64,000 bases of DNA from Peptococcaceae bacterium (GTDB lineage Bacteria > Bacillota > Desulfitobacteriia > Desulfitobacteriales > Syntrophobotulaceae), in assembly GCA_012517475.1 (NCBI GenBank), contig JAAYUV010000003.1:1-64000 (forward strand), read 5' to 3'. The first letter of the stretch is position 1. Each line of letters opens with the position of its first letter. A program made the translations under genes and the position numbers. The notes under the pieces are model-generated. The model was given only the letters and a program-made list of their open reading frames with translations. It was not told where the DNA came from and ran no database searches. Of this stretch, positions 1 through 64,000 are shown one piece after another.

Positions 1-127
1 ACCCTATCACTAATTATAAGGAATTTTTTTGTGGTTTTACAGGAATAATCAGGAATTTCTTCTGTTTTTGTTCAATCTCTTCGTTTTAGACTCTTAAGCA
101 AGAGTTGACATTTAAATTTTATTTTTA

Positions 128-172
128 TGCAACGCTAATGGTAAAATTACCAAAAACCTATTGATCGTTGCA
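128..172 (+). promoter_or_regulatory. Structured leader upstream of small ORF
   Basis: A 7-bp outer stem (TGCAACG at 128-134 pairing with CGTTGCA at 166-172) encloses a small inner hairpin (GGTAA/TTACC near 140-152). It lies about 80 bases ahead of the 48-residue ORF at 252 and just downstream of a TTGACA-like box at 105-110. It could be a 5' leader RNA. I do not recognise a known riboswitch class, and chance pairing in AT-rich DNA is possible. Confidence 0.3.
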
Positions 173-251
173 GATAACAGGAATATACTTATATCAAGAA
201 CAAGGATTCTTAAAAACTTAAAACAATAAAATATCAAAGGAGGAATTGAAG

Positions 252-398
252 ATGACCGAAATTTTAACTACCGTAGCTTATGTAGGCGGCGGACTTGCCC
301 TGGGTTTTCTGGTAGAACTTCCTTTCTGCAATGCTGTCGCAACTGCCAGGGAAAAATACGGCAAAGTATTGGGCAAGCTCAATGATTCAGACCTGTAA
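252..398 (+). CDS. Small membrane-associated protein, 48 aa, unknown function
   Basis: The ATG at 252 is preceded by a strong Shine-Dalgarno sequence (AAAGGAGG, about 8 bases upstream) and the frame closes with TAA at 396-398. The product begins MTEILTTVAYVGGG and has one glycine-rich hydrophobic stretch (about residues 5-30) with a single cysteine near residue 26, followed by a charged tail. It is the only gene in this stretch on the plus strand and is closed by its own terminator-like hairpin, so it looks like a monocistronic small-protein gene. I do not recognise a family. A short single-pass membrane protein is the most that can be said. Confidence 0.6.
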   Translation: MTEILTTVAYVGGGLALGFLVELPFCNAVATAREKYGKVLGKLNDSDL

Positions 399-465
399 GA
401 ACCCTCTCAAATGAATAAAGAGCGGACGGCTTTAAGCCATCCTGCTCCGGACTTCGTGAAAAGCG

Positions 466-488
466 AACCACAAATACAGTGGTTTTTT

Positions 489-490
<2 letters not shown>
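466..490 (+). terminator. Rho-independent terminator after small ORF
   Basis: The inverted repeat AACCAC/GTGGTT with a 7-base loop is followed by eight T residues. It would end the plus-strand transcript of the 48-aa ORF. It lies next to the stop codon of ligA, which arrives from the other strand. Confidence 0.7.
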
Positions 491-2522
<2,032 letters not shown>

Positions 2523-2550
2523 TTATATTTGAGTAATTACTCAAATATAA
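2523..2550. promoter_or_regulatory. Perfect 28-bp palindrome between pcrA and ligA
   Basis: Each half reads TTATATTTGAGTAA, and the two halves are exact reverse complements with no spacer. It abuts the pcrA stop codon. It has only one G and one C per arm and no T-tract beyond the symmetry, so it is more like an operator for a dimeric regulator than a classical terminator. The regulator is unknown. Confidence 0.45.
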
Positions 2551-4821
2551 TTATATCTTTTCCAATTTTGCATACTCTGCAATCAATTTTTTTACTTCAC
2601 CGCTAAAAACTACGGTGATTTCTGCGGCCAGCCCTTCCCCTTTTACAGACATCACAATACCGCCGCCAAACTTAGGGTGCTGCACTTTATCTCCCACCTG
2701 AAAACGAACGGAATCCGGACTTACCAGCTGCGATCCTTTTTCTCTCCAAGTCCCCGTGCCACCGGCAAAACCCGTACTGCCAAAAGAACTCGCTCTCCCG
2801 AACGACTTCCCGCTTCCGGCCAGTCCGAAGCCCCTGCCTAATACCTCCTGGCGGGGTGCGTCCTGTTGGAATAAATCCTCCGGTATTTCCTTCAGGAACC
2901 TGGAGGGGAGACTGTCCTGGATATGCCCGTAAAGCATTCGCTGTTCAGCATAACTCAGAAGGAGTTTTTCCCTGGCTCTGGTGATCGTGACATAACAAAG
3001 CCTGCGTTCTTCTTCCAGTAAATACTGCTCTAAAATACTCCTGCTGCTGGGAAATATACCGTCCTCCAGCCCTACGGCAAAAACCACAGGGAACTCCAGT
3101 CCTTTGGCACTGTGCATGGTCATCAGTTTCACGGCATCTTCCGCTTCATCATAGCTGTCAATTTCAGCCACCAAGGAAACCTGTTCGAGGAATCCCTCCA
3201 AAAGCATTGCGTCCTGACCCTGCTCAAGTCCGGAATCCTCCGGATATTCATCTTTATTCTGATCATACTCGGCCGTAACAGATAAAAATTCATTCAGATT
3301 CTCGATCCTGGCGTCCGCCTCAACGGTATTTTCCATCCTGAGCGAGGCCATATAGCCCGTTTCTTTCAAGATCTGCTCAGTAAGCTCCGTAACAGAGATC
3401 CCCCGGTCCGCTTCATTTCGCAAACGAATCATCAGTTCGTAAAATGAAGTCAGAGAAGCAACCCCTTTGGCCTGAAGACCGGGAATATACGCAGCTTCGG
3501 TAAGTGCATCAAGAATGGGCATTCCTTGTTCTTCGGCATATTCCAGGACTTTATCCAAACTCCCTTTGCCGATCCCGCGTTTGGGAACATTAATCACCCT
3601 GGCAAAACTCACCCGGTCGGCCGGGTTATGGATTAATCGCAGATAGGCCAGGATATCTTTAATTTCCATCCGCTCATAAAATTTTGTCCCTGAGTAAATC
3701 TTGTATGGGATGGATTCTTTCATAAAGTGTTCTTCCAGAACCCTGGATTGCGCGTTCGTCCTGTAAAGAACAGCAAAATCGTTGTACTTGCGTCCTTCGG
3801 TATCACTGAACAAGCGGATTTTCTCGGTGATATACCTTGCTTCGTCGTGTTCGTTGGCAGCCTTATATAGAACGATCTGATCCCCTTCCTGATTCTCCGT
3901 CCAAAGAGACTTGCCTTTACGGTTGTAATTATTGCTGACCACTTCATTCGCCGCCTGGAGGATCCTTCTTGTTGAGCGGTAGTTCTGTTCTAATTTGAGA
4001 ACCTTGGCTTCCGGATAATCCCTTTCAAAGTCAAGGATATTCTGAATGTCCGCTCCCCTCCAACCATAGACAGACTGGTCGTCATCCCCGACCACACAGA
4101 GATTGCGGTAACGCTTAGCCAGAAGATTGATCAGAATATATTGGGCATGGTTGGTATCCTGATATTCGTCAACCAGGATATACCTGAATTTTTCCTGATA
4201 ATAGGCCAGTACATCAGGGCATTCCCTGAAGATTTTTACTGTCAGCATAATAATATCGTCAAAATCCAATGCGTTATTGGAAATTAGTTTTCTTTGATAA
4301 ATGCGGTATACTGCCGCGGCCTTTTCCTGAAAATAATCACCGGCGGCTGCGTCGAAAGAAGAAACATCCAAAAGCTTGTTTTTGGCATCACTGATTGTTC
4401 CCAGAACCGCTCTGGGAGCAAATTTTTTCTCATCCAGATTTAACTCTCTTAAACATTCTTTGATCAGTGCCAACTGATCGGAAGCATCATATATGATAAA
4501 ACTACGGGTATACCCCGGCAGTTTACTGATCTCGCGCCGCAAAATACGTACACAGGTAGCGTGAAAAGTGGCTACCCAAAGTCCCTCTCCCTCACTGCCA
4601 ACCAGTCCGAGAACACGGTCTCTCATCTCCTGAGCAGCCTTGTTGGTAAACGTGATAGCCAAAATGTTCCACGGTTCTATCCCTTTGGCAATTAAGTAGG
4701 CAATCCTGTAGGTTAAAACTCTTGTTTTTCCTGAACCAGCCCCCGCTAAAATAAGAAGAGGACCTTCTCCGCTTTCAACTGCTTCCCGTTGGACCGGATT
4801 GAGGTCCTGAAGATAATACAT
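2551..4821 (-). CDS. pcrA: UvrD/Rep-family ATP-dependent DNA helicase PcrA
   Basis: Superfamily 1A 3'-5' helicase acting in repair and replication restart. The Walker A motif GAGSGKT lies near residues 27-33. Further helicase motifs are visible: the DEYQD Walker B box, GDDDQSVYGWRGA, QNYRST, TMHSAKGLE and VTITRARE. The C-terminal 50 residues form the Tudor-like tail typical of PcrA. I chose the ATG giving MYYLQDLN, which has an AGGGG-type ribosome site. An in-frame ATG 45 bases further up would add 15 residues but has no good site and abuts the MazG-like gene. With the chosen start the protein is 756 aa. Confidence 0.95.
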   Translation of the reverse strand: MYYLQDLNPVQREAVESGEGPLLILAGAGSGKTRVLTYRIAYLIAKGIEPWNILAITFTNKAAQEMRDRVLGLVGSEGEGLWVATFHATCVRILRREISKLPGYTRSFIIYDASDQLALIKECLRELNLDEKKFAPRAVLGTISDAKNKLLDVSSFDAAAGDYFQEKAAAVYRIYQRKLISNNALDFDDIIMLTVKIFRECPDVLAYYQEKFRYILVDEYQDTNHAQYILINLLAKRYRNLCVVGDDDQSVYGWRGADIQNILDFERDYPEAKVLKLEQNYRSTRRILQAANEVVSNNYNRKGKSLWTENQEGDQIVLYKAANEHDEARYITEKIRLFSDTEGRKYNDFAVLYRTNAQSRVLEEHFMKESIPYKIYSGTKFYERMEIKDILAYLRLIHNPADRVSFARVINVPKRGIGKGSLDKVLEYAEEQGMPILDALTEAAYIPGLQAKGVASLTSFYELMIRLRNEADRGISVTELTEQILKETGYMASLRMENTVEADARIENLNEFLSVTAEYDQNKDEYPEDSGLEQGQDAMLLEGFLEQVSLVAEIDSYDEAEDAVKLMTMHSAKGLEFPVVFAVGLEDGIFPSSRSILEQYLLEEERRLCYVTITRAREKLLLSYAEQRMLYGHIQDSLPSRFLKEIPEDLFQQDAPRQEVLGRGFGLAGSGKSFGRASSFGSTGFAGGTGTWREKGSQLVSPDSVRFQVGDKVQHPKFGGGIVMSVKGEGLAAEITVVFSGEVKKLIAEYAKLEKI

Positions 4822-4866
4822 TTTGGGAATCCCCTTTCTTTCTGGTCGGTTATAAAAATCATTCAA

Positions 4867-5184
4867 TCAATCACAGTAACCCTTATTGCGAAGTTTCGTG
4901 ATATGGGCGTTGAACATCTCTTCGAGATCAATCCCATATTGTTCTTCAAGGACAAACATCATGGTTACGGCTGTCTGAGCAACATCCATCAGTTCTTCGG
5001 CAATATACTGCATCACTTGACTTTCTTCAAGTCTGCTCGATTCTCCGTTGAGTCCCCTAAACTTTCCGATAGCCTGCGCCAGTTCACCCGATTCTTCCAT
5101 AATCTTTAAAGCGGTGCTTTCCAAAGAAGGGTTCAGTCTGTTTAAACGAGGCAGGGTCAACGTCTTGCTTATTCTCTCACTCAT
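4867..5184 (-). CDS. MazG-like nucleotide pyrophosphohydrolase
   Basis: A 105-aa all-alpha NTP-PPase fold protein. The helix carrying KIMEESGELAQAI and the later EELMDVAQT segment supply the acidic Mg2+-binding EExxE...ExxD pattern of the MazG/HisE superfamily. The family hydrolyses nucleoside triphosphates to monophosphates and PPi. The exact substrate here cannot be read from sequence. It lies 23 bp downstream of hisIE, whose C-terminal domain belongs to the same fold superfamily, and directly upstream of pcrA. A nucleotide house-cleaning role is inference. Confidence 0.8.
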   Translation of the reverse strand: MSERISKTLTLPRLNRLNPSLESTALKIMEESGELAQAIGKFRGLNGESSRLEESQVMQYIAEELMDVAQTAVTMMFVLEEQYGIDLEEMFNAHITKLRNKGYCD

Positions 5185-5207
5185 CTTTCTTCTCCGTTTT
5201 CCTTAGA

Positions 5208-5927
5208 TTACTTCCTTCTGGAATCCAACTCTTCCGCAATCTCTCTCAAATCTACCTTCCTGTCTTCCAGGAGAACCAGAAGGTGATATAACAGGTCGGC
5301 CGACTCATAACGGATTTCACTAAGGGAATCATTTTTGGCAGCGATAATGACTTCCGCACATTCTTCCCCAACTTTTTTCAGGATCTTATCCACTCCTTTG
5401 GTAAAAAGATAGGTGGTATAAGAGCCTTCCGGCCGCTCTTCATTTCTCTTCTTTATTATTTCGGCAAGCAATTCCAAAGTCCTGCCAAGAGATACCGGCG
5501 GTTTAACTTCCGGTTCTCCGGTTTGAACCCAGGTCCCTTCCTGAGCGTTAGTTTCTATCCCTTCTTTATTTTCCGTATTGAATTTATAATGGAAACACGA
5601 ATAAAAATTTTCGTGACAGGCCATTCCGGTTTGTTTTACTTTGAGCAGGACAGAATCTTTATCACAATCAAAAGACAAGTCCACTACTTCCTGAAAATGA
5701 CCGGAAGTTTCCCCTTTCAGCCAGAGGCTGTTTCTGGATCTGCTGAAGTAATGGGCCTTGCCTTCCAGTATGGTCTTTTTCAGAGCTTCTTCGTTCATGT
5801 AGGCAAGCATCAAGACTTCCCTGCTCTCTACATCCTGTACCACCGCCGGGATAAGACCGTCCTTATTCCACTTGATTTCCTTTACCAGGTTATCCAGATT
5901 TACAGCTTGACAATTCTTATTTTCCAT
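5208..5927 (-). CDS. hisIE: Bifunctional phosphoribosyl-AMP cyclohydrolase / phosphoribosyl-ATP pyrophosphatase
   Basis: Catalyses steps 2 and 3 of histidine synthesis. The N-terminal HisI domain (about residues 10-120) shows the [14 protein letters not shown] segment, [12 protein letters not shown] and the metal-binding DCDKDSVLL and CHENFYSCF motifs. The HisE domain (about 140-239) shows [15 protein letters not shown] and the [13 protein letters not shown] helix. An AGGAG site precedes the ATG. The linker (about residues 118-140) is long and glutamate-rich. It is the last his gene in the operon, 125 bp after hisF, a gap larger than others in the block, so an internal promoter is possible. 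Confidence 0.95.
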
Positions 5928-6052
5928 AACTTACTCCTATCGCCTGAAAATCTTCATTTTTTTCTACGCATCTTTACATGATTTGGGATAGCACTAAAAT
6001 TTTTATCCTCAACCCTTTATATTGAATAAAGCGAAATGATTTCATCATGGGC

Positions 6053-6811
6053 TTATTTCCTGACCGGTATCCCCTTTTTCCGGAGATATTCCTTTGCTTC
6101 TCCGATGCTGTACTCCCTGTAATGGAAAATGGAGGCCGCCAGCACTGCATCCGCCTCTCCTTCCGTTAAACCCTCGGCCATATGCTCAAGGGTTCCAACC
6201 CCGCCGCTGGCGATCAGGGGAATAGAGACTGCTCTGCTGACTTTTCTGTTTAATTCGTTATCATAACCCTCTTTTGTTCCATCCCTGTCCATAGAAGTGA
6301 GAAGAATCTCTCCTGCTCCCAGTTCCTCAACTTTTTGCACCCATTCCAAAACATCGATCCCGGTTGGGGTCCGGCCTCCATGAATATATACTTCCCAGCG
6401 TCCATCTCCGACCCTGCGGGCATCAACGGCTACTACGATACATTGACTGCCGAAAGCAAGGGCTCCTTCCTGAACCAGATTCGGATTCTGAACGGCAGCC
6501 GTATTCAGGGAGACTTTATCGGCTCCCGCCCTCAGCATTTTGCGAATATCCGCAATCGTCCTTAACCCCCCGCCAATAGTAAAAGGAATAAAGACCTGCT
6601 CAGCAGTTCGCCTGACTACTTCCACCATGGTTTCCCGGCCTTCTGCCGACGCGGAAATATCCAGGAAAACGAGTTCATCCGCGCCTTCCTTATCATAGGC
6701 AGCAGCCAGTTCCACAGGGTCTCCCGCATCCCGCAAATGAATGAAATTTGTACCTTTCACAACCCGCCCCTCATGAACGTCCAGGCAGGGAATGATTCTT
6801 TTAGCCAGCAT
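6053..6811 (-). CDS. hisF: Imidazole glycerol phosphate synthase cyclase subunit HisF
   Basis: Together with HisH it converts PRFAR and glutamine-derived ammonia to imidazole glycerol phosphate and AICAR. The 252-aa (beta/alpha)8 barrel begins [12 protein letters not shown], with the catalytic aspartate near residue 11. The second catalytic aspartate lies in VVAVDARR (about residue 131). Phosphate-binding loops GGGLRT and ASGGVG are present. It follows hisA by about 45 bp in the operon. Confidence 0.97.
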
Positions 6812-6856
6812 TTATTTTTACTCCTCCTTAGGGCAGGTTTTTCATTAATCACACAT

Positions 6857-7585
6857 TTATCTGACGGCTTGCAACGCCTCTTCTAAACGAAAAGAACCGG
6901 AATAAAGGGCTTTTCCTACGATTGCTCCTTCAATGTCCACCCCGCGGGCAGCTTCATCCTTTAGCCGGATAAGATCCGCTAAAGAAGAAATCCCTCCGGA
7001 GGCAATAAGCTTAAGCCCGGTTTCTTGAGCCATTTTTACCGTACTGGCAATATTAGGACCACCCAGCATCCCATCTCTGGAAATATCCGTAAAAATTACT
7101 CTGGATACTCCCGCCTCTTTCATGGCCCGTCCCAATTCTTCCGCTTTCATATCCGTTTTTTCAGCCCAGCCCTGAACAGCTACCATTCCATCTGCGGCAT
7201 CAATCCCCACAATAATCCGTTCACCATATCTTTTTACCGCTTCGGACACAAGCTTCGGATCTCTCACTGCCACTGTTCCCAGTATGACTCTGGAAACACC
7301 GAGTTCCAGCAATTCTTCGATCCTTTCTAATGTGCGGATCCCTCCGCCAACCTGGATTTTTAAACTTGCGCTTTTTGCGATATTTTTAATAGCCTGGTCA
7401 TTTACAGGTTTCCCCGCAAACGCCCCGTTCAAATCCACCACATGAAGAAAAGCAGATCCTTTTGCCTGAAAATCAGCAGCTACAGCCGCGGGATCATCGG
7501 AATAAACCGTAGCGTCTTCCATTCTTCCCTGGAGAAGACGGACTACCTTGCCGTCTTTGAGATCAATAGCCGGATAAATGATCAT
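6857..7585 (-). CDS. hisA: Phosphoribosylformimino-5-aminoimidazole carboxamide ribotide isomerase HisA
   Basis: Fourth-step isomerase of histidine synthesis, a half-barrel duplicate related to HisF. The chosen start gives MIIYPAIDLKDG with the catalytic aspartate near residue 8; the second lies in IVGIDAADG. Its ATG overlaps the hisH stop codon in an ATGA arrangement, which implies translational coupling. An upstream in-frame ATG five codons earlier is less likely because the coupled ATG has the GGTGAAG sequence at the right distance. Confidence 0.96.
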   Translation of the reverse strand: MIIYPAIDLKDGKVVRLLQGRMEDATVYSDDPAAVAADFQAKGSAFLHVVDLNGAFAGKPVNDQAIKNIAKSASLKIQVGGGIRTLERIEELLELGVSRVILGTVAVRDPKLVSEAVKRYGERIIVGIDAADGMVAVQGWAEKTDMKAEELGRAMKEAGVSRVIFTDISRDGMLGGPNIASTVKMAQETGLKLIASGGISSLADLIRLKDEAARGVDIEGAIVGKALYSGSFRLEEALQAVR

Positions 7586-8193
7586 GATTTCTTCACCCAT
7601 TTCCCAAAGTTATCTAACATCACCAGTCCCCAGGGGCTGGATTTCTCCGGGTGAAACTGTGCTCCCCAGACATTTTCCTTACCGACAACAGCAGGAAAAT
7701 CAAATCCGTAATCACTGGCGGCGGCGATACAGGACTCGTCCTCCGGAGCCGCATAGTAAGAATGTACAAAATAAAAATGTGAGCGGTCAGGGATATTCTC
7801 ACAGATGACATTCGGAAAAATAATTTTGAGTGTATTCCAACCCATATGAGGAATTTTTAGTCCCGGAGGAAATTTAACCACTCTTCCCCGGAGAAAACCG
7901 AGACCCTGATGTTCACCGTGTTCTTCCCCAATCTCAAACAACAGCTGCATCCCCAGGCAAATCCCTAAGAAAGGGTTTCCGTCCCGCACATATTGCTGCA
8001 AAGGAGTAATCCACTCCCCTTTTTCCAGTGCGGCCATGGCATCGGCAAAAGCGCCTACCCCGGGAAGGATAATCCCCCGGGCCTTCCTGATTTCCTCTGG
8101 GGAAGTCATGATCAAGGCCTCATATCCGAGTTTTTCCAATGCCTTTTCCACACTTCTCAAATTTCCCCGACCATAGTCAACAATTCCAATCAT
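7582..8193 (-). CDS. hisH: Imidazole glycerol phosphate synthase glutaminase subunit HisH
   Basis: Class I glutamine amidotransferase that feeds ammonia to HisF. The nucleophile cysteine sits in GICLGMQLLFE and the His-Glu pair in QFHPEKSS. The start giving MIGIVDYGRGNL is preceded by GGAGG at six bases, better than an in-frame ATG four codons upstream. The stop overlaps hisA by four bases. Length about 203 aa is usual for the family. Confidence 0.96.
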   Translation of the reverse strand: MIGIVDYGRGNLRSVEKALEKLGYEALIMTSPEEIRKARGIILPGVGAFADAMAALEKGEWITPLQQYVRDGNPFLGICLGMQLLFEIGEEHGEHQGLGFLRGRVVKFPPGLKIPHMGWNTLKIIFPNVICENIPDRSHFYFVHSYYAAPEDESCIAAASDYGFDFPAVVGKENVWGAQFHPEKSSPWGLVMLDNFGKWVKKS

Positions 8194-8218
8194 GATGTCC
8201 TCCAAGCTATGTTTCAGA

Positions 8219-8803
8219 CTACAACGTACCTTTGGTTGACAAAATCCCTTGATTCCGGTTGCTTATCTGTACGGCTAAACCCAAAGCTCTCCCAACCGAC
8301 TTGAATACTGCCTCCAGAATGTGATGCCTGTTCTTTCCGTCCAATAAGGTTATATGCAGGGTAATTCCGGCGTTAACCGCAAAAGCCCTGAAAAACTCCT
8401 CAGCCATCTCAACCGGAAAATCTCCGGCCATTCCGTCCGGACAATCGACTTTCCAGGCCAGGTATCCCCTGTTGGAGATATCAACCGCTGCCTGTGCCAA
8501 AGCCTCGTCCATTGGAAAAAGGCAATCTGCAACTCTTTCAATCCCTGCTTTATCTCCAAGCGCTTCGCGCAGAGCCTGTCCCAAAACAATCCCGCAATCT
8601 TCGATGGTGTGATGCGGATCAACCTGAAGATCCCCGGCTGCCTTGATATCAAGATCGAAATAGGCGAACCGGCATAAGGAATTTAACATATGATCAAAAA
8701 AACCAATGCCGGTTTCAATATTTGTTTTCCCCTGGCCATCGATTCCCAATGTAAGCATGATATCCGTTTCCAGGGTTTTTCTCATCAGATTGGCGCTTCT
8801 CAA
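8219..8803 (-). CDS. hisB: Imidazoleglycerol-phosphate dehydratase HisB (monofunctional)
   Basis: Dehydrates imidazole glycerol phosphate to imidazole acetol phosphate. The 194-aa protein carries the duplicated manganese-binding HHTIEDC motif (about residue 65) and HHILEAVFKS near residue 165. GFFDHML is near residue 33. There is no phosphatase domain, so the histidinol-phosphate phosphatase must be a separate gene; none is visible in the window. Confidence 0.97.
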   Translation of the reverse strand: MRSANLMRKTLETDIMLTLGIDGQGKTNIETGIGFFDHMLNSLCRFAYFDLDIKAAGDLQVDPHHTIEDCGIVLGQALREALGDKAGIERVADCLFPMDEALAQAAVDISNRGYLAWKVDCPDGMAGDFPVEMAEEFFRAFAVNAGITLHITLLDGKNRHHILEAVFKSVGRALGLAVQISNRNQGILSTKGTL

Positions 8804-8841
8804 TTTTCTGCCCCCTATCTTAACTTAACTTTTCTAATTGG

Positions 8842-9921
8842 TTATAGCTCTGAGGCGATATCTTTCACCGCTTTCAGGAAAGCTTGGTTCTCTTCCGGCG
8901 TGCCCGAACTCATTCTCAAGGATTTCCCCAGACCGGGCAGGCTGCCGAGGTTGCGCACCGTAAAGCCCCTGGCCGAAAGCTTTTCAGCCCAGAGGTCGGG
9001 GGCATCCGGCTGAAAGAGCAGAAAATTTGCTCTTGTGGGCAGCACGTTGACTCCCGGTATCTTATTTAATTCATTATACAGCATTTGCGTTTCTTTTTTA
9101 ATGATCTCGACCTGCTCCTGGTAAGCGGAAGCATATTTCAGGGCGGTGACCCCGGCCTGCTGGGAAAAAGAGTTGACATTAAACGGCTGCCTGACTCTAT
9201 TTAAATCAGTAATTAATGCACTGTTCCCCACAACATACCCTAACCGCAAAGCAGCCATGCCAAAAGCTTTGGAAAAAGTACGCATAATCAGAAGGTTAGG
9301 ATACTGATTAATAAGATCCACCATGGTTTCCCCGGAAAATTCGGCATACGCTTCATCGACTACGACTAAGGCCTGGGTATTTTGAACAATCTGCAAGATT
9401 TCTGTTTTGGGGAAGAGGGAACCTGTTGGATTGTTGGGATTGCAGACAATGATGATATCCGTATTTTTTACTTTTACATCCAAAGAGTCCTTTGCTGCGG
9501 AGAAGCTAAGCATTTTGGGCAGATCCAAAGATATTCCGTTTAAGAGCGGTACTTCAAGCACAGAAGTTCCGGTAATAGCGGCTGCCGCGGCATACATGCT
9601 GAAAGTTGGGGGATGAATCATCAAAGTCCTGTTCCGCCCGCCGAAAGTGTGAAGGATAATCTGGATCAGTTCGTCCGAACCGTTGCCAACCAGGATTTCC
9701 TCCGGTCTTACCCCATTATAAGCGGATATAGCGTCCCTAAGCTCTTGGGCCTGCCCGTCCGGATAGCGGTTAAAGGCTATATTCGCGGAAAAAAGTTCTT
9801 CCTGCATACCGGAAGGCCAGGGAAAGGGATTTTCGTTGGCGTCCATTTTGATGTTGCCTTCCACCACATGGGCTTCATAGGGTTTTAAAAAAGCAATATC
9901 TTCCCGAATGAAATTCCTCAT
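8842..9921 (-). CDS. hisC: Histidinol-phosphate aminotransferase HisC
   Basis: PLP-dependent class I/II aminotransferase of histidine synthesis, 359 aa. Visible are NENPFPWP near the N-terminus, CNPNNPTGSL, the VVDEAYAEF segment and the PLP-lysine motif RTFSKAFGMA followed by LRLGY. Its ATG overlaps the hisD stop by four bases (ATGA), so the two are translationally coupled. Confidence 0.96.
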   Translation of the reverse strand: MRNFIREDIAFLKPYEAHVVEGNIKMDANENPFPWPSGMQEELFSANIAFNRYPDGQAQELRDAISAYNGVRPEEILVGNGSDELIQIILHTFGGRNRTLMIHPPTFSMYAAAAAITGTSVLEVPLLNGISLDLPKMLSFSAAKDSLDVKVKNTDIIIVCNPNNPTGSLFPKTEILQIVQNTQALVVVDEAYAEFSGETMVDLINQYPNLLIMRTFSKAFGMAALRLGYVVGNSALITDLNRVRQPFNVNSFSQQAGVTALKYASAYQEQVEIIKKETQMLYNELNKIPGVNVLPTRANFLLFQPDAPDLWAEKLSARGFTVRNLGSLPGLGKSLRMSSGTPEENQAFLKAVKDIASEL

Positions 9922-11198
9922 CTTTTTCTCACCTCTATCGCTCTGGCATGGGCTTCAAGTCCTTCCCTTCTGGCCAGATGCATGATTTGATCCGCATCTC
10001 TCTGCAGAGCTTGATCGGAATAATTGATAACGCTGATCTTTTTGACAAAAGCGTCCACATCCAGAACAGAATAAAAACGTGCAGTTCCTCCTGTAGGTAG
10101 AACATGATTGGGTCCCGCAAAATAATCCCCCACGGGTTCGGGCGTATTTCTTCCAAGAAACACAGCACCTGCATTCTTCACCCGTCCTAACCAGGAGAAA
10201 GGCTCCCGGACCACAAGTTCAAAGTGTTCAGGGGCTATACGATTGGCCAGGTCCATTCCTTCCTGAAGATCACTCACCAGGATGGCGGCTCCATAAGTAT
10301 CCCAGGATGCCCTGGCAATTTCAGCACGGGGCAGCAGCTCCAACTGGCGCTCTACTTCAAGAACGGTTTTCTCCAGCAGCTCCCGACAAGGTGAAACCAA
10401 AATCGCTGAAGCCAGTTTGTCGTGCTCCGCCTGGGAAAGAAGATCTGCCGCCAGTTCTTCCGGATTCTCGCTCTCATCGGCTAAAACCAGAATCTCGCTG
10501 GGTCCGGCCAGCATGTCAATATCCACTGTCCCGTAAACCTGCTTTTTCGCCAGGGTCACATAAATATTTCCCGGCCCGGTAATTTTATCCACGGGTGCAA
10601 TGGTTTCCGTGCCATAGGCCAGTGCGGCGATCGCCTGAGCGCCGCCGATTTTATAAATTTCTGTTACTCCGCATTCAGCGGCAGCCACCAAAACTTCGGG
10701 CAGCAGTGTCCCATCTTTCAAAGGAGGAGAAACCATTACAATCTCTTCTACTCCCGCTACCGCTGCCGGCAGGGCGTTCATAAGAACGGAAGAGGGATAG
10801 GCCGCAGTCCCGCCGGGGACATATATTCCTACCCGCTGTAATGGCCGGATGATCTGTCCGAGAATCGTCCCGTCTTCGGAGCTTTCCATCCAGGACACTC
10901 TTTTTTGCTTTTCATGATACTTCCTGACATTTTGCTTAGCCTGACGGATAGCCTGCAAAAATTGAGAATCCACCAGTTTATAGGCATTTTCAATTTCTTC
11001 TTGGGTTACCTGCAGCCCTGCTTTACTTAGGTCCACCCCGTCAAAATTTGCCGTAAAGGACAGCAAAGCCTCGTTTCCGCCTTGTTTTACCTTTTGAATA
11101 ATCTCTGCAACCCTGGATTCCAAAAGCGCATCATCCCCATAGGATTTTGCTGTGAGTTTCTTTATGTCCAGTTCTCCATATTTTTGAACCCTTTTCAT
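9918..11198 (-). CDS. hisD: Histidinol dehydrogenase HisD
   Basis: Zinc-dependent NAD+ enzyme making histidine from histidinol in two oxidations. Conserved segments are GTAAYPSSVLMNALPA, the GPGNIYVTLAKK and DMLAGPSEI motifs, and the zinc and catalytic residues around APEHFEL and AGPNHVLPTGG. The start giving MKRVQKYG is chosen because AGGGG lies about 11 bases upstream; an in-frame start eight codons earlier exists. It sits between hisG (31 bp) and hisC (overlap). Confidence 0.96.
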   Translation of the reverse strand: MKRVQKYGELDIKKLTAKSYGDDALLESRVAEIIQKVKQGGNEALLSFTANFDGVDLSKAGLQVTQEEIENAYKLVDSQFLQAIRQAKQNVRKYHEKQKRVSWMESSEDGTILGQIIRPLQRVGIYVPGGTAAYPSSVLMNALPAAVAGVEEIVMVSPPLKDGTLLPEVLVAAAECGVTEIYKIGGAQAIAALAYGTETIAPVDKITGPGNIYVTLAKKQVYGTVDIDMLAGPSEILVLADESENPEELAADLLSQAEHDKLASAILVSPCRELLEKTVLEVERQLELLPRAEIARASWDTYGAAILVSDLQEGMDLANRIAPEHFELVVREPFSWLGRVKNAGAVFLGRNTPEPVGDYFAGPNHVLPTGGTARFYSVLDVDAFVKKISVINYSDQALQRDADQIMHLARREGLEAHARAIEVRKR

Positions 11199-11228
11199 TT
11201 CTGTTTGCCCCTTACCTTTCAAACCCTT

Positions 11229-11888
11229 TTAGATAAGTTCCCTGATTTTTTCCGCCAACCCCTGAATCCGTTCGTATTTGATCCGGTAGGAAACCCGGTT
11301 GGCGATCATCCTGGTCGTCGCCTCCATGATCGGTGCAATTTCCACCAGCTTATTTTGTCTTAGGGTGGTCCCCGTGGATACAATATCGACAATCATCTCG
11401 GCCAATCCTACCCTCGGTGCAAGCTCAATATTGCCGTGAAGCTTGATGGGTGTAACTTGCATTCCCCGTTCGCTGAAAAACATTTGTGCCACCCTGGGAA
11501 ATTTTGTAGCCGCCCGTTTATGGTTCAGCACGCTCAGGTCGTATGATCCATCCGCTAATTTAGGCGGTTTGGTCTCTTCCGGCATGGCGACGACAAACCG
11601 GCAGTAGCCGAATTTAAGGTCAACCAGTTCAGCTACATCCAGGTTCTGTTCCACCAAGGTATCCTTGCCCACAAATCCGATATCGGCAGCGCCATATTCC
11701 ACATAGGTAGGGATATCCGTTGGCCTGCAGATAATAATCCGGGCTTCCGAACCGGTCAGCTCAAACATTAATTTGCGCGAATCTTCCTCCACGGATCTGC
11801 AGTCTATACCCGCATGATTGAGCAGGCGGACTGAGTCTTCCAGTAATTTTCCCTTGGGCAATGCAATGGTGATAAAATTTTTGGTCAT
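11229..11888 (-). CDS. hisG: ATP phosphoribosyltransferase catalytic subunit HisG (short form)
   Basis: First, committed step of histidine synthesis. At 219 aa it is the short form that lacks the C-terminal regulatory domain and needs HisZ, which is encoded by hisZ at 13145-14299. Visible are [10 protein letters not shown] at the N-terminus, VGKDTLVE and the PRPP-binding [12 protein letters not shown] near residue 160. GGAG lies upstream of the ATG. A candidate promoter lies in the 150-bp gap between it and pfkA. Confidence 0.96.
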
Positions 11889-11953
11889 GAATCTTACTCC
11901 TTCCGAAAACCAGGCACAAGATAATTTAGTTGTTTATTGTTTTAACTAATTAA

Positions 11954-11982
11954 AGTATTAAAGTACATGAAAAGTATAACAA
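11954..11982 (-). promoter_or_regulatory. Candidate sigma-A promoter of hisG
   Basis: Reading on the minus strand, TTGTTA (11977-11982) is followed after 17 bases by AATACT (11954-11959), in the gap between pfkA and hisG. This would allow the hisGDCBHAFI part to be transcribed apart from hisZ-pfkA. Inferred from consensus only. Confidence 0.4.
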
Positions 11983-12013
11983 GCGTATCCCCGAAAGTAA
12001 ATACCCTTGTTAT
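11976..12013. terminator. Hairpin between pfkA and hisG
   Basis: ATAACAAG at 11976-11983 pairs exactly with CTTGTTAT at 12006-12013, with additional pairing GTATC/GATAC-like inside. On the plus strand the stem is followed by ATTTTTT. It may terminate the yerC-hisZ-pfkA message weakly on the minus strand, or act as an attenuator; it overlaps the candidate hisG promoter. Confidence 0.4.
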
Positions 12014-12038
12014 ATTTTTTCTATGCATTTTTCTTTTT

Positions 12039-13121
12039 TTATTCCCCAAAGTGCAGTCCCAGTTTGCGGGCAGTCTGCAATACCGGATCATCCAAAGAAA
12101 TCTTTTTCAGGCGGTTAACCGCATCAGTCAAAGGAACGCAGACGATTTCAGAACCCTGAAGCGCAACCATTTTGCCAAATTCCCCGGCCGCTACCGCATC
12201 GACAGCAGCGACACCATAACGGGTAGCCAGGACTCTGTCATAGGTATTAGGAGAACCGCCTCTTTGAATATGCCCTAAGACGGTAACCCTTGTTTCCAGG
12301 CCGATCAGTCCTTCCAGTTCTCCCGCCACTTTAGCCGCAATCCCGCCCAGTTTGATGGGATCCGTCCTTCCGGCAATTGTCCGTTCAACAACCATTTCCC
12401 CATTCAAAGGTTTGGCGCCTTCCGCAACTACCATAATACTGAATTTCTTGCCGCTTTTCTTCCTGTTTTCCACCGCCTCAGCCACTTTGCGGATATCATA
12501 AGGAATTTCCGGGATGAGAATCACATCCGCCCCTCCGGCAATTCCCGAATGGAGAGCAATCCAACCGGCGTAACGGCCCATTACTTCAAGAACCATCACC
12601 CTGTGATGAGATTCTGCCGTGGTATGAAGCTTGTCCAGGGCTTCCTGTGCCGTTTCGACCGCAGATTGAAACCCGAAAGTAAAATCGGTCGCCATTAAAT
12701 CATTGTCAATGGTTTTGGGGACTCCGACCACTTTGAGTCCTTTTCCGGAAAGCTCTAAAGCAATATTCAGGCTTCCGTCCCCGCCTATGACGACAAGGAC
12801 CTCAACTCCCAAACCGGCCAGGTTTTCAATCACTTGATCAGAACGGTCTTCCTGAATGTCCTGACCATTCCGCCGCACAGAAAAGGCAAAGGGATTATCG
12901 CGGTTGGAAGTCCCCAGAATAGTCCCTCCTTTCGGAAGAATTCCGGATACTTCCTTAAAGCCCAACGGTATAAAATCCTTTTCGACGGCTCCCTTGAAAC
13001 CGTCTTTTATCCCGACGACGTCTATCCCTTGATGAAGCGCAGTTCTAACCACAGCTCTGATTACAGCATTCAACCCCGGGCAGTCCCCGCCCCCGGTTAA
13101 GACAGCTATTTTTTTCACCAT
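12039..13121 (-). CDS. pfkA: 6-phosphofructokinase
   Basis: Phosphorylates fructose 6-phosphate in glycolysis. The 360-aa protein starts MVKKIAVLTGGGDCPGLN. The phosphoryl-donor site reads IGGDGS and the catalytic loop VPKTIDNDL. The glycine after GGD together with lysine before TIDND matches the actinobacterial-type enzymes that use ATP, while classical PPi enzymes carry GGDD or GGED, so ATP use is favoured but not proven. AAGGAGG precedes the ATG by seven bases. It lies between hisZ and hisG, 23 bp after hisZ, so it interrupts the histidine genes. Confidence 0.93.
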   Translation of the reverse strand: MVKKIAVLTGGGDCPGLNAVIRAVVRTALHQGIDVVGIKDGFKGAVEKDFIPLGFKEVSGILPKGGTILGTSNRDNPFAFSVRRNGQDIQEDRSDQVIENLAGLGVEVLVVIGGDGSLNIALELSGKGLKVVGVPKTIDNDLMATDFTFGFQSAVETAQEALDKLHTTAESHHRVMVLEVMGRYAGWIALHSGIAGGADVILIPEIPYDIRKVAEAVENRKKSGKKFSIMVVAEGAKPLNGEMVVERTIAGRTDPIKLGGIAAKVAGELEGLIGLETRVTVLGHIQRGGSPNTYDRVLATRYGVAAVDAVAAGEFGKMVALQGSEIVCVPLTDAVNRLKKISLDDPVLQTARKLGLHFGE

Positions 13122-13144
13122 GACAGATCCTCCTTTATAAGGGT

Positions 13145-14299
13145 TCAGCTTTCCACTCTTTCCAATTCGGAGATTCCCCGGCTGGAAGCCATCTTTCTTG
13201 CATCCGTATCCGTAATGTACCCCAGCGCCATTTCAACTTTCTTGCCGCCTTTTCTTAGTTCACGGCAGCGTTTGATAACAGCCCCCGGTGATTGTCCGTA
13301 AACTAGTATATCGGCATTCTCCACCTCATAATCCTGCAGCTGTTCTATCATAATCCCTAAATTTACTGCAAAGCCGGTGGCAGGGAGATTTATCCCGAAA
13401 TCTGAATAAAGACCGTCATAACGCCCGCCGTCGATGACCGGACTCCCTATTCCCGGCAGGTAGCCTTCAAAAATAGCGCCTGTATAGTAGGAAAAACCGC
13501 GGAGGATCCCTAAATCCAAAGACACAAATTCCTGAACACCAAAATCTTTTAAGTATAAGTATATGGTCCGGAGGGATTCTACTGCCCTTCGGATTGCCGG
13601 GATATGATTCCAGCTCTGAAGTTTATTCAGCACGTCTTCCTTCCCTGTCAGATGCGGCATAGAAAGGAGCAAATCTTTAGCCGCTTCAGGAAGCTCACTT
13701 TGGGAGATCACACTTTCCATTTTCACCATATCTTTGCGCGCAATCCCATCCTCAAGTTCCTCTCTCAGTTTGGGGCTGAAATTCATTTCCTGGGCAAGTC
13801 CGGAAAATATTCCGTTATGGCCAAGACTCAGCTGGAAGTTTCTGATTTCCAAAGCCTTCATAATTTCAACGGCCAGGGCAATGACTTCCGCATCTGCAAT
13901 ATCCGAACCGGAACCTACCAGCTCGACTCCGACCTGGCGGAATTCCCGGTACCGGGATGAATCATTGCGGTAAACATCCCCGCTGTAACAGTACCGGAGA
14001 GGAAATATCCCTCCCCGTTGCCTTGCGCTGACCATCCTGGCAATGGGTGTGGTAAATTCCGGCCGCAGGACAACAATGTGGCCGTTTTTATCAAAAAACT
14101 TGTATAACCGGTCTTCTTTATTGGCGTCGGGTTCCACACAAGCCCTATACTCCAAGCCGGGAGTAGCTACCTTTTGATAAGACCAATTTTTGCAGACCTG
14201 AATGGCCTTTCCTTCCAGCGCTTCCAACGAAGCCAATTCTCCCGGAAGCAAATCCCTCATGCCTTCCGGAAGTTTTAATCCCAATGTTGATCTTTCCAT
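13145..14299 (-). CDS. hisZ: ATP phosphoribosyltransferase regulatory subunit HisZ
   Basis: A histidyl-tRNA-synthetase-like paralogue that complexes with short HisG and confers histidine feedback control. It has the class II synthetase core (LPEGMRDLLPGE near residue 10, LRPEFTTPIARMVS, YCYSGDVYR, a GRYDGLYSDFG segment) but lacks a synthetase anticodon-binding domain of full length. The chosen start MERSTLG has AGAGGTG eight bases upstream; an in-frame start 11 codons earlier exists. It is 384 aa and is co-oriented with pfkA and hisG. Confidence 0.95.
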   Translation of the reverse strand: MERSTLGLKLPEGMRDLLPGELASLEALEGKAIQVCKNWSYQKVATPGLEYRACVEPDANKEDRLYKFFDKNGHIVVLRPEFTTPIARMVSARQRGGIFPLRYCYSGDVYRNDSSRYREFRQVGVELVGSGSDIADAEVIALAVEIMKALEIRNFQLSLGHNGIFSGLAQEMNFSPKLREELEDGIARKDMVKMESVISQSELPEAAKDLLLSMPHLTGKEDVLNKLQSWNHIPAIRRAVESLRTIYLYLKDFGVQEFVSLDLGILRGFSYYTGAIFEGYLPGIGSPVIDGGRYDGLYSDFGINLPATGFAVNLGIMIEQLQDYEVENADILVYGQSPGAVIKRCRELRKGGKKVEMALGYITDTDARKMASSRGISELERVES

Positions 14300-14343
14300 C
14301 TTGCTTGCACCTCTTCTTGCACATGTAATCATTTATGGCTGCT

Positions 14344-14652
14344 TTATTCTTCTATATGTTTTTCCTCAAGCCTTTTCAGAATCATTTTATAGCCATCGGC
14401 CCCATAATTGAGGCATCTTTTCACCCTGCTGATTGTTGCAGAGCTGGCGCCGGTCACCTCGGCTATTTTTGTGTAAGTGATATCCGCTTCCAGCATCCGG
14501 GCAACTTCCAACCTCTGGGCCAACGCTTTAATTTCCGCGACGGTCGCAATGTCCTGAAAAAACCGGTAACATTCCTCTTTGGTTTCTAAAAGCAGAATCG
14601 CCTCAAAAAGAGAATCTGTCAGGTCATCTTTGAGCCTTTCATCGCTCCCCAT
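14344..14652 (-). CDS. yerC: TrpR-like regulator, YerC/YecD family
   Basis: A 102-aa DNA-binding protein of the TrpR/YerC family. The N-terminal helices (LTDSLFEAILLLETKEEC) precede a helix-turn-helix (TYTKIAEVTGASSATISRV, about residues 55-75). YerC proteins occur next to histidine genes in many Firmicutes, and hisZ follows 44 bp downstream here, so a role in sensing aromatic or histidine supply is plausible. No ligand can be read from the sequence. A palindrome upstream of the gene may be its own operator. Confidence 0.88.
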   Translation of the reverse strand: MGSDERLKDDLTDSLFEAILLLETKEECYRFFQDIATVAEIKALAQRLEVARMLEADITYTKIAEVTGASSATISRVKRCLNYGADGYKMILKRLEEKHIEE

Positions 14653-14703
14653 GGTTACACCTCCGCGAATGCTCTTTTATCATTCAACATTCAAAAACTC
14701 TTT

Positions 14704-14727
14704 CATACTTTAATTTATGAAAGTATG
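14704..14727. promoter_or_regulatory. Palindromic operator candidate upstream of yerC
   Basis: CATACTTT at 14704-14711 and AAAGTATG at 14720-14727 are exact inverted repeats with an 8-base spacer, about 50-75 bp ahead of the yerC start. An alternative pairing CTTTCATA/TATGAAAG overlaps it. The position fits autoregulation by YerC or control of the his block. Confidence 0.45.
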
Positions 14728-14770
14728 GACGAACTGTCAAGCACAAATAACAAAAAGCCTAATAAAAAAA

Positions 14771-14816
14771 GGTGCCCCTGCCTGCAATTTATTTTCATTC
14801 GCTGTACAACGGCCCC
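14771..14816. repeat. Short copy of dispersed hairpin repeat
   Basis: Read on the minus strand it starts GGGGCCGTTGTACAGCGAAT and resembles the right half of the hairpin at 53829-53903 (GGGGCTGTTGCACAACGAAT). The GGGGC/GCCCC ends can pair. It lies between yerC and livF. Confidence 0.4.
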
Positions 14817-14854
14817 TTGAAATCAATTCTATGCAATGAAGTATCTTTGCCTGA

Positions 14855-15568
14855 TTATACCCCTAAATGCTTTTTCTGGTTCTCCTTATCATGAATAAAT
14901 TCTGTAATTCCGGAACAATAAATGATTTGACCATTTACCAAAATATAAACCTTATCTGCAATCCTCTGAGCCAGATCGAGATTCTGTTCTGCAACCAGGA
15001 TGGATACCCCCTGACTTGCAAGATCCTGGCATATTCCAATAATACGCTCAATGACCATGGTTGAAATTCCTTCAGAGGGTTCATCCATGAGTATCAGTCC
15101 CGGATTCCCTACCAAGGCCCTGCTGATGGCAAGAATCTGCTGTTCCCCCCCGCTGAGCTTTGTCCCGCCGGTATCTTTCCGTTGTGCTATTTCCGGGAAA
15201 GTAGAATATATCCGCTCCGGTGTCCACTCATGGTCACTCTTGGCAGGCCTATAGGCAATACGCAAGTGTTCGTCGACACTCAGAGAAGAAAACAGAAGCC
15301 ATCCCTGCGGGACATAAGCGATTCCTGCCCTGGCAATCTCATCCGTCCGGCGCTCAATCATCTCCTCATTCCGGAATAGAATACTTCCCTTCCTGGTAAC
15401 CTCTTTGAGTCCCATAATAGCCTTTAGCAATGTAGACTTTCCCATCCCATTTCGTCCAAGAACAACGATTTTCTCCCCTTTGTTCGCTTCCAAAGATATA
15501 TTCTGGAGAACATGGGATTTCCCGTAAAAGGCATTTAACCCTTCGATCGTCAATAATTTTTCTTCCAT
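14855..15568 (-). CDS. livF: Branched-chain amino acid ABC transporter ATP-binding protein LivF
   Basis: Cytoplasmic ATPase of a Liv/HAAT-type importer, 237 aa. Walker A reads GRNGMGKST, the signature is KLSGGEQQ, and Walker B is LILMDEPSEG followed by the H-loop region (VAEQNLDLA). The EGIS and EQN motifs are typical of LivF. It lies 56 bp downstream of livG. No periplasmic binding protein or LivH gene is present nearby, and livM is truncated, so the transporter is probably not functional as encoded here. Confidence 0.92.
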   Translation of the reverse strand: MEEKLLTIEGLNAFYGKSHVLQNISLEANKGEKIVVLGRNGMGKSTLLKAIMGLKEVTRKGSILFRNEEMIERRTDEIARAGIAYVPQGWLLFSSLSVDEHLRIAYRPAKSDHEWTPERIYSTFPEIAQRKDTGGTKLSGGEQQILAISRALVGNPGLILMDEPSEGISTMVIERIIGICQDLASQGVSILVAEQNLDLAQRIADKVYILVNGQIIYCSGITEFIHDKENQKKHLGV

Positions 15569-15624
15569 GGTTTCCTTCCTTACTCCTGAAATCTTCTTGT
15601 CCTCTCAAATGAAATGGAAAACGG

Positions 15625-16404
15625 TCAGGCTTGATTTCCGGTTAATTTATAGATTTTGTGCACCTCAGGATTGTTTTTGATTTCCTGGGGACTCCCTTCT
15701 GCCACAATCACCCCGTGGTTCAGCACCGTCACATTTTCGGTAATACTTAAGGCAAAATCCATGTCATGTTCAATAATCAGGGCTATTTTCTCCTGAGCCA
15801 GCCTTCTCACCAGCTCACCCATAAATTTTCTTTCCTGGGGAGAAAGCCCTGCCAGCGGCTCGTCAAAAAGGATCACCTTGGGGTTGGGGGCCAAAGCCAT
15901 TCCCAGTTCCAGTTGTCTTTGTTCTCCATGCGAAAGACTGCTTACCGTGGTCCGCAGCTTATTCTCCAGGGCAACACTTTCCGCAACTTCATTAATCCTG
16001 GCCACTCGCTTTTTATATGTTTTCCAATTGTGCAGAAACACAATTTTTTTATCCTTGTCTTCCCATTGTCCGCCTGCCAAGGAAAGAAATAAATTTTCCT
16101 CAACCGTCATTTCCTTAAAAAGATTGGAGATTTGATAAGTCCTGGCCAAACCAAGATTGCTCCGGGTTTGAATGCTGGATTGGCTGATATTCTCTCCAAA
16201 CAGGCAGATTTCACCACTGTCCATAGGAATCTCACCGGTTATTAGGTTAAACAGTGTTGTTTTCCCCGCACCATTTGGCCCGATGAGCACCCTGCTCTTC
16301 CCTTCCGCTAAAGAAATGGTCACATTGTGTATGGCTTTAACCCCTCCAAAGGATTTTGTCAGGTTTTTGACAGCAAGCGCCGGTTTATTCGTTTCATTGT
16401 TCAT
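15625..16404 (-). CDS. livG: Branched-chain amino acid ABC transporter ATP-binding protein LivG
   Basis: Second ATPase of the Liv importer, 259 aa. Walker A is GPNGAGKTT, the signature SLSHGEQRQ and Walker B VILFDEPLAGLSP; the IEHDMDFAL H-loop is characteristic of LivG. RTYQISNLFKEMTVEENL matches the family Q-loop region. It starts 7 bp after the livM remnant. Intact by length and motifs even though the permease partner is damaged. Confidence 0.92.
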   Translation of the reverse strand: MNNETNKPALAVKNLTKSFGGVKAIHNVTISLAEGKSRVLIGPNGAGKTTLFNLITGEIPMDSGEICLFGENISQSSIQTRSNLGLARTYQISNLFKEMTVEENLFLSLAGGQWEDKDKKIVFLHNWKTYKKRVARINEVAESVALENKLRTTVSSLSHGEQRQLELGMALAPNPKVILFDEPLAGLSPQERKFMGELVRRLAQEKIALIIEHDMDFALSITENVTVLNHGVIVAEGSPQEIKNNPEVHKIYKLTGNQA

Positions 16405-16411
16405 ACCTAAG

Positions 16412-17090
16412 TCAATCCTTTACTTCGCTTTTTTGTTTATCTTTTGAGAACCTTATCCAAATACTCTCCAGTATTCCTGTCACGCCCTTCGGAGCGAATA
16501 CGATGACGATAAGAAACAATATTCCGATGATTAATAGATAACGCTGGGTAATCCCGCTTAAGACAATTTCCAGGACCTTAATAATCCCGGTCCCGATAAT
16601 TGCTCCGAAAATACTGTTGACTCCTCCGAAAATTGAGGCAATCATGACTTGATTCGATGCATTTAAGGTAATGGCATCCGGATTAATGATCCCTGAATAG
16701 TAAACATAGAACATTCCGGAAAGGGAAGCGACAAATGATGAGATCATGAAAGCCAGCCATTTCAGAAAAGAAGTATTGTATCCAAGCATCTTCATCCGGG
16801 ATTCACTTTCCCGAACTCCCCTCAATTTAAGACCAAACGGGGATTTGTTTATCGCGATAAGTCCGATCACGACTGCATAAGAAATAACCAATGTAAAGTA
16901 ATAAAAACCCACATTGGGGGAACTAAAACCCATTAGGAACTGGGGAACTTTGATTCCGGAAATACCGGTGGTTCCTTTGGTCAGGGAGATCCACTGCAGA
17001 ACCAGCGCCCAGACAAGCTGTCCTAATACGAGTGTAAGCATCAGGAAGTACACTTCTTTGGAGCGGTTGGCAAGTACTCCAAAGAAAAAT
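16412..17090 (-). pseudogene. livM: livM permease, 5'-truncated by a deletion junction
   Basis: Hydrophobic permease homologue. The frame is LivM-like from about 17090 ([18 protein letters not shown]) through LQWISLTKGTTGISGI to the C-terminus RFSKDKQKSEVKD. An internal ATG at 17053 would give only 213 aa, against about 290-350 for the family. The missing N-terminus holds the first several membrane helices. Immediately upstream the sequence switches into a PEP-hydrolase-family reading frame, so livM was joined to another gene by deletion or recombination. Whether a shortened permease is made is unknown. Confidence 0.75.
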
Positions 17091-17425
17091 CAATGGCGTG
17101 AGCTTTGCGAATCATTTCAACCTCAAGGTCATAACTCATACCGGTTTCTTCCAGATTTTTGCGGAATACTCCATCGATTAACCCGACGGTTGGGAAATTC
17201 TGAACCCCCGAGAAACCCATTTCTTTCAGACTGTTCAAGAATACATCGATAAGCCTGAATGGATCCGTTCCGCAGACCCCGGCCAAAACCGGGGTATTTT
17301 TTACTACCGGCAGAACCTCGCTCGCCATTTCCACCACTATACTGTTGGCATCCCCGTAAGGCATAAGTCCGGCCAATGAGCCTCGTCCTGCCATCCTATA
17401 GCGGCCGGAGTTGTAGATAATAAAA
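17091..17425 (-). pseudogene. Fragment of PEP-hydrolase-family TIM-barrel gene
   Basis: Frame starting near 17425 reads [20 protein letters not shown], then [11 protein letters not shown] and [19 protein letters not shown], which are typical of the phosphoenolpyruvate hydrolase-like TIM-barrel family (COG5564). The N-terminal third and the C-terminal third are missing. An ATG at 17394 opens a 117-aa frame ending at 17041 inside livM. It begins directly after the terminator-like hairpin of the sigma-54 regulator gene. This is the remnant between two junctions, with the liv binding-protein and livH genes presumably lost. Confidence 0.7.
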
Positions 17426-17428
17426 ATA

Positions 17429-17462
17429 ACACATGAGGAGAAATGTCTTTCCCCTCATGTGT
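17429..17462 (-). terminator. Terminator of sigma-54 regulator gene
   Basis: ACACATGAGG (17429-17438) pairs with CCTCATGTGT (17453-17462) around a 14-base loop. On the minus strand it is followed by TATTTTTATTAT. It lies 22 bp beyond the stop of the regulator gene. Confidence 0.7.
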
Positions 17463-17484
17463 TGAATCTTCACTGTATTCTTCA

Positions 17485-18873
17485 TTATGAATCACTGATT
17501 CCGAACTTCGTCATCTTATTGTATAGTGTCCGGCGGGTTATTCCAAGATACTCGGCAGTTTTGTTCCGGTTCCAATTAAATTTTTCCAAACTGTCAAGGA
17601 TTAATTCTTTCTCGTAAATCTCCTGACGCTTCCCGACAGTTTTTAGGATTTGGGAATGATCCGGCGGACCAGGATTTGCCAATCCCAGATTTCTGATCTG
17701 ATAAGGAAAGTCTTCTACCTTAATTACATCCCCTTCGGTAAGGATAGCAGCCCGTTCCAGGATATGTTTGAGTTCCCTCACATTGCCGGGCCAATCGTAT
17801 TCCATCAGCATATCAAAAGCAGCAGGCTCTATTCTTTTTATTTTCTTTCCGAACTCTTTCTCAATGGTTTGCAGAAAGTGGTTCACAAGAAGGAAAATAT
17901 CCTCTTTGTGACGGCGCAAAGGCGGAGTCTCTATAGATACTACATTAATCCGGTAATAGAGGTCTTCGCGGAATGTTCCTTCCTTTACGCCTTTTAAGAT
18001 ATCCACATTGGTTGCACAAATAATCCGGGTATCAATCTTAATGGTCTCTGTTCCCCCGACTCTCTGAAACTCCTGTTCCTGGATGGCCCGCAGCAGTTTG
18101 GCCTGGGTTTTCAGCGTCATCTCCCCGATTTCATCCAGAAACAGCGTTCCGTGGTTGGCCAATTCAAAACGACCGAGTCGTCGTTGGATGGCGCCTGTGA
18201 ACGCACCTTTTTCATGGCCGAAAAGTTCGCTTTCCAGAACACTATCGGGCAGGGCGGCACAGTTAACCTTTATAAAAGGACCTTTATAGCGTGAACTGTT
18301 ATAATGGATTGCCCGTACGATGAGCTCCTTGCCTGTTCCACTTTCTCCTTTAACCAGAACATTAATATTCTTGTCCGCAACTTTATTGATAATGTCATAG
18401 ATTTCTTGCATAGCCCGGCTTTGCCCGACTATTTCATCAAAACCCTTTTTCTTAATCAGTTCTTTTTTAAGCATTTCATTTTCTTTGATGAGTTTTTCGT
18501 AATTCTTAAAATTATCGGTTGTTTCCCTGATAATGATCTCAGTGGGAATCCGTTCAAAGCTTGATCCCCCGATATAGCCGATGGCACTGGAGTTTTGATA
18601 AAAAAATGCCGCTTGTTCCGGTGTTTTAATCGGACCGCCGTACACCATAAGAAAGGAATCCGGTGCTGTTTTTTTTGCGCTTTGAAAGATTCGTTTGGCT
18701 ATACCCAATCCCTCTTCCAAACTGGTTCTTTGCACAATACTGTTTTCCCCACCGACTGTCCAGCTCAAATGGGCACAGATAACATCTACACCGACCTGGG
18801 CCATCTTTTCTGCTTGTTCTTCGTTAAAAACGAAGGCGATCGTAAAAAGTTCCTTTTCTTTTGCCGTTTTCAT
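17485..18873 (-). CDS. Sigma-54-interacting activator (C-terminal part of a frameshifted TIM-barrel fusion)
   Basis: The frame starts in the middle of a TIM barrel ([27 protein letters not shown], residues 1-120), then has a short coiled linker and a full AAA+ sigma-54 activation domain: Walker A GESGTGKE, the sigma-54 contact loop GAFTGA, and Walker [10 protein letters not shown]. It ends with a Fis-type helix-turn-helix ([18 protein letters not shown], about residues 435-455). The barrel half continues in another frame in the gene just upstream, so the intact protein would be about 610 aa. The TIM barrel probably senses a metabolite. The likely targets are the damaged PEP-hydrolase/liv genes downstream. 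Confidence 0.85.
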
Positions 18874-19313
18874 AAATTCAATTTCGCGTTGAAAGCCCAG
18901 ACCGTGCTCTTCAAGCGCTTCCCGAAACTACCATCAATCAGACCAACTGTCGGAAAATTGTTAACCCCGTGAAAACCCTTCTTTTTTATCCGATCCAAAA
19001 GCAATCCATGGTCAATGGTCGGATCTGTGGCGCAAGCTCCAAAAATGACCGGTTTATTTCTAATACGCGGAAGGATCTCCTCCGACCCGAATTCCATAAC
19101 GATATCGTTGCTATTGCCGAAAGGCATCATGCAGCAAATTGAAGACACCCCATAATTTCGAAATCTGCCGGCATTAAGAACAAGAATGAAGTCAGCTCCG
19201 CCTTCTACAGCTTGTTTTGCTGAGAACCCGGAACCAACCGCCACTCCGATTACCGGCTTATTGGCTGATATGCTTTTTGAGAGCTGCTGCCGAATTTCTA
19301 CTCTGCTGAGCAT
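18870..19313 (-). pseudogene. N-terminal half of frameshifted TIM-barrel/sigma-54 regulator
   Basis: Encodes MLSRVEIRQQLSKS, GVAVGSGFSAKQAVEGGADF and [11 protein letters not shown], the first half of a PEP-hydrolase-like barrel. After GLIDGS the frame goes wrong and stops after 147 residues. Reading one base over gives FREALEEHGLGFQREIEF and runs straight into the downstream frame. One T (of an expected four) is missing at 18925-18927 on the plus strand AAA run. Restoring it rebuilds a continuous protein of about 610 aa. Either a real mutation or a homopolymer sequencing error. Confidence 0.85.
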
Positions 19314-19418
19314 AATTTCTCCTCTTACAAGTTCCTATATCCAACATGAGATGTTCAATTGAGTTTTTAATTCTCTATAATTTTGAAATTACCTTCATTT
19401 CTTATGAAGATGAATAGG

Positions 19419-19461
19419 AAAAACCGGTATCTCTTTTTCGAAAATAAAAGTACCGGTTTTT
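19419..19461 (-). terminator. Terminator after lipoprotein gene
   Basis: AAAAACCGGTA pairs with TACCGGTTTTT around a 21-base loop. It lies 42 bp beyond the stop of the lipoprotein gene at 19503. The run of T on both sides makes it potentially bidirectional. Confidence 0.75.
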
Positions 19462-19502
19462 ATTATTCTCTTCTTTATCTTTTTCTAAATGCCTTTCCTT
19501 AT

Positions 19503-20207
19503 TCACATATCTAATTTTATGTAAGTGGTCATTTCCTGGTTGGCCGGGTTCTTAAAAAATATCTTTTTGTAGGATAATATCCCGTTTTCCTCCCATGTCA
19601 CCGGGAAATAATAATAGTTTGCCGTTCCTTTGGCAATAATCTTTTTTTCTTTTGTCTCAATGTTATATATAACCAAATCCACCGTGCCGTTTAATTCCAT
19701 AGCAGCTTCAGGCTTAATATCGCTTTCTTGACCCAGGGCCAGACACTTGGAATCCGGCGACCAGCATACCGCCCCTATATTCACAATACAATCGAGCAGG
19801 TGCGAATCTGTCGCATCAATCACATAACTGCTTCTGGAAATACTTGTTCCGGCGTCCGCCACTACATATCTGTTATCGGGCGACCAGATTAATTCGCATA
19901 TTCTATCTTTTACTTTTGCTAGTTCAACCGGTTCCGTTTTACCTGGCTGCCAAAGATAAAGCTGCTGATCCATTTGCTTTCCTGATGAAAAGGCTACTGC
20001 TGACCGGTCAGGAGACCAACTTATTAATTCTATGTCCCGTTCTTTTAACAGGCTGTCGATTGAATCGAAACTGCTCTCGACTACTTTCAAAGGGCGACCC
20101 TCTGATTCTTTAGGTTTCACCTTGGCGGCATCAGTACATCCTGAAATCATAAATATGATCAAACATACGAATATCCAAGATTTCTTTTTCAAGCAGTATT
20201 TTCTCAT
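19503..20207 (-). CDS. Lipoprotein with WD40/TolB-like beta-propeller repeats
   Basis: 234 aa with a type II signal peptide: positive N-terminus, hydrophobic core and lipobox ISGC at about residue 24. The mature part has three repeats of the pattern ISWSPD, LIWSPDNRYV and VCWSPDSKCLAL, typical of TolB-like propeller blades, then a closing LVIYNIETKEKK blade. It is therefore an extracytoplasmic, membrane-anchored protein, function unknown. It starts 10 bp downstream of a second lipoprotein gene, so the two are one operon. Three blades are fewer than a closed propeller, so it may need a partner. Confidence 0.8.
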   Translation of the reverse strand: MRKYCLKKKSWIFVCLIIFMISGCTDAAKVKPKESEGRPLKVVESSFDSIDSLLKERDIELISWSPDRSAVAFSSGKQMDQQLYLWQPGKTEPVELAKVKDRICELIWSPDNRYVVADAGTSISRSSYVIDATDSHLLDCIVNIGAVCWSPDSKCLALGQESDIKPEAAMELNGTVDLVIYNIETKEKKIIAKGTANYYYFPVTWEENGILSYKKIFFKNPANQEMTTYIKLDM

Positions 20208-20217
20208 CTTTTACCCT

Positions 20218-21963
20218 CTAAAATTCAGAAATACATATTCCCTTCTCGCTGGGATTCAGTTCGTACCAAAATATAATTCGCCCGTCGGCCAAGACCCCAA
20301 GAATATGAGGACTGGTGGCTTTAACTGAAATAGTCTCTTGCTCTACCATCAGCGTTTTCAGGTTAACACGATTCAGATAGTACATATTATTTGCGCTGTC
20401 ACTCCGGTCCATTTTTACAGTAATAAAGGCAGCCTGATTTCGGCCTACATAGCCATAATCACTATACCTGATAAAGCCTGTATCTCCGGTTCTTTCAAGT
20501 TTAATCTCCATTAATTTTCCGGATTGGAAATCCAAGTATTTGCTTTTATACCCACTGCCATGTTTTTCATCATAAACACTAATATTGACGGCCATCAAAC
20601 CGGTATCATAGTGAATCAGCCCTGTAGAACCTTCTTCAGCTCGGATTTCAATTTTGTTCTCCGTTCCCGCTTCCAAGTCACACAGGGTATAGCCATTAAT
20701 GCCTTCATAAACAATCATAGTCGATATGACTTTTTTATCGTTGGCCACAAACCTTGGAGCAGAATGAAAAGATTGGTCAATTTCTTTCGGTCCTAACGGT
20801 GGTGGCGTTGGCGAGAGCATTTTTTCGCTGTTATCTTTCATGCTATAGAGCTTTACTCCCGTTTCATCGGCGTAAGCCATCTGACTGAAATCACCCGAAA
20901 CATCATAGCCTCTAAATACTACCCGAGGAATCATTGCCTTGCTATATTGAGGGTCCCTGTCCATTTTTCCTGTGACAGCTTGCGGCAGGAATATCTCTTC
21001 TTGGTTTTGCAGAGCATGGTTCAAGACCAGAACCCTGTCTTTCAGACAAGCAACCAGCTTCCGATCCGCAACTTTAATATGAGTAAATTCATAGGCATTG
21101 CTTAACTCCGCTTCTTTTTCTATGGTCATCGTCTTTGGATCCATAATCATGAGAAATAACCTGTTTTTTTGATCGTAGGAATTGTAGGAAAGTATAGCTT
21201 TGCCATTTATTTCACCTATCATGGAGAGGCTTTGCATGTTTCCCTTGAAACCTTGTATTTTATCAAAACGCGTCAGATCCCCGGATAAAGCAACCAGATG
21301 ATTGTTGACAAACTCCTTCCTGCCGCTTACAAAATACAAGCTGCCGTCCTCTCGCTGTTTCAAGGTAAAAGTTGTAATCGTTTCAAGCCGCTGCCGATAG
21401 CCATAGTATTTGAGAATGACGTTTACTGTTCCGTCAATTTCCTTAGTCACTTTCTCCAGATGCATGTCCCAACTATTGCTTGCAGTGTAGGAAGGAACCG
21501 GATCTTTTCTTCCATCGGATATCGTGAAACCCCTTTGCTGGGGATTGTAGTAATAGTCGGGTATTTTTGATACATCAACGCTATCAAGATTAAAATAACG
21601 CTTGGCATAATCCAGGGCGGTTTCCAGCGGAAAGAGGAGCAGTGTGCTTTCACCGCTCACAGTCTTTAAGTTATGAGGACCGTGCTCAGCCAGATATTTA
21701 AACCAGCAGTACTGAGCTACAGCTGAAGGATCAATCTCTCCGGCTGAATGATACTCCAGAGTATTCCCTACTGTAGGAATCGCATCATAGATATATTCCT
21801 GCCAGAGTTTTTCCAACGCTGCGGGATCGGTAATTTCTCCTACTGCCAAGAGGTTATTCCCCTGCGCTTTTCCTGCTGCAGCTGACCCAACAGTTGACTG
21901 CCGGCAGCCTGAAGCCATTAGCAATAGAAGAATAATAAGCCCCCAAACCCTCACTTTTTTCAA
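20218..21963 (-). CDS. Large lipoprotein with propeller-like domain, unknown function
   Basis: 581 aa with a clear lipobox (LLLMASGCRQ, cysteine near residue 20). Residues about 40-230 form an alpha/beta region (LEKLWQEYIYDAIPTVG, YGYRQRLETITTFTLK). The rest has repeated short blades such as FSQMAYADETGVKLYSM and KLVACLKDRVLVL, like quinoprotein or propeller proteins that never matched a named family. First gene of a two-gene operon with the 234-aa lipoprotein. Probable cell-surface role only. Confidence 0.75.
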   Translation of the reverse strand: MKKVRVWGLIILLLLMASGCRQSTVGSAAAGKAQGNNLLAVGEITDPAALEKLWQEYIYDAIPTVGNTLEYHSAGEIDPSAVAQYCWFKYLAEHGPHNLKTVSGESTLLLFPLETALDYAKRYFNLDSVDVSKIPDYYYNPQQRGFTISDGRKDPVPSYTASNSWDMHLEKVTKEIDGTVNVILKYYGYRQRLETITTFTLKQREDGSLYFVSGRKEFVNNHLVALSGDLTRFDKIQGFKGNMQSLSMIGEINGKAILSYNSYDQKNRLFLMIMDPKTMTIEKEAELSNAYEFTHIKVADRKLVACLKDRVLVLNHALQNQEEIFLPQAVTGKMDRDPQYSKAMIPRVVFRGYDVSGDFSQMAYADETGVKLYSMKDNSEKMLSPTPPPLGPKEIDQSFHSAPRFVANDKKVISTMIVYEGINGYTLCDLEAGTENKIEIRAEEGSTGLIHYDTGLMAVNISVYDEKHGSGYKSKYLDFQSGKLMEIKLERTGDTGFIRYSDYGYVGRNQAAFITVKMDRSDSANNMYYLNRVNLKTLMVEQETISVKATSPHILGVLADGRIIFWYELNPSEKGICISEF

Positions 21964-22053
21964 AGGTTATCCCTCACTTTTGCTTATTTCTATTTATTCG
22001 ATCATCCGCTACGTTTATACTCTCTTAATTTCTCATTACAATCTTTAATTTAA

Positions 22054-22103
22054 TCTCAAGGGCTTGTACCAAAACCATAAATAAGCCATTTTCCCTCTTG
22101 AGA
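22054..22103 (-). terminator. Branched hairpin, possible terminator
   Basis: On the minus strand TCTCAAG pairs with CTTGAGA, enclosing an inner GGCTT/AAGCC stem. It lies about 90 bp past the end of the frameshifted lipoprotein gene and 90 bp before the next gene. The following sequence is AT-rich but has no strict T-run. Confidence 0.45.
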
Positions 22104-22190
22104 CTTTCTAACACTAGGGAAATACGTGAATTTGACTACTTAAGGATATTTACAATACTTTATTTGGTTCTCTTTTTCCTAGTAAGAAGA

Positions 22191-23151
22191 TTATATATAG
22201 TAAAACACTTCTTTATCTCCAAAAAATTCAAATCTTCTTTCCTTTACGTTGTAGTTAATTCTTTGAACATTTTTTGCTTTTGATAAATCATTAATTAAGC
22301 GGGTATCTAAGTTAATTACTGCGCCTTGGTTCTGAATAGATTTTGTAAAAGCAATATTTTTTTCTGAGATATCCCATTCAGCCTTAATTATTTGCATTGG
22401 ATAAGCTTCTGATCCTTCTCTATACTCTTGATAGTCAACCGTGCCAAAGTTTACTGGTTCATGATTAAAATCTTGATAAACCAATAACTGAATCCTATCT
22501 GTTTTTCCATCTGAATAAAATACTGCATGTTTACCACTTTGCGATTTTGAAATACCATGAATTGATTCTCTTTTGTTAGTTGAATGAATAATTATTTTTT
22601 TGTTACCTTTTATGTCATATCTAAAAAGATTGTTATTATTGGCAATATAGAATTCATCTTCACTAATCCATCCTTTTTGATAGATTTAGGCTATAAATCT
22701 TCCAAGAAGTTTTATTTGTTTCTATCCAAACAATCCATGATTCATTAAAAGCGGCGTCTATGACTTGATATCCTGGTTCCGGTTCCACTATTTTAGATCC
22801 GTTAATTGACATCATTGATAAATTTTCAGATCCTTGATCCTGTCTCATCATGTAAAGAGCGGGATACGTTTTAAATTGATAAGTCGATCGTTCCGTTACA
22901 GAGTTGTCATAAAACAACCCAAGAAATTCACCCTGTTCGTTGTCATCAAATATTTGCGCAACTTGAAGAAACTTTTGGAAATGAACTCCATCCTGCTGAA
23001 ATCCAACCGTAAGATCAGCGATGTCCTTTTGGGGAGAATAATTAACGCTTATTTTCAAACCTAAAGGCGTTAATGCATAAGGATCATTTTTTTGACAGCC
23101 AACTAGAGATAATACCAATAACAATAGTATTAGATAGAAATTTTTTTTCAT
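22191..23151 (-). pseudogene. Lipoprotein gene broken by a one-base frameshift
   Basis: The first frame (22663-23151) encodes a lipoprotein signal peptide with lipobox LSLVGCQK and ends after NLSKRMD. The next frame over continues without stops as KGWISEDEFYIANNNN and joins the open frame at 22191-22484. Adding one A to the A5 run (plus-strand T run 22674-22678) restores NLSKKGWISEDEF and a continuous product of about 320 aa. Tryptophan-rich blades such as ESWIVWIETNKTSWKIYSL suggest a propeller-like lipoprotein related in style to the two upstream. Real mutation or homopolymer error cannot be told apart here. Confidence 0.75.
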
Positions 23152-23306
23152 TTTTTCTCCCGAAATTTTTTGGCAAAATAATGATAATATATTCTCTATA
23201 AATTATTCTGTTCCTTCGTTAATGTCTTCATCATAAGCAGATCTTCCTCTTCCATCCCAAGTTGAAAAGAAATATAAATAGTGGGTCATTACTTTATTGT
23301 GAAGAA

Positions 23307-23337
23307 GATATAACCGGCTATTCTGACCGGTTATATC
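23307..23337 (-). terminator. Terminator of secreted protein gene
   Basis: GATATAACCGG pairs exactly with CCGGTTATATC around a 9-base loop, 37 bp past the stop codon of the gene at 23375. Minus-strand flank is TTCTTCAC, so the T-tract is weak. Confidence 0.6.
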
Positions 23338-23374
23338 TAGTGAAACTTATTTTAGTAAAATAATTCAAAACATC

Positions 23375-23902
23375 TTATTTATTGTAAGCAATTGCTTCAA
23401 GCACTTCGCCTGTATTAGCATCAATAACTACGTTTTTATCAACTAAAAAGTTAACTTCCCCTTTATAATCTTTAGGTGGTATTATTTGCATAGTTACTCC
23501 ACTAAAAGTGACAATCCATACAGGGCAATCCTTAAATCGTAATGGTTGAGGATTACTTTCATTATTTTCAAGTACATGTTGATATTCCTTAGGTATCACT
23601 TGCGTCACGTTATTTGTCAAATAGCATTTGATGGCAGTTGTTTTTTTCGATTCCTTACTAATTTTGTCTCCGACATAATCCGTTGCTATCTTAATAGCAT
23701 CAGATCTATTTAATTTCGTTTCATGTTTTAGCTCCTTAATCTCAAACCCGTGTTTATTAAAATTCACATCCTGTGTCAGGATTTCTAAGGAATCACTTGA
23801 AAGAGTTGAGTCACTATTATTATCGGCAGCAGCAAATACTGCTGTAACACCTAAAAGCAACAATGAAGGAACGATGATTCCACTAATTAGCTTTTTTTTC
23901 AT
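23375..23902 (-). CDS. Secreted protein with PepSY-like C-terminus
   Basis: About 175 aa from the ATG preceded by GAGGTG; a GTG three codons upstream is not favoured because it overlaps that site. It has an N-terminal Sec signal (KKKLISGIIVPSLLLLGVT...AVFAAA). Two PepSY-like signs follow: LNRSDAIKIATDYVGD in the middle and VVIDANTGEVLEAI at the end. The family often acts as secreted inhibitory or modulator domains. It is monocistronic, with its own terminator, in AT-rich DNA. Confidence 0.7.
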   Translation of the reverse strand: MKKKLISGIIVPSLLLLGVTAVFAAADNNSDSTLSSDSLEILTQDVNFNKHGFEIKELKHETKLNRSDAIKIATDYVGDKISKESKKTTAIKCYLTNNVTQVIPKEYQHVLENNESNPQPLRFKDCPVWIVTFSGVTMQIIPPKDYKGEVNFLVDKNVVIDANTGEVLEAIAYNK

Positions 23903-24023
23903 CAAATACACCTCTTTCCAATATTTTAATTACTTTATCACTATCATTAGTACTGGAAAGAATATTACAAGAATAAAGATCGGCAGGGCTGGCCTCTCAG
24001 TAGGAGCTGGAAAAGGCCGCCCG

Positions 24024-24072
24024 CCTGTAAAACCTCCATTGGGGCTACGCCCCTTCCCAGTTTTACAGCAGG
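24024..24072. repeat. GC-rich hairpin element
   Basis: CCTGTAAAAC (24024-24033) pairs with GTTTTACAGCAGG (24060-24072) and the loop itself contains GGGGCTACGCCCC. It is a GC-rich island inside AT-rich DNA, in a 250-bp gap with no convincing gene. It could be a small mobile palindrome or a strong transcription stop. Confidence 0.5.
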
Positions 24073-24157
24073 TCCTTCTTAGGATAAACATTAATTTATT
24101 TACATTAAAACAGTGGCCAAGTGCTGCATTTTTAATGGCCAAAAATGATCTATTTTT

Positions 24158-24385
24158 TTAGCTCCTTAAGATCTTAAATACTATCGATAAAGTATTGAGG
24201 ATTGCAAAACCCAAAGAAATAATAGAAAGATTTTTTAATATTGTATTTGTTTTTGTTCTCTTTTCGGTAATGTGAAACAATTTGTTTAAATTAGTGATAA
24301 GTTTACTCTGATGGGATAAGTATAAAAATAATATTCCTATTACTAACTCGAAAAAAATCGCAAATATACCTATCCAAGAAACCAT
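24158..24385 (-). CDS. Small two-TM membrane protein, 75 aa
   Basis: Begins MVSWIGIFAIFFELVIGILF, has a second hydrophobic segment (LKNLSIISLGFAILNTLSIV) and a basic loop between. A GGGGTGG sequence lies about six bases upstream of the ATG. An overlapping frame (24303-24509) lacks such a site. I do not recognise the family. It lies downstream of the DUF2178-like gene and may share its transcript. Confidence 0.5.
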   Translation of the reverse strand: MVSWIGIFAIFFELVIGILFLYLSHQSKLITNLNKLFHITEKRTKTNTILKNLSIISLGFAILNTLSIVFKILRS

Positions 24386-24518
24386 AGCACCACCCCAACT
24401 TCCTTAGAAACCCGCAGCTGTACAAGATCCGAACAACCAAAATAACCATCCAAACCATGTTAAAAGACCCAAATTCAGACAGACTAACATTACGTCTGGT
24501 ACAAAACATGGGGTAAGG

Positions 24519-24911
24519 TCATTTATACCTTTTAGATAATATGACAAATGATAAGAAAATAGTAATTATCGTTAGAGTTGTCAAAAGACATGTTGTTTGA
24601 TACCCATTAATGACTATTACGTTAAATTGAAAAAGACCCATAATGATTATCATATAAGCTATAATGAAAAAAAAACTATGGTATATTCCTTTTTCCCGTA
24701 TCTTCCTGGAGCGTTCATCTTTTACGTTAAATTGAGGGTATAAATAAGAAAGACAAAAAGACATTATACTGAAGCCAAACAATAAAAGTTCCTGACCATT
24801 TGGAAAGCTTCCTGTGCGAAAAGCTACCGTGCCGTACAGAACAGTTAATGATAGGGATAATAAACCACAAGCAATATAGATTCGTCGACCGATTTTACCG
24901 CTTATCTTCAT
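24519..24911 (-). CDS. DUF2178-like four-TM membrane protein
   Basis: 130 aa with four hydrophobic helices (about 10-28, 37-57, 75-95, 102-122). The cytoplasmic segment NVKDERSRKIREKGIYHSF matches the DER...IREKA...SF pattern seen in DUF2178-type integral membrane proteins. GAGGAGG precedes the ATG by about six bases. Function unknown. Such genes are usually next to an XRE regulator; none is seen here. Confidence 0.6.
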   Translation of the reverse strand: MKISGKIGRRIYIACGLLSLSLTVLYGTVAFRTGSFPNGQELLLFGFSIMSFCLSYLYPQFNVKDERSRKIREKGIYHSFFFIIAYMIIIMGLFQFNVIVINGYQTTCLLTTLTIITIFLSFVILSKRYK

Positions 24912-24931
24912 ATAAACCTCCTCGCAGATAT

Positions 24932-25105
24932 TCAGTTAATACTTGTTTCCTCCCACTCATAACAAGGCAGTGTTACTCCTAAATCCACATAGAGCTCCTT
25001 CTGTTTCTCGAGAAGCTCACCAACGCGTAGTTCCTGATCTGGATTCTCAAAACATTCGATGACATCCAGTTTGTCTAGAACGCCTAGCATAGATAACGTT
25101 TGTAT
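24932..25105 (-). pseudogene. Transposase C-terminal remnant (IS1634-like)
   Basis: The minus-strand frame from about 25105 to the TGA at 24932 reads TLSMLGVLDKLDVIECFENP, then LRVGELLEKQKELYVDLGV. This resembles the C-terminal end of IS4/IS1634-type transposases. A stop lies four codons upstream of it and nothing else of the transposase is present, so it is debris from a lost insertion sequence. The assignment is from memory of family endings. Confidence 0.5.
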
Positions 25106-25220
25106 AAATCATGCCCCTGTATTTGCTTTTGGATGATTCTAAATTTAAGTATATTATACCTCAATAAAAATAATTGTTTTATTAGATTTTTTATGTAGAT
25201 TGGGTTTAAGGCGGCCAACG

Positions 25221-25263
25221 CTCGGAATTCCCACCATAAAAAAGAGATAGTGGGAACCCCGAG
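25221..25263. repeat. Inverted repeat
   Basis: CTCGGAATTCCCAC at 25221-25234 pairs with GTGGGAACCCCGAG at 25250-25263 with two mismatches and a 15-base loop. It lies between the transposase remnant and the four-cysteine membrane protein gene. It may be a terminator of that gene (60 bp past its stop) or an insertion-sequence end. Confidence 0.45.
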
Positions 25264-25322
25264 AAAGTTATACTTTTATAGTTTTCATTTTAGAAAATGC
25301 AATTTAAGTCACTTGGGTAATA

Positions 25323-25736
25323 CTATTGGGTCTTAGATAATTTTTGCTTAACCCAGGGTGTAAAATTTTGAAGAATAGCTGCAACAAAAACTAGGTAAAA
25401 CATTATTTCAGATATGAAACACTGCCAGCATATATTATACCCTATACTAGAACTTGCCCATATCTGGATTGACATAAGACTTGATGATACTAATGCAGTA
25501 ATCAACAGAAAACCATGGTAAGAATACTCAAGAGTTTTTGATTTATAAGAAAACTTGTAAAAAAGTGCTGTTACCAGAGAACCTAGTAGTGCCATGAATG
25601 CTAGTTGTACTTGGTTTACCGGTAAGCTTATGGGTAATTGACTGCATGTATTACAGCTTATAAACATCTTATATATGACGAGATAGATCGAGTAGATTAT
25701 ATTAACAGCAATTAAAGTTTGTATTATTTTTTTCAT
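25323..25736 (-). CDS. Small four-cysteine membrane protein, possibly VKOR/DsbB-like
   Basis: 137 aa with four hydrophobic helices (about 5-22, 43-62, 72-93, 104-124). Extracytoplasmic segments carry a CNTC pair (about residues 28-31) and a second pair in YNICWQC (about 101-104). Two cysteine pairs on four helices is the plan of DsbB and VKOR thiol oxidases, which re-oxidise disulfide-forming partners with quinone. It lies downstream of the nine-cysteine peptide precursor, so a role in its disulfide formation is an attractive inference. An immunity function is the alternative. Confidence 0.55.
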   Translation of the reverse strand: MKKIIQTLIAVNIIYSIYLVIYKMFISCNTCSQLPISLPVNQVQLAFMALLGSLVTALFYKFSYKSKTLEYSYHGFLLITALVSSSLMSIQIWASSSIGYNICWQCFISEIMFYLVFVAAILQNFTPWVKQKLSKTQ

Positions 25737-25820
25737 TTTTGTCCTCTCTCAAACAAATAGGAAGTAGAATAAAAATAGTAAATTAATTTATCTCTGATTA
25801 ATCGTAGTACTTTAAGTCCA

Positions 25821-25984
25821 GTTCCGGCGTGTGAGAGCCACCCTTCCGTTTTTTCTAAGCCGCTGTTCTGAAACAGTGAATCCCATCTGTGGTAGACTCG
25901 TCATGGACCCTGCAAAGGGTTCTTCAATGGGTCGAGGGCTATGGCTCAATTTTTCCGGAGGGGCGGCTCACTGGTCTCTGGAAC
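25821..25984. repeat. Imperfect inverted-repeat element, 164 bp
   Basis: The left arm (GTTCCGGCGTGTGAGAGCCA and on to CCTTCCG) and the right arm (CCGGAGGGGCGGCTCACTGG to GGAAC) are imperfect reverse complements over about 28 bases. They enclose roughly 105 bp with no convincing gene. It sits between the peptide precursor and the four-cysteine membrane protein gene, in a 390-bp gap, and is more GC-rich than its surroundings. MITE-like relic or structured RNA are both possible. Confidence 0.5.
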
Positions 25985-26128
25985 GGTAGCTCTGTCAAAC
26001 TAGTATATTCAATCTAGTTATCTTTTCCGTTTGTATTTCGGATTATGAAATTAATCTTCTTGTTTGTTTTTTCACCTAAAAAATCTCACACACCACTTTG
26101 AGTAAGAAAATATAACCAAATTTTGCTG

Positions 26129-26911
26129 TTACATTTCGTAAGCCCAACAGGATGTTACGCAAGTTTGAGCTATTGATCCTAATCCGGCAAAGCAGGCGGC
26201 TATACAAATAACACATAATGGTGCGGCTGCACAAAGACTACATGCAGCCAAAATTGCTGAGATCATCCACGATGCAACGCCATAAGAAGATAAACAATCT
26301 CTCATGCAATCCCAGAAGGAGTATGCTGCTTGTTTTATTGAGAAGTGTGATAAGATTCCTGATTGAATTAAACTACTATTGGTCGTATCCATCTTTGGAG
26401 TAATTTTAGATAAATCAATCGCTGTACCATTTGCATCAGTTGCTGAACTATCAATGATCTCTCCACTTTCACTAATATTAAACTCGCCTTTAACCTCTCG
26501 TGTTTGCATTGTAAAGTGATAAATATTATTTTCTTGTTTACTAAAAGCTAATAATAAATAATTATCCAAGTTGCCTTCTTTATCAAATAGCTCAATATAA
26601 TTACTATAGTTATACCCTGTGTTATCTTTTATTGGCACATATACTGCAGTCATGTCTCCATATTCTTTAGGAAATTGTTTTACACGAATGCTGTCAACAT
26701 CAAAATTGTATTGAAATTTTTTTAATCTCTCAGAATTCAGTACTTTTGATGAAAAATTATCTTTAACATCCTGGGATACATCAACAATTAATGGAGCTTT
26801 AATTTTTTCAATGGGTTTTGCTAAAACGCTACCCGCTAGTAAAGGGGTTAATATAAGCGCAACAGTAAGTATGGTAGTAAGAAATACGTTCTTTTTATTT
26901 AACACTTTCAT
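26129..26911 (-). CDS. Halocin C8-like bacteriocin precursor
   Basis: 260 aa. It has a Sec-type signal (NVFLTTILTVALILTPLLAG, then VLAKP) and a polar middle region (about 35-195). The C-terminal 63 residues are hydrophobic with nine cysteines in CMRDC, CSLC, CVIC, AACF, TC and SC spacings, with short Ala/Gly-rich helices between. That layout matches precursors of the halocin C8-like antimicrobial family, in which a cysteine-rich C-terminal core is released and the N-terminal part gives immunity. AAAGGAG lies upstream of the ATG. The gene is 33 bp after the AgrD-like gene, so transcription is probably quorum-controlled. Confidence 0.7.
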   Translation of the reverse strand: MKVLNKKNVFLTTILTVALILTPLLAGSVLAKPIEKIKAPLIVDVSQDVKDNFSSKVLNSERLKKFQYNFDVDSIRVKQFPKEYGDMTAVYVPIKDNTGYNYSNYIELFDKEGNLDNYLLLAFSKQENNIYHFTMQTREVKGEFNISESGEIIDSSATDANGTAIDLSKITPKMDTTNSSLIQSGILSHFSIKQAAYSFWDCMRDCLSSYGVASWMISAILAACSLCAAAPLCVICIAACFAGLGSIAQTCVTSCWAYEM

Positions 26912-26944
26912 TTTTCAAGTCTCCTTTGCATTATTTAGTATTTG

Positions 26945-27073
26945 TTAGAGTTCTTTAGGCCTCTGGGGCTCATAAAACCACCCAAAACAATTTGGGGTAA
27001 CGATCCCGATTGTACCGATAAAAGCTAATGCAGATAACAAAATTGAAGGTACAGTTCTACTTTTTCTTCTCAT
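26945..27073 (-). CDS. agrD: AgrD-like autoinducing prepeptide, 42 aa
   Basis: Short gene missed by length cut-offs, with GGAG about nine bases upstream of ATG (27071-27073) and TAA at 26945-26947. The N-terminus is an amphipathic leader (MRRKSRTVPSILLSALAFIG). The C-terminus reads TPNCFGWFYEPQRPKEL. In AgrD proteins a cysteine four residues before the cut gives a thiolactone ring and an acidic/proline tail is removed; Listeria AgrD has CFMFV followed by YEPKSP. The predicted autoinducer is therefore a ring on CFGWF with a short N-terminal tail. It lies between agrB and the halocin-like gene. Confidence 0.82.
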   Translation of the reverse strand: MRRKSRTVPSILLSALAFIGTIGIVTPNCFGWFYEPQRPKEL

Positions 27074-27119
27074 ACTTCTCAACTCCTTTCCTTAAATTTT
27101 AATAATTATCCTCAGCGGC

Positions 27120-27191
27120 ATTATACATTTTCTTTCCCATCAAATGGTTATTTCGGAATGAAAGTGTCATTTTAGGGAACGAAATGACACT
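27120..27191 (-). promoter_or_regulatory. agrD promoter with LytTR-type direct repeats and palindrome
   Basis: On the minus strand a TATAAT -10 box (27120-27125) lies about 45 bp ahead of agrD. No good -35 box is found at the right distance. Upstream are two direct repeats TTTCATTCC and TTTCGTTCC (27155-27163 and 27176-27184), spaced 21 bp start to start, the one-turn-pair spacing used by LytTR regulators. They lie within a perfect 10-bp inverted repeat AGTGTCATTT/AAATGACACT (27163-27172, 27182-27191). The layout suggests activation by the LytTR protein at 29097-29801. Confidence 0.55.
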
Positions 27192-27214
27192 ATTTAGAAT
27201 AAGTAAAAATTAAA

Positions 27215-27265
27215 CCCCTGACAATACCTTCCCATCTTGAAAAACAGAGAGGTATTTGCCAGGGG
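27215..27265 (-). terminator. Terminator after agrB
   Basis: CCCCTG (27215-27220) and CAGGGG (27260-27265) pair, with a further AATACCT/AGGTATT stem inside. It is 24 bp past the agrB stop and is followed on the minus strand by TTTAATTTTT. It separates the kinase-agrB transcript from the agrD-bacteriocin transcript. Confidence 0.7.
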
Positions 27266-27288
27266 TCTATGTCTCTATTCATATTTTC

Positions 27289-27726
27289 CTATATTCCAAA
27301 CCTCTGCATGATTCGGTCGCTTCCAAGAATAATCTTTTGCCCGATAGGACTTGCCATAAAAGCCTGAAGGGCTAGCCCTGCAATCACCGGGACAATGCAG
27401 GTGTATCCTGTATGAGCAGCCAATACTTTTACCGGGAAAGACAATCCAATAAAAATGACCAAAGTAAACACCAAACACCGCCTATAGCTGGAACAATGGG
27501 CGCCCCCCGTAAAAACCCGTAAAAACAAAGCAGATACCATAATAAGAAACGTATCAAAAGCTGTTCCAAAAAGGGCTGAAATACTAGTAGTCAAGACTAA
27601 CTCTATTGCTATTCCCATAAATAAGGATAAGCCATATTCTATCTTCGCACTTTCAGAGGTATTTAAATGAACGTCTTTTACTAAGTAGTCGGTTATTCGA
27701 TGGGCAGTCCCCTCCAGATCAAACAT
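27289..27726 (-). CDS. agrB: Accessory gene regulator AgrB-like peptidase
   Basis: Membrane cysteine protease that cuts the C-terminal tail of AgrD and forms the thiolactone. At 145 aa it is short next to staphylococcal AgrB (about 190) but within the clostridial range. The catalytic histidine is in GGAHCSS and the catalytic cysteine seven residues later in YRRC, matching the His77-Cys84 spacing. About four hydrophobic helices follow. Its gene overlaps no other and starts 7 bp after the kinase gene. Confidence 0.85.
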   Translation of the reverse strand: MFDLEGTAHRITDYLVKDVHLNTSESAKIEYGLSLFMGIAIELVLTTSISALFGTAFDTFLIMVSALFLRVFTGGAHCSSYRRCLVFTLVIFIGLSFPVKVLAAHTGYTCIVPVIAGLALQAFMASPIGQKIILGSDRIMQRFGI

Positions 27727-27732
27727 AGCCCC

Positions 27733-28593
27733 TTATTCCTCCTCCAACCGATGTCTGGGAATCTCTATGGTCACCTTGAAGATACCGTCAGAACAATTGA
27801 TTGATACATTGCCATCCAGTCGTTCCGTCAGCCTCTTCACGATGAAAAGCCCTTGCCCTCTTCCTTCCTGCTTAGTGCTAAAGCCCTCTCTAAAATAGTC
27901 CGCATCACTAATGTTACTTAATAGCATGGGGTTAGAAATTTCAAATATATATTCCAGCGGGTCGCGCTGAATGGAGATACATACTTTTCGCATCGGTGAA
28001 TCAAAATCTTCAACCGCTTCCAGGGCGTTATTCAAAACATTTCCTAAGATCGTCACTAAATCCAGAACGTGCTTTTTACTTGACCTTAAACTCGCGACAT
28101 TTTTCAGTTCCACCCGGATATCTTTATTTTTTGCCAGTTGAATCTTGGAAGAGAGAAGAACATCAATCTCATCGAGGCCTGTTTCAATCTTTAATAGGGC
28201 ATCATTAACCGTATCAAGATAAGACTCCAGGTAATCATTCAGTTCAGGATATTTCCCTAATTTCAACAACCCCATGACTACGGTCAAGTGGTTTTTTAGA
28301 TCATGATGATGCTGTCTGTATATCCGGGTTTGTTCTACCATATGGGCATGCTTTAAGGAGGTCAATTTTAAACGTTCGGCCTCTAACCCACTGATATAAA
28401 GATATCTGACAACAACCAATGCAATCAGGTTTAAAACAAGAATTAATAGTCCGAAGGCCATATCCACAAAGTTTGAATTGGAGGACTGAAAAAAAGAAAA
28501 TCTCTTCATGTAGTTATTATTTAATAACAGTACGATCAGTAGGGACTGAATGATTAAGAACAAAATTGAAGTCTTATAGATATTAATTTTCAT
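27733..28593 (-). CDS. AgrC-type GHKL sensor histidine kinase
   Basis: 286 aa. Two N-terminal membrane helices (about 7-25 and 43-66), then the phosphoacceptor motif RQHHHDLKNHLTVVMGLLKL with histidine near residue 99, then a GHKL ATPase domain with NVLNNALEAVED (N box) and GRGQGLFIVKRL (G box). This is the HPK10 kinase class used by Agr systems. The membrane part is only two helices, while AgrC usually has about six. The 5-helix protein encoded just upstream may supply the rest of the sensor. Confidence 0.82.
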   Translation of the reverse strand: MKINIYKTSILFLIIQSLLIVLLLNNNYMKRFSFFQSSNSNFVDMAFGLLILVLNLIALVVVRYLYISGLEAERLKLTSLKHAHMVEQTRIYRQHHHDLKNHLTVVMGLLKLGKYPELNDYLESYLDTVNDALLKIETGLDEIDVLLSSKIQLAKNKDIRVELKNVASLRSSKKHVLDLVTILGNVLNNALEAVEDFDSPMRKVCISIQRDPLEYIFEISNPMLLSNISDADYFREGFSTKQEGRGQGLFIVKRLTERLDGNVSINCSDGIFKVTIEIPRHRLEEE

Positions 28594-28621
28594 ACAGGAT
28601 ATCTAAATCCTTTTTCGTATT

Positions 28622-29080
28622 TTACTCACGGTCTGGCTGGCGGGAAATAATATATCGAATAATACAAGAAATCACAATTGCATACGCAACCTGCGGCAAA
28701 AACCATAATACCTTTAGATAAAACTCTTCGCCTAACCTGGTCGGATTAATCCCCGTTAAGATCTGTAAACTCTTGACATTCAAAAACTCGATAATCAAGT
28801 ACAGAGATATTGACGTAAGTGCCGATGTCGCAGCTTCATAGACCGAAAATTTCCCAAGAATTTTCAGAAGAAAGATAGTTATTATACTCAAGATACAAAT
28901 ATTAAGGATATAACTTTCCACCATTCCGCGGACAAGATTAGCCAAAATTCCCAAGGTAACTCCCATAACCGCCAATTGAAACCCGGAGATCTTCTTATCT
29001 GATAAACTGAAGGCTAAACAAAAAATAACGGTAGCTTCGGGTATTGAAAAAATAAGTATCTCAAGTATTCTTTCATGCAT
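28622..29080 (-). CDS. Five-TM membrane protein, possible split sensor subunit
   Basis: 152 aa with about five hydrophobic helices (7-25, 33-50, 57-75, 84-105, 128-146). No kinase domain is present. It sits between the response regulator and the kinase gene. AgrC N-terminal sensor domains are about 200 residues with five to seven helices, so this may be the detached peptide-sensing module of the short kinase. That is inference from gene order. Could also be an independent transporter or unknown protein. Confidence 0.5.
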   Translation of the reverse strand: MHERILEILIFSIPEATVIFCLAFSLSDKKISGFQLAVMGVTLGILANLVRGMVESYILNICILSIITIFLLKILGKFSVYEAATSALTSISLYLIIEFLNVKSLQILTGINPTRLGEEFYLKVLWFLPQVAYAIVISCIIRYIISRQPDRE

Positions 29081-29096
29081 CCTATTCGTCCTCTGT

Positions 29097-29801
29097 CTAA
29101 TTCAAGTTTTTTATTCTTGATCTGAATTCAGAATAAAGATCCTTTTGCAGATAGGCGCAAGAATCAATACCTTTAAAACTGACTTGATACATTGTCCGCG
29201 AAGCAGGTTTAATGGATTCTACGAGTCTCATATTCACCAAAAACGAACGGCTGGATTTGAAAAACATTTCACAATCAAGCCGGGACTCAATTTCTTTGAT
29301 GGACTGCAAACTTGTTAAAGTAGCATTCACCATATAGACCATACTCTTTTTCATGAACGCTTCTACAAAAAAGATATTCTTTTGTTCAACTACCTCTATG
29401 GAATCTTGAGTCTTTAACTCAATTTTTAAGTTAGACATCATGGTTTTACTTTTTATCCGCATCAACGTTTGATTGAGCCTTTCAGCATCCAGGGGTTTGG
29501 TAATATAATCGGTCGCATAGAGGCGAAAAGCATCGTGTGTATGATGTTCGTCCGCAGTAATAAAGATGATATCCAACATCGGAAAATCCCTGCGGACGCT
29601 TTCAGCAACTTGAATTCCTGAAATCCCCGGCAAACCAATATCCAGGAATAAAATGTCCGGGCAGAATCTTTCACGCTGGGATAAAAACTCCTCTCCCCTG
29701 TCGAAAACTCCGGTAATTTCCATCCCCTCTGCAGATGCGACCTTACTAGCCAATTCTTTTCTGAAAAAGGAATCATCTTCGACAATTACTACTTTGGACA
29801 T
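29097..29801 (-). CDS. LytTR-family response regulator (AgrA-like)
   Basis: 234 aa. N-terminal receiver domain (VVIVEDDSFFRKELA; phosphoacceptor aspartate in DILFLDIGLPG, near residue 57; lysine in DYITKPLD near residue 103). C-terminal LytTR DNA-binding domain (about 140-230) with FVEAFMKKSMVYMVNA and FKSSRSFLVNMRLVES. It is the first gene of the kinase-agrB operon. It is likely the activator of the agrD-bacteriocin transcript, given the direct repeats upstream of agrD. Confidence 0.88.
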   Translation of the reverse strand: MSKVVIVEDDSFFRKELASKVASAEGMEITGVFDRGEEFLSQRERFCPDILFLDIGLPGISGIQVAESVRRDFPMLDIIFITADEHHTHDAFRLYATDYITKPLDAERLNQTLMRIKSKTMMSNLKIELKTQDSIEVVEQKNIFFVEAFMKKSMVYMVNATLTSLQSIKEIESRLDCEMFFKSSRSFLVNMRLVESIKPASRTMYQVSFKGIDSCAYLQKDLYSEFRSRIKNLN

Positions 29802-29998
29802 TCTTCACATTCTAACCCCTTTTCAGTTTAATTATTTTTCAATTCTTCACCTGATATGGAAAATCCTTCTGTTCCATCATTTTATTTCCTAATAAGGCAA
29901 ATTACGATAATATTCCTCCCTTTTCGGTAAAGAAAGGGGGTCTTAAAACAATTTCTCATCTAAATGAGGAATCTTATTCAAAAACTTTTTAAAACAAA

Positions 29999-30037
29999 AA
30001 CGCAACAGGATTCTTTTTAGAATTATCTTGTTGCGTT
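29999..30037 (-). terminator. Terminator of Tat-exported protein gene
   Basis: AACGCAACA pairs with TGTTGCGTT, with GATTCT/AGAAT pairing inside. On the minus strand the stem is followed by TTTTTGTTTT. It lies 36 bp past the stop of the 957-aa gene. Confidence 0.8.
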
Positions 30038-30073
30038 TAATTATAAACAAATGAATTTAATCATAATTCAGAT

Positions 30074-32947
30074 TTAGAAAGTATAGATGGCGTTATTTCC
30101 TCTGAGAATCACACGGGCGAAAGAGGTGCCCGCCATTTCGTCCAAAGCAAAAAAAGTGAGATGAATGATCCTGCCGATTTCCGGCTTGCCTGTCCGCAAA
30201 TTAACGATATCATAGATCGGAATTCGTTCGTTGACCTTGGCAGGGTCAAAGTAAAATTCAAATTTTCCATCTTGTACGGGGATCTTTCCCTGATCAACCA
30301 CTGCACCGGGAGTAACAGCGGCATAATATACCGCGTCGGCACCTGAGGCGCCTTGGATCCGGAGTCCGCTTTTTACGTCAAATACCTGCTGATTTTTCAA
30401 ATTCAATTTGAGACAGCTTGACGACCCCGTCTCTTTTGTTTTGACAAATAAGTACCCGCCTTCTTCCGGTAAACCCGGGACACTGCCTTCATAACCTTCC
30501 CAAGATGAGCTTACCTGATAGACATAAATCCCAAGCTGGTCCAATGTCCAGCGCTGACTTCCAACACAGGAGCCAAAAGCGTCACCGGTCCCTTCCTGGG
30601 TCTTTACCGTGCCGTCAGGATAACTCAGGGAGAACTTAATCTTAACAGGCAGTACCGGATCAATCTGAAAAGCCGGAGCATAGCTTGCTCCCTGCTCGTA
30701 GATCATTCCAGGCCTGGTGGATACCAGGAAGAACCTGAATTTTCGGCCATCGGCCCCAATAAGATCCTCGCTTCCCGGAGCAATAACCCGGTTGTTATTG
30801 GTGCCTTTGGGCAGAATAAAGGCGCTGGCCATATACCCCGCGGACATTCCCTCCGTTTTTTGAGGGCGCAAAACAACTCCTCCGAGTAAGCGGTAAATGT
30901 CTCCGGGCTGATCTCCATTATTGGAAGCGCCGATCTGTCCGCCGAAATTGGTGTTGCTGACGGGCCAATAAGGTGCTCGCACCCCGTCTTCCCCGACCAA
31001 AAATCTGGACGAAAAGCCCGGTCTCGGGGCAGAAGAGTAATAATAGGCTAAATCAGTGATATATTCCGGGTAAAGATGCGGCGACATGCCATTGGAAGTC
31101 GCTATTCGGATATTGGTAGCTCCAATGGTTTGTAAATTATTGGGATACGGCGAATCATCCCCCTGCAGACGGTAGGTTAAAACTGGTTCAATCTTATTGG
31201 CTCCTTGTCCTTCACTGGCAATTAAAAGGGCATCACCGGCTTGGTACGGATAGTTGATATGCTGCAAGTGTTTTAAGTCATCACCATCGGAAGCATACCC
31301 TTCCGTATGGGTCTCACCCCGGTCAACAAGCACATTATTTACTTTTACTTTTTTGCCATGGGCAATAATTTTGCTGTCGCTGGAATAAACCACTCCCGCA
31401 TGAGTCATACTGCAGACCCAAAGATGGCCGTCTTCGTCTAAGTGAGTGGCTGTTATCCGAGCGTAATACTCGCCTGGAGCATCCAAAAAAAATGGCTGCA
31501 TACCCTGGACAGTTCCAAAAGTCCCGGTTTTCGTTGCTTTGCCGCTGTAAGTGAGAGTCTTTGGTTCATCAGAAGAAAAAGGGTAAAGAGCAGCTTCTAC
31601 TTTGGCCTCGGCAGGTACTGCAGGGAAAAAACCGATATCTCTTCCGTAACGGCTGCCAACAGGATAGGATTGTCCCTGAAATGTGGCCGTAGCCATGGTG
31701 AGGCGTTTGGCAATCCAGAAATGGTAAGTCCCCCCGCCCTGGTACTTATTTCCCCACTGGTCTTCTATCCAGCCTGTGGCCGTAACGGTATACCGTCCAT
31801 AGCCCTGCGGTTTCCACTTGAGGAATGATGATTTCCCGGTTGTGGGCATCCCACCATTTGTTCCCGCAAATGGGGCAGTTCCCAGATCCTGTGTATTACC
31901 TGAAGGATCGGTCACCGTAATTGATAATTCCCCGGAATTATAATTCCAAGGAATATTCCGTTGGGGGTTAATCGAATCGGCCCGAAACTCAGGTTCCAGG
32001 TTATATGTCATGATCTTGTTGTAATTATCGTATAGAGGCAAAATGACTTCATCGGGAATAATATTGCGGTCGGAAATCGCAAAATGCCCCCGGTCCTGAT
32101 CGGCAACTACTCCCCGGTATCCGTTGGAATTATATCTGCTGAGGATTACCCAATAGATTCTCGGTTTGATGGCTGCAGCTTGGACATAATTTCCATTCTG
32201 ATCCGGACCGGAACATAACATGGGCGGGGTATAGTATAAAGAAAGGTTTTCGCTGTCTTTTTCGCGGGCAGCGAATTCTCCGTTATTGAGACTAAGGGGA
32301 TGTTTTTTGAAGATAATGCCCAAATCCACTCGCAGCCGGTAAATACCCGGAGGAATGTCCTCAGCAAGCTTTAACAGTGTTTCGCAATGGCCAACCATAA
32401 AATCTGCTTCTTCAGTTAAGGTATTCATTTCAATATAAGTCATTTGATCTACAGGATTGCGGTGTCTGGAATGGGTATAGTAGGATATAGCTCCGGTATC
32501 CCCGCCTTCAATAGCTAATCCGGTCGGGGTAAGCAGGGTTGACATGCGCTCATCGGAAGGTACATGGAGCCATCCGTTAGCATCAAAACACCGCTCTGAA
32601 GTAATCAGGAGAACTAATTTTTCAGGGTTCACACCTTCTTTTTTCAAACCGTCCAATAGTACTTTCTCGATTAACAGTTGTTGATTCATTGTCAGGGACT
32701 GGCCAGGGTATAAGCTTCCCTCTGATAAACTCGCCCGGACTTTCCATCTACCCAGCCTGGATTTTCCTTCTGCTTCAAAACTGATAGTACCGGAAGATGC
32801 CATAATAGAATTTTCAGGATTCAATAAAGAAAGCGAAACCGGAAGTGAAGCACCCACCGACACTAACGCTGCAGTTTTGAGAAACTGTCTTCTATCCACG
32901 TTATTCGCCTGCCGTTTCCTACTTTTTTTACTACCAAGATTATACAA
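30074..32947 (-). CDS. Large Tat-exported protein of unknown function, 957 aa
   Basis: Begins with a twin-arginine signal: DRRQFLKTAALVSVGASLP, where RRxFLK is the consensus. The remainder is secreted and rich in beta-structure (GKSRLGRWKVRASLSEGSLY, YTVTATGWIEDQWGNKY, GEYYARITATHLDEDGHLW). Only a few cysteines occur, one in a CETL segment and one in SSSCLKLNL. I recognise no family. The frame opens with a TTG start, and an in-frame GTG at 32899 giving MDRRQFLK is an alternative start. It stands alone between the Agr locus and the Lux-like operon with its own terminator. Tat export implies folding in the cytoplasm, possibly with a cofactor. Confidence 0.75.
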   Translation of the reverse strand: MYNLGSKKSRKRQANNVDRRQFLKTAALVSVGASLPVSLSLLNPENSIMASSGTISFEAEGKSRLGRWKVRASLSEGSLYPGQSLTMNQQLLIEKVLLDGLKKEGVNPEKLVLLITSERCFDANGWLHVPSDERMSTLLTPTGLAIEGGDTGAISYYTHSRHRNPVDQMTYIEMNTLTEEADFMVGHCETLLKLAEDIPPGIYRLRVDLGIIFKKHPLSLNNGEFAAREKDSENLSLYYTPPMLCSGPDQNGNYVQAAAIKPRIYWVILSRYNSNGYRGVVADQDRGHFAISDRNIIPDEVILPLYDNYNKIMTYNLEPEFRADSINPQRNIPWNYNSGELSITVTDPSGNTQDLGTAPFAGTNGGMPTTGKSSFLKWKPQGYGRYTVTATGWIEDQWGNKYQGGGTYHFWIAKRLTMATATFQGQSYPVGSRYGRDIGFFPAVPAEAKVEAALYPFSSDEPKTLTYSGKATKTGTFGTVQGMQPFFLDAPGEYYARITATHLDEDGHLWVCSMTHAGVVYSSDSKIIAHGKKVKVNNVLVDRGETHTEGYASDGDDLKHLQHINYPYQAGDALLIASEGQGANKIEPVLTYRLQGDDSPYPNNLQTIGATNIRIATSNGMSPHLYPEYITDLAYYYSSAPRPGFSSRFLVGEDGVRAPYWPVSNTNFGGQIGASNNGDQPGDIYRLLGGVVLRPQKTEGMSAGYMASAFILPKGTNNNRVIAPGSEDLIGADGRKFRFFLVSTRPGMIYEQGASYAPAFQIDPVLPVKIKFSLSYPDGTVKTQEGTGDAFGSCVGSQRWTLDQLGIYVYQVSSSWEGYEGSVPGLPEEGGYLFVKTKETGSSSCLKLNLKNQQVFDVKSGLRIQGASGADAVYYAAVTPGAVVDQGKIPVQDGKFEFYFDPAKVNERIPIYDIVNLRTGKPEIGRIIHLTFFALDEMAGTSFARVILRGNNAIYTF

Positions 32948-33036
32948 CTCATAGAAAATAGAAAATATAATTCTTTTGTCCTAAATATATACTATTCTGT
33001 GAATTTCAGAGACTTTTTGTTTTTAACGGCTAAAAA

Positions 33037-33066
33037 ACTGCATCCAAGCTAAAACTTGGATGCAGT
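33037..33066 (-). terminator. Terminator of Lux-like operon
   Basis: ACTGCATCCAAG pairs perfectly with CTTGGATGCAGT, loop of six bases. On the minus strand it is followed by TTTTTT. It abuts the luxC-like stop codon at 33067-33069. Confidence 0.88.
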
Positions 33067-34278
33067 CTATTTGACCTGGATTATCCTGCTCATCCCCATT
33101 ATCAGATCATATCCATCCCAAACCAGGGAAAAATCTGCCGTTTTCCCAACGGGCACAATACGGTCTATTCCCAATAGTCCTTGCTCCATGACGAATTTCT
33201 TTAAGAATTCCGGTTGAAAAGCGATATAAGCCAGAGTTTGAACTTTTCTGTCAACAATACTCTTTATAGATTCCAGGTTCTCGGTATGATATTCCATGAA
33301 ACTTCCGCCTGCGCAGCGATAATCAGAAATATCCGGGGAAAGGGAATCCACTTTGATGCATTGGATCAGATTATCAGGCATTTCTTCAAGCAAAACATGG
33401 TCTAACCTGACGGCACTCCGGCAAAATGTCACGTACTTATCAATGGCAACCGAAGGCTCAAGGGCATACCTATATTTTGTGTACTTGTACATCGCCTCCC
33501 AGAAAACTTTCCTTGCCCCTGCAATGATTCCGGATTCCCCGAACCAAACGATCAGGCTGGGCGAAGAGCAGGCTTTCTGGTGGTGAAAATATGTATCATT
33601 GTAAAACTGCCGCGCAGTTTTTTGAGGGTCATACTTCTGCAAATATTCATCTGCATGTATAACACAAAGAGAATAACGGTCGGCGAATGTGATATCAAAA
33701 GCGCGAGGGGGAATATCCGCTTTCCGGATTTGCTCAATGGTATTGTCTCCTCCCCAAATTAACCGGGTATCACACCGGGAAGAGAAATAAGCGGTAAGTT
33801 CATGATCCCTGTCATAAGAAAGAATGGAAATATAATTTTTCAGACAGTCATGCTTCCCACTTTCAAATACTTTATTAATAGCCTGGCAAATGATTTCCGT
33901 TTGCGGGAAAGATTTTGATGAAGCCCGGACAACATTGGCATTCCCGCTCAATATTCCCACTGCCAGCGAATAGGCAAATTGGACCGGGACATTGGAGGGA
34001 GCGATATGAAACGCAACTCCCCTGCCGAGCCTGTCGTCCAAAATACCCTGATATCTTGATTTCATCCTCTGGACATGACTCCTCCGGCAAAAAAAAGCAA
34101 AGGCAATAATGTCGGGAAAAGCCTTTGCCCTTTTATCCTGTAGGAGTTCATAAGAAAGATCAGATAGAAAAGAACAGCCTTCTTCGGAGAAAGGAGGAAA
34201 CGATCGGAGCGAATTCATTTCTTCAAATTGATTTCCGAAATGACAAAGCAGCTTTAATTTACTTAAATCAACCGGCAT
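33067..34278 (-). CDS. LuxC-like acyl-CoA/acyl reductase
   Basis: 403 aa. Reduces an acyl thioester to an aldehyde with NAD(P)H. Family signs are RGVAFHIAPSNVPVQFAYSL (dinucleotide-binding region), a GNANVVRASSKSFPQ segment and the catalytic cysteine in HHQKACSSPSLIVW (near residue 235). It overlaps the luxE-like gene by 11 bp and ends the operon. No luciferase genes (luxA/luxB) are present, so the aldehyde is not for light. An aldehyde intermediate for an unusual lipid or glycan modification is inferred. Catalytic specificity unknown. Confidence 0.85.
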   Translation of the reverse strand: MPVDLSKLKLLCHFGNQFEEMNSLRSFPPFSEEGCSFLSDLSYELLQDKRAKAFPDIIAFAFFCRRSHVQRMKSRYQGILDDRLGRGVAFHIAPSNVPVQFAYSLAVGILSGNANVVRASSKSFPQTEIICQAINKVFESGKHDCLKNYISILSYDRDHELTAYFSSRCDTRLIWGGDNTIEQIRKADIPPRAFDITFADRYSLCVIHADEYLQKYDPQKTARQFYNDTYFHHQKACSSPSLIVWFGESGIIAGARKVFWEAMYKYTKYRYALEPSVAIDKYVTFCRSAVRLDHVLLEEMPDNLIQCIKVDSLSPDISDYRCAGGSFMEYHTENLESIKSIVDRKVQTLAYIAFQPEFLKKFVMEQGLLGIDRIVPVGKTADFSLVWDGYDLIMGMSRIIQVK

Positions 34279-35344
34279 AGGTGTCGCTGCACCCCCTTAT
34301 CTCAGCATCTTTAAGACGCCCACGCACTCGGAAATACTTCCCCTTCCGTCCGCAGGCACAGTCGTCTTCCCCCACAATGACCCCCTCGTCTTCGGTCAAA
34401 AGGACATGCCCGGGATAAGACTGCGGCAAGATGGAAATCACTTCAATAATACCGCTTTCCCCGGGCTGCGCCACGGAAAAATCGGCAGGACGGCGAATGA
34501 TCACATCCGAAAAGACACTGGCATGAAGGTAACCGCATTCGCATTCCATATAAACTGAGCCTGTTTGCTCAACCATTCCGTAATACTCGTATACGCGTGT
34601 GATCCCGCATGCTTGACGCATGGCAGTCTTGAAATTTTCCGGCGGCACGGACTGTTCGTCCAGCTTTTTCCACCCCCCGCCATGGATCATAATCCCCTTG
34701 GAGAGATCCGGATGGAATCCTGCCCTACGAAGCTCTTGATAAAAGTGCCGCCATATGATATAGGTAAAGCCGAACAGCAAGATTTCTTCGCCCTGATGTT
34801 TTTCCAGAAAATCATTGATCCCTTCGATATCCAGTTCCATATTATCGGTAAGCCCAAAGATACGGTCTCTGGCAAAAATCGAAAAGCCCAGTATCCCGGC
34901 CCCTCTCGCAGAAAACATTTCTCTGTTTTTCAAAAGTGCCGCAGAATCCAAAATGATCATAGGCAGCCTCGAAGACCCGATAAATGAAGAAATGATTTTT
35001 GTTAAAACCTTGGTCTGCCCGGCCGACGTCTCTTTATCCAAATATATTCTGGAAACCTGCTGACCGGTCGTTCCCGAAGAAGTCATGGTTTTAACAATGT
35101 TCTCTCTCGGGATACTCATTAAATCAAACTCTTTAAACAATCTTACCGGGAGAAAAGGAATTTGCTCACAGCTTTTCACAGTGGAAACATTAAAGCGCAA
35201 AGCATCCAGAATCTTTTTATACTCCGGGCAATGTGTATAGTGATGTTGTGTAAGGATATGAAGCTGTTCTGCTAAAAAAGCTTGTTTTTCTCTTTTAGCA
35301 AGGGAAAAAGGAGAAATGGACAATACTCTATTGTCATCAAGCAT
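34268..35344 (-). CDS. LuxE-like acyl-protein synthetase
   Basis: About 358 aa. LuxE activates a fatty acid as acyl-AMP and passes it to the reductase LuxC. Seen are IPFLPVRLFKEFDLMS, the nucleotide motif MTSSGTTGQQVSRI, and CGITRVYEYYGMVEQTG. A cysteine-rich patch (MECECGY and DDCACGRKGKYFRVRGR) near the C-terminus resembles the zinc-site or PaaK-like fold. The start giving MLDDNRVLS has GGAGG eight bases upstream; an in-frame ATG five codons earlier is possible. The gene pairs with luxC-like by overlap. Confidence 0.85.
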   Translation of the reverse strand: MLDDNRVLSISPFSLAKREKQAFLAEQLHILTQHHYTHCPEYKKILDALRFNVSTVKSCEQIPFLPVRLFKEFDLMSIPRENIVKTMTSSGTTGQQVSRIYLDKETSAGQTKVLTKIISSFIGSSRLPMIILDSAALLKNREMFSARGAGILGFSIFARDRIFGLTDNMELDIEGINDFLEKHQGEEILLFGFTYIIWRHFYQELRRAGFHPDLSKGIMIHGGGWKKLDEQSVPPENFKTAMRQACGITRVYEYYGMVEQTGSVYMECECGYLHASVFSDVIIRRPADFSVAQPGESGIIEVISILPQSYPGHVLLTEDEGVIVGEDDCACGRKGKYFRVRGRLKDAEIRGCSDTYAG

Positions 35345-35460
35345 AGAATGCCTCCACATCGTCTCGGAATTCCCGCGTTATGATTACTTCATATAACCAG
35401 ATGTTGCAAACCATATGAAACCTTGGGACAGTTTCGAAAGCCATCGTTTTTACTGTTTTT

Positions 35461-35700
35461 TTAGTCAATGATGACATCATACTTTCTAAGGATTTGTTTT
35501 CCTTTTTCCAACGAACTGAAATCGATAATATCGTCCGTATCCATCATGATATGAAAAGCATCTTCAATTCCTGCGATAAGACCCATGTGTCCAACGGAAT
35601 CCCATTCTTTTATGCTTTGATATTCCAGATCCGCGGGCTTAGAAGGATCAATACCAAAGGTATCTGCAAAAATATTGAGGTATCTTTCCAAATTTGTCAT
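35461..35700 (-). CDS. Acyl carrier protein
   Basis: 79-aa four-helix carrier. The phosphopantetheine-attachment motif is WDSVGHM with serine near residue 35. Helix III is acidic (EDAFHIMMDTDDIIDF) as usual for ACPs. It sits between the reductase and luxE-like genes, so it is most likely a dedicated carrier for the acyl chain of this operon and not the general fatty-acid ACP. Confidence 0.88.
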   Translation of the reverse strand: MTNLERYLNIFADTFGIDPSKPADLEYQSIKEWDSVGHMGLIAGIEDAFHIMMDTDDIIDFSSLEKGKQILRKYDVIID

Positions 35701-35722
35701 TTCCGAGCTCTCCCTTTCATCC

Positions 35723-36469
35723 TTAAATTATAGTACTGCCATTGACACCTACTATTTGCCCCGTGATATAAGCAGCCATGTCCGAAGCCAGAAATACTGC
35801 CGCATCCGCGATTTCATCCGGATATCCCAAACGTCCGTACCCAATTCTGGCAATGCTTTCTTTCATTCTTGCTTCTCCGATCGAGCGGAACATATCCGTG
35901 TCAATCATTCCCGGTGCAATGGCATTAACCCGAATATGCCGGGAACAAAGCTCTTTGGCTAATGTTTTGGTCAGTGCGATGACGGCTCCCTTACTGGCGG
36001 CATAAACCGTTTGACCCGGATTCCCCATTTCCCCTACAATAGAGGCCAAATTGATAATGCTTCCTTTGTTCTGCCTGCTCATGATGCGGACTGCATATTG
36101 GATCATGGTAATGACCGCATATACATTGACGGAAAACACATCCTCTATGATCTTGTCATCCACCATGCCAATCAAAGCATCCCGCATAATTCCGGCATTA
36201 TTGACAAGTACATCCAACTGATTGCGTTCTTGACGGATGCGCAAATAGCATTGTTTTACAGCTTCTTTATCTGTTACATTAAAATAAACGGGGATAATTT
36301 CCGTGTTATACTTTTCTCCCAATTCCCCTGCCAGGACATCCAGACTGTGTGGACAGCGCGCATTGGCATAGATGACGGCACCATGTTCCGCATACTTTTC
36401 CAGAATAGCTCTCCCGATTCCACGGTTGCACCCCGTGATCAGTGCTGTTTTACCTCGCAACAGCATCAT
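35723..36469 (-). CDS. Short-chain dehydrogenase/reductase, FabG-like
   Basis: 248 aa classical SDR. Cofactor motif TGCNRGIG (about residues 13-20), NNAG near residue 90, catalytic serine in INLASIVGEMG and the YxxxK motif in VYAASKGAVI. The C-terminus SDMAAYITGQIVGVNG matches FabG-like 3-oxoacyl-ACP reductases. Its ATG overlaps the upstream ligase stop by four bases. With the ACP next door, reduction of a 3-oxoacyl-ACP is plausible. Confidence 0.88.
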   Translation of the reverse strand: MMLLRGKTALITGCNRGIGRAILEKYAEHGAVIYANARCPHSLDVLAGELGEKYNTEIIPVYFNVTDKEAVKQCYLRIRQERNQLDVLVNNAGIMRDALIGMVDDKIIEDVFSVNVYAVITMIQYAVRIMSRQNKGSIINLASIVGEMGNPGQTVYAASKGAVIALTKTLAKELCSRHIRVNAIAPGMIDTDMFRSIGEARMKESIARIGYGRLGYPDEIADAAVFLASDMAAYITGQIVGVNGSTII

Positions 36470-37875
36470 TTCACCCCCATTTGACTTTCCAGCCCGGAAT
36501 AAAGAATTTTTCCCGCTTCGTTCCGGGGTATGTAATCGACCTTTCTTATTTCAAAACCGCTTGGGTTAATCCCGGTTTTTTCCGATATAAACCGGAGAAG
36601 CCGGTTATGATCGTTTCCCGTCACATAGATAAGCAGATGGTTGTCTTCCCCCGTACAGGCGCAGTCTTCAACTATTTCCTTTAAGAGGTGTTCTGTTTCA
36701 TCCAGATTGATCCGATTCCCGAACAGCTTAATAATCCGTTTTTTGCGCCCGGCAATATAGTAATAACCATCTTTATCCCGCCGCGCCAGATCGCCGGTGA
36801 ACAGAATACCCCCGTTCTCATCGCCTTTTGCCAAGTCTTCTCCCCGTTCCGCATAACCTAATGTAACATTTTTCCCTTGATAAACAAGCTCCCCAACCGA
36901 ATCCGGAACAGATATTTCCTTACCGCAGTCATCCAGGATAGAAAAACTACCTCCTGGAATAGGGATACCGATACTTCCAATTTTATCGAGCACCCTTTGA
37001 TAAGGCAGATAGGACATTCGCGCCGTAGCCTCAGTTTGTCCGTACATCACATAGAAACGGCGGCCTGTCTTTTGGGCATATTGTGCAAACCTTTCATGCA
37101 GCTCAGTCGATAGTTTTCCGCCTGCCTGTGTCAACGTTTTAAGACCCGGCAACTCCATATCAAAAAACCGCAGTCTTTTTAGTATCTCATAAGTATAGGG
37201 CACCCCTGCCAGGGACGTTGCACCTTGACTGCGGAGAAATGTCCAAAATTCTTTTTGCATCAACGTTTTTGTTGTAAGGAGTATGGTTGCTCCGGCCTCT
37301 AAATGGGTATGGATTACAGAGAGTCCGTAGGTAAAATTCATGGGTAAGGTGGTAATCGGGCGTTCCGCGCTGTCCAGTTCCAGATAAGCGATAATGGATG
37401 AAATATTTGCTTTGATATTCTCATAACTTTGACGAACCAGTTTGGGACTTCCGGTCGACCCTGAAGTGCTTAACAGAAGTCCGAGCTGTTCATATAGGGG
37501 ATAAGCCTGATCAAAAGAAGTTTTGAGCAGACAATACCCATATCCGGAAAATTCATTGACAGTACCGGTGAACTCAAAGCTTAAGTCTTGTGGAACCCAT
37601 AAATAATCCGGTTTGTAGATATGGATGAGGCGGGCCAGTAAAGTGCGGTCCAGTTTCATGTCCAGGAGCAGAGGTACCATTCTGTTATTCAGGAAAGCCG
37701 TATACCCTGACAAGGATCCGACAGTATTGGTACAAACGCAAAAAACCAGGGACCGCTCCTTTAAAATACAGCCAATTCTTTCTCCAAACTTATTTAATTG
37801 ATCATATGTTATGGATTCTCCTGTATCGGATATCGCTGCAATTTTTTGCTTAAATTTATCAAATATCCAAATCAT
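36466..37875 (-). CDS. AMP-forming acyl ligase
   Basis: 469 aa ANL-superfamily enzyme. Motifs: LLSTSGSTGSPKLV (P-loop-like), YGQTEATARMSYL, the FTGDLARRDKDGYYYIAGR hinge region with GRKKRI, and the C-terminal lysine in EAGKILYSG. It activates a carboxylic acid as acyl-AMP. The gene overlaps the fabG-like gene and probably loads the ACP two genes downstream. It resembles AMP-ligases found in exosortase-linked polysaccharide loci. Confidence 0.85.
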   Translation of the reverse strand: MIWIFDKFKQKIAAISDTGESITYDQLNKFGERIGCILKERSLVFCVCTNTVGSLSGYTAFLNNRMVPLLLDMKLDRTLLARLIHIYKPDYLWVPQDLSFEFTGTVNEFSGYGYCLLKTSFDQAYPLYEQLGLLLSTSGSTGSPKLVRQSYENIKANISSIIAYLELDSAERPITTLPMNFTYGLSVIHTHLEAGATILLTTKTLMQKEFWTFLRSQGATSLAGVPYTYEILKRLRFFDMELPGLKTLTQAGGKLSTELHERFAQYAQKTGRRFYVMYGQTEATARMSYLPYQRVLDKIGSIGIPIPGGSFSILDDCGKEISVPDSVGELVYQGKNVTLGYAERGEDLAKGDENGGILFTGDLARRDKDGYYYIAGRKKRIIKLFGNRINLDETEHLLKEIVEDCACTGEDNHLLIYVTGNDHNRLLRFISEKTGINPSGFEIRKVDYIPRNEAGKILYSGLESQMGVK

Positions 37876-37890
37876 TCCACGGCTCTCTTT

Positions 37891-38820
37891 TCACTTGATC
37901 GGTTTAGGCGGATTTTCAAAGTTAATAACGGTTTTTTCACTGTAAAGATCATCAATGTCTTCGGGATTAATACCGGTAAGCGCGAAATCTGAACAATAGC
38001 ATTTGAGCTGTTTTTTTATGGCCCAAGGGATTTTTGGGAGAGTAAGGTATCTTGAGGCGCAAACCACAAACCAAACTCGATTTTTCACTCCTAGTTGCCG
38101 GATAATTGGCCGGATATACCTGCTAAAAAGCCGCCGGTTCCCGCAATACAATATCTCGCAAAAAGATACTTTAATCCGAAAAAGCTTATCAAACCTTAGC
38201 GTAAAAGGACGATAGATCAGCGTAAACGCTTCTTCGGGCGTATATACCCTGGCGGGCCGGGCAATGTAGCGGCAATTATCTTCGATCAATTCCCGTTCTT
38301 GCCGGCCGGCCTCAGTCCATACGATATCCGGATCAAAGCACACTTTGACACCCTGATAGCGAAACGCCGAAAAACAAATTGGAAAAATAAATGCTGTCTC
38401 ATCAAAAAGTTTACAGTTTATCCACCTGCTGGTCAGGATCTGTTGAATATCATCTTTAGCAGAAAAACTTACCCGAAAGTCTTCTTGATTCGAAAACGGT
38501 TTCAGCAGTTGCAAGCTATAATTTCGATAATCGGGATGAACAACCCAGGTCGAAGCCGTTACATATTTAACAGGTTTTCCGCCGATATTGCGCCGGGAAT
38601 TAATAAAGCCCTGATATCCCACTACCTTTTCCCCATCCAGTAAAACATAACCCGGGGTTGTTTCCTGAAAATCCGGCATTGATGGCCATGTATAGGAGAA
38701 AATATGCTTGTTTCTTTCCCATCCTCCTTCCGGATCAAGATAAGATTTGATCAAATGAAAAATCTCGTTATAATGTTCTGATCTGGCTTCCGTCATAATA
38801 ATTTTGGTCAAAATACCCAT
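37891..38820 (-). CDS. GNAT-fold acyltransferase-like protein, 309 aa
   Basis: The first half contains a GNAT core (MTEARSEHYNEIFHLIKSYL, YVLLDGEKVVGYQGF, STWVVHPDYRNYSLQLL), a pattern typical of acetyl-CoA-dependent transferases. The second half (about 165-309) has no motif I can name. Length exceeds a single GNAT domain. It lies in the operon 30 bp after the deacetylase gene and 15 bp before the ligase. It could transfer the activated acyl group to a sugar or lipid. Confidence 0.65.
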   Translation of the reverse strand: MGILTKIIMTEARSEHYNEIFHLIKSYLDPEGGWERNKHIFSYTWPSMPDFQETTPGYVLLDGEKVVGYQGFINSRRNIGGKPVKYVTASTWVVHPDYRNYSLQLLKPFSNQEDFRVSFSAKDDIQQILTSRWINCKLFDETAFIFPICFSAFRYQGVKVCFDPDIVWTEAGRQERELIEDNCRYIARPARVYTPEEAFTLIYRPFTLRFDKLFRIKVSFCEILYCGNRRLFSRYIRPIIRQLGVKNRVWFVVCASRYLTLPKIPWAIKKQLKCYCSDFALTGINPEDIDDLYSEKTVINFENPPKPIK

Positions 38821-38850
38821 CCTTTAGCAAAAATAATTGCCCGAAACCCG

Positions 38851-39723
38851 TTAGGAAATCTCAAAAACCGGATATTTTTTTTCTTCCCGGACAATTTCCC
38901 CGATTGGCGCAAAGGGAAATTGCTGCAGGAATTGTTCGATTTTATCCAGATTTTTCTTCAGATTTATGTAATGGGTTATTCTGATCAAGGAACTTACCTG
39001 TAATCGCGGTTGACCCGGATCAACCTCCCAGGGATGAAAGTAGGTAATCACCGGACGTTCTTTATTAATATTTTTTATGAAAAACTCAACGATGAAATTT
39101 GGTATTACCCTAAAATACAATCCCCCCGCAAAAGGAAATTTGAGCGGTCCAATTTGCGCGATACCAGGCGGCAGTTCCAGCAGTTTCAGGATTTTCCCGT
39201 TGACTTTGGGATAAAAGAAATGGAGCGGAGTATGGCTGATCCCGGAGAGCGGGGTTTTAAAAGGCTGGATACTGGAATCATAAAGAAAACCCTCTTCCTC
39301 CAATATTTCCAGCGCCCATAGGGTATTTTCGTTTATAGACCAGGTAGGGGAGCGGAACATGTCAATTCCTGTTCCTGAGATATCCTCCAGAAGATGTTTG
39401 CTTTTTACCAAGTCCTCCCTGAATTCATCCTTACTCATCCGTGATACCATCCGGTGAGAATATCCATGACATGCCAGTTCATGCCCACGGCTGGTAATTG
39501 TCCGAATCAGGGCAGGGTGTTTTTCTGCCACACAGCCCAAAACGAAGAAGGTTGCTTTGGTATTGGTCTTCTCCAGAGTATCCAGGAAAAGAGCGGTACT
39601 GTATTCAACCCTGTCCTCATAATTGCCCCATGTGCTGAAAGGAAAATTGAAATCCTGCGTCATATACCAATCCTCAACATCAATAGTCAAGGCGTTCTTC
39701 ATCATCAACTTAGCCTTTTCCAT
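38851..39723 (-). CDS. Polysaccharide deacetylase (DUF3473-type)
   Basis: 290 aa NodB-fold hydrolase. The catalytic DVEDW aspartates (about residues 15-17), zinc ligands in GHELACHGYSHR, and the FRSPTWS arginine segment are visible. The tail FHPWEVDPGQPRL is the hallmark of the DUF3473 group that accompanies exosortase (XrtA) polysaccharide clusters. No signal peptide is seen, so it acts in the cytoplasm or on lipid-linked sugars. First gene of the Lux-like operon, after an AAGGAAAGG site. Confidence 0.85.
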   Translation of the reverse strand: MEKAKLMMKNALTIDVEDWYMTQDFNFPFSTWGNYEDRVEYSTALFLDTLEKTNTKATFFVLGCVAEKHPALIRTITSRGHELACHGYSHRMVSRMSKDEFREDLVKSKHLLEDISGTGIDMFRSPTWSINENTLWALEILEEEGFLYDSSIQPFKTPLSGISHTPLHFFYPKVNGKILKLLELPPGIAQIGPLKFPFAGGLYFRVIPNFIVEFFIKNINKERPVITYFHPWEVDPGQPRLQVSSLIRITHYINLKKNLDKIEQFLQQFPFAPIGEIVREEKKYPVFEIS

Positions 39724-39915
39724 GGTATGACCTTTCCTTATCGGACGGCTTGTCCGAAAGCTATCGGCAATCCATCCGTCAACATGAAAGTGAATACAAA
39801 TTCTTATATTCTCTTATAGTCTAATGCTTGCACACCCATTTTTAATACCCCTAAAATGTATTAGTTTGCTGCTTTATAGTACAAATAAAGTTTTACTCCT
39901 CCAACAAATTCAAAA

Positions 39916-39937
39916 ACATGACAGGATTCTGTCATGT
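39916..39937. terminator. Bidirectional terminator
   Basis: ACATGACAG pairs perfectly with CTGTCATGT, with a four-base loop, flanked by A5 on the left and T5 on the right. It ends the ArsC-like gene (stop at 39984) on the minus strand. Confidence 0.85.
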
Positions 39938-39983
39938 TTTTCATAAATAGCTTGCTGTGATTGAAATATTTTTTTATAAAAAA

Positions 39984-40322
39984 TTACTCCCAGGTTTCCC
40001 AAACCTCCGGTCTATATCCTACTGTGGCCTGTTTGCCGTTACGGACAATGGGGGTTTGATATAAAGAAGGATTGTTTAACAGGATTTCTTCCCGGACGGC
40101 GGTACTGCTGATCTTGTCCAGATTCAACTTCAGATAGGCTTTGCTCTTGGCATTGATCAAGTTGTTCAACCCCACTGCGGTTTTCACACTTTGAAGTTCG
40201 CCATGGCTTAATCCTTTTATATCCAAATCTATATATTGGAACTTGATCCGTCGTTCTTTAAAATAGCGTTCAGCTTTCTTGGTATCAAAACACTTTTTTA
40301 CCCCAAAAATTTGAATATTCAT
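39984..40322 (-). CDS. ArsC/Spx-family protein
   Basis: 112-aa thioredoxin-like ArsC fold. The active-site segment is KKCFDTKKAERYF, with one cysteine near residue 11 and no CXXC pair; the QTPIVRNGKQATVGYRPE end is typical of the family. It resembles the YffB/Spx-like group rather than a true arsenate reductase. Function unknown; single gene with terminator. Confidence 0.75.
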   Translation of the reverse strand: MNIQIFGVKKCFDTKKAERYFKERRIKFQYIDLDIKGLSHGELQSVKTAVGLNNLINAKSKAYLKLNLDKISSTAVREEILLNNPSLYQTPIVRNGKQATVGYRPEVWETWE

Positions 40323-40355
40323 CGCTGCTGCCCCTGGACTTTTTACTTATTCACT

Positions 40356-41036
40356 CTATCTTCTGGAGAAAGCCCTTTTTCCCCGGGGCTCCTTCAGGAT
40401 TTCCGCCCAGATAATCCCCTGAACAATTTCTGAAGAAGAGAAAGCAAGTAACCCTGCTCCTATTTCCTGGGGATAATCCTTTCTCGCACCGGTTCCACCA
40501 AGTTCGGCCCCTGTAGCCTTTTCTTGTTTCCCCGCATAATCCTTCCCTTCAGTTCCCCAGGTTCCTTCATAACCCCCGATTCCTTCATTACCTTGGCTTC
40601 CTTCTTTTCCGCTGATTCCTTCTTTTCCGCTGATTCCTTCTACCCCAACCGTTCCCGGTTTAGTAACATCAGTCTCAGGGGTTCTGGAAGAAGTCTTAGG
40701 CAGCGAAGAAGGAGACTCTATTTTCCCTCTGAAAGTTGGAAAAGACGTACGCTTTTCCGGGATAGGATTTGCTTGTTCTCTTCCGCCATGCAGCTCCTTT
40801 TCCATCCGTTCTGCGGACTCCCGGATTTGTCTCTCCAGGTTCTCAAAAATATTGCCCCCCATTGGCCGCCGGGGCCTTGCAGGTTCTTCCCTATCCAGTT
40901 GTCCCCGCGCCTGAGATGGAGAGTTTGACGGCAGTTGTTCTTCGGTACTTCTTTGACGGCGCTGGGGTGGTTTGTCTTTCTTGGCAAAAAGACCGTAAAT
41001 AAATAGGCCTATTACAATAAAGGTAAAAAAATCCAC
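40356..41036 (-). CDS. Membrane-anchored protein with GxEGxxGxEG repeats
   Basis: 226 aa. A single N-terminal helix (FFTFIVIGLFIYGLFAK) is followed by a basic, proline/serine-rich region. A low-complexity stretch (about 130-165) repeats short units such as GKEGISGKEG and GNEGIGGYEG. The rest is disordered and charged. It is 10 bp after the FloA gene, so it probably works with the NfeD/FloA membrane domain. No family recognised. Confidence 0.6.
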   Translation of the reverse strand: MDFFTFIVIGLFIYGLFAKKDKPPQRRQRSTEEQLPSNSPSQARGQLDREEPARPRRPMGGNIFENLERQIRESAERMEKELHGGREQANPIPEKRTSFPTFRGKIESPSSLPKTSSRTPETDVTKPGTVGVEGISGKEGISGKEGSQGNEGIGGYEGTWGTEGKDYAGKQEKATGAELGGTGARKDYPQEIGAGLLAFSSSEIVQGIIWAEILKEPRGKRAFSRR

Positions 41037-41046
41037 GTACCATCAC

Positions 41047-42045
41047 CTACTTTTTGGGTATTGTGCCTTCCGGCGCATCTCCCTTGGCTGTGGTAGCAAT
41101 ATTGTCTCTCATTTTGGTATCGGCAATGACATTTTGAAGATTATAATAATCCATTACACCGAGGTTTCCTTCTTTTAAGGCAGCCGCCAGGGCCTTGGGT
41201 ACTTCCGCTTCGGCTTCAACCACTTTGGCCCTCATTTCCTGAACAGATGCTTTCATTTCTTGTTCCTTAGCTACCGCCATCGCTCTTCGTTCCTCTGCTT
41301 TGGCCTGAGCAATGCGCTTGTCTGCTTCAGCCTGATCCGTTTGGAGCTGAGCTCCAATGTTTTTGCCGACATCAACATCGGCAATATCGATCGAAAGGAT
41401 CTCAAAAGCTGTTCCGGAATCCAACCCTTTGTTTAAAACTGTTCTGGAAACCAGATCGGGGTTTTCCAGGACATCTTTATGGGAACTGGAACTACCGATA
41501 CTGGTTACAATCCCCTCGCCGACGCGGGCAATAATCGTTTCTTCACCGGCGCCCCCTACAAGACGGTCAATATTGGCTCTGACCGTTACTCTCGCCATGA
41601 CTCTTAATTCAATCCCGTTTTGGGCAACAGCCGATACTACCGGTGTTTGAATGACTTTGGGATTTACAGACATTTGAACGGCCTGCAAAACATCCCTTCC
41701 TGCCAAATCAATCGCGGCAGCTCTCTCGAATTTAAGGGGAATAGCAGCTCTTTCCGCGGCAATCAAGGCATTGACAACCTTGTCCACATTACCTCCTGCC
41801 AGGTAATGCGCTTCTAATTGTGCCGGGGATAAACCAAGGCCGGCTTTATGGGCTTTAATTAAAGGGTTGACGATTTTGCTCGGAATAACCCGCCGCAATC
41901 TCATACCTACTAAGGTAAAAATACCCACGTTAACACCGGCGGCCAGAGCTGAAATCCAAAGCCCGACCGGAATAAATGTAAACAACACCATGAGCAATAC
42001 GAGAACGAGAATAATCAGAATGGCAGATGTAATGAGAGCAGTCAT
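41047..42045 (-). CDS. floA: Flotillin-like membrane scaffold FloA
   Basis: 332 aa. An N-terminal membrane hairpin ([18 protein letters not shown]) precedes the conserved core [48 protein letters not shown] and [15 protein letters not shown], followed by a long coiled region rich in AEERRAMA. FloA proteins form membrane microdomains and influence protein secretion and signalling. The ATG at 42045 has its ribosome site unusually far upstream with a hairpin between; a GTG at 42072 overlapping that site is an alternative. Confidence 0.92.
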
Positions 42046-42077
42046 AATTTTTCGCCCTAAAAAGGGCTTCACCTCCT
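42046..42077 (-). promoter_or_regulatory. Hairpin between ribosome site and floA start
   Basis: AGGAGGTG (42070-42077) lies 26 bases before the floA ATG. Between them GCCCT/AGGGC (42054-42067) forms a hairpin. If folded, the effective spacing is about 12 bases, so the stem would bring the site near the start. This suggests translation needs the hairpin. Confidence 0.5.
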
Positions 42078-42564
42078 ATTCGTTTTCATCCTTGCGAACA
42101 ATAACCCTTGTTCCTTCCACTGAAATTACTTTTATTTTTGAATCCTTGGGAATAAAACTTCCGTCAGTAACGACATCGACTCTATCTCCCTCGATTTCCG
42201 CTGTACCGGCGGGCCTTAGAAGGGTCAGCGCAATTCCGGTTTTACCCAGATAATCTGCATATTCTTTTTTGGGGGCAACATAACCTTCTTCGATATTCTG
42301 TTTTTCTTTCAAAGAAATTTTACGCCAAAGCTTGTTTACCCGTCCGGTTTTAAACCCGACAAAAAGTAATAAACCTGTTGTAATGAGCGTGATTAAAAGA
42401 TAGATTACCCCTTCGGCAAAGTTGTCAGCAACTAAGAATACTCCTCCTAATAGCATGGCGAGACCGGCAATTCCTGTGATCCCAAATCCCGGGATAATGA
42501 ATATCTCGAGTAAAATCAGGATGATTCCCACAACAATTAAGGAAAGAGAAATCCCAACAAACAA
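42076..42564 (-). CDS. NfeD-family membrane protein
   Basis: 162 aa. Four hydrophobic segments (about 3-22, 27-45, 50-70) lead into a C-terminal OB-fold-like domain (KTGIALTLLRPAGTAEIEGDRVDVV). NfeD and flotillin genes are routinely paired and cooperate in membrane microdomains. The stop codon overlaps the leader of floA, so they are translated together. Confidence 0.88.
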   Translation of the reverse strand: MFVGISLSLIVVGIILILLEIFIIPGFGITGIAGLAMLLGGVFLVADNFAEGVIYLLITLITTGLLLFVGFKTGRVNKLWRKISLKEKQNIEEGYVAPKKEYADYLGKTGIALTLLRPAGTAEIEGDRVDVVTDGSFIPKDSKIKVISVEGTRVIVRKDENE

Positions 42565-42680
42565 TTTTACATCCCCCTTTCCAGCTTATCTTAACATAAA
42601 TTGGATTGATAGACTAATTTTTTATCGGCATGATTGAAAATCGAAAAAATATTTATGATAATGGATATGAGGTGATTGGA

Positions 42681-42935
42681 ATGTCAAACACTATAAGAGT
42701 TCTTTTATGGACGATCCTGTCCTTGGGTATGATTTTTATTGCGATGATGGCTTTTTGGGCATTTTTACTTATCCTTGGCGTATTTATTGCAGCCAGGATG
42801 ATTTACCTGAAACTATCTAAGAAAAATAACGTTAAAATGTATACCCGCCGGAGAACAGATCAAAACCAAAATTATACCACGGTCATTGATGCCGATGATC
42901 CGGAAAAGGAATACCACATCCCCAAAATTAAATAA
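42681..42935 (+). CDS. Small two-TM membrane protein, 84 aa
   Basis: Plus-strand gene with GAGGTG about six bases before the ATG. It has two hydrophobic helices (about 6-22, 25-45) and a charged, disordered tail ending EYHIPKIK. The 3' end overlaps the DsrE-like gene convergently by eight bases. Family not recognised. Confidence 0.55.
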   Translation: MSNTIRVLLWTILSLGMIFIAMMAFWAFLLILGVFIAARMIYLKLSKKNNVKMYTRRRTDQNQNYTTVIDADDPEKEYHIPKIK

Positions 42936-43413
42936 ATAATTGAATTTCCGCTTCAAGCGCATCCTGAAGATACTCTTTAGCCGTAAGGACCGCTACTCCG
43001 GGTAAGAACTCCTCAAGCTTAAACCCCATGACATCAACCGAAAGCTTGCAGGCAAAAAAGTTTACCCCTTTTTTTTGTGCCCCTTTCAGGAAGGCAGATA
43101 AATTAGGCGTATCATGATCATCCATCATTTCTTTCAGCATGGCTTTTCCGATCCCTGCCATGTTCATTTTGGAAAGGGGTAAATCCTCAGGACCATTCGG
43201 GGCAACAAGTCCGAACATCTTTTCAAAAGCGGTCTTGTCTTCCAGGGACATTCTTTCCGGATCCCTGATCAGGCAGAGACCCCAAAAGGCAAAGAAAATA
43301 TTTACCGTCATGTTTAATTCCCTCGCCGAATTGGCCAGAATCAGGGCTGCCAGCGCTTTATCATATTCACCGCTGAACAAAATGAGGCTAAGTTTTTTTT
43401 GTTGGTCTTTCAT
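42928..43413 (-). CDS. DsrE/DsrF-like protein
   Basis: 161 aa with the NAD-like Rossmann-type DsrE/F fold: KLSLILFSGEYDKALAALIL, MTVNIFFAFWG and KKGVNFFACKLSVDVMG. Family members handle sulfur or peroxiredoxin-like chemistry; substrate unknown. The cysteine in FFACKLS (near residue 115) is a candidate active-site residue. It follows the cysteine-desulfurase-like gene, giving a sulfur-trafficking pair in this region. Confidence 0.7.
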   Translation of the reverse strand: MKDQQKKLSLILFSGEYDKALAALILANSARELNMTVNIFFAFWGLCLIRDPERMSLEDKTAFEKMFGLVAPNGPEDLPLSKMNMAGIGKAMLKEMMDDHDTPNLSAFLKGAQKKGVNFFACKLSVDVMGFKLEEFLPGVAVLTAKEYLQDALEAEIQLFI

Positions 43414-43479
43414 TTTTCCACCACCATTACCAAAATTCCTTATACATATTTTCGGTAATGTCAGGGTGGTTTATACCCC

Positions 43480-44841
43480 TTAGCTGTACATCTTTAAATA
43501 ACGTCTTCTATCCTTGGCGATTTCTTGTAACACTTCCAGGAGTTGTTCCACTTCTTTATGCTCGTTATATAGACCGAAACTCACCCGTACCATTCCGGGT
43601 TTGGGTTCCTTCGGATTTTCCATGACATGGTGAACTTTGTCCGGAGGAACTTTCATTAACCTCTGGACATAAGGATGAGCGCAAAAACAACCGCTTCTTA
43701 CCGCTATTCCCGCTTCCCCGGCCAGGATTTCCGCTAATTTTTCATGCGGAACAGCTTTCATATTAAAAGGTACAATCCCTACCCGTTCCTGCCCTTCCTC
43801 ATCGGTACAGTACATTTCTATACAATCTACATTTCTTAAACCCTGGATCAATTGTCTGGTAAGCGCTTTTTCATGTTTATCGATATTTCGCATTCCTATG
43901 GAGCTTAATGTTTTGATTGCAGCGGCCAAGGCTACTACCCCCATCAGGTTCGGGGTTCCCGCTTCATCTTTGGACGGGGGATCGTTCCAGACGACTAAAT
44001 CATGTGTAACTGCTTTAACAGTTCCTCCTCCCGCATAATCCGGACTCCCTTTTTCAAAGAAATCCCAGGGCCCGATCAGCACCCCGATTCCAAATGGCGC
44101 GTACATTTTATGGGCTGAGAAAACAAGAAAGTCAATGTGTTTGCTGGAAGCGGCCGGTTTCATATCAAACGGCATATGGGGTATTAGCTGTGAACCGTCT
44201 ACCAGGATTTTTGCCCCGTATTTATGGGCCCATTCGGCAATCCGATGCACGGGGTTTACGTAACCGGTAACATTCGATGCTCCGGCAACCGTAACCAGCT
44301 TCACCCGGCCTTTGTATTTCTCAAGTTTCTCTACCAAATCGTCAAATACTAATCTGCCGCATTCATCAACTTCAATATAATCTACCTCATATTTGCCTCT
44401 CCAGGGCAGATCGTTGGAATGATGCTCCATGGATGTAGATAAGATCACATATTTTTCTTTGCCCTGTTTTGCTTCACTGTTTATGTACGAGTCAGTATCC
44501 TGGGAAAACCGATAGGCCACTTTATTGATTGCTTCTGTGGCATTTTTTACGAAAATAACCACATCTTTTTTTGTATCCGCCCCTACAAAATTCATAACGG
44601 TTTTTCTTGCTTCTTCATACTTTGCCGAGGATATCTTGGCTTTATAGCCCGCACCTCTGTGAATAGAAGAATAGTATGGAGCAAAACTACGGATCTCCTC
44701 AATTACTGAAACCAAAGGTGGGGTAGTCGCTGCATTGTCAAAATTGATCCCTTGCTCTTTTTTGCCGTTTCGCAGCTGCACTTGGGTATCTACGCCCACG
44801 ACTAAGTTTCCATAGCTCAACTTGGAAATCGTGAGACTCAT
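43480..44841 (-). CDS. Class V aminotransferase, cysteine desulfurase-like
   Basis: 453 aa PLP enzyme. INFDNAATTPP marks the N-terminus, HHSNDLPWR and the PLP-lysine motif SAHKMYAPFGIG (about residue 245) follow, and the C-terminal RSGCFCAHPYVQ loop carries the cysteine of group II (SufS-like) desulfurases (near residue 389). The N-terminal 35 residues are longer than typical. It is not in a suf operon, so the sulfur acceptor is unknown; the DsrE-like protein next door is one candidate. Confidence 0.85.
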   Translation of the reverse strand: MSLTISKLSYGNLVVGVDTQVQLRNGKKEQGINFDNAATTPPLVSVIEEIRSFAPYYSSIHRGAGYKAKISSAKYEEARKTVMNFVGADTKKDVVIFVKNATEAINKVAYRFSQDTDSYINSEAKQGKEKYVILSTSMEHHSNDLPWRGKYEVDYIEVDECGRLVFDDLVEKLEKYKGRVKLVTVAGASNVTGYVNPVHRIAEWAHKYGAKILVDGSQLIPHMPFDMKPAASSKHIDFLVFSAHKMYAPFGIGVLIGPWDFFEKGSPDYAGGGTVKAVTHDLVVWNDPPSKDEAGTPNLMGVVALAAAIKTLSSIGMRNIDKHEKALTRQLIQGLRNVDCIEMYCTDEEGQERVGIVPFNMKAVPHEKLAEILAGEAGIAVRSGCFCAHPYVQRLMKVPPDKVHHVMENPKEPKPGMVRVSFGLYNEHKEVEQLLEVLQEIAKDRRRYLKMYS

Positions 44842-44919
44842 TTCCTCTCCTCCTGAATACAGATTTTATTCCACCATAGTTTATTGAAGAGGAAGAGCTG
44901 TTGTTACTCAAACCACAAA

Positions 44920-45471
44920 CTATTTTACAACCCGTAAACTCATTTTATATTCATGGATCAATGAAGCAAATTGCTCATTGCCGGCATTCTCTTCTATGAG
45001 TACAATAATTTTTTCAAACAATCGTTGGTGGACTTCTTCCCGGTTAATCAGGAATCGGATCATTTTTTTGAGATAGGTATCATTGGTCATGGCTAAATGT
45101 CTTAAGTATAATTTTCTCGTCCGTTCTTCCGTTTCCTGAACCCTTTTGAGTATTTGAACCGGTTCCGTACTTCCCGGATTCATATCAGGGATTGTTTGTT
45201 TCGAGAAACGATCCAAAGGAATTTCCGGGATACCCAGCTTCTTGATGGCTACACCGATAATCTCCATATGGTTTAATTCTTCGGCTGCAATCATGCCTAA
45301 AAGATCACGGATAAATGGATTGGTGATGTGCAAACGATAAATCATGCAACGGGTAAAGGAAGCAAATTCACTGTCCTTTCCCTCAAAATGTTTCAGAAGA
45401 ATGGCTGCAAATCTTTCATCAGGATGCTCCACGTAGACCGGAAATAACAGGCGTTTTTGATAGCTGAACAT
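44920..45471 (-). CDS. Ferritin-like protein, CotJC/manganese catalase type
   Basis: 183 aa. Begins MFSYQKRLLFPVYVE, close in pattern to spore coat CotJC, and has the ferritin-fold metal ligands in GMIAAEELNHMEIIG and in a second ExxH (REEVHQRLFEK near residue 146). Such proteins bind dinuclear manganese or iron and destroy peroxide. Because CotJC proteins are spore-coat associated, the gene hints at a sporulating host. It stands alone with no cotJA/cotJB beside it. Confidence 0.7.
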   Translation of the reverse strand: MFSYQKRLLFPVYVEHPDERFAAILLKHFEGKDSEFASFTRCMIYRLHITNPFIRDLLGMIAAEELNHMEIIGVAIKKLGIPEIPLDRFSKQTIPDMNPGSTEPVQILKRVQETEERTRKLYLRHLAMTNDTYLKKMIRFLINREEVHQRLFEKIIVLIEENAGNEQFASLIHEYKMSLRVVK

Positions 45472-45558
45472 CCTTCTTCCTCCTTAACCCTATGTCTAAA
45501 AATAATATATTGAAAGAAAGGATGTTCGGTCACAAATCGGAATTAGAAATAATTGACT

Positions 45559-46266
45559 TTATGATACAGCCTCATCAAAGATGATTGTAAAAGTCGTCCC
45601 GTCAGAACCTGAATCAACCTGAATGCCGGCTTTATGTTCAGCGATAATTTGATAGCTGGCAGCCAAACCAAGACCTGTTCCACCGGCTTTGGTCGTCACA
45701 AAAGGCGTCCCGAGTTTGTTTAAGACTTCCGGTGGAATCCCTCCGCCCTGATCTTTTACAACAAAATACACCTTGCCGTCTCTGGCAAAAGTTCGAATGG
45801 TAATCTTTTTGTGTTCATTCATGGCTTGCAAACCGTTATTAACCAAGTTCAGTACTACTTGCCTGAACCTTTTTTTATCCAGCATAACATCCGGTATATC
45901 TTCCAGTTCATAAATAACTTCCTGTAAATTGATTAATGCCTCTGCCTGAAGAAGCTGATATAACTGGTGAAGTATTTGATTTACATTTTGTTTTTCCAAT
46001 TTTGCCCTTGAGGGTTTACTCATATGAAGAAGTTCAGTCAGAATTTCTGCCGCTCTGTCGATCTCTGTTATCATGGTTTCCACTTTTTCATGATATTTTT
46101 TAAGCTGGTTATTCCCTTCTAATAATTGGAGCTGCCCTCTTACAATTGAAAGAGAATTCCGGACTTCATGAGCAACGGTACCCGCAATTTTCCGGATAAG
46201 TTTCAGTTCATCCAAACAATTGCATACACTATGCAATTCGTAATCAGGGTTAATATCTTCAATCAT
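45559..46266 (-). CDS. Soluble histidine kinase (NtrB/KinA-type)
   Basis: About 235 aa, no membrane segment. Phosphoacceptor motif AGTVAHEVRNSLSIVRGQL with histidine near residue 33, N box LNLVNNGLQAMNE, G1 box VKDQGGGIP and G2 box GGTGLGLAASYQI. The AGGAGG site precedes the ATG giving MIEDINPDYE; an in-frame start eight codons earlier is less likely. No response regulator is adjacent. Such short kinases often feed a Spo0A-type phosphorelay; inference. Confidence 0.85.
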   Translation of the reverse strand: MIEDINPDYELHSVCNCLDELKLIRKIAGTVAHEVRNSLSIVRGQLQLLEGNNQLKKYHEKVETMITEIDRAAEILTELLHMSKPSRAKLEKQNVNQILHQLYQLLQAEALINLQEVIYELEDIPDVMLDKKRFRQVVLNLVNNGLQAMNEHKKITIRTFARDGKVYFVVKDQGGGIPPEVLNKLGTPFVTTKAGGTGLGLAASYQIIAEHKAGIQVDSGSDGTTFTIIFDEAVS

Positions 46267-46387
46267 GAACCTGCCTCCTATCTTCTTCATACTAAAGACT
46301 ATGACAGGTTACACAAAATATTCGCGGCTTTTTTTCTTTTTCTCACAAAAAAAGTTATTTGTAAGGTTGTGCAAATAATCTTCGGCT

Positions 46388-46666
46388 TTATGCAAATTGA
46401 TCAGTTTGATAAAATAAAATACTTACAGATGCCTGCTTTCTTTTTACTTCTTCGAAGTTTATTCCAATGGCGCTAAACAAACTTCCTTTTTCCAGATCCC
46501 AAACGTCCAACAGATCTTTCTTAACAATGTTTGTCAGCGTAATGAGCACAGCAGGCTTCGCTGCCAGAAACACAGGAGCAGTATGAAAAGCGATTAAGTC
46601 CAAAAGGTAATCCCGGCTTGAATAACTTTTTCGAAGCAAATAATAAGACAATAGGTTTTCTCTCAT
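46388..46666 (-). CDS. DUF3793-like protein, short or frameshifted
   Basis: 92 aa. The stretch DYLLDLIAFHTAPVFLAAK then PAVLITL resembles the start of DUF3793-type proteins, which are normally near 190 aa. The product ends early (LFYQTDQFA). Reading one frame over immediately after gives LINLHKAEDYLHNLTNNFF, so a frameshift is possible though not proven. It lies upstream of the histidine kinase gene. Confidence 0.45.
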   Translation of the reverse strand: MRENLLSYYLLRKSYSSRDYLLDLIAFHTAPVFLAAKPAVLITLTNIVKKDLLDVWDLEKGSLFSAIGINFEEVKRKQASVSILFYQTDQFA

Positions 46667-46812
46667 GGCTTTCTCCTTTAGGTCTATACTGCTATTGTCT
46701 TATTTCAACTTACTTCCTATTCATTTAAGTGAAATCCATCTTGCCGAACAGATATTCAGGCAAAATACTAATATTACTACAAATAAATACCTCCTACATA
46801 AAACCAGAGACT

Positions 46813-46949
46813 AGACTGCGTAATGTATAGACAGCGTCAAACGCGTTACGCATGCGTAACGGGATGCGGAGTGCGGCTGTTTGCGCCATGGATGCGTGAA
46901 GGCTAGTAGCCTTCACGATCTGCCGAAAGCGTCTATACATTACGTAGTC
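46813..46949. repeat. Branched palindromic repeat element
   Basis: Outer arms GACTGCGTAATGTATAGAC (46813-46831) and GTCTATACATTACGTAGTC (46931-46949) pair over 19 positions with few mismatches. Inside are a perfect 18-bp palindrome CGTTACGCATGCGTAACG (46844-46861) and a hairpin GTGAAGGCTA/TAGCCTTCAC (46896-46916). The fold would be a three-way branched structure. The core segment AATGTATAGACAGCGTCAA also occurs, reversed, in the repeat at 49006-49117. No gene is visible. Confidence 0.65.
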
Positions 46950-47020
46950 CTACCTTGAGATGGTTTATTAAGTCATATATAGAATCAAACCTGTAGAAAA
47001 ATTTCTTTTTAGAACAAGAA

Positions 47021-47060
47021 GGTATCGCTCAACTACTTTTTGGGTAGTTTTGCGACACCC
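47021..47060. repeat. Hairpin of dispersed repeat family
   Basis: GGTATCGCTCAACTAC and GTAGTTTTGCGACACC are imperfect inverted repeats around a short loop, with CCCCC and TTTTTT on the right. The TTTTGCGACACCCCC motif resembles TTTTGCAACAACCCC at 49106-49118. It lies 30 bp beyond the stop of the ACT gene on the minus strand. Confidence 0.5.
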
Positions 47061-47089
47061 CCTTTTTTGATAATTTGTTTATCTATTAT

Positions 47090-47485
47090 CTATTGAAGTT
47101 TCAGTTTATCTACTGCCGCTTGCATGACTGCCGAATCTCTCACGCGCAGTACCACTTGAGCCTGTTCATTGGCTTTTTCCACAAAAGCATACATGTATTC
47201 GACAATGACCCCTTCATCCACAAGCTCATTCAGTACTCCAGCCAATCCGCCCGGACTATCCGGGACTTTAAGGACCCATACCGGGGTAAGCTTTACAACA
47301 CAATTGCGTTCTCTTAGTTTGTCGGCTACCTCTTCCGGGTTTTCCACCATAATCCGGAGTACTCCATAATCCTTGGTATCAGCCAGTGAAAGTGCCCGGA
47401 TATTGACATCGAGTTCAGCAAGCAGATTAAGAGCATCCGCCAACCGGCCTTTCGCATTTTCCAGAAAAATCGATAGCTGCATCAT
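47090..47485 (-). CDS. Tandem ACT-domain protein
   Basis: About 131 aa of two ACT domains (MQLSIFLENAKGRLADALNL; VWVLKVPDSPGGLAGVLNEL), the ligand-binding fold that usually senses amino acids. The chosen ATG has GGGGG nine bases upstream; a start 17 codons further up would have none. It follows paaK by about 95 bp. ACT-only proteins next to PaaK are common in Firmicutes and may regulate phenylacetate or indoleacetate metabolism. Confidence 0.8.
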   Translation of the reverse strand: MMQLSIFLENAKGRLADALNLLAELDVNIRALSLADTKDYGVLRIMVENPEEVADKLRERNCVVKLTPVWVLKVPDSPGGLAGVLNELVDEGVIVEYMYAFVEKANEQAQVVLRVRDSAVMQAAVDKLKLQ

Positions 47486-47581
47486 ATGGACCATCCCCCT
47501 AATCTTATTTATTTCAGGGAAAAATATAGAACTCATACTGATTATATACCATACAGTTCATATAATTCCTGCCCCGGGTTA

Positions 47582-48844
47582 TTAAAAGATTTTTCCCTTC
47601 CGTTTATCATCAACCCGTTTTGCTTTTCCTTCGCTCCGTGGAATACTTTTTGGTTCAACAAGACGTACCTTAACCGTAATTCCTGTAATATCCTCAATTT
47701 TGGACAACAACCTTTCCTGGAGTTGTTCCAGCTCTCGGATCTCATCAGTAAAGCTCTGAGCGTTTACTTCTACTAAAACTTCCAGGGTATCCAGATTATT
47801 TTCTCTGTCCACAATGATCAGATAATGCGGCTCAATCCCGCCAACAGAAAGGATTGCTTCTTCAATTTGACTTGGGAAGACATTGACGCCGCGAATAATC
47901 AACATATCATCAACCCTGCCGGAGATTCGACGCATGGTCCAGCCGGTATGACCGCAAACGCATGATCCATATGAAATACTCGTAAGGTCTTTGGTGCGAT
48001 AGCGTAAGCCAGGGAATCCCATTTTCCCGAGGCTGGTCAGGACCAATTCACCAGGCTGCCCTTCGGGAAGGACATTTCCGTTTTCATCAAGTATTTCCGG
48101 ATAGAAATGTTCATCAATATGAAGCCCTTTGCATTTGAGGCATTCCATAGAGACACCGGGCCCCATCGTTTCACTTAAACCATAGATATCCAGTGCACGA
48201 AGGCCCAATCTTGCTTCGATCTCATCCCGCATTTTATCAGTCCACGGTTCTGCTCCAAAGATACCAACCCTAAGTTTCAGTTCTTCTTTGGAAATTCCGG
48301 CTTCTTCTAAACTCTCAGCAAGGAAAAGAGCGTAAGATGGTGTACAGCATAATACCGTGCTGCCAAAGTCTCTCATGATCATAAGCTGACGCTGGGTGTT
48401 CCCGCCGGAGACCGGTATGGTTAAGGCCCCAAGTTCTTCTGAACCTCCATGTAATCCCATTCCTCCGGTAAACAGCCCGTAACCGTAAGCTATATGAATC
48501 ACATCGTTGGCAGTAACCCCTGCTCTTGTTAAATGATTGGCGACAATTGTGGCCCAAAGTTTCAGGTCTTCCCGGGTATACCCAACTACCGTGGGTTTTC
48601 CGGTTGTTCCGGAAGAAGCATGAACCCTGACAATCTTCTCCATTGGCTCGGCAAATAACCCAAATGGGTAATTCTGGCGCAGATCTTCCTTCTCCGTTAA
48701 CGGAATTCTTTGAAAGTCTTCCAGGGTTTGAATATCAGCAGGATAATGAATGCCGACTTCAGCCAGTTTCTTTTTGTAATAGGGAGCTTTCAGGGCCTGT
48801 TCTACCGTTCTTCTTAAACCTTTTAACAATTCTTCTTGAGACAT
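47582..48844 (-). CDS. paaK: Phenylacetate-CoA ligase
   Basis: Activates phenylacetate or a related aryl acid to its CoA thioester. 420 aa. The nucleotide-binding loop reads HASSGTTGKPTVVGY (about residues 80-95), then HIAYGYGLFTGGMGLHGG, DIYGLSETMGPGVSMEC and the C-terminal lysine region KSIPRSEGKAKRV. The cysteine-rich loop between (ECLKCKG, CVCGHTGWT) is typical. Anaerobic bacteria use such ligases in aromatic amino acid catabolism. Substrate is inferred. Confidence 0.88.
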   Translation of the reverse strand: MSQEELLKGLRRTVEQALKAPYYKKKLAEVGIHYPADIQTLEDFQRIPLTEKEDLRQNYPFGLFAEPMEKIVRVHASSGTTGKPTVVGYTREDLKLWATIVANHLTRAGVTANDVIHIAYGYGLFTGGMGLHGGSEELGALTIPVSGGNTQRQLMIMRDFGSTVLCCTPSYALFLAESLEEAGISKEELKLRVGIFGAEPWTDKMRDEIEARLGLRALDIYGLSETMGPGVSMECLKCKGLHIDEHFYPEILDENGNVLPEGQPGELVLTSLGKMGFPGLRYRTKDLTSISYGSCVCGHTGWTMRRISGRVDDMLIIRGVNVFPSQIEEAILSVGGIEPHYLIIVDRENNLDTLEVLVEVNAQSFTDEIRELEQLQERLLSKIEDITGITVKVRLVEPKSIPRSEGKAKRVDDKRKGKIF

Positions 48845-49005
48845 CCGACCGTCCTCCTGTCTAATCTATTTCATTTCTTTAACATCAACGGAACCACTTT
48901 ATTATGTGTTATAATAATTATTCTAAGAATACCGTCAAGCTTTGGACCTTTATTTTTTGCATATTATTATATAACAAATCCCCAGCATTTTAAAGCATGA
49001 TAAAA

Positions 49006-49117
49006 GGTTGTCGCAAAACTACTTAAGATAGATCTCCACAATGTATAGCCGCGCTCCGCACCGTGCTTTGCTTGACGCTGTCTATACATCACGGTGACTA
49101 GTCGTTTTGCAACAACC
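49006..49117. repeat. Dispersed palindromic repeat element
   Basis: Arms GGTTGTCGCAAAACTA and TAGTCGTTTTGCAACAACC pair. Inside is a second stem (CACAATGTATAG with CTATACATCACGGTG). The inner sequence, read in reverse, shares AATGTATAGACAGCGTCAA-like and GCGGAGCGCGGCTA-like cores with the element at 46813-46949. It lies in the 320-bp gap between paaK and metK, which otherwise has no gene. Confidence 0.65.
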
Positions 49118-49165
49118 CCACCTTATACCAAATTACATTAGATACCTGTTAAGCACTAAATTAGA

Positions 49166-50359
49166 TTAGATACCGGCTAACTTTCTGAGACTTTCTGCCT
49201 GATCCAGTCTTTCCCACGGCAGATCCAGATCTGTTCTTCCAAAATGGCCGTACGCAGCGGTCTGGCGATAAATCGGCCTGCGCAGGTCAAGCGTCTTAAT
49301 AATACCAGCCGGACGCAGATCAAAAGTTTCCTGTATGCATTTGGCTATCTTTTCATCACTTATTTTTGCTGTACCAAAAGTCTCCACAGAAATAGAAACC
49401 GGATGGGCAACTCCAATGGCATAAGCAATCTGGATTTCACAACGCTCGGCCAAACCGGCTGCCACAACATTTTTAGCCACATAACGGGCTGCATAAGCCG
49501 CTGAACGATCCACTTTTGTCGGATCCTTGCCGGAAAAAGCCCCGCCTCCATGTCTGGCCATTCCGCCATAGGTATCAACAATAATCTTCCTTCCGGTAAG
49601 CCCGGCATCCCCCTGCGGACCACCAATTACAAATCTTCCTGTAGGGTTAATAAAATAGCGTGTCTTATCATCCAGCATGGCGGAAGGCACAACAGGCATG
49701 ACAACATTTTCCAGAATATCACTACGAATCTGCTCCTGCGCGATTTCCGGATGATGCTGGGAAGAAATCACAATGGTATCAACCCGTACGGGCTTGCCGT
49801 CACGGTATTCAACCGTTACCTGAGTCTTGCCGTCCGGTCGCAAGTATTCCAGCAAATCCGTCTTGCGGACCTCTGCCAACCTGCGTGCCAGTCGATGCGC
49901 CAAATCAATCGGAACCGGCATATAACTTTCCGTTTCGTTGGTAGCATAGCCAAACATCATCCCCTGATCTCCGGCCCCAATTTCTTCGACTTCATTTTCC
50001 GAAGAGTTTCTGGCTTCCAATGCTCTGTTTACACCCAGCGCAATGTCCGTGGATTGTTCACCAATGGAAGTGAGTACCGCACAAGTGTCCGCATCAAACC
50101 CATATTTGGCTCTTGTATATCCAATCTGCCTGATGGTATCTCTTACAACCTTTGGAATATCAACATAGCATGTTGTGGTGATTTCACCGCTTACTAAAAC
50201 CAAACCGGTAGTAACAGCTGTTTCACAGGCAACCCGCGCATCTTTATCTTCAGATAGTACAGAATCCAGGATTGCATCAGAGATCTGGTCGCAAATTTTA
50301 TCAGGATGCCCTTCCGTAACCGATTCTGAAGTAAATAATTTATAACCCAACGTAACCAC
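49166..50359 (-). CDS. metK: S-adenosylmethionine synthetase
   Basis: Makes SAM from methionine and ATP. 397 aa. N-terminal [20 protein letters not shown], the ATP-binding [12 protein letters not shown], the KTQVTVEY segment, the phosphate-binding [14 protein letters not shown] and C-terminal [13 protein letters not shown] are all present. It is the last gene in the coaBC string, four bp downstream of coaBC. No S-box riboswitch is visible because the gene is internal to the operon. Confidence 0.97.
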
Positions 50360-50363
50360 TCCT

Positions 50364-51563
50364 TTATTTCACCTTTTTCAAAAGGGCTATTTCCTTTACT
50401 AATTCTCTGGCTACTTCTATTTTATTCATCTGGGGCAGATCCTTGCGGCTGCCATCCGGGAAAAGAAAACTTACAATATTCGTGTCGGTACCAAATCCTG
50501 CACCCGGTGCAGTTACGTCATTGACAACAAGCATATCGGCATTTTTTTTCCTGAGCTTTTCCGAACCGTTTTCTACAGCATGCTGCGTTTCTGCAGCAAA
50601 TCCGACCAGGAACTGGTGTTCTTTTTTTTGTCCCAAGGCCAGCAAAATATCCGGATTCGGTGTAAGTTCCAGTGTAAGATTTTCTCCTTTTTTCTTTATC
50701 TTTTGTCCGGCAAAAACCGCAGGACGGTAATCTGCAACGGCTGCTGCTTTTACGACGATATCCTGCTCCTGATAAACGGACAGAACTTCCCGATACATAT
50801 CTTCAGCGGTGATCACCCGGATCATTTTAACTCCCTGAGGAACCGGAAGATCCGCAGGAGCACTAACCAATGTCACTGCGGCACCCGCTTCAACAAAAGC
50901 CCGAGCTACAGCATAACCCATTTTTCCGGAACTAAAATTCCCGATATATCTTACAGGGTCCAGAGGCTCGCGTGTCCCGCCCGCGGTAACAAGAACCTTC
51001 TGTCCTTTCAGAAACTGCTTTTCCGAAAAAAAACGGGTCAATTCGGTTACGATTTCGATGGGTTCACACATCCGCCCGTCCCCTTCGGTCCCGCAGGCCT
51101 GAAATCCATTAGCAGGGCCAATGAAAGAAATACCCCTCTCCCGGAGTGTTTCTAAATTCCTCTGGGTTGCGGGATGATGGTACATCGCATGATTCATTGC
51201 CGGTGCAACATAAATAGGAACTCTTACGGCCAGGAGCACGGTGGACAAAAAATCGTCGGCAATTCCTAACGCCATTTTTGCCAGGATATTGGCAGTTGCC
51301 GGCGCAACAATAACTAAATCCGCTTGCTCTGCCAGGGAAATGTGTTCGATGTTCCAGGATTTAGGTTCTTCAAACATATTCGTATAAACGGGCCTGGCGG
51401 AAATACTGCGAAAAGTTAAGGGTGAAACAAACTCTGTTGCTGATTTGGTCATTACAACATCAACTTCAGCCCCCTGTTTACGGAGCCTGCTCACGATCTC
51501 GACAGATTTATAGGCTGCGATCCCCCCTGATACCCCAAGAAGGATTCGTTTCCCTTTAAGCAT
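50364..51563 (-). CDS. coaBC: Phosphopantothenoylcysteine decarboxylase/phosphopantothenate-cysteine ligase
   Basis: Bifunctional coenzyme A enzyme of 399 aa. CoaC part (1-190): [11 protein letters not shown], the FMN-binding segment [20 protein letters not shown], the catalytic [16 protein letters not shown] and the cysteine in [14 protein letters not shown]. CoaB part (190-399): [28 protein letters not shown], and the KIKK segment. Start codon overlaps the rpoZ stop by one base (TAATG). Confidence 0.96.
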
Positions 51564-51766
51564 TATTTGTTACCCTCTTTAAAATAATCGAAGCTGATTT
51601 TGTTTTGCGATATTTCTTCCAGTGCCCTGCTAACCGGTTTAATATCTTTAAACTCATCGGGAGTGGAAGCCGCCATCAAAGTGCGGGCCCTTTTGGCTGC
51701 AGCAACGACCAAAGTATATTTGCTATCTACTTTAGACATCAGGATATCCAAGGAAGGTTGCTTCAT
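51563..51766 (-). CDS. rpoZ: RNA polymerase omega subunit
   Basis: 67 aa from the ATG giving MKQPSLDILMSKVD, which has AAGGAGG seven bases upstream. Omega stabilises the beta' subunit. Residues KYTLVVAAAKRARTL are the conserved core, followed by PVSRALEEISQNKI. It lies two bp after gmk and overlaps coaBC by one base, the classical gmk-rpoZ-coaBC order. Confidence 0.93.
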   Translation of the reverse strand: MKQPSLDILMSKVDSKYTLVVAAAKRARTLMAASTPDEFKDIKPVSRALEEISQNKISFDYFKEGNK

Positions 51767-51768
51767 TT

Positions 51769-52371
51769 TTATTCCTCCTTCAAAGAGAAATGCGTTCTTT
51801 TCACACTGCAATTTTCTGCAATTATTATACTCTTTAATTTTTCTACTGCGACATTAATATCATCATTTTCTACAACATAATCATAATCATTTAGGTTTTT
51901 TATTTCTTGGACTGCCTTATCCAACCTGCGCTGAATCACTTCCTCCGTCTCAGTACCTCTCCCGTGAAGTCTTTTGGAGAGGGCTTCCAGCGACGGCGGT
52001 ACTATGAAAATATAAACTCCTTGAGGAAATAGCTTTTTTACTTGTATCGCGCCCTGTATATCAATCTCCAGCAAGATGGTTTTTCCTCTTTTTAAAACAC
52101 TTTCCACGTGGAATTTAGGAGTTCCATAAAGATTTCCGCAAAACTCGGCCCATTCCAGGAACTCATTATTCTCTATCATTTTAGAAAATTCTTCCCTGGT
52201 ACGGAAATAATATTCCTTTCCCTCTGTTTCTCCCGGTCTGGCACTTCTGGTTGTTACCGACACAGAATATTCAAGCCCTGCCCACTCGGCAAAAAGTGCT
52301 CGGCATAAAGTTCCTTTTCCAACCCCTGCCGGACCTGAGACAACCACCAACATTCCCTGATTGCTAACCAC
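51769..52371 (-). CDS. gmk: Guanylate kinase
   Basis: Phosphorylates GMP to GDP. Walker A reads SGPAGVGKGTL, followed by YSVSVTTRSARPGETEGKEY and the GMP-binding EFLEWAEFCGNLYGTP and LLEIDIQGA. The start is set at a GTG seven bases after GGAGG; an upstream TTG and a downstream ATG giving MLVVVSGPAG are alternatives. Confidence 0.94.
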   Translation of the reverse strand: MVSNQGMLVVVSGPAGVGKGTLCRALFAEWAGLEYSVSVTTRSARPGETEGKEYYFRTREEFSKMIENNEFLEWAEFCGNLYGTPKFHVESVLKRGKTILLEIDIQGAIQVKKLFPQGVYIFIVPPSLEALSKRLHGRGTETEEVIQRRLDKAVQEIKNLNDYDYVVENDDINVAVEKLKSIIIAENCSVKRTHFSLKEE

Positions 52372-52407
52372 CTTCAAACCTCCAACGTCCAAGGATGGAC
52401 TAATACT

Positions 52408-52461
52408 GCGACGGTCATGGATGACCTAGTGTCGTTGAAGCCATGGATGGCGAGAAACGAC
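52408..52461. repeat. 54-bp repeat, copy 1
   Basis: Begins GCGACGGTCATGGATGACCT and ends GGCGAGAAACGAC. It is identical, in reverse orientation, to 56051-56104. It contains the internal palindromes GGTCATGGATGACC and GCCATGGATGGC. The copies enclose remA, yicC, dapL and dapF. Located in the 193-bp gmk-remA gap. Confidence 0.85.
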
Positions 52462-52483
52462 CGGTGCCACGGAAACGGCACAG

Positions 52484-52503
52484 GCGAAAACCATGGTTTT
52501 CGC
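52484..52503. repeat. Perfect 20-bp palindrome
   Basis: GCGAAAACCATGGTTTTCGC is fully self-complementary. It sits 23 bp from the 54-bp repeat copy and 60 bp from the remA stop, in a run of sequence rich in CCATGG and GGATGGC motifs. It may be part of the same repeat element. Confidence 0.6.
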
Positions 52504-52564
52504 TAATTTCAGCCATGCCACGGATGGCAAAATGGCTGATGGCAAGGAGCGGCCAACATATTTC

Positions 52565-52834
52565 TTAATCACTTGGATCTTCATTGCTGGATTCTTTTGC
52601 AGTAAGGCGGTGCGCTACCGTTTCAGGCTGAACTGCGGAAAGAATAACATGGTGACTATCGCAGATAATAACCGCCCTGGTTCTTCTTCCATATGTAGCA
52701 TCGATCAGCATTCCTTCGTCACGCGCTTCCTGGATAATTCTTTTGATCGGTGCCGATTCAGGACTGACGATAGCGATAATTCGATTGGCAGAGACAATAT
52801 TTCCGAATCCTATGTTGATCAGTTTAATTTCCAT
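52565..52834 (-). CDS. remA: RemA-family matrix regulator (DUF370)
   Basis: 89 aa. [20 protein letters not shown], then [18 protein letters not shown] and [20 protein letters not shown] is the DUF370/RemA signature. In Bacillus RemA is a small DNA-binding oligomer that activates biofilm matrix genes. It is 15 bp after yicC and 193 bp before gmk, a conserved order. Confidence 0.9.
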
Positions 52835-52849
52835 ATTCTATTCCTCCGG

Positions 52850-53728
52850 TTACTCAATGTTTTGAATCTGTTCCCTGATCTTTTCCAATTCACTCTTCCC
52901 TTCAACAACAATACGGGAAATGACAAGATCATTCGCTTTAGAACCGATAGTATTGATTTCCCTATTCATCTCTTGAACCAGAAAATCCAGCTTCCGACCA
53001 ATTGATTCCGAGGATTGAAGTGTTTTTTCGAATTCGTCCAGATGGCTGCCCATTCTGACAAGTTCTTCCGTAATGGATGCCCTGTCTGCCAGCAAAGCTA
53101 CTTCCATTGCCAGGCGTGATTCGTCCAAAGTAGTGTCAGCTAATAACGAGGATAACCTTTCTTTTAACTTTTCCTGATATTCAACAACAACCTCCGGTGC
53201 TCTTTCTTCAACCTTTTTCGTAAGATCCCGCAGATAGCCAATCCGGTTTCGTAAATCTCTTAAAAGCCTTTCTCCTTCGTCACGGCGCATTTGAACAAGC
53301 TGCTGAAGGGCAGCGAGTACAGCCGCCTCCAAAAAAGGCCATAAAACCTCGGCATCTGTCTCTTCCTCTTCCACTGTGAGAATTTCCGGCAGAGCAACTA
53401 ACCGGTAAATATCAGTAATATAGGCTGAATTGAGCAATTGAGCCAGTTCCTTCAAAGAATTATCATACGACAGCGTTAATTCTTTGTCAACCTTAACCAA
53501 TCTCTTTTTTTCTTCTGTTTCCTTGGTATTGATATATACTTCTATCCGCCCGCGGCTTACCCTTTCCTGAATAATTTTCCGGACATTTTCTTCCAAAACG
53601 TTCAAATACCTTGGCAGTTTCACTACGACTTCCAGGAAACGATGATTCACGGATTTCATTTCTATAGAGAAACTATACCCGTGCCCCCTCGTTTCTCCCC
53701 GGCCAAAACCTGTCATACTGTTAGCCAC
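52850..53728 (-). CDS. yicC: YicC-family endoribonuclease/RNA metabolism protein
   Basis: About 292 aa. The start is a GTG giving MVANSMTGFGRGE, with AAAGGAG ten bases upstream; the earlier start lies inside the hairpin repeat. Conserved pieces are NSMTGFGRGE, SVNHRFLEVVVKLPR, LDFLVQEMNREINTIGSKAND and the C-terminal VVEGKSELEKIREQIQN. YicC proteins are RNases involved in stress RNA turnover. Confidence 0.9.
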   Translation of the reverse strand: MANSMTGFGRGETRGHGYSFSIEMKSVNHRFLEVVVKLPRYLNVLEENVRKIIQERVSRGRIEVYINTKETEEKKRLVKVDKELTLSYDNSLKELAQLLNSAYITDIYRLVALPEILTVEEEETDAEVLWPFLEAAVLAALQQLVQMRRDEGERLLRDLRNRIGYLRDLTKKVEERAPEVVVEYQEKLKERLSSLLADTTLDESRLAMEVALLADRASITEELVRMGSHLDEFEKTLQSSESIGRKLDFLVQEMNREINTIGSKANDLVISRIVVEGKSELEKIREQIQNIE

Positions 53729-53828
53729 GTTAAATCTACTCCTTTTATTTCCAATATAATTGAATTGTACTATTTCGTAGGTTTTTTGCAATCTGAACTT
53801 AAAGAAAATCCGAGCAAATAGTAAAAGA

Positions 53829-53903
53829 GGGTGCTGCAAAACGATTCCCTGGCAGAAAAAAGAGCCGTTGCCTACGAATTTTTATTCGTTGTGCAACAGC
53901 CCC
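53829..53903. repeat. Hairpin repeat between yicC and dapL
   Basis: GGGTGCTGCAAAACGA on the left pairs imperfectly with TCGTTGTGCAACAGCCCC on the right around 42 bases. The right arm read in reverse begins GGGGCTGTTGCACAACGAAT, and this motif also appears at 14771-14816. It lies in a 190-bp gap. Confidence 0.6.
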
Positions 53904-53919
53904 TTCACATTAATTCCGA

Positions 53920-55155
53920 TCAAAAAAACACCCTGGTCTTTATTCTCTCGATAGCCTGTTCCGTATTTTCCCTGGAGTTAAAGGCTGTCAGCCTGAAATA
54001 ACCTTCTCCGCTTGCTCCGAAACCGGCTCCCGGAGTCCCGATGACATGAGCTTCCTTCATCAGTTTGTCAAAGAAATCCCATGAAGGCATTTGATTCGGC
54101 GTCTTAAACCAAATGTAGGGCGCGTTTACCCCGCCGAATACTTTATAGCCGGCTTTTTCCAACCCTCTTTTAATAATTCCGGCATTTTCCATATAGTAAT
54201 CAATTGTTTCTCTGATCTGCTTTTTCCCTTCTTCAGAAAATACTGCAGCCGCAGCCGCCTGAACAGGATATGATGCTCCATTGAATTTTGTTGTTTGCCT
54301 GCGCAGCCACATTTTATTAAGGCTGTGGCAATTTCCCTGGGAATCATAGACCATAACCTCTTTTGGAACAATCGTATAAGCACACCTTGTCCCTGTAAAA
54401 CCGGCCGTTTTAGAAAAACTCCTGAATTCTACCGCCACTTCTCGTGCCCCATTAATTTCAAAAATACTATGGGGGACATTCTCTTCTCTGATAAAAGCTT
54501 CATAAGCCGCATCATAGAGTATAATGGCTTTGTTTTCTCTGGCATAGGCAACCCATTTTTCCAATTCTTCTTTGGACAGGGTCATTCCGGTAGGATTATT
54601 CGGGTAACACAGGTAAATCATATCGACCCTGGTTAGGGGGAGGGAAGGCTTCATTCCATTCTCCTCATTACAGGGGAGGTACACAATGTTTTCAAACTGT
54701 CCTTTAGCATTGGGATACCCTGTCCGGCCAGCCATGACATTGCTGTCCACATACACAGGGTAAACAGGATCGGTGACAGCCAGGATATTGTTTATTCCAA
54801 AAAGCTCCTGAAAGTTAGCCGTGTCCGACTTGGCACCGTCACTGACAAATACTTCGCTTACATCTATCTCAATCCCTCGTGGAGTAAAATCATTTTCAAT
54901 AATTTTTTGGGCAAGGAATTCATACCCTTGCTCAGGACCATAGCCGCGAAATGTTCCTGGCTGACCCATCTCATCCACAGCCTGATGCATCGCTTTAATC
55001 ACTGCAGGCGCCAAAGGACGGGTCACATCCCCGATGCCCATCCGGATAATATCCGCCTGCGGATTTTCTTTTTTAAACTCTGAAATTCTCCTGGCAATCT
55101 CAGAAAAAAGATAACTTCCCTGTAGTTTCAGATAATTCTCATTCATCAACGCCAT
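53920..55155 (-). CDS. dapL: LL-diaminopimelate aminotransferase
   Basis: 411 aa PLP enzyme converting tetrahydrodipicolinate directly to LL-diaminopimelate. [20 protein letters not shown] and [17 protein letters not shown] mark the family, then [11 protein letters not shown] and the PLP-lysine segment [23 protein letters not shown] precedes the ATG. This short lysine route is typical of many anaerobic Firmicutes. It follows dapF by 34 bp. Confidence 0.96.
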
Positions 55156-55189
55156 GATTAAAATCCTCCTGAAAATAATAACTTACAAT

Positions 55190-56032
55190 CTACTGCTTAT
55201 CTTCTATCAAAGTCCCACGAAAAACATACGTTGCCGGTCCGGTCATATACACATGATTGTCTTCAGCCCAATTAATTTTCAAATCCCCTCCCGGAAGATG
55301 AACAGTTACTTGTCTGCCCGTACGCCCTTCCAGCGCTGCAGCGATAACCGATGCACTTGCCCCTGTCCCGCAGGCTAAAGTCGGACCTGCTCCCCTTTCC
55401 CATACTTTTATCGTTATTTCGCCCGGGTTATCAATCTGAACAAATTCCACATTGGTCTTTTTGGGGAATAGCGGATGTGTTTCAATCACCGGGCCAAGTC
55501 CTGCAAAATCAAGGGTGTTCAAATCTTCCACAAAAATAACACAATGAGGGTTCCCCATGGAAACCGCGGTAAATTTCATTTTGGTGTTGCAAGCTTCAAT
55601 ATCCTCCCCCACTGCACGGTCGCTTCCGGCCAAGACAGGGATCTTTTCCGGATTCAGAAAGGGTTCTCCCATATTGACCGTTACACCTCTTACATCGCCT
55701 TCATTCACTTCCAGTTCAACCTTTAGAACTCCGGCAAGGGTTTCCACATAAAAGCTGTCCTTCTTTATGTATCCTGCATCATATACATACCTGGCAAAAC
55801 AACGTATCCCGTTACCGCACATTTCCGGTTCAGAGCCGTCCGGATTAAAGATTCTCATTCTGGCATCCGCTTTTTGGGAAGGAAGAATTGCGATCAGGCC
55901 GTCCCCGCCAATTCCAAACTGTCTGTGGCAAAGGCGATAAGCTATCTCCGAATAATCAATCTGTGGCGGAAATAAAAAATGATCCAGGCAGATAAAATCA
56001 TTTCCCAGACCATGCATCTTTGTAAAATTCAT
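55190..56032 (-). CDS. dapF: Diaminopimelate epimerase
   Basis: About 280 aa. Active-site cysteines are in PEMCGNGIRCFARY (near residue 75) and in LACGTGASASV (near 222). The start gives MNFTKMHGLGNDF, with GGGGGG and AAATACGG upstream; an in-frame start 21 codons earlier lies closer to the repeat and is less likely. It supplies meso-DAP for peptidoglycan and lysine. Confidence 0.96.
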   Translation of the reverse strand: MNFTKMHGLGNDFICLDHFLFPPQIDYSEIAYRLCHRQFGIGGDGLIAILPSQKADARMRIFNPDGSEPEMCGNGIRCFARYVYDAGYIKKDSFYVETLAGVLKVELEVNEGDVRGVTVNMGEPFLNPEKIPVLAGSDRAVGEDIEACNTKMKFTAVSMGNPHCVIFVEDLNTLDFAGLGPVIETHPLFPKKTNVEFVQIDNPGEITIKVWERGAGPTLACGTGASASVIAAALEGRTGRQVTVHLPGGDLKINWAEDNHVYMTGPATYVFRGTLIEDKQ

Positions 56033-56050
56033 CCGTATTTCCCCCCTTTC

Positions 56051-56104
56051 GTCGTTTCTCGCCATCCATGGCTTCAACGACACTAGGTCATCCATGACCG
56101 TCGC
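56051..56104. repeat. 54-bp repeat, copy 2 (inverted)
   Basis: Exact reverse complement of 52408-52461. It lies 19 bp upstream of the dapF start. Together they flank a 3.6-kb block of remA-yicC-dapL-dapF in inverted orientation, so homologous recombination could invert that block. Confidence 0.85.
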
Positions 56105-56190
56105 GCTCCTTGATATCCGTTCTTCTTTAAAGGATACTATGCGGAAGGGAAAGGGTCAACCTTTTGTCTTTAAGTATACATAATGTAACT

Positions 56191-58920
56191 TTACGCTAAC
56201 CTTGTTTTTCTCCTGAAAACATTTTTGAATAATCTGGCAAACCCAATGATCACACTTGGGCCGCCCGAAACCAGCAGAATCAGAATCCATTGCCAGGTAT
56301 GAAGGGGAGCCGTTTTAAAGATATTTTGCAAAAACGGCAAATAAATTACACTGAGCTGCATCGTTGTGGAAATCATTACGGCGAGTACCAGTAATGGATT
56401 GGAAAAAATTCCAACCTCAAAAATTCCCCTGCGCTCTGATTTACAATCAAATACATGAAAAAGCTGGGAAAATACAAGGGTGCTGAATGCCATTGTCCTG
56501 GCTGCCAATAAACCTACGCCATACCACAAACCAACCACGAAAACCAGCAGAGTCCCGATTCCGATCATGGTTCCCCTGATCATGATCCTGCGCCCCAAAC
56601 CCCTGGCAAAGACGTTCTCATCCGGTTTTCGGGGGGGTCTCTTCATGATATCGGGTTCAGTTCCATCCACACCCAAAGCCATTGCCGGCAACCCGTCTGT
56701 AACAAGATTTACCCATAGGATCTGAATGGGCAGTAAAGGCAGAGGTAAGCCAACCAAGGTTCCCAAAAACATCGTCAATACTTCACCCAAGTTGCAGGAA
56801 AGAAGATACCGGATAAATTTCCGGATATTATCATAGATTCCTCTTCCTTCTTCCACAGCGGCGACAATCGTCGCAAAATTATCGTCAGCGATAATCATGG
56901 AAGAAGCTTCTTTCGTTACATCCGTGCCGGTTTGACCCATAGCCACCCCGATATCCGCTTCTTTGACAGCCGGAGCATCATTGACACCGTCCCCGGTCAT
57001 CGCTACGATCTGTCCATTCTTTTTTAAAGCTCTTACAATCCTGAGTTTATCCCTGGGGGCAACCCTGGCGTACACAGAAATATTCATTACATGTTTATTT
57101 AGATCCTCATCGGTCATACGATCCAATTCTGTCCCGGTAATAACAACCTGATTCGATCCCCGTAAAATGCCTAACTCCCGGGCAACAGCCTGAGCGGTGA
57201 GTTTATGGTCCCCCGTTATCATTACCGGCCGAATACCGGCAGCCTGACAAACCTTAATTGCTTTGATGGCACTAACCCTGGGGGGATCAATCATTCCCAT
57301 CAGGCCAATAAAAACAAGGTCTTTCTCTACATTCCCTGACGGATCCCCTTCTTCCACTTCCCTCTGCGCCAAGGCCAGTACTCTGAGAGCCTGTGATGCC
57401 ATTTCGTCATTGACAAAAAGAATCTGTTTCCGGCGCTCCTTCGTCAGTTCCACGATTCCATTCTGAGTCAGTTCCTTGGTACATAACCCGATGATGACAT
57501 CGGGGGCCCCTTTCACATACGCTTTAAAACCCTCTTTTCCCTTATAGATTACAGTCATTCTTTTCCGTTCAGATTCAAAAGGTATCTCCGCAATCCTTTG
57601 CTCTTTCCGTTCAAGCCCTTCCCGCCAAACCCCTGCTTTGGCCGCAGCGACAAGCAGTGCTCCTTCCGTGGGATCTCCGTTGATTCCCCAGACACTATCC
57701 TGTTTATTCCCCCGGAAGAAACCCGAAACCCGCAATCCTTTTTTGGTCAGTGCTGCATTATTGCATAGCGCCGCGCATTTTAACAGTTCTTTAAGCGGAC
57801 CTTTATCAGAAAAGGGATCCGCGCCATGGTAGTCCCCTTTGGGATCATACCCCTGACCGCTGACTGTGATAACTTGATCATTATAATAAACCCGTCTGAC
57901 TGTCATTTCGTTCTGAGTAAGAGTACCTGTCTTGTCGGAACAAATGACTGTGGCACAGCCCAAAGTTTCTACTGCGGGTAGTTTTCTGATAACAGCATTT
58001 CTCTTGACCATACGTTGAACGCCAACCGCCAACGCTACAGTCACAATGGCAGGCAATCCTTCAGGAATCGCTGCAACAGCCAAAGAAACCCCTGCGAAAA
58101 ACATCTTATAAAAACTTTCACCCTGCAGGACTCCTGTGATGACAACCACCATACATACTGCTACGCTGATCATAACCAGCCATTTCCCCAACTGTTCAAG
58201 TCTTCGCTGCAGAGGGGTTTCTTCCTCCTTTACTTCCTGAATCATTCCTGCAATGACGCCCATCTCCGTATCCATTCCGGTAGCGGTTACAATTCCAATC
58301 CCTCTGCCGTTTACAGCAACAGTTCCCATAAAGCTCATATTCTTACGGTCAGCCATCGGGATGTACTCATCAACAAGCGGTTGACAAATCTTAGCCACGG
58401 GCTGGGATTCTCCGGTTAGCGCTGATTCTTCCACCCGGATATTCGACGTCTTAAGCCAGCGAATATCCGCCGGGATACGGTCACCTGCCTCAATCATCAC
58501 AATATCACCCGGAACAAGTTCGGAAGCAGGTATTTTCATTCCCATACCGTTTCTTAAGACGTTAGCCTCCGGGGCAGCCAAAGACCGGAGAGACTCCATG
58601 GATCTTTCTGCTTTATATTCCTGGATAAATCCTAAAATGGCATTAATGAGAATAATCGCCAGGATAGTGATTGCATCAGCGATCTCCCCCAATAAACCTG
58701 AAATTAAGGTTGCCACCATGAGGACCATGACCATAAAATCTTTGAATTGACCTAAATACAAGAAAACTGGGTTAACCCCTTTTTTAACCGCTAATGTATT
58801 TTGCCCAAATTCATCAAGCCGGCGGTTTGCTTCTCTATCACTAAGCCCCTTCTCCGGGTCGACATTCAAAGTCTTGCATATTTCACCGCCATGTAAGATA
58901 TGCCATATTTGCCGCTGCAT
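56191..58920 (-). CDS. P-type Ca2+-transporting ATPase (type IIA)
   Basis: 909 aa. Membrane-bound cation pump. Phosphorylation site [14 protein letters not shown] (aspartate near residue 328), ATP-binding KGAPDVI, hinge [22 protein letters not shown], the actuator loop [11 protein letters not shown] and the helix-4 ion-site motif [14 protein letters not shown]. The PEGLP motif fits calcium or manganese pumps related to SERCA/PMR1. C-terminal helices include the [15 protein letters not shown] segment. Expelling Ca2+ or Mn2+ is inferred. Confidence 0.92.
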
Positions 58921-58990
58921 CCCTTTTTCCTCCTTTTTTAAGGTACTAGTACATGCTATTCAGCCTGTCCTCAAAAAATTACAGGGGATG

Positions 58991-58999
58991 TGATATACT
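58991..58999 (+). promoter_or_regulatory. Extended -10 promoter element for rqcH
   Basis: TGATATACT, an extended -10 (TGn then TATACT), lies 39 bases before the rqcH ATG in the gap between divergent genes. No clear -35 is seen, which is usual for extended -10 promoters. Confidence 0.45.
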
Positions 59000-59038
59000 A
59001 AAAATGTTATTTGAGCATCTTATTAAAGGAGTATACCT

Positions 59039-60847
59039 ATGGCTCTGGACAGCATTACCCTTTACCATCTTATCCGAGAACTGGAACCCCTCCTGGCGGG
59101 TACCCGAATTGATAAAATCCAGCAACCCGAAAAAGAAGAGGTACATATCCTCCTGAGAAGTCCCGGTCGTAATCTTCGTTTGCTGCTTAATGCCGGAAGC
59201 ACTTCTCCAAGACTCCATCTAACGGAAGAAAATAAAAAGAACCCTCTCTCCCCTCCCATGTTCTGTATGATCCTTCGCAAACACCTGGAGGGCGGCAAGG
59301 TTATTAAAGTTGAGCAAGTCGGCCTGGAACGCATCGTCACCATCACCATCCGGAATTATAACGAACGGGGTGACCTCCAGGACTATCATCTTCATCTGGA
59401 GATTATGGGCAAACACAGCAATTTGATCCTGGTGGATCCGCAGACAGGCATCATTCTTGATGGAATCAGGCGATATTCCCATTTGGTAAGCAGGCATAGA
59501 GAAGTACTGCCCGGGAAGCCGTATATTTTACCTCCTTCACAGGACAAAGCGGATACTTTTCCCAATGAGGAAGAATTTGCAGCTTATCTGTTACAGCATA
59601 ACCTCGATAGAAAGTTAACTGATGCTTTGCTCGATTTGTTTAACGGAATAAGTCCTGAACTTGCCAGAGAAATTGTATCCCGATCCGGGCTCAGCCCGGA
59701 TGCTATTCTGGATAACTGCGGAGAAATTGATCTTAACAGGATTTATCGCGCTTATTCTTATTTCCTTACATATAAGGACAAAACCCCGATCAAGCCTTGC
59801 CTTTATTATCCGTCTAAGAGGGAAATGAACCTCCCTGTTGCTTTTTCCTTTCTCCCCTATGCTCAATACAGGGGTTTCGTGATCCAAGAAACCCAATCCA
59901 TCAATGAGGCTGTGAATCTTTTTTATTCCAAAAAAACAGAATACAGCAATACAGAAGCCAAAAGAGGGTCCCTTCGTAAAGTTGTGAATGATCTCTCCGG
60001 ACATCAGAACAAGAAACGGGGCATTTACGAGGATACTCTTGCCAAGGCGAACAAAGGATTGGATTATCAGAAGCAAGGAGAGCTTTTGATTGCAAATCTT
60101 TATCAGCTTTCCCCCGGACTCCGGTCAATTACAGTCCAGGACTATACAGATCCTGAATACCCTGACTTAACGATCGGTCTGGACCCGGCCTTAAGCGGAA
60201 TTGAAAACGCCAAACGATATTACAAACTTTACAATAAAGCCAAGTCGACCATAAAAAGTGCTCAACCGCTGCTGGAAGCCGTTCTGGAAGAATTGGAATA
60301 CCTTGAGTCCCTTAAGCTAAGCATTGATCAGGCGGCAAGCAATGAAGAATTAAATGAAATCCATCAGGAACTTATTGACCAGGGATACATTACCGGAAAA
60401 CACGATAAAAAGACTCCCGGCAAAAAGAAGGAACCGGATAAATATTCACTGCCTCATGTTTATCATTCAAAATCAGGCAAGATCATTATTGTTGGCCGCA
60501 ATAACAGGCAAAATGACAGGATGACATGGCGTGAGGCAAAACCCTCGGACCTGTGGCTTCATGTTAAAAAAATTCCTGGTTCCCATGTCATTGTTCCCCT
60601 GGATGATGGCCAGGAATTTCCGGACGATGATACCTTACTCGATGCTGCAGCCCTGGCCGTCTACTTCAGTCAGGCCAGAGGCTCTTCCCAGGTTCCTGTG
60701 GATTACACGCATGTCAGGCAAATTAAAAAACCCCGAGGTGTAAAACCCGGGATGGTCGTTTATGAACAGAACTGGTCTCTTTTGATCACACCGGAAGAAG
60801 AGACCGTTGAAAGGCTGCTCAGTACGGAGAATAAAGAGAGGTATTAA
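59039..60847 (+). CDS. rqcH: Ribosome quality control protein RqcH (NFACT)
   Basis: 602 aa. N-terminal NFACT-N domain (LYHLIRELEPLLAGTRIDKI, RLHLTEENKKNPLSPP, ILRKHLEGG, about 1-200), a helix-hairpin-helix and coiled middle (about 210-430), and the C-terminal NFACT-R domain with SDLWLHVKKIPGSHVIVP and DYTHVRQIKKPRG. Bacterial RqcH tags stalled nascent chains with alanine tails on 50S subunits; older annotations call it a fibronectin-binding protein. AAAGGAG precedes the ATG by ten bases. Confidence 0.94.
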   Translation: MALDSITLYHLIRELEPLLAGTRIDKIQQPEKEEVHILLRSPGRNLRLLLNAGSTSPRLHLTEENKKNPLSPPMFCMILRKHLEGGKVIKVEQVGLERIVTITIRNYNERGDLQDYHLHLEIMGKHSNLILVDPQTGIILDGIRRYSHLVSRHREVLPGKPYILPPSQDKADTFPNEEEFAAYLLQHNLDRKLTDALLDLFNGISPELAREIVSRSGLSPDAILDNCGEIDLNRIYRAYSYFLTYKDKTPIKPCLYYPSKREMNLPVAFSFLPYAQYRGFVIQETQSINEAVNLFYSKKTEYSNTEAKRGSLRKVVNDLSGHQNKKRGIYEDTLAKANKGLDYQKQGELLIANLYQLSPGLRSITVQDYTDPEYPDLTIGLDPALSGIENAKRYYKLYNKAKSTIKSAQPLLEAVLEELEYLESLKLSIDQAASNEELNEIHQELIDQGYITGKHDKKTPGKKKEPDKYSLPHVYHSKSGKIIIVGRNNRQNDRMTWREAKPSDLWLHVKKIPGSHVIVPLDDGQEFPDDDTLLDAAALAVYFSQARGSSQVPVDYTHVRQIKKPRGVKPGMVVYEQNWSLLITPEEETVERLLSTENKERY

Positions 60848-60851
60848 GAAA

Positions 60852-61304
60852 ATGTCGTCAAGCTACACGATTAGAAGGGCTCAATCAACTGATATTCCCA
60901 GGCTCATAGAGCTGCTTGGGATCTTATTTTCTCTTGAAAAGGATTTTTCAGTCGACGAATCCAAGCAGCGGAAGGGTCTCGAAATGATGCTGGATGACAA
61001 TGACAACCGCTGCATTATGGTGGCGGCCAGTCATCATCAAATCGTCGGCATGTGCACCGCTCAGATTTTGGTATCGACTGCTGAGGGCGGTCCGGTTGCG
61101 CTCATTGAAGATGTGATAGTGGATAAAGAGCACCGGCAAAGGGGTATCGGAAGAGACTTACTCTTATCGATCGAAACATGGGCAATTGAGAAAGGCACAA
61201 AACGTTTACAGCTGCTGGCAGACCGGAACAACACCCCTGCTCTGCAATTTTACAAAAGCATGTCCTGGAATAATACGCGGTTAATATGTTTACATAAGAA
61301 ATGA
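60852..61304 (+). CDS. GNAT family N-acetyltransferase
   Basis: 150 aa. N-terminal TIRRAQSTDIPRLIELL, core IEDVIVDKEHRQRGIGRDLL (acetyl-CoA binding RQRGIG) and the C-terminal NNTPALQFYKSMSW. The ATG is 4 bp after the rqcH stop, with GAGAGG ten bases before it. Substrate not known. Immediately downstream is a FAD-oxidoreductase remnant. Confidence 0.85.
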   Translation: MSSSYTIRRAQSTDIPRLIELLGILFSLEKDFSVDESKQRKGLEMMLDDNDNRCIMVAASHHQIVGMCTAQILVSTAEGGPVALIEDVIVDKEHRQRGIGRDLLLSIETWAIEKGTKRLQLLADRNNTPALQFYKSMSWNNTRLICLHKK

Positions 61305-61425
61305 CCGTGCGGGTCAATGGGTGGAAGCCTGGGGAGGTATCACAACTGCCGCTTTGTCGGGCAGAAAAGCAATTCAGGCAATGTGCAAAAAAGACGGCAA
61401 GCAGTTTATATCCAATAAAGCCTAA
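61303..61425 (+). pseudogene. C-terminal remnant of FAD-dependent oxidoreductase
   Basis: A frame overlapping the GNAT stop reads DRAGQWVEAWGGITTAALSG and continues RKAIQAMCKKDGKQFISNKA before TAA at 61423. The GGITTAALSGRKAI pattern is the C-terminal end of phytoene-desaturase-like or related FAD oxidoreductases. The rest of the gene is missing, so this is debris. Assignment is from pattern memory. Confidence 0.5.
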
Positions 61426-61495
61426 CTGTTAGGGATGTCCAAAATATATTTCTAGGGGTACCATTTATGATCGGACTCGGTTTAAGTATGTTTTT

Positions 61496-62074
61496 TTACT
61501 TGCTTCCCCTGCTCCCCGGTTTCTCCCAAGGCAGTCCTTGCGCACAAAGCGGACAGTTTTCCGGTTCAAAAGCCTCGATATTCATTTGAATAAGACTATG
61601 CAGAAGCAATCCCCCAAAATCCGCTTTACCTCCGCTGCGGTCCACGAGTACACCAACCCCCACAGGAATGGCTCCGGCTTCTTTTACGATAGCAATTACT
61701 TCTTTGACCGATCCCCCTGTTGTGATAACATCTTCCACAACCAGGACTTTTTCCCCTGGGGAGAGTACAAAACCCCTTCTTAACGTCATTTCCCCGTTCT
61801 GTCTCTCTGTAAAAATCGATTTTACTCCCAATGATCTGCCAACCTCATGAGCAACAATAATTCCGCCCATGGCCGGTCCTATTACCGTTTGAATTTCTAT
61901 TCCTTCAAACTTTGCAGCAAGTTCTCTCCCGAGTTGTGCCGCTTTCCGGGGATACTGCAGCACTTGGGCGCATTGCATGTACTGGGCGCTGTGCTTCCCG
62001 GAAGTGAGAAGAAAGTGTCCCTGAAGCAGGGCTCCGGTATCCATAAACATTTCCAGGATCTCACTCTGATCCAT
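61496..62074 (-). CDS. pyrE: Orotate phosphoribosyltransferase
   Basis: Transfers ribose phosphate to orotate in pyrimidine synthesis. The PRPP-binding motif reads KVLVVEDVITTGGSVKEVI, preceded by VIGPAMGGIIVAHEVG. The start here gives MDQSEILEMF; an in-frame GTG 13 codons earlier would add MELQLSCGCNEKR, and neither has a strong ribosome site. It lacks other pyr genes nearby. About 192 aa from the chosen start. Confidence 0.9.
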   Translation of the reverse strand: MDQSEILEMFMDTGALLQGHFLLTSGKHSAQYMQCAQVLQYPRKAAQLGRELAAKFEGIEIQTVIGPAMGGIIVAHEVGRSLGVKSIFTERQNGEMTLRRGFVLSPGEKVLVVEDVITTGGSVKEVIAIVKEAGAIPVGVGVLVDRSGGKADFGGLLLHSLIQMNIEAFEPENCPLCAQGLPWEKPGSRGSK

Positions 62075-62300
62075 TCTTTTTTCGTTGCAGCCACAAGACA
62101 ATTGTAATTCCACCTTCCGTAAAATCCTAAGGTATATCGCATATTTTTATCGTTCTTGCATCATTTTACCATCTATCTTGAATATTTGAAAATATCTATC
62201 ACTGTTTAAATTGCACAACCGTAACAATCTTAATCCATAAATTATTGCTTTTCATGATGATTATAGTATTCTGATAGGTTTCTGTACGGTTGATTGCTGT

Positions 62301-62993
62301 CCGATCCTAAGCCTTGACAGCACAAATATGCAGCCCGAGCATTGGTTAAAAATTGCCGGAACGATCGAAAAAAACTATTGTTCATATGACGGCTTCGTGA
62401 TTACTCATGGTACGGATACCATGGCCTATACTGCGGCGATGCTGTTTTATATGCTTCAAGACAGCAGCAAGCCCATTGTAGTGACCGGATCTCAAAGACC
62501 TATTGATGCGGAAGTGACAGACGGCCGGCGGAACCTGGCTGATACCCAGCCCAGAAAAGACAGGAATTTAAAGTTTTATCCCAACATTGCTTCAGATATT
62601 ATCCTAATCAAGCTCATGCCAGGATTTGTCCCGGATATTTTTGATTATATCAAGGGAACTTACAGAGGAGTGATAATCGAAAGCTTTGGATCCGGCGGGG
62701 TTCCCTTTCTTGGAGAAAGCAACGTACTCTCCAAGATTGAAGAATTAGCTAATTCCGGTGTAATCATAGTGATTACGACCCAGTGTTTACTGGAAGGCGG
62801 TAATCTGGATCTTTATGAAGTGGGAAGAAAAATCTTACAAAATCGTATTTTACCCGCTTACGACATGACAACGGAAGCTGCCCTTACTAAACTGATGTGG
62901 GTACTTGGGCAGTCCTCCGATTTTGAGGCCATTCAAGAATTATTCCTGACTCCTATTGATCATGATTTAACTCTGATTGACGCACCCCTTTGA
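62301..62993 (+). pseudogene. ansA: L-asparaginase I, N-terminally truncated
   Basis: The frame starts in the middle of a type I asparaginase (ILSLDSTNMQPEHWLKIA) and runs through GFVITHGTDTMAYTAAML, which holds the second active-site threonine, to the C-terminus. An internal ATG at 62328 would give 221 aa, versus about 330 usual. The N-terminal TGGTIA segment with the first catalytic threonine is missing, so the protein cannot be active. A lost 5' end next to the oxidoreductase remnant suggests a decayed locus. Confidence 0.8.
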
Positions 62994-62996
62994 TTT

Positions 62997-63713
62997 TTAA
63001 ACTCCTAAAACAATTTCATAATCCAACTGCTTTTTTCTTTCTTTCCAATCGGGCATATGAATTGTAATAAATTCATAAAAATCTTTGTTATGATGCGGAT
63101 ATAGAAAATGTGTTAGCTCGTGTAATATGACATATTCTACGCATGGAACAGGTGCCTTGTACAGGTAGTAGTTTAGATTAATATTTCTATGAGTCCTGCT
63201 GCAGCTTCCCCAAAGAGTTTGCATTTTTTTTACAACAATCTTCGGTTTGGAAATCCCGTGTTTTCCAATGATGGGATACAACTTTTCCATAATTAAAGTG
63301 TAGTATTGTTTGGCGCTTTTCTGCCACCAATTATCGAACTGCTTATCTATACCTTCTTGATTTTCCAGACTATTCGTATACATCAACAATTCTGCATCAC
63401 TTTTTACAATCTTCTTTTGATCGGCATACAGTACTCGTATTGTCAATTGTCTTCCGAGTATTCTTGTAGATACTCCTGACCTTATATGTGTTTCCTTTTC
63501 AATTGCTTTCGTCTTTTCAAAGAGTACTAGCTTATGTTCCATCCATTTTCGCTTGTCTTCCAGAAATTTTTCAATCCAGATATCAGGAGTATCAATTGGA
63601 ACAGAGAGTTTGACTTCTTGATTTGGAAATACTTTCAAACGAACACTTTTTATGTCTTTATAGGTTACAACAATATCAACTGGTTTGTTAGATAACACTA
63701 CGGTGTATTTCAT
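62997..63713 (-). CDS. YgjP-like zinc metallopeptidase (DUF45)
   Basis: 238 aa. The metal site is HELTHFLYPHHNKDFY (HExxH near residue 198 with a third histidine in PHHNKDF). KPKIVVKKMQTLWGSCS precedes it, as in the M48-like YgjP/SprT families. It follows the hsdR stop with one base between, so it belongs to the type I restriction operon, a common association. Its peptidase role is inferred. Confidence 0.85.
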   Translation of the reverse strand: MKYTVVLSNKPVDIVVTYKDIKSVRLKVFPNQEVKLSVPIDTPDIWIEKFLEDKRKWMEHKLVLFEKTKAIEKETHIRSGVSTRILGRQLTIRVLYADQKKIVKSDAELLMYTNSLENQEGIDKQFDNWWQKSAKQYYTLIMEKLYPIIGKHGISKPKIVVKKMQTLWGSCSRTHRNINLNYYLYKAPVPCVEYVILHELTHFLYPHHNKDFYEFITIHMPDWKERKKQLDYEIVLGV

Positions 63714-63714
63714 A

Positions 63715-64000
63715 TCAGTATCTGCTCATTGCTGTTTTCTTAATACTTTCCAAAATCATGTCGATATCCTCTTCGGACAAATCAAGACCAAATTCATCGG
63801 AAAAATCCCAGATCAAATCATCCAAAGCCTGATTCATGTTTTTATGAATTGCATTATTATACCGCCAATCGACTCTGGCCAAGGACCTGATTGCTTGATT
63901 GATGTTTTTCGATAAGCCCCCTACTTCTTCTTCAAAGGCTTCGTCCGGATTAGGGCAATACTTTCCGATCCCTTCAGAAACAATTCCATAGAAAGCCTTG
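63715..64000 (-). CDS. hsdR: Type I restriction enzyme HsdR, C-terminal end (partial)
   Basis: Only the 3' part lies in the window. The minus-strand frame reads KAFYGIVSEGIGKYCPNPDE and later RVDWRYNNAIHKNMNQALDD, then SEEDIDMILESIKKTAMSRY before TGA at 63715-63717. These segments match the C-terminal helical region of HsdR translocase/nuclease subunits. The rest, with hsdM and hsdS, lies beyond position 64000. Confidence 0.75.
   Translation of the reverse strand, partial: KAFYGIVSEGIGKYCPNPDEAFEEEVGGLSKNINQAIRSLARVDWRYNNAIHKNMNQALDDLIWDFSDEFGLDLSEEDIDMILESIKKTAMSRY

Follow-up and report, generated by a model that had tools for sequence, protein, structure and literature searches.

A locus on the minus strand of the window (the whole stretch of 64,000 nucleotides that was analysed) is read here as an Agr-controlled, disulfide-rich bacteriocin system with a dedicated VKOR-type thiol oxidase, and we put the probability of this reading at roughly 0.7. 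The proposal is built on a complete set of Agr-type genes, a secreted precursor with a cysteine-rich tail that is probably an antibacterial peptide, and an adjoining four-cysteine membrane protein that probably makes the disulfide bonds of this peptide. The literature search found no paper joining VKOR, bacteriocin and disulfide, and none on halocin C8-like proteins in Bacillota. If the reading is true, a multi-disulfide bacteriocin is combined here with an Agr signal and with a VKOR-type enzyme of its own that makes the disulfides, a combination that appears in none of the papers found.

Agr-type genes of the locus

The genes listed in the original prediction were all present at their positions on the minus strand. 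The LytTR response regulator in the AgrA role (29097–29801; 234 aa) matched Pfam Response_reg (3.6e-20) and LytTR (2.2e-13) and carries its receiver aspartate within DILFLDIGLPG. The GHKL histidine kinase in the AgrC role (27733–28593; 286 aa; HATPase_c_5, 1.9e-16) has two TM segments and the H-box HHDLKNH, and it matched the staphylococcal AgrC model (7.8e-13) only from model position 138. The AgrB peptidase/exporter (27289–27726; 145 aa; PF04647, 5.4e-22) has both catalytic residues H77 and C84 intact (H-x6-C motif at 77). The autoinducer precursor gene agrD (26945–27073; 42 aa from ATG; TIGR04223, 32 bits with the cut-off at 19) is preceded by the ribosome-binding site GGAAAGGAG, and its product contains the core NCFGW-F followed by YEPQRPKEL. 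These four components were confirmed by curated models.

A one-piece AgrC with a polytopic sensor, which is typical of but not essential for Agr systems, is not present, and a membrane protein with five hydrophobic segments is encoded separately (28622–29080; 152 aa). This protein matched no family among the Pfam and NCBIfam models searched, and its gene lies immediately 5' of the kinase gene in the sampled genomes G380, G150 and G298 too; it is probably the N-terminal half of an AgrC sensor that is split into two separate proteins.

The secreted precursor and its cysteine-rich tail

The precursor gene (26129–26911) starts 33 bp after the agrD stop codon and encodes 260 aa, as had been predicted, with a hydrophobic signal peptide at about residues 1–31, an N-terminal domain and a tail in which all nine cysteines, an odd number, fall within the last 63 residues (SFWDC...; 26132–26320), the presumed mature peptide. 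The hydrophobic N-terminus and these cysteines bear out the predicted cysteine-rich secreted peptide; no Tat signal was seen. Relatives of the precursor were found in Thermosyntropha, HGW-Firmicutes-15, on Bacillus plasmids and in Streptomyces. When the tail cysteines were compared, six core cysteines of the tail were shared with the Bacillus and Streptomyces relatives, and the clostridial members have a first and a last cysteine added together; the Paenibacillus precursor (L041) was left out of this count because it is apparently broken by frame changes. The predicted structure has pLDDT of about 70–85 in the N-terminal domain and a low-confidence cysteine tail (about 45–65). The N-terminal domain gave no convincing match in the PDB (best E 0.058, TM-score < 0.1), and relatives of the precursor or the oxidase were not found in the viral contigs searched.

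Two known families were considered for the precursor. The halocin C8 model TIGR04449 had no match even at E = 1 in the genome, the whole protein or the tail; therefore, the earlier description "halocin C8-like" holds as an analogy and not as membership. The model for Gpos_C8_like proteins (TIGR04450) had no match to the precursor of the window among those listed, and it gave weak, sub-threshold values with the Thermosyntropha (0.17) and B. pumilus (1.8) relatives. Neither the precursor nor the four-cysteine membrane protein matched a curated family, and relatives of both exist elsewhere.

The four-cysteine membrane protein is a remote relative of VKOR

The gene at 25323–25736 encodes a membrane protein of 137 aa with exactly four cysteines, as expected, and predicted helices at residues 2–26, 42–62, 67–98 and 104–136. 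The pair C28xxC31 follows TM1 and the pair C103xxC106 opens TM4, and all four cysteines were invariant in 13 diverged relatives. The profile of this family matched a Pfam-confirmed VKOR with an HMM E-value of 2.8e-7 and another VKOR at 0.0019. Furthermore, profile-profile comparison with VKOR scored about 31 over 107 columns, and 60 shuffles gave at most 17. The protein itself was not matched by the Pfam VKOR model (PF07884), to which 3 of the 13 relatives had weak matches (best 0.028). Structure comparison of the predicted model (pLDDT 73) placed the VKOR-like 6wvi first (Z 11.5, rmsd 3.4, 127 residues aligned) with unrelated helical bundles near it, and Foldseek gave E 0.59. Judged by its sequence, the protein is distantly related to VKOR and has the VKOR cysteine topology, which supports the thiol oxidase that had been suggested as a possibility. 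An assignment to DsbB (PF02600) was rejected, as DsbB sequences gave E > 1 against the oxidase profile. No thioredoxin partner, fused or adjacent, was seen, and no relatives of the oxidase were found in the plasmids searched.

In Gram-positive bacteria, thiol oxidases have received little attention, and anaerobes are expected to form few disulfides. The genome-wide search found no match to PF02600 at E = 1 and no other VKOR above the cut-off, and the one recognisable, intact gene of DsbB/VKOR type that was found in this genome lies in the proposed bacteriocin locus.

Transcript organisation and regulatory elements

An intrinsic terminator follows agrB on the minus strand (27201–27269; fold -32.3 kcal/mol, z -5.8), consisting of a long hairpin and then the U-rich UUUAAUUUUU. 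It is followed by a LytTR-type direct repeat, TTTCGTTCC-N12-TTTCATTCC, with a 21-bp period (27155–27184), which overlaps a 10-bp inverted repeat and occurs just once in the genome (3.68 Mb), although statistically weak when taken alone (P about 0.07). A TATAAT -10-like element read from the sequence (27120–27125) marks a putative agrD-precursor promoter, and the copies of the repeat would lie near -45 and -66 of it. Repeats of 21-bp period were significant in G380, G298, G109 and G265, each of which has LytTR genes or their remnants, and were not favoured in those loci of relatives that have no LytTR genes. Because of the terminator after agrB and the LytTR-type repeat before agrD, these elements indicate that agrD and the precursor gene form a signal-responsive transcript of their own, an arrangement that recurs in relatives. 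The single transcript originally envisaged is thus supported for agrD and the precursor, whereas the agr regulatory genes are probably transcribed apart from it. The set that makes up the locus probably includes the promoter and the terminator between agrB and agrD, as well as the possible immunity gene described below.

The oxidase gene, which may share the agrD-precursor transcript, starts 392 bp after the precursor gene, behind a strongly structured stretch (25825–25975; fold z -3.3 for 25780–26020). Comparison of this stretch with relatives gave suggestive hairpins in four of them and no clear element in common with the window. Rfam scans of the window and five relatives' loci assigned no family to the intergenic structures.

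Linkage in relatives and a candidate immunity gene

Among 398 genomes of the phylum, 14 clear loci with oxidase relatives were found, the short and weak match in G228 being excluded from the count. A secreted precursor or leader homologue adjoins the oxidase in all 12 loci that could be judged, and the precursor has a cysteine-rich tail in nine of them. The stop and start codons of the two genes overlap in several loci. LytTR/Agr genes are also present in six of the oxidase loci, in differing gene orders; a complete Agr module occurs with oxidase and precursor in G380 (HGW-Firmicutes-15, with its genes in another order) and in the G150/G298 group, where a hidden agrD immediately precedes the oxidase and precursor genes. 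These linked modules support the proposed Agr coupling. A lack of conserved linkage had been set beforehand as an outcome that would refute the original prediction, and the linkage proved to be conserved: relatives of the precursor and the membrane protein stand side by side in distant Bacillota, and the cluster in the window is therefore more than chance. The recurrent partnership looks like a real, undescribed weapon system. Related precursors in G201, on B. pumilus pBP6000 and in Streptomyces have no adjacent oxidase of the window type.

A further membrane protein, encoded outside the stretch first described (24519–24911; minus strand; 130 aa), is a possible immunity protein, as its relatives lie close to related precursors, both on Bacillus plasmids and, with 37% identity, in Paenibacillus. 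The B. licheniformis plasmid pFL5 carries a relative of this gene together with a related precursor, a thioredoxin and a DsbB-type oxidoreductase, and in gene content it is the plan of the window with a different oxidase.

Proposed mechanism and alternative explanations

From the gene identities, their linkage, the VKOR relationship, the terminator and the repeat, all present in the DNA, we infer the biochemical steps, the antibacterial activity and the immunity as follows. AgrB would process AgrD into a cyclic peptide signal, which a two-part sensor of five-TM protein and GHKL kinase would detect, phosphorylating the LytTR regulator. The regulator would bind the repeat of 21-bp period that precedes agrD, turning on agrD, in positive feedback, and the precursor gene, probably with the oxidase gene too. 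The precursor would be exported through its own signal peptide, and the VKOR-like protein, with quinone, would oxidise the tail cysteines to disulfides. The tail of about 60 residues would then be cut off the N-terminal domain to act as an antibacterial peptide, and self-protection could lie with the N-terminal domain, in the manner of HalI in halocin C8, with the 24519–24911 membrane protein, or with both. Several observations count against this reading: the odd number of tail cysteines, the weak statistics of the window's repeat on its own, the related precursors that lack an adjacent oxidase of this type, the G150/G109 proteins whose tails are not rich in cysteine, the Thermosyntropha pair with no Agr genes in its vicinity and the distance of 392 bp between precursor and oxidase.

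The same Agr circuit and oxidase could instead serve a disulfide peptide whose role is structural, adhesive or in signalling, or one that modifies the envelope of the producing cell. The hydrophobic tails could sit in membranes, and some oxidase-linked secreted proteins (382 aa, in G150/G109) have a tail that is not cysteine-rich or bacteriocin-like. However, behind leaders that resemble one another, the linked tails are highly variable (12-cysteine, halocin C8-like and window type), a typical pattern of antagonism, and the relatives on small Bacillus plasmids adjoin the candidate immunity gene; we consider this alternative unlikely. It is very unlikely that the four-cysteine protein is mainly an immunity protein, with structural or sensory cysteines and a peptide that has no enzyme. 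Small membrane proteins adjoining bacteriocin genes are often immunity proteins, and this one always adjoins a precursor, but both CxxC pairs are invariant and positioned as in VKOR, and the family has profile similarity to VKOR. That it accompanies quite unrelated tails is more in keeping with an enzyme than with an immunity protein of narrow specificity, and pFL5 has a thioredoxin and a DsbB-type enzyme at the corresponding place.

Least probable of all is that the Agr genes and the precursor-oxidase pair are chance neighbours or hitch-hikers on mobile DNA, with no regulatory coupling. The Thermosyntropha pair, which has no Agr genes nearby, the IS-like fragments on the flanks of this pair and the lack of Agr in most halocin C8-type loci speak for such a view. 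Against it stand the Agr linkage, which recurs in at least three families whose gene orders differ, the position of agrD within the effector transcript of two lineages and the restriction of the 21-bp repeats to loci with LytTR genes. There is about an even chance that the locus belongs to an undescribed class in Bacillota, many of them anaerobes, of quorum-controlled, disulfide-rich secreted toxins that is marked by a dedicated miniature VKOR and by a shared leader with exchanged tails, its effector transcript containing agrD and its AgrC sensor being split. The oxidase family, which marked such a peptide or its leader homologue in every judgeable locus, could help to locate cysteine-rich secreted peptides missed by current models.

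Comparison with known systems

In the sublancin/BdbB system, a dedicated membrane thiol oxidase adjoins the gene of a disulfide-containing bacteriocin, and in pFL5-type loci one adjoins a bacteriocin-like gene, as in the window. Unlike the window, both have a DsbB-type oxidase with thioredoxin and no Agr system. The oxidase of the window shares with VKOR the four-TM core, the cysteine pair in the TM1–TM2 loop and the CxxC opening TM4, but it is very short and has neither an above-threshold Pfam match nor a visible thioredoxin partner.

The precursor resembles halocin C8 in being secreted, of similar length and with a C-terminal cysteine-rich peptide, and differs from it in the unmatched model and in that no Tat signal was seen. 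To our knowledge, no halocin C8 locus carries Agr or VKOR genes. The TIGR04450 proteins ("putative immunity/bacteriocin fusion bifunctional protein") are, like the precursor, Gram-positive, of about 250 aa and with a cysteine-rich tail, but the tail pattern differs. In halocin C8, ProC8 gives rise to HalI and HalC8, the N-terminal domain being the immunity part (PMC11509114).

In its working, the locus would be like the Fsr system of E. faecalis, an Agr-type signal that controls the bacteriocin EntV (EF1097, enterocin O16), which is made with a signal peptide, a propeptide and a C-terminal 68 aa and whose activity needs a disulfide and DsbA (PMC6606811). In both, an Agr-type peptide signal would lead to a bacteriocin precursor with a C-terminal peptide. 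EntV contains a single disulfide and is cleaved by GelE, whereas the tail in the window has eight or nine cysteines, and the oxidase of EntV is DsbA encoded elsewhere, whereas the window encodes a VKOR-like protein adjacent to its precursor.

Gene content and a probable split receptor in the Agr locus

All seven genes of the original prediction were found in place between 25323 and 29801, and all lie on the minus strand of the window, whose genome is 3.68 Mb in size and, judged by its relatives, belongs to the Bacillota. The identities of the LytTR regulator, the GHKL kinase and AgrB were borne out by curated models, and that of AgrD by a TIGR04223 match (32 bits against a cut-off of 19). H77 and C84 form the catalytic pair of AgrB, and the H-box of the kinase reads HHDLKNH. 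The 260-aa precursor (26129-26911) has nine cysteines, every one in its tail, and neither this protein nor the 137-aa four-cysteine membrane protein (25323-25736) matched any family in Pfam or NCBIfam.

The kinase, a protein with two TM segments, was aligned to the staphylococcal AgrC model from position 138 onward only. A gene for a five-TM protein precedes it, and the same pair was seen in all four complete Agr loci, namely the window (27733-29080) and the relatives L020 (5111-6462), L042 (4893-6243) and L043 (5358-7044). We infer that the five-TM protein supplies the missing sensor half, so that AgrC would be split in two.

The membrane protein is VKOR-like

The original prediction had taken the four-cysteine membrane protein for a possible thiol oxidase, and its cysteine topology and profile now point to a VKOR-like protein. 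Both CxxC pairs are invariant across 13 members of its family, and the predicted helices place one pair (C28/C31) in the loop between TM1 and TM2 and the other (C103/C106) where TM4 begins, which is the VKOR arrangement. The family profile matched a Pfam-confirmed VKOR (L064, 56.8 bits to PF07884) at 2.8e-7 and a second VKOR at 0.0019. DsbB was rejected as the identity, as DsbB sequences stayed above 1 against this profile. The profile-profile alignment with VKOR was nearly full length and scored about 31 across 107 columns, whereas 60 column-shuffled controls scored 17 or less over about 10 columns. Among known structures the VKOR-like 6wvi ranked first (Z 11.5, rmsd 3.4, 127 aligned), and the fold alone proves little because helical bundles follow close behind. 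As the protein falls below the Pfam cut-off for VKOR, it is named VKOR-like. The window genome has neither a DsbB nor a VKOR above cut-off. A second, decayed member of the oxidase family is present in the same genome (G000:C33:51905-52081; L009 1462-1695, minus strand), with no recognisable precursor nearby.

Relatives of the precursor and the cysteines of its tail

The precursor is absent from every other genome of the window's class (83 genomes searched). Two relatives encoded on plasmids, those of B. pumilus pBP6000 and Streptomyces sp. BHT-5-2, were used in building a profile, which matched Thermosyntropha lipolytica DSM 11003 (G241, 5e-39), the MAG HGW-Firmicutes-15 (G380, 2e-12), G201 (4e-9) and, weakly, G217 among 398 genomes of the phylum; another relative is on B. 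licheniformis pFL5. The region common to these proteins spans the N-terminal domain and the tail. In the alignment, the tails of Bacillus, Streptomyces and G217 share a pattern of six cysteines, to which those of the window, Thermosyntropha and HGW-Firmicutes-15 add two, one close to the start (FWxC) and the other close to the end. Both extra cysteines are also present in the ten-cysteine tail of G201. Because they occur together, the alignment suggests that the first and last cysteines may pair and so join the two ends of the peptide. The window tail has one further cysteine, C240, which appears unpaired.

Linkage of the oxidase to secreted precursors

The proteins adjoining the G241 and G380 precursors are 32-38% identical to the 137-aa protein of the window, and a profile of these three found matches in 13 of the 398 genomes. 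The short and weak match in G228 was left out, and the neighbours were read at all the remaining 14 loci in 12 genomes, two of which (G429 and G241:C39) end at contig ends. The linkage is conserved: at each of the other 12 loci the oxidase has, adjacent or one to two genes away, either an exported precursor or a protein (or a piece of one) with a similar leader, and the oxidase and precursor genes overlap by a few bases in several relatives. Cysteine-rich tails were found at nine loci (G000, the window's own genome, G241, G380, two in G298, G265, G131, G085 and G413), with the precursors of G298:C28 and G085 split by a frame change. The linked proteins of G150 and G109 have the common leader but a 382-aa cysteine-poor body, the G150 copy being frameshifted, and G313 has kept a broken leader alone. 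The tails of G413 and G298:C28 show a sub-threshold similarity to the halocin C8 domain (0.66 and 0.0079, respectively), and the other linked cysteine-rich tails gave no match. The tails are not all related, and a single oxidase family would therefore act on cysteine-rich tails of several kinds.

Oxidase-adjacent secreted proteins with a similar leader (x-W-R/K..AVxLAVxxLAxPAxxG) and unrelated bodies, including the 382-aa one, were noted at L042, L043, L044, L046, L049, L051 and L052, and proteins of 536 aa whose leader is similar are encoded farther from the oxidase at L042 (14388-15998) and L052 (3613-5223). A conserved leader with unrelated bodies looks like cargo exchange behind the leader. 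In Thermosyntropha lipolytica (L019 8153-10669) the precursor-oxidase pair has fragments of the same IS-like ORF on both sides, and the second oxidase of this species (L047) also adjoins that ORF; we read the pair as a mobile cassette.

Two candidates for immunity emerged. One is a 130-aa membrane protein encoded at 24519-24911. In Paenibacillus montaniterrae a relative with 37% identity to it adjoins a broken precursor, and other relatives are encoded close to precursors on a B. subtilis plasmid and on pFL5 of B. licheniformis. Because relatives are also found without a precursor on other plasmids, the role of this protein may be a more general one. Directly before the 130-aa protein is a 52-aa ORF (24932-25090, minus strand) that resembles the tail of a broken gene. 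HalI of halocin C8 (PMC11509114) provides the analogy for the second candidate, the N-terminal domain of the precursor.

Agr linkage and the control region

In G380 the whole Agr module (five-TM protein, kinase, AgrB, AgrD and LytTR) adjoins the oxidase and precursor divergently, and in G150 and G298 the five-TM protein, kinase, AgrB and LytTR are followed in a row by agrD, oxidase and precursor. The agrD of these two genomes, ending in TTCWFHWYQPKVPEKG, was found in a gap between ORFs, where the ORF filter had missed it. In G109 there are agrD and a remnant of LytTR, in G265 a LytTR gene, and on the short G413 contig a LytTR-like fragment about 1.5 kb past the precursor; the halocin C8-type loci of G131, G085 and G298:C28 have no Agr genes nearby. 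Because gene order and orientation differ among families, the Agr association is not one frozen block.

In the window, agrB is followed by a long hairpin (-32.3 kcal/mol, z -5.8) and UUUAAUUUUU, which ends the agr regulatory genes. The repeat pair TTTCGTTCC-N12-TTTCATTCC comes next, with TATAAT about 30 bases on, then agrD and the precursor, which are 33 bp apart. The pair has a 21-bp period, the period of the LytTR sites bound by AgrA, and occurs once in the window genome; taken alone it is weak (P about 0.07). In G380, G298, G109 and G265, 21 bp was the single best period upstream of or divergent from the oxidase genes (P 0 to 0.02; ten-base words, 300 shuffles each). G150 was weaker, and this period was not favoured in oxidase loci without Agr. 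The terminator-like hairpin, the layout of repeat and TATAAT and the 21-bp period in the Agr relatives indicate that the signal most likely induces a joint transcript of agrD and the precursor, to which the receptor genes do not belong. The single transcript originally proposed is thus retained for agrD and the precursor, and the receptor genes probably fall outside it. The promoter layout fits Agr control of the precursor.

The oxidase, which may share this transcript, lies 392 bp after the precursor, and the gap contains a strongly structured, multi-branched stretch (25780-26020, minus strand; z -3.3) that is G+C-richer than its surroundings. It matched no Rfam family and nothing in plasmids or phages; it may be an insertion or may act as a regulatory RNA. 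Between agrD (or LytTR) and the oxidase of relatives, hairpins GCCCY...RGGGC and CCTTTGcagaGCAAAGG were seen at L042 7955-8110, L043 8747-8902, L044 8680-8835 (minus strand) and L046 8395-8560. These are kept across two families with a few compensatory changes and are possibly a conserved leader RNA.

Comparison with known systems

The finding is real, and the conserved linkage and the VKOR-like oxidase go beyond the original prediction; for the precursor, we infer a bacteriocin activity. In the open-licence literature, where absence is not proof, no paper joining VKOR and a bacteriocin and none on halocin C8-like proteins in Bacillota was found. The 9-kb mobilizable plasmid pFL5 of B. licheniformis carries, in order, a thioredoxin, a DsbB-type oxidoreductase, a cysteine-rich precursor annotated as hypothetical and a relative of the 24519-24911 protein as candidate immunity protein (L056 2443-4821), which we read as an unannotated, bacteriocin-like locus. 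Its functional set equals that of the window, but its oxidase is of a different kind. The nearest working analogue of the window locus is Fsr-EntV of E. faecalis, in which an Agr-type system controls a bacteriocin that is cut from a propeptide and depends on a disulfide and DsbA (PMC6606811).
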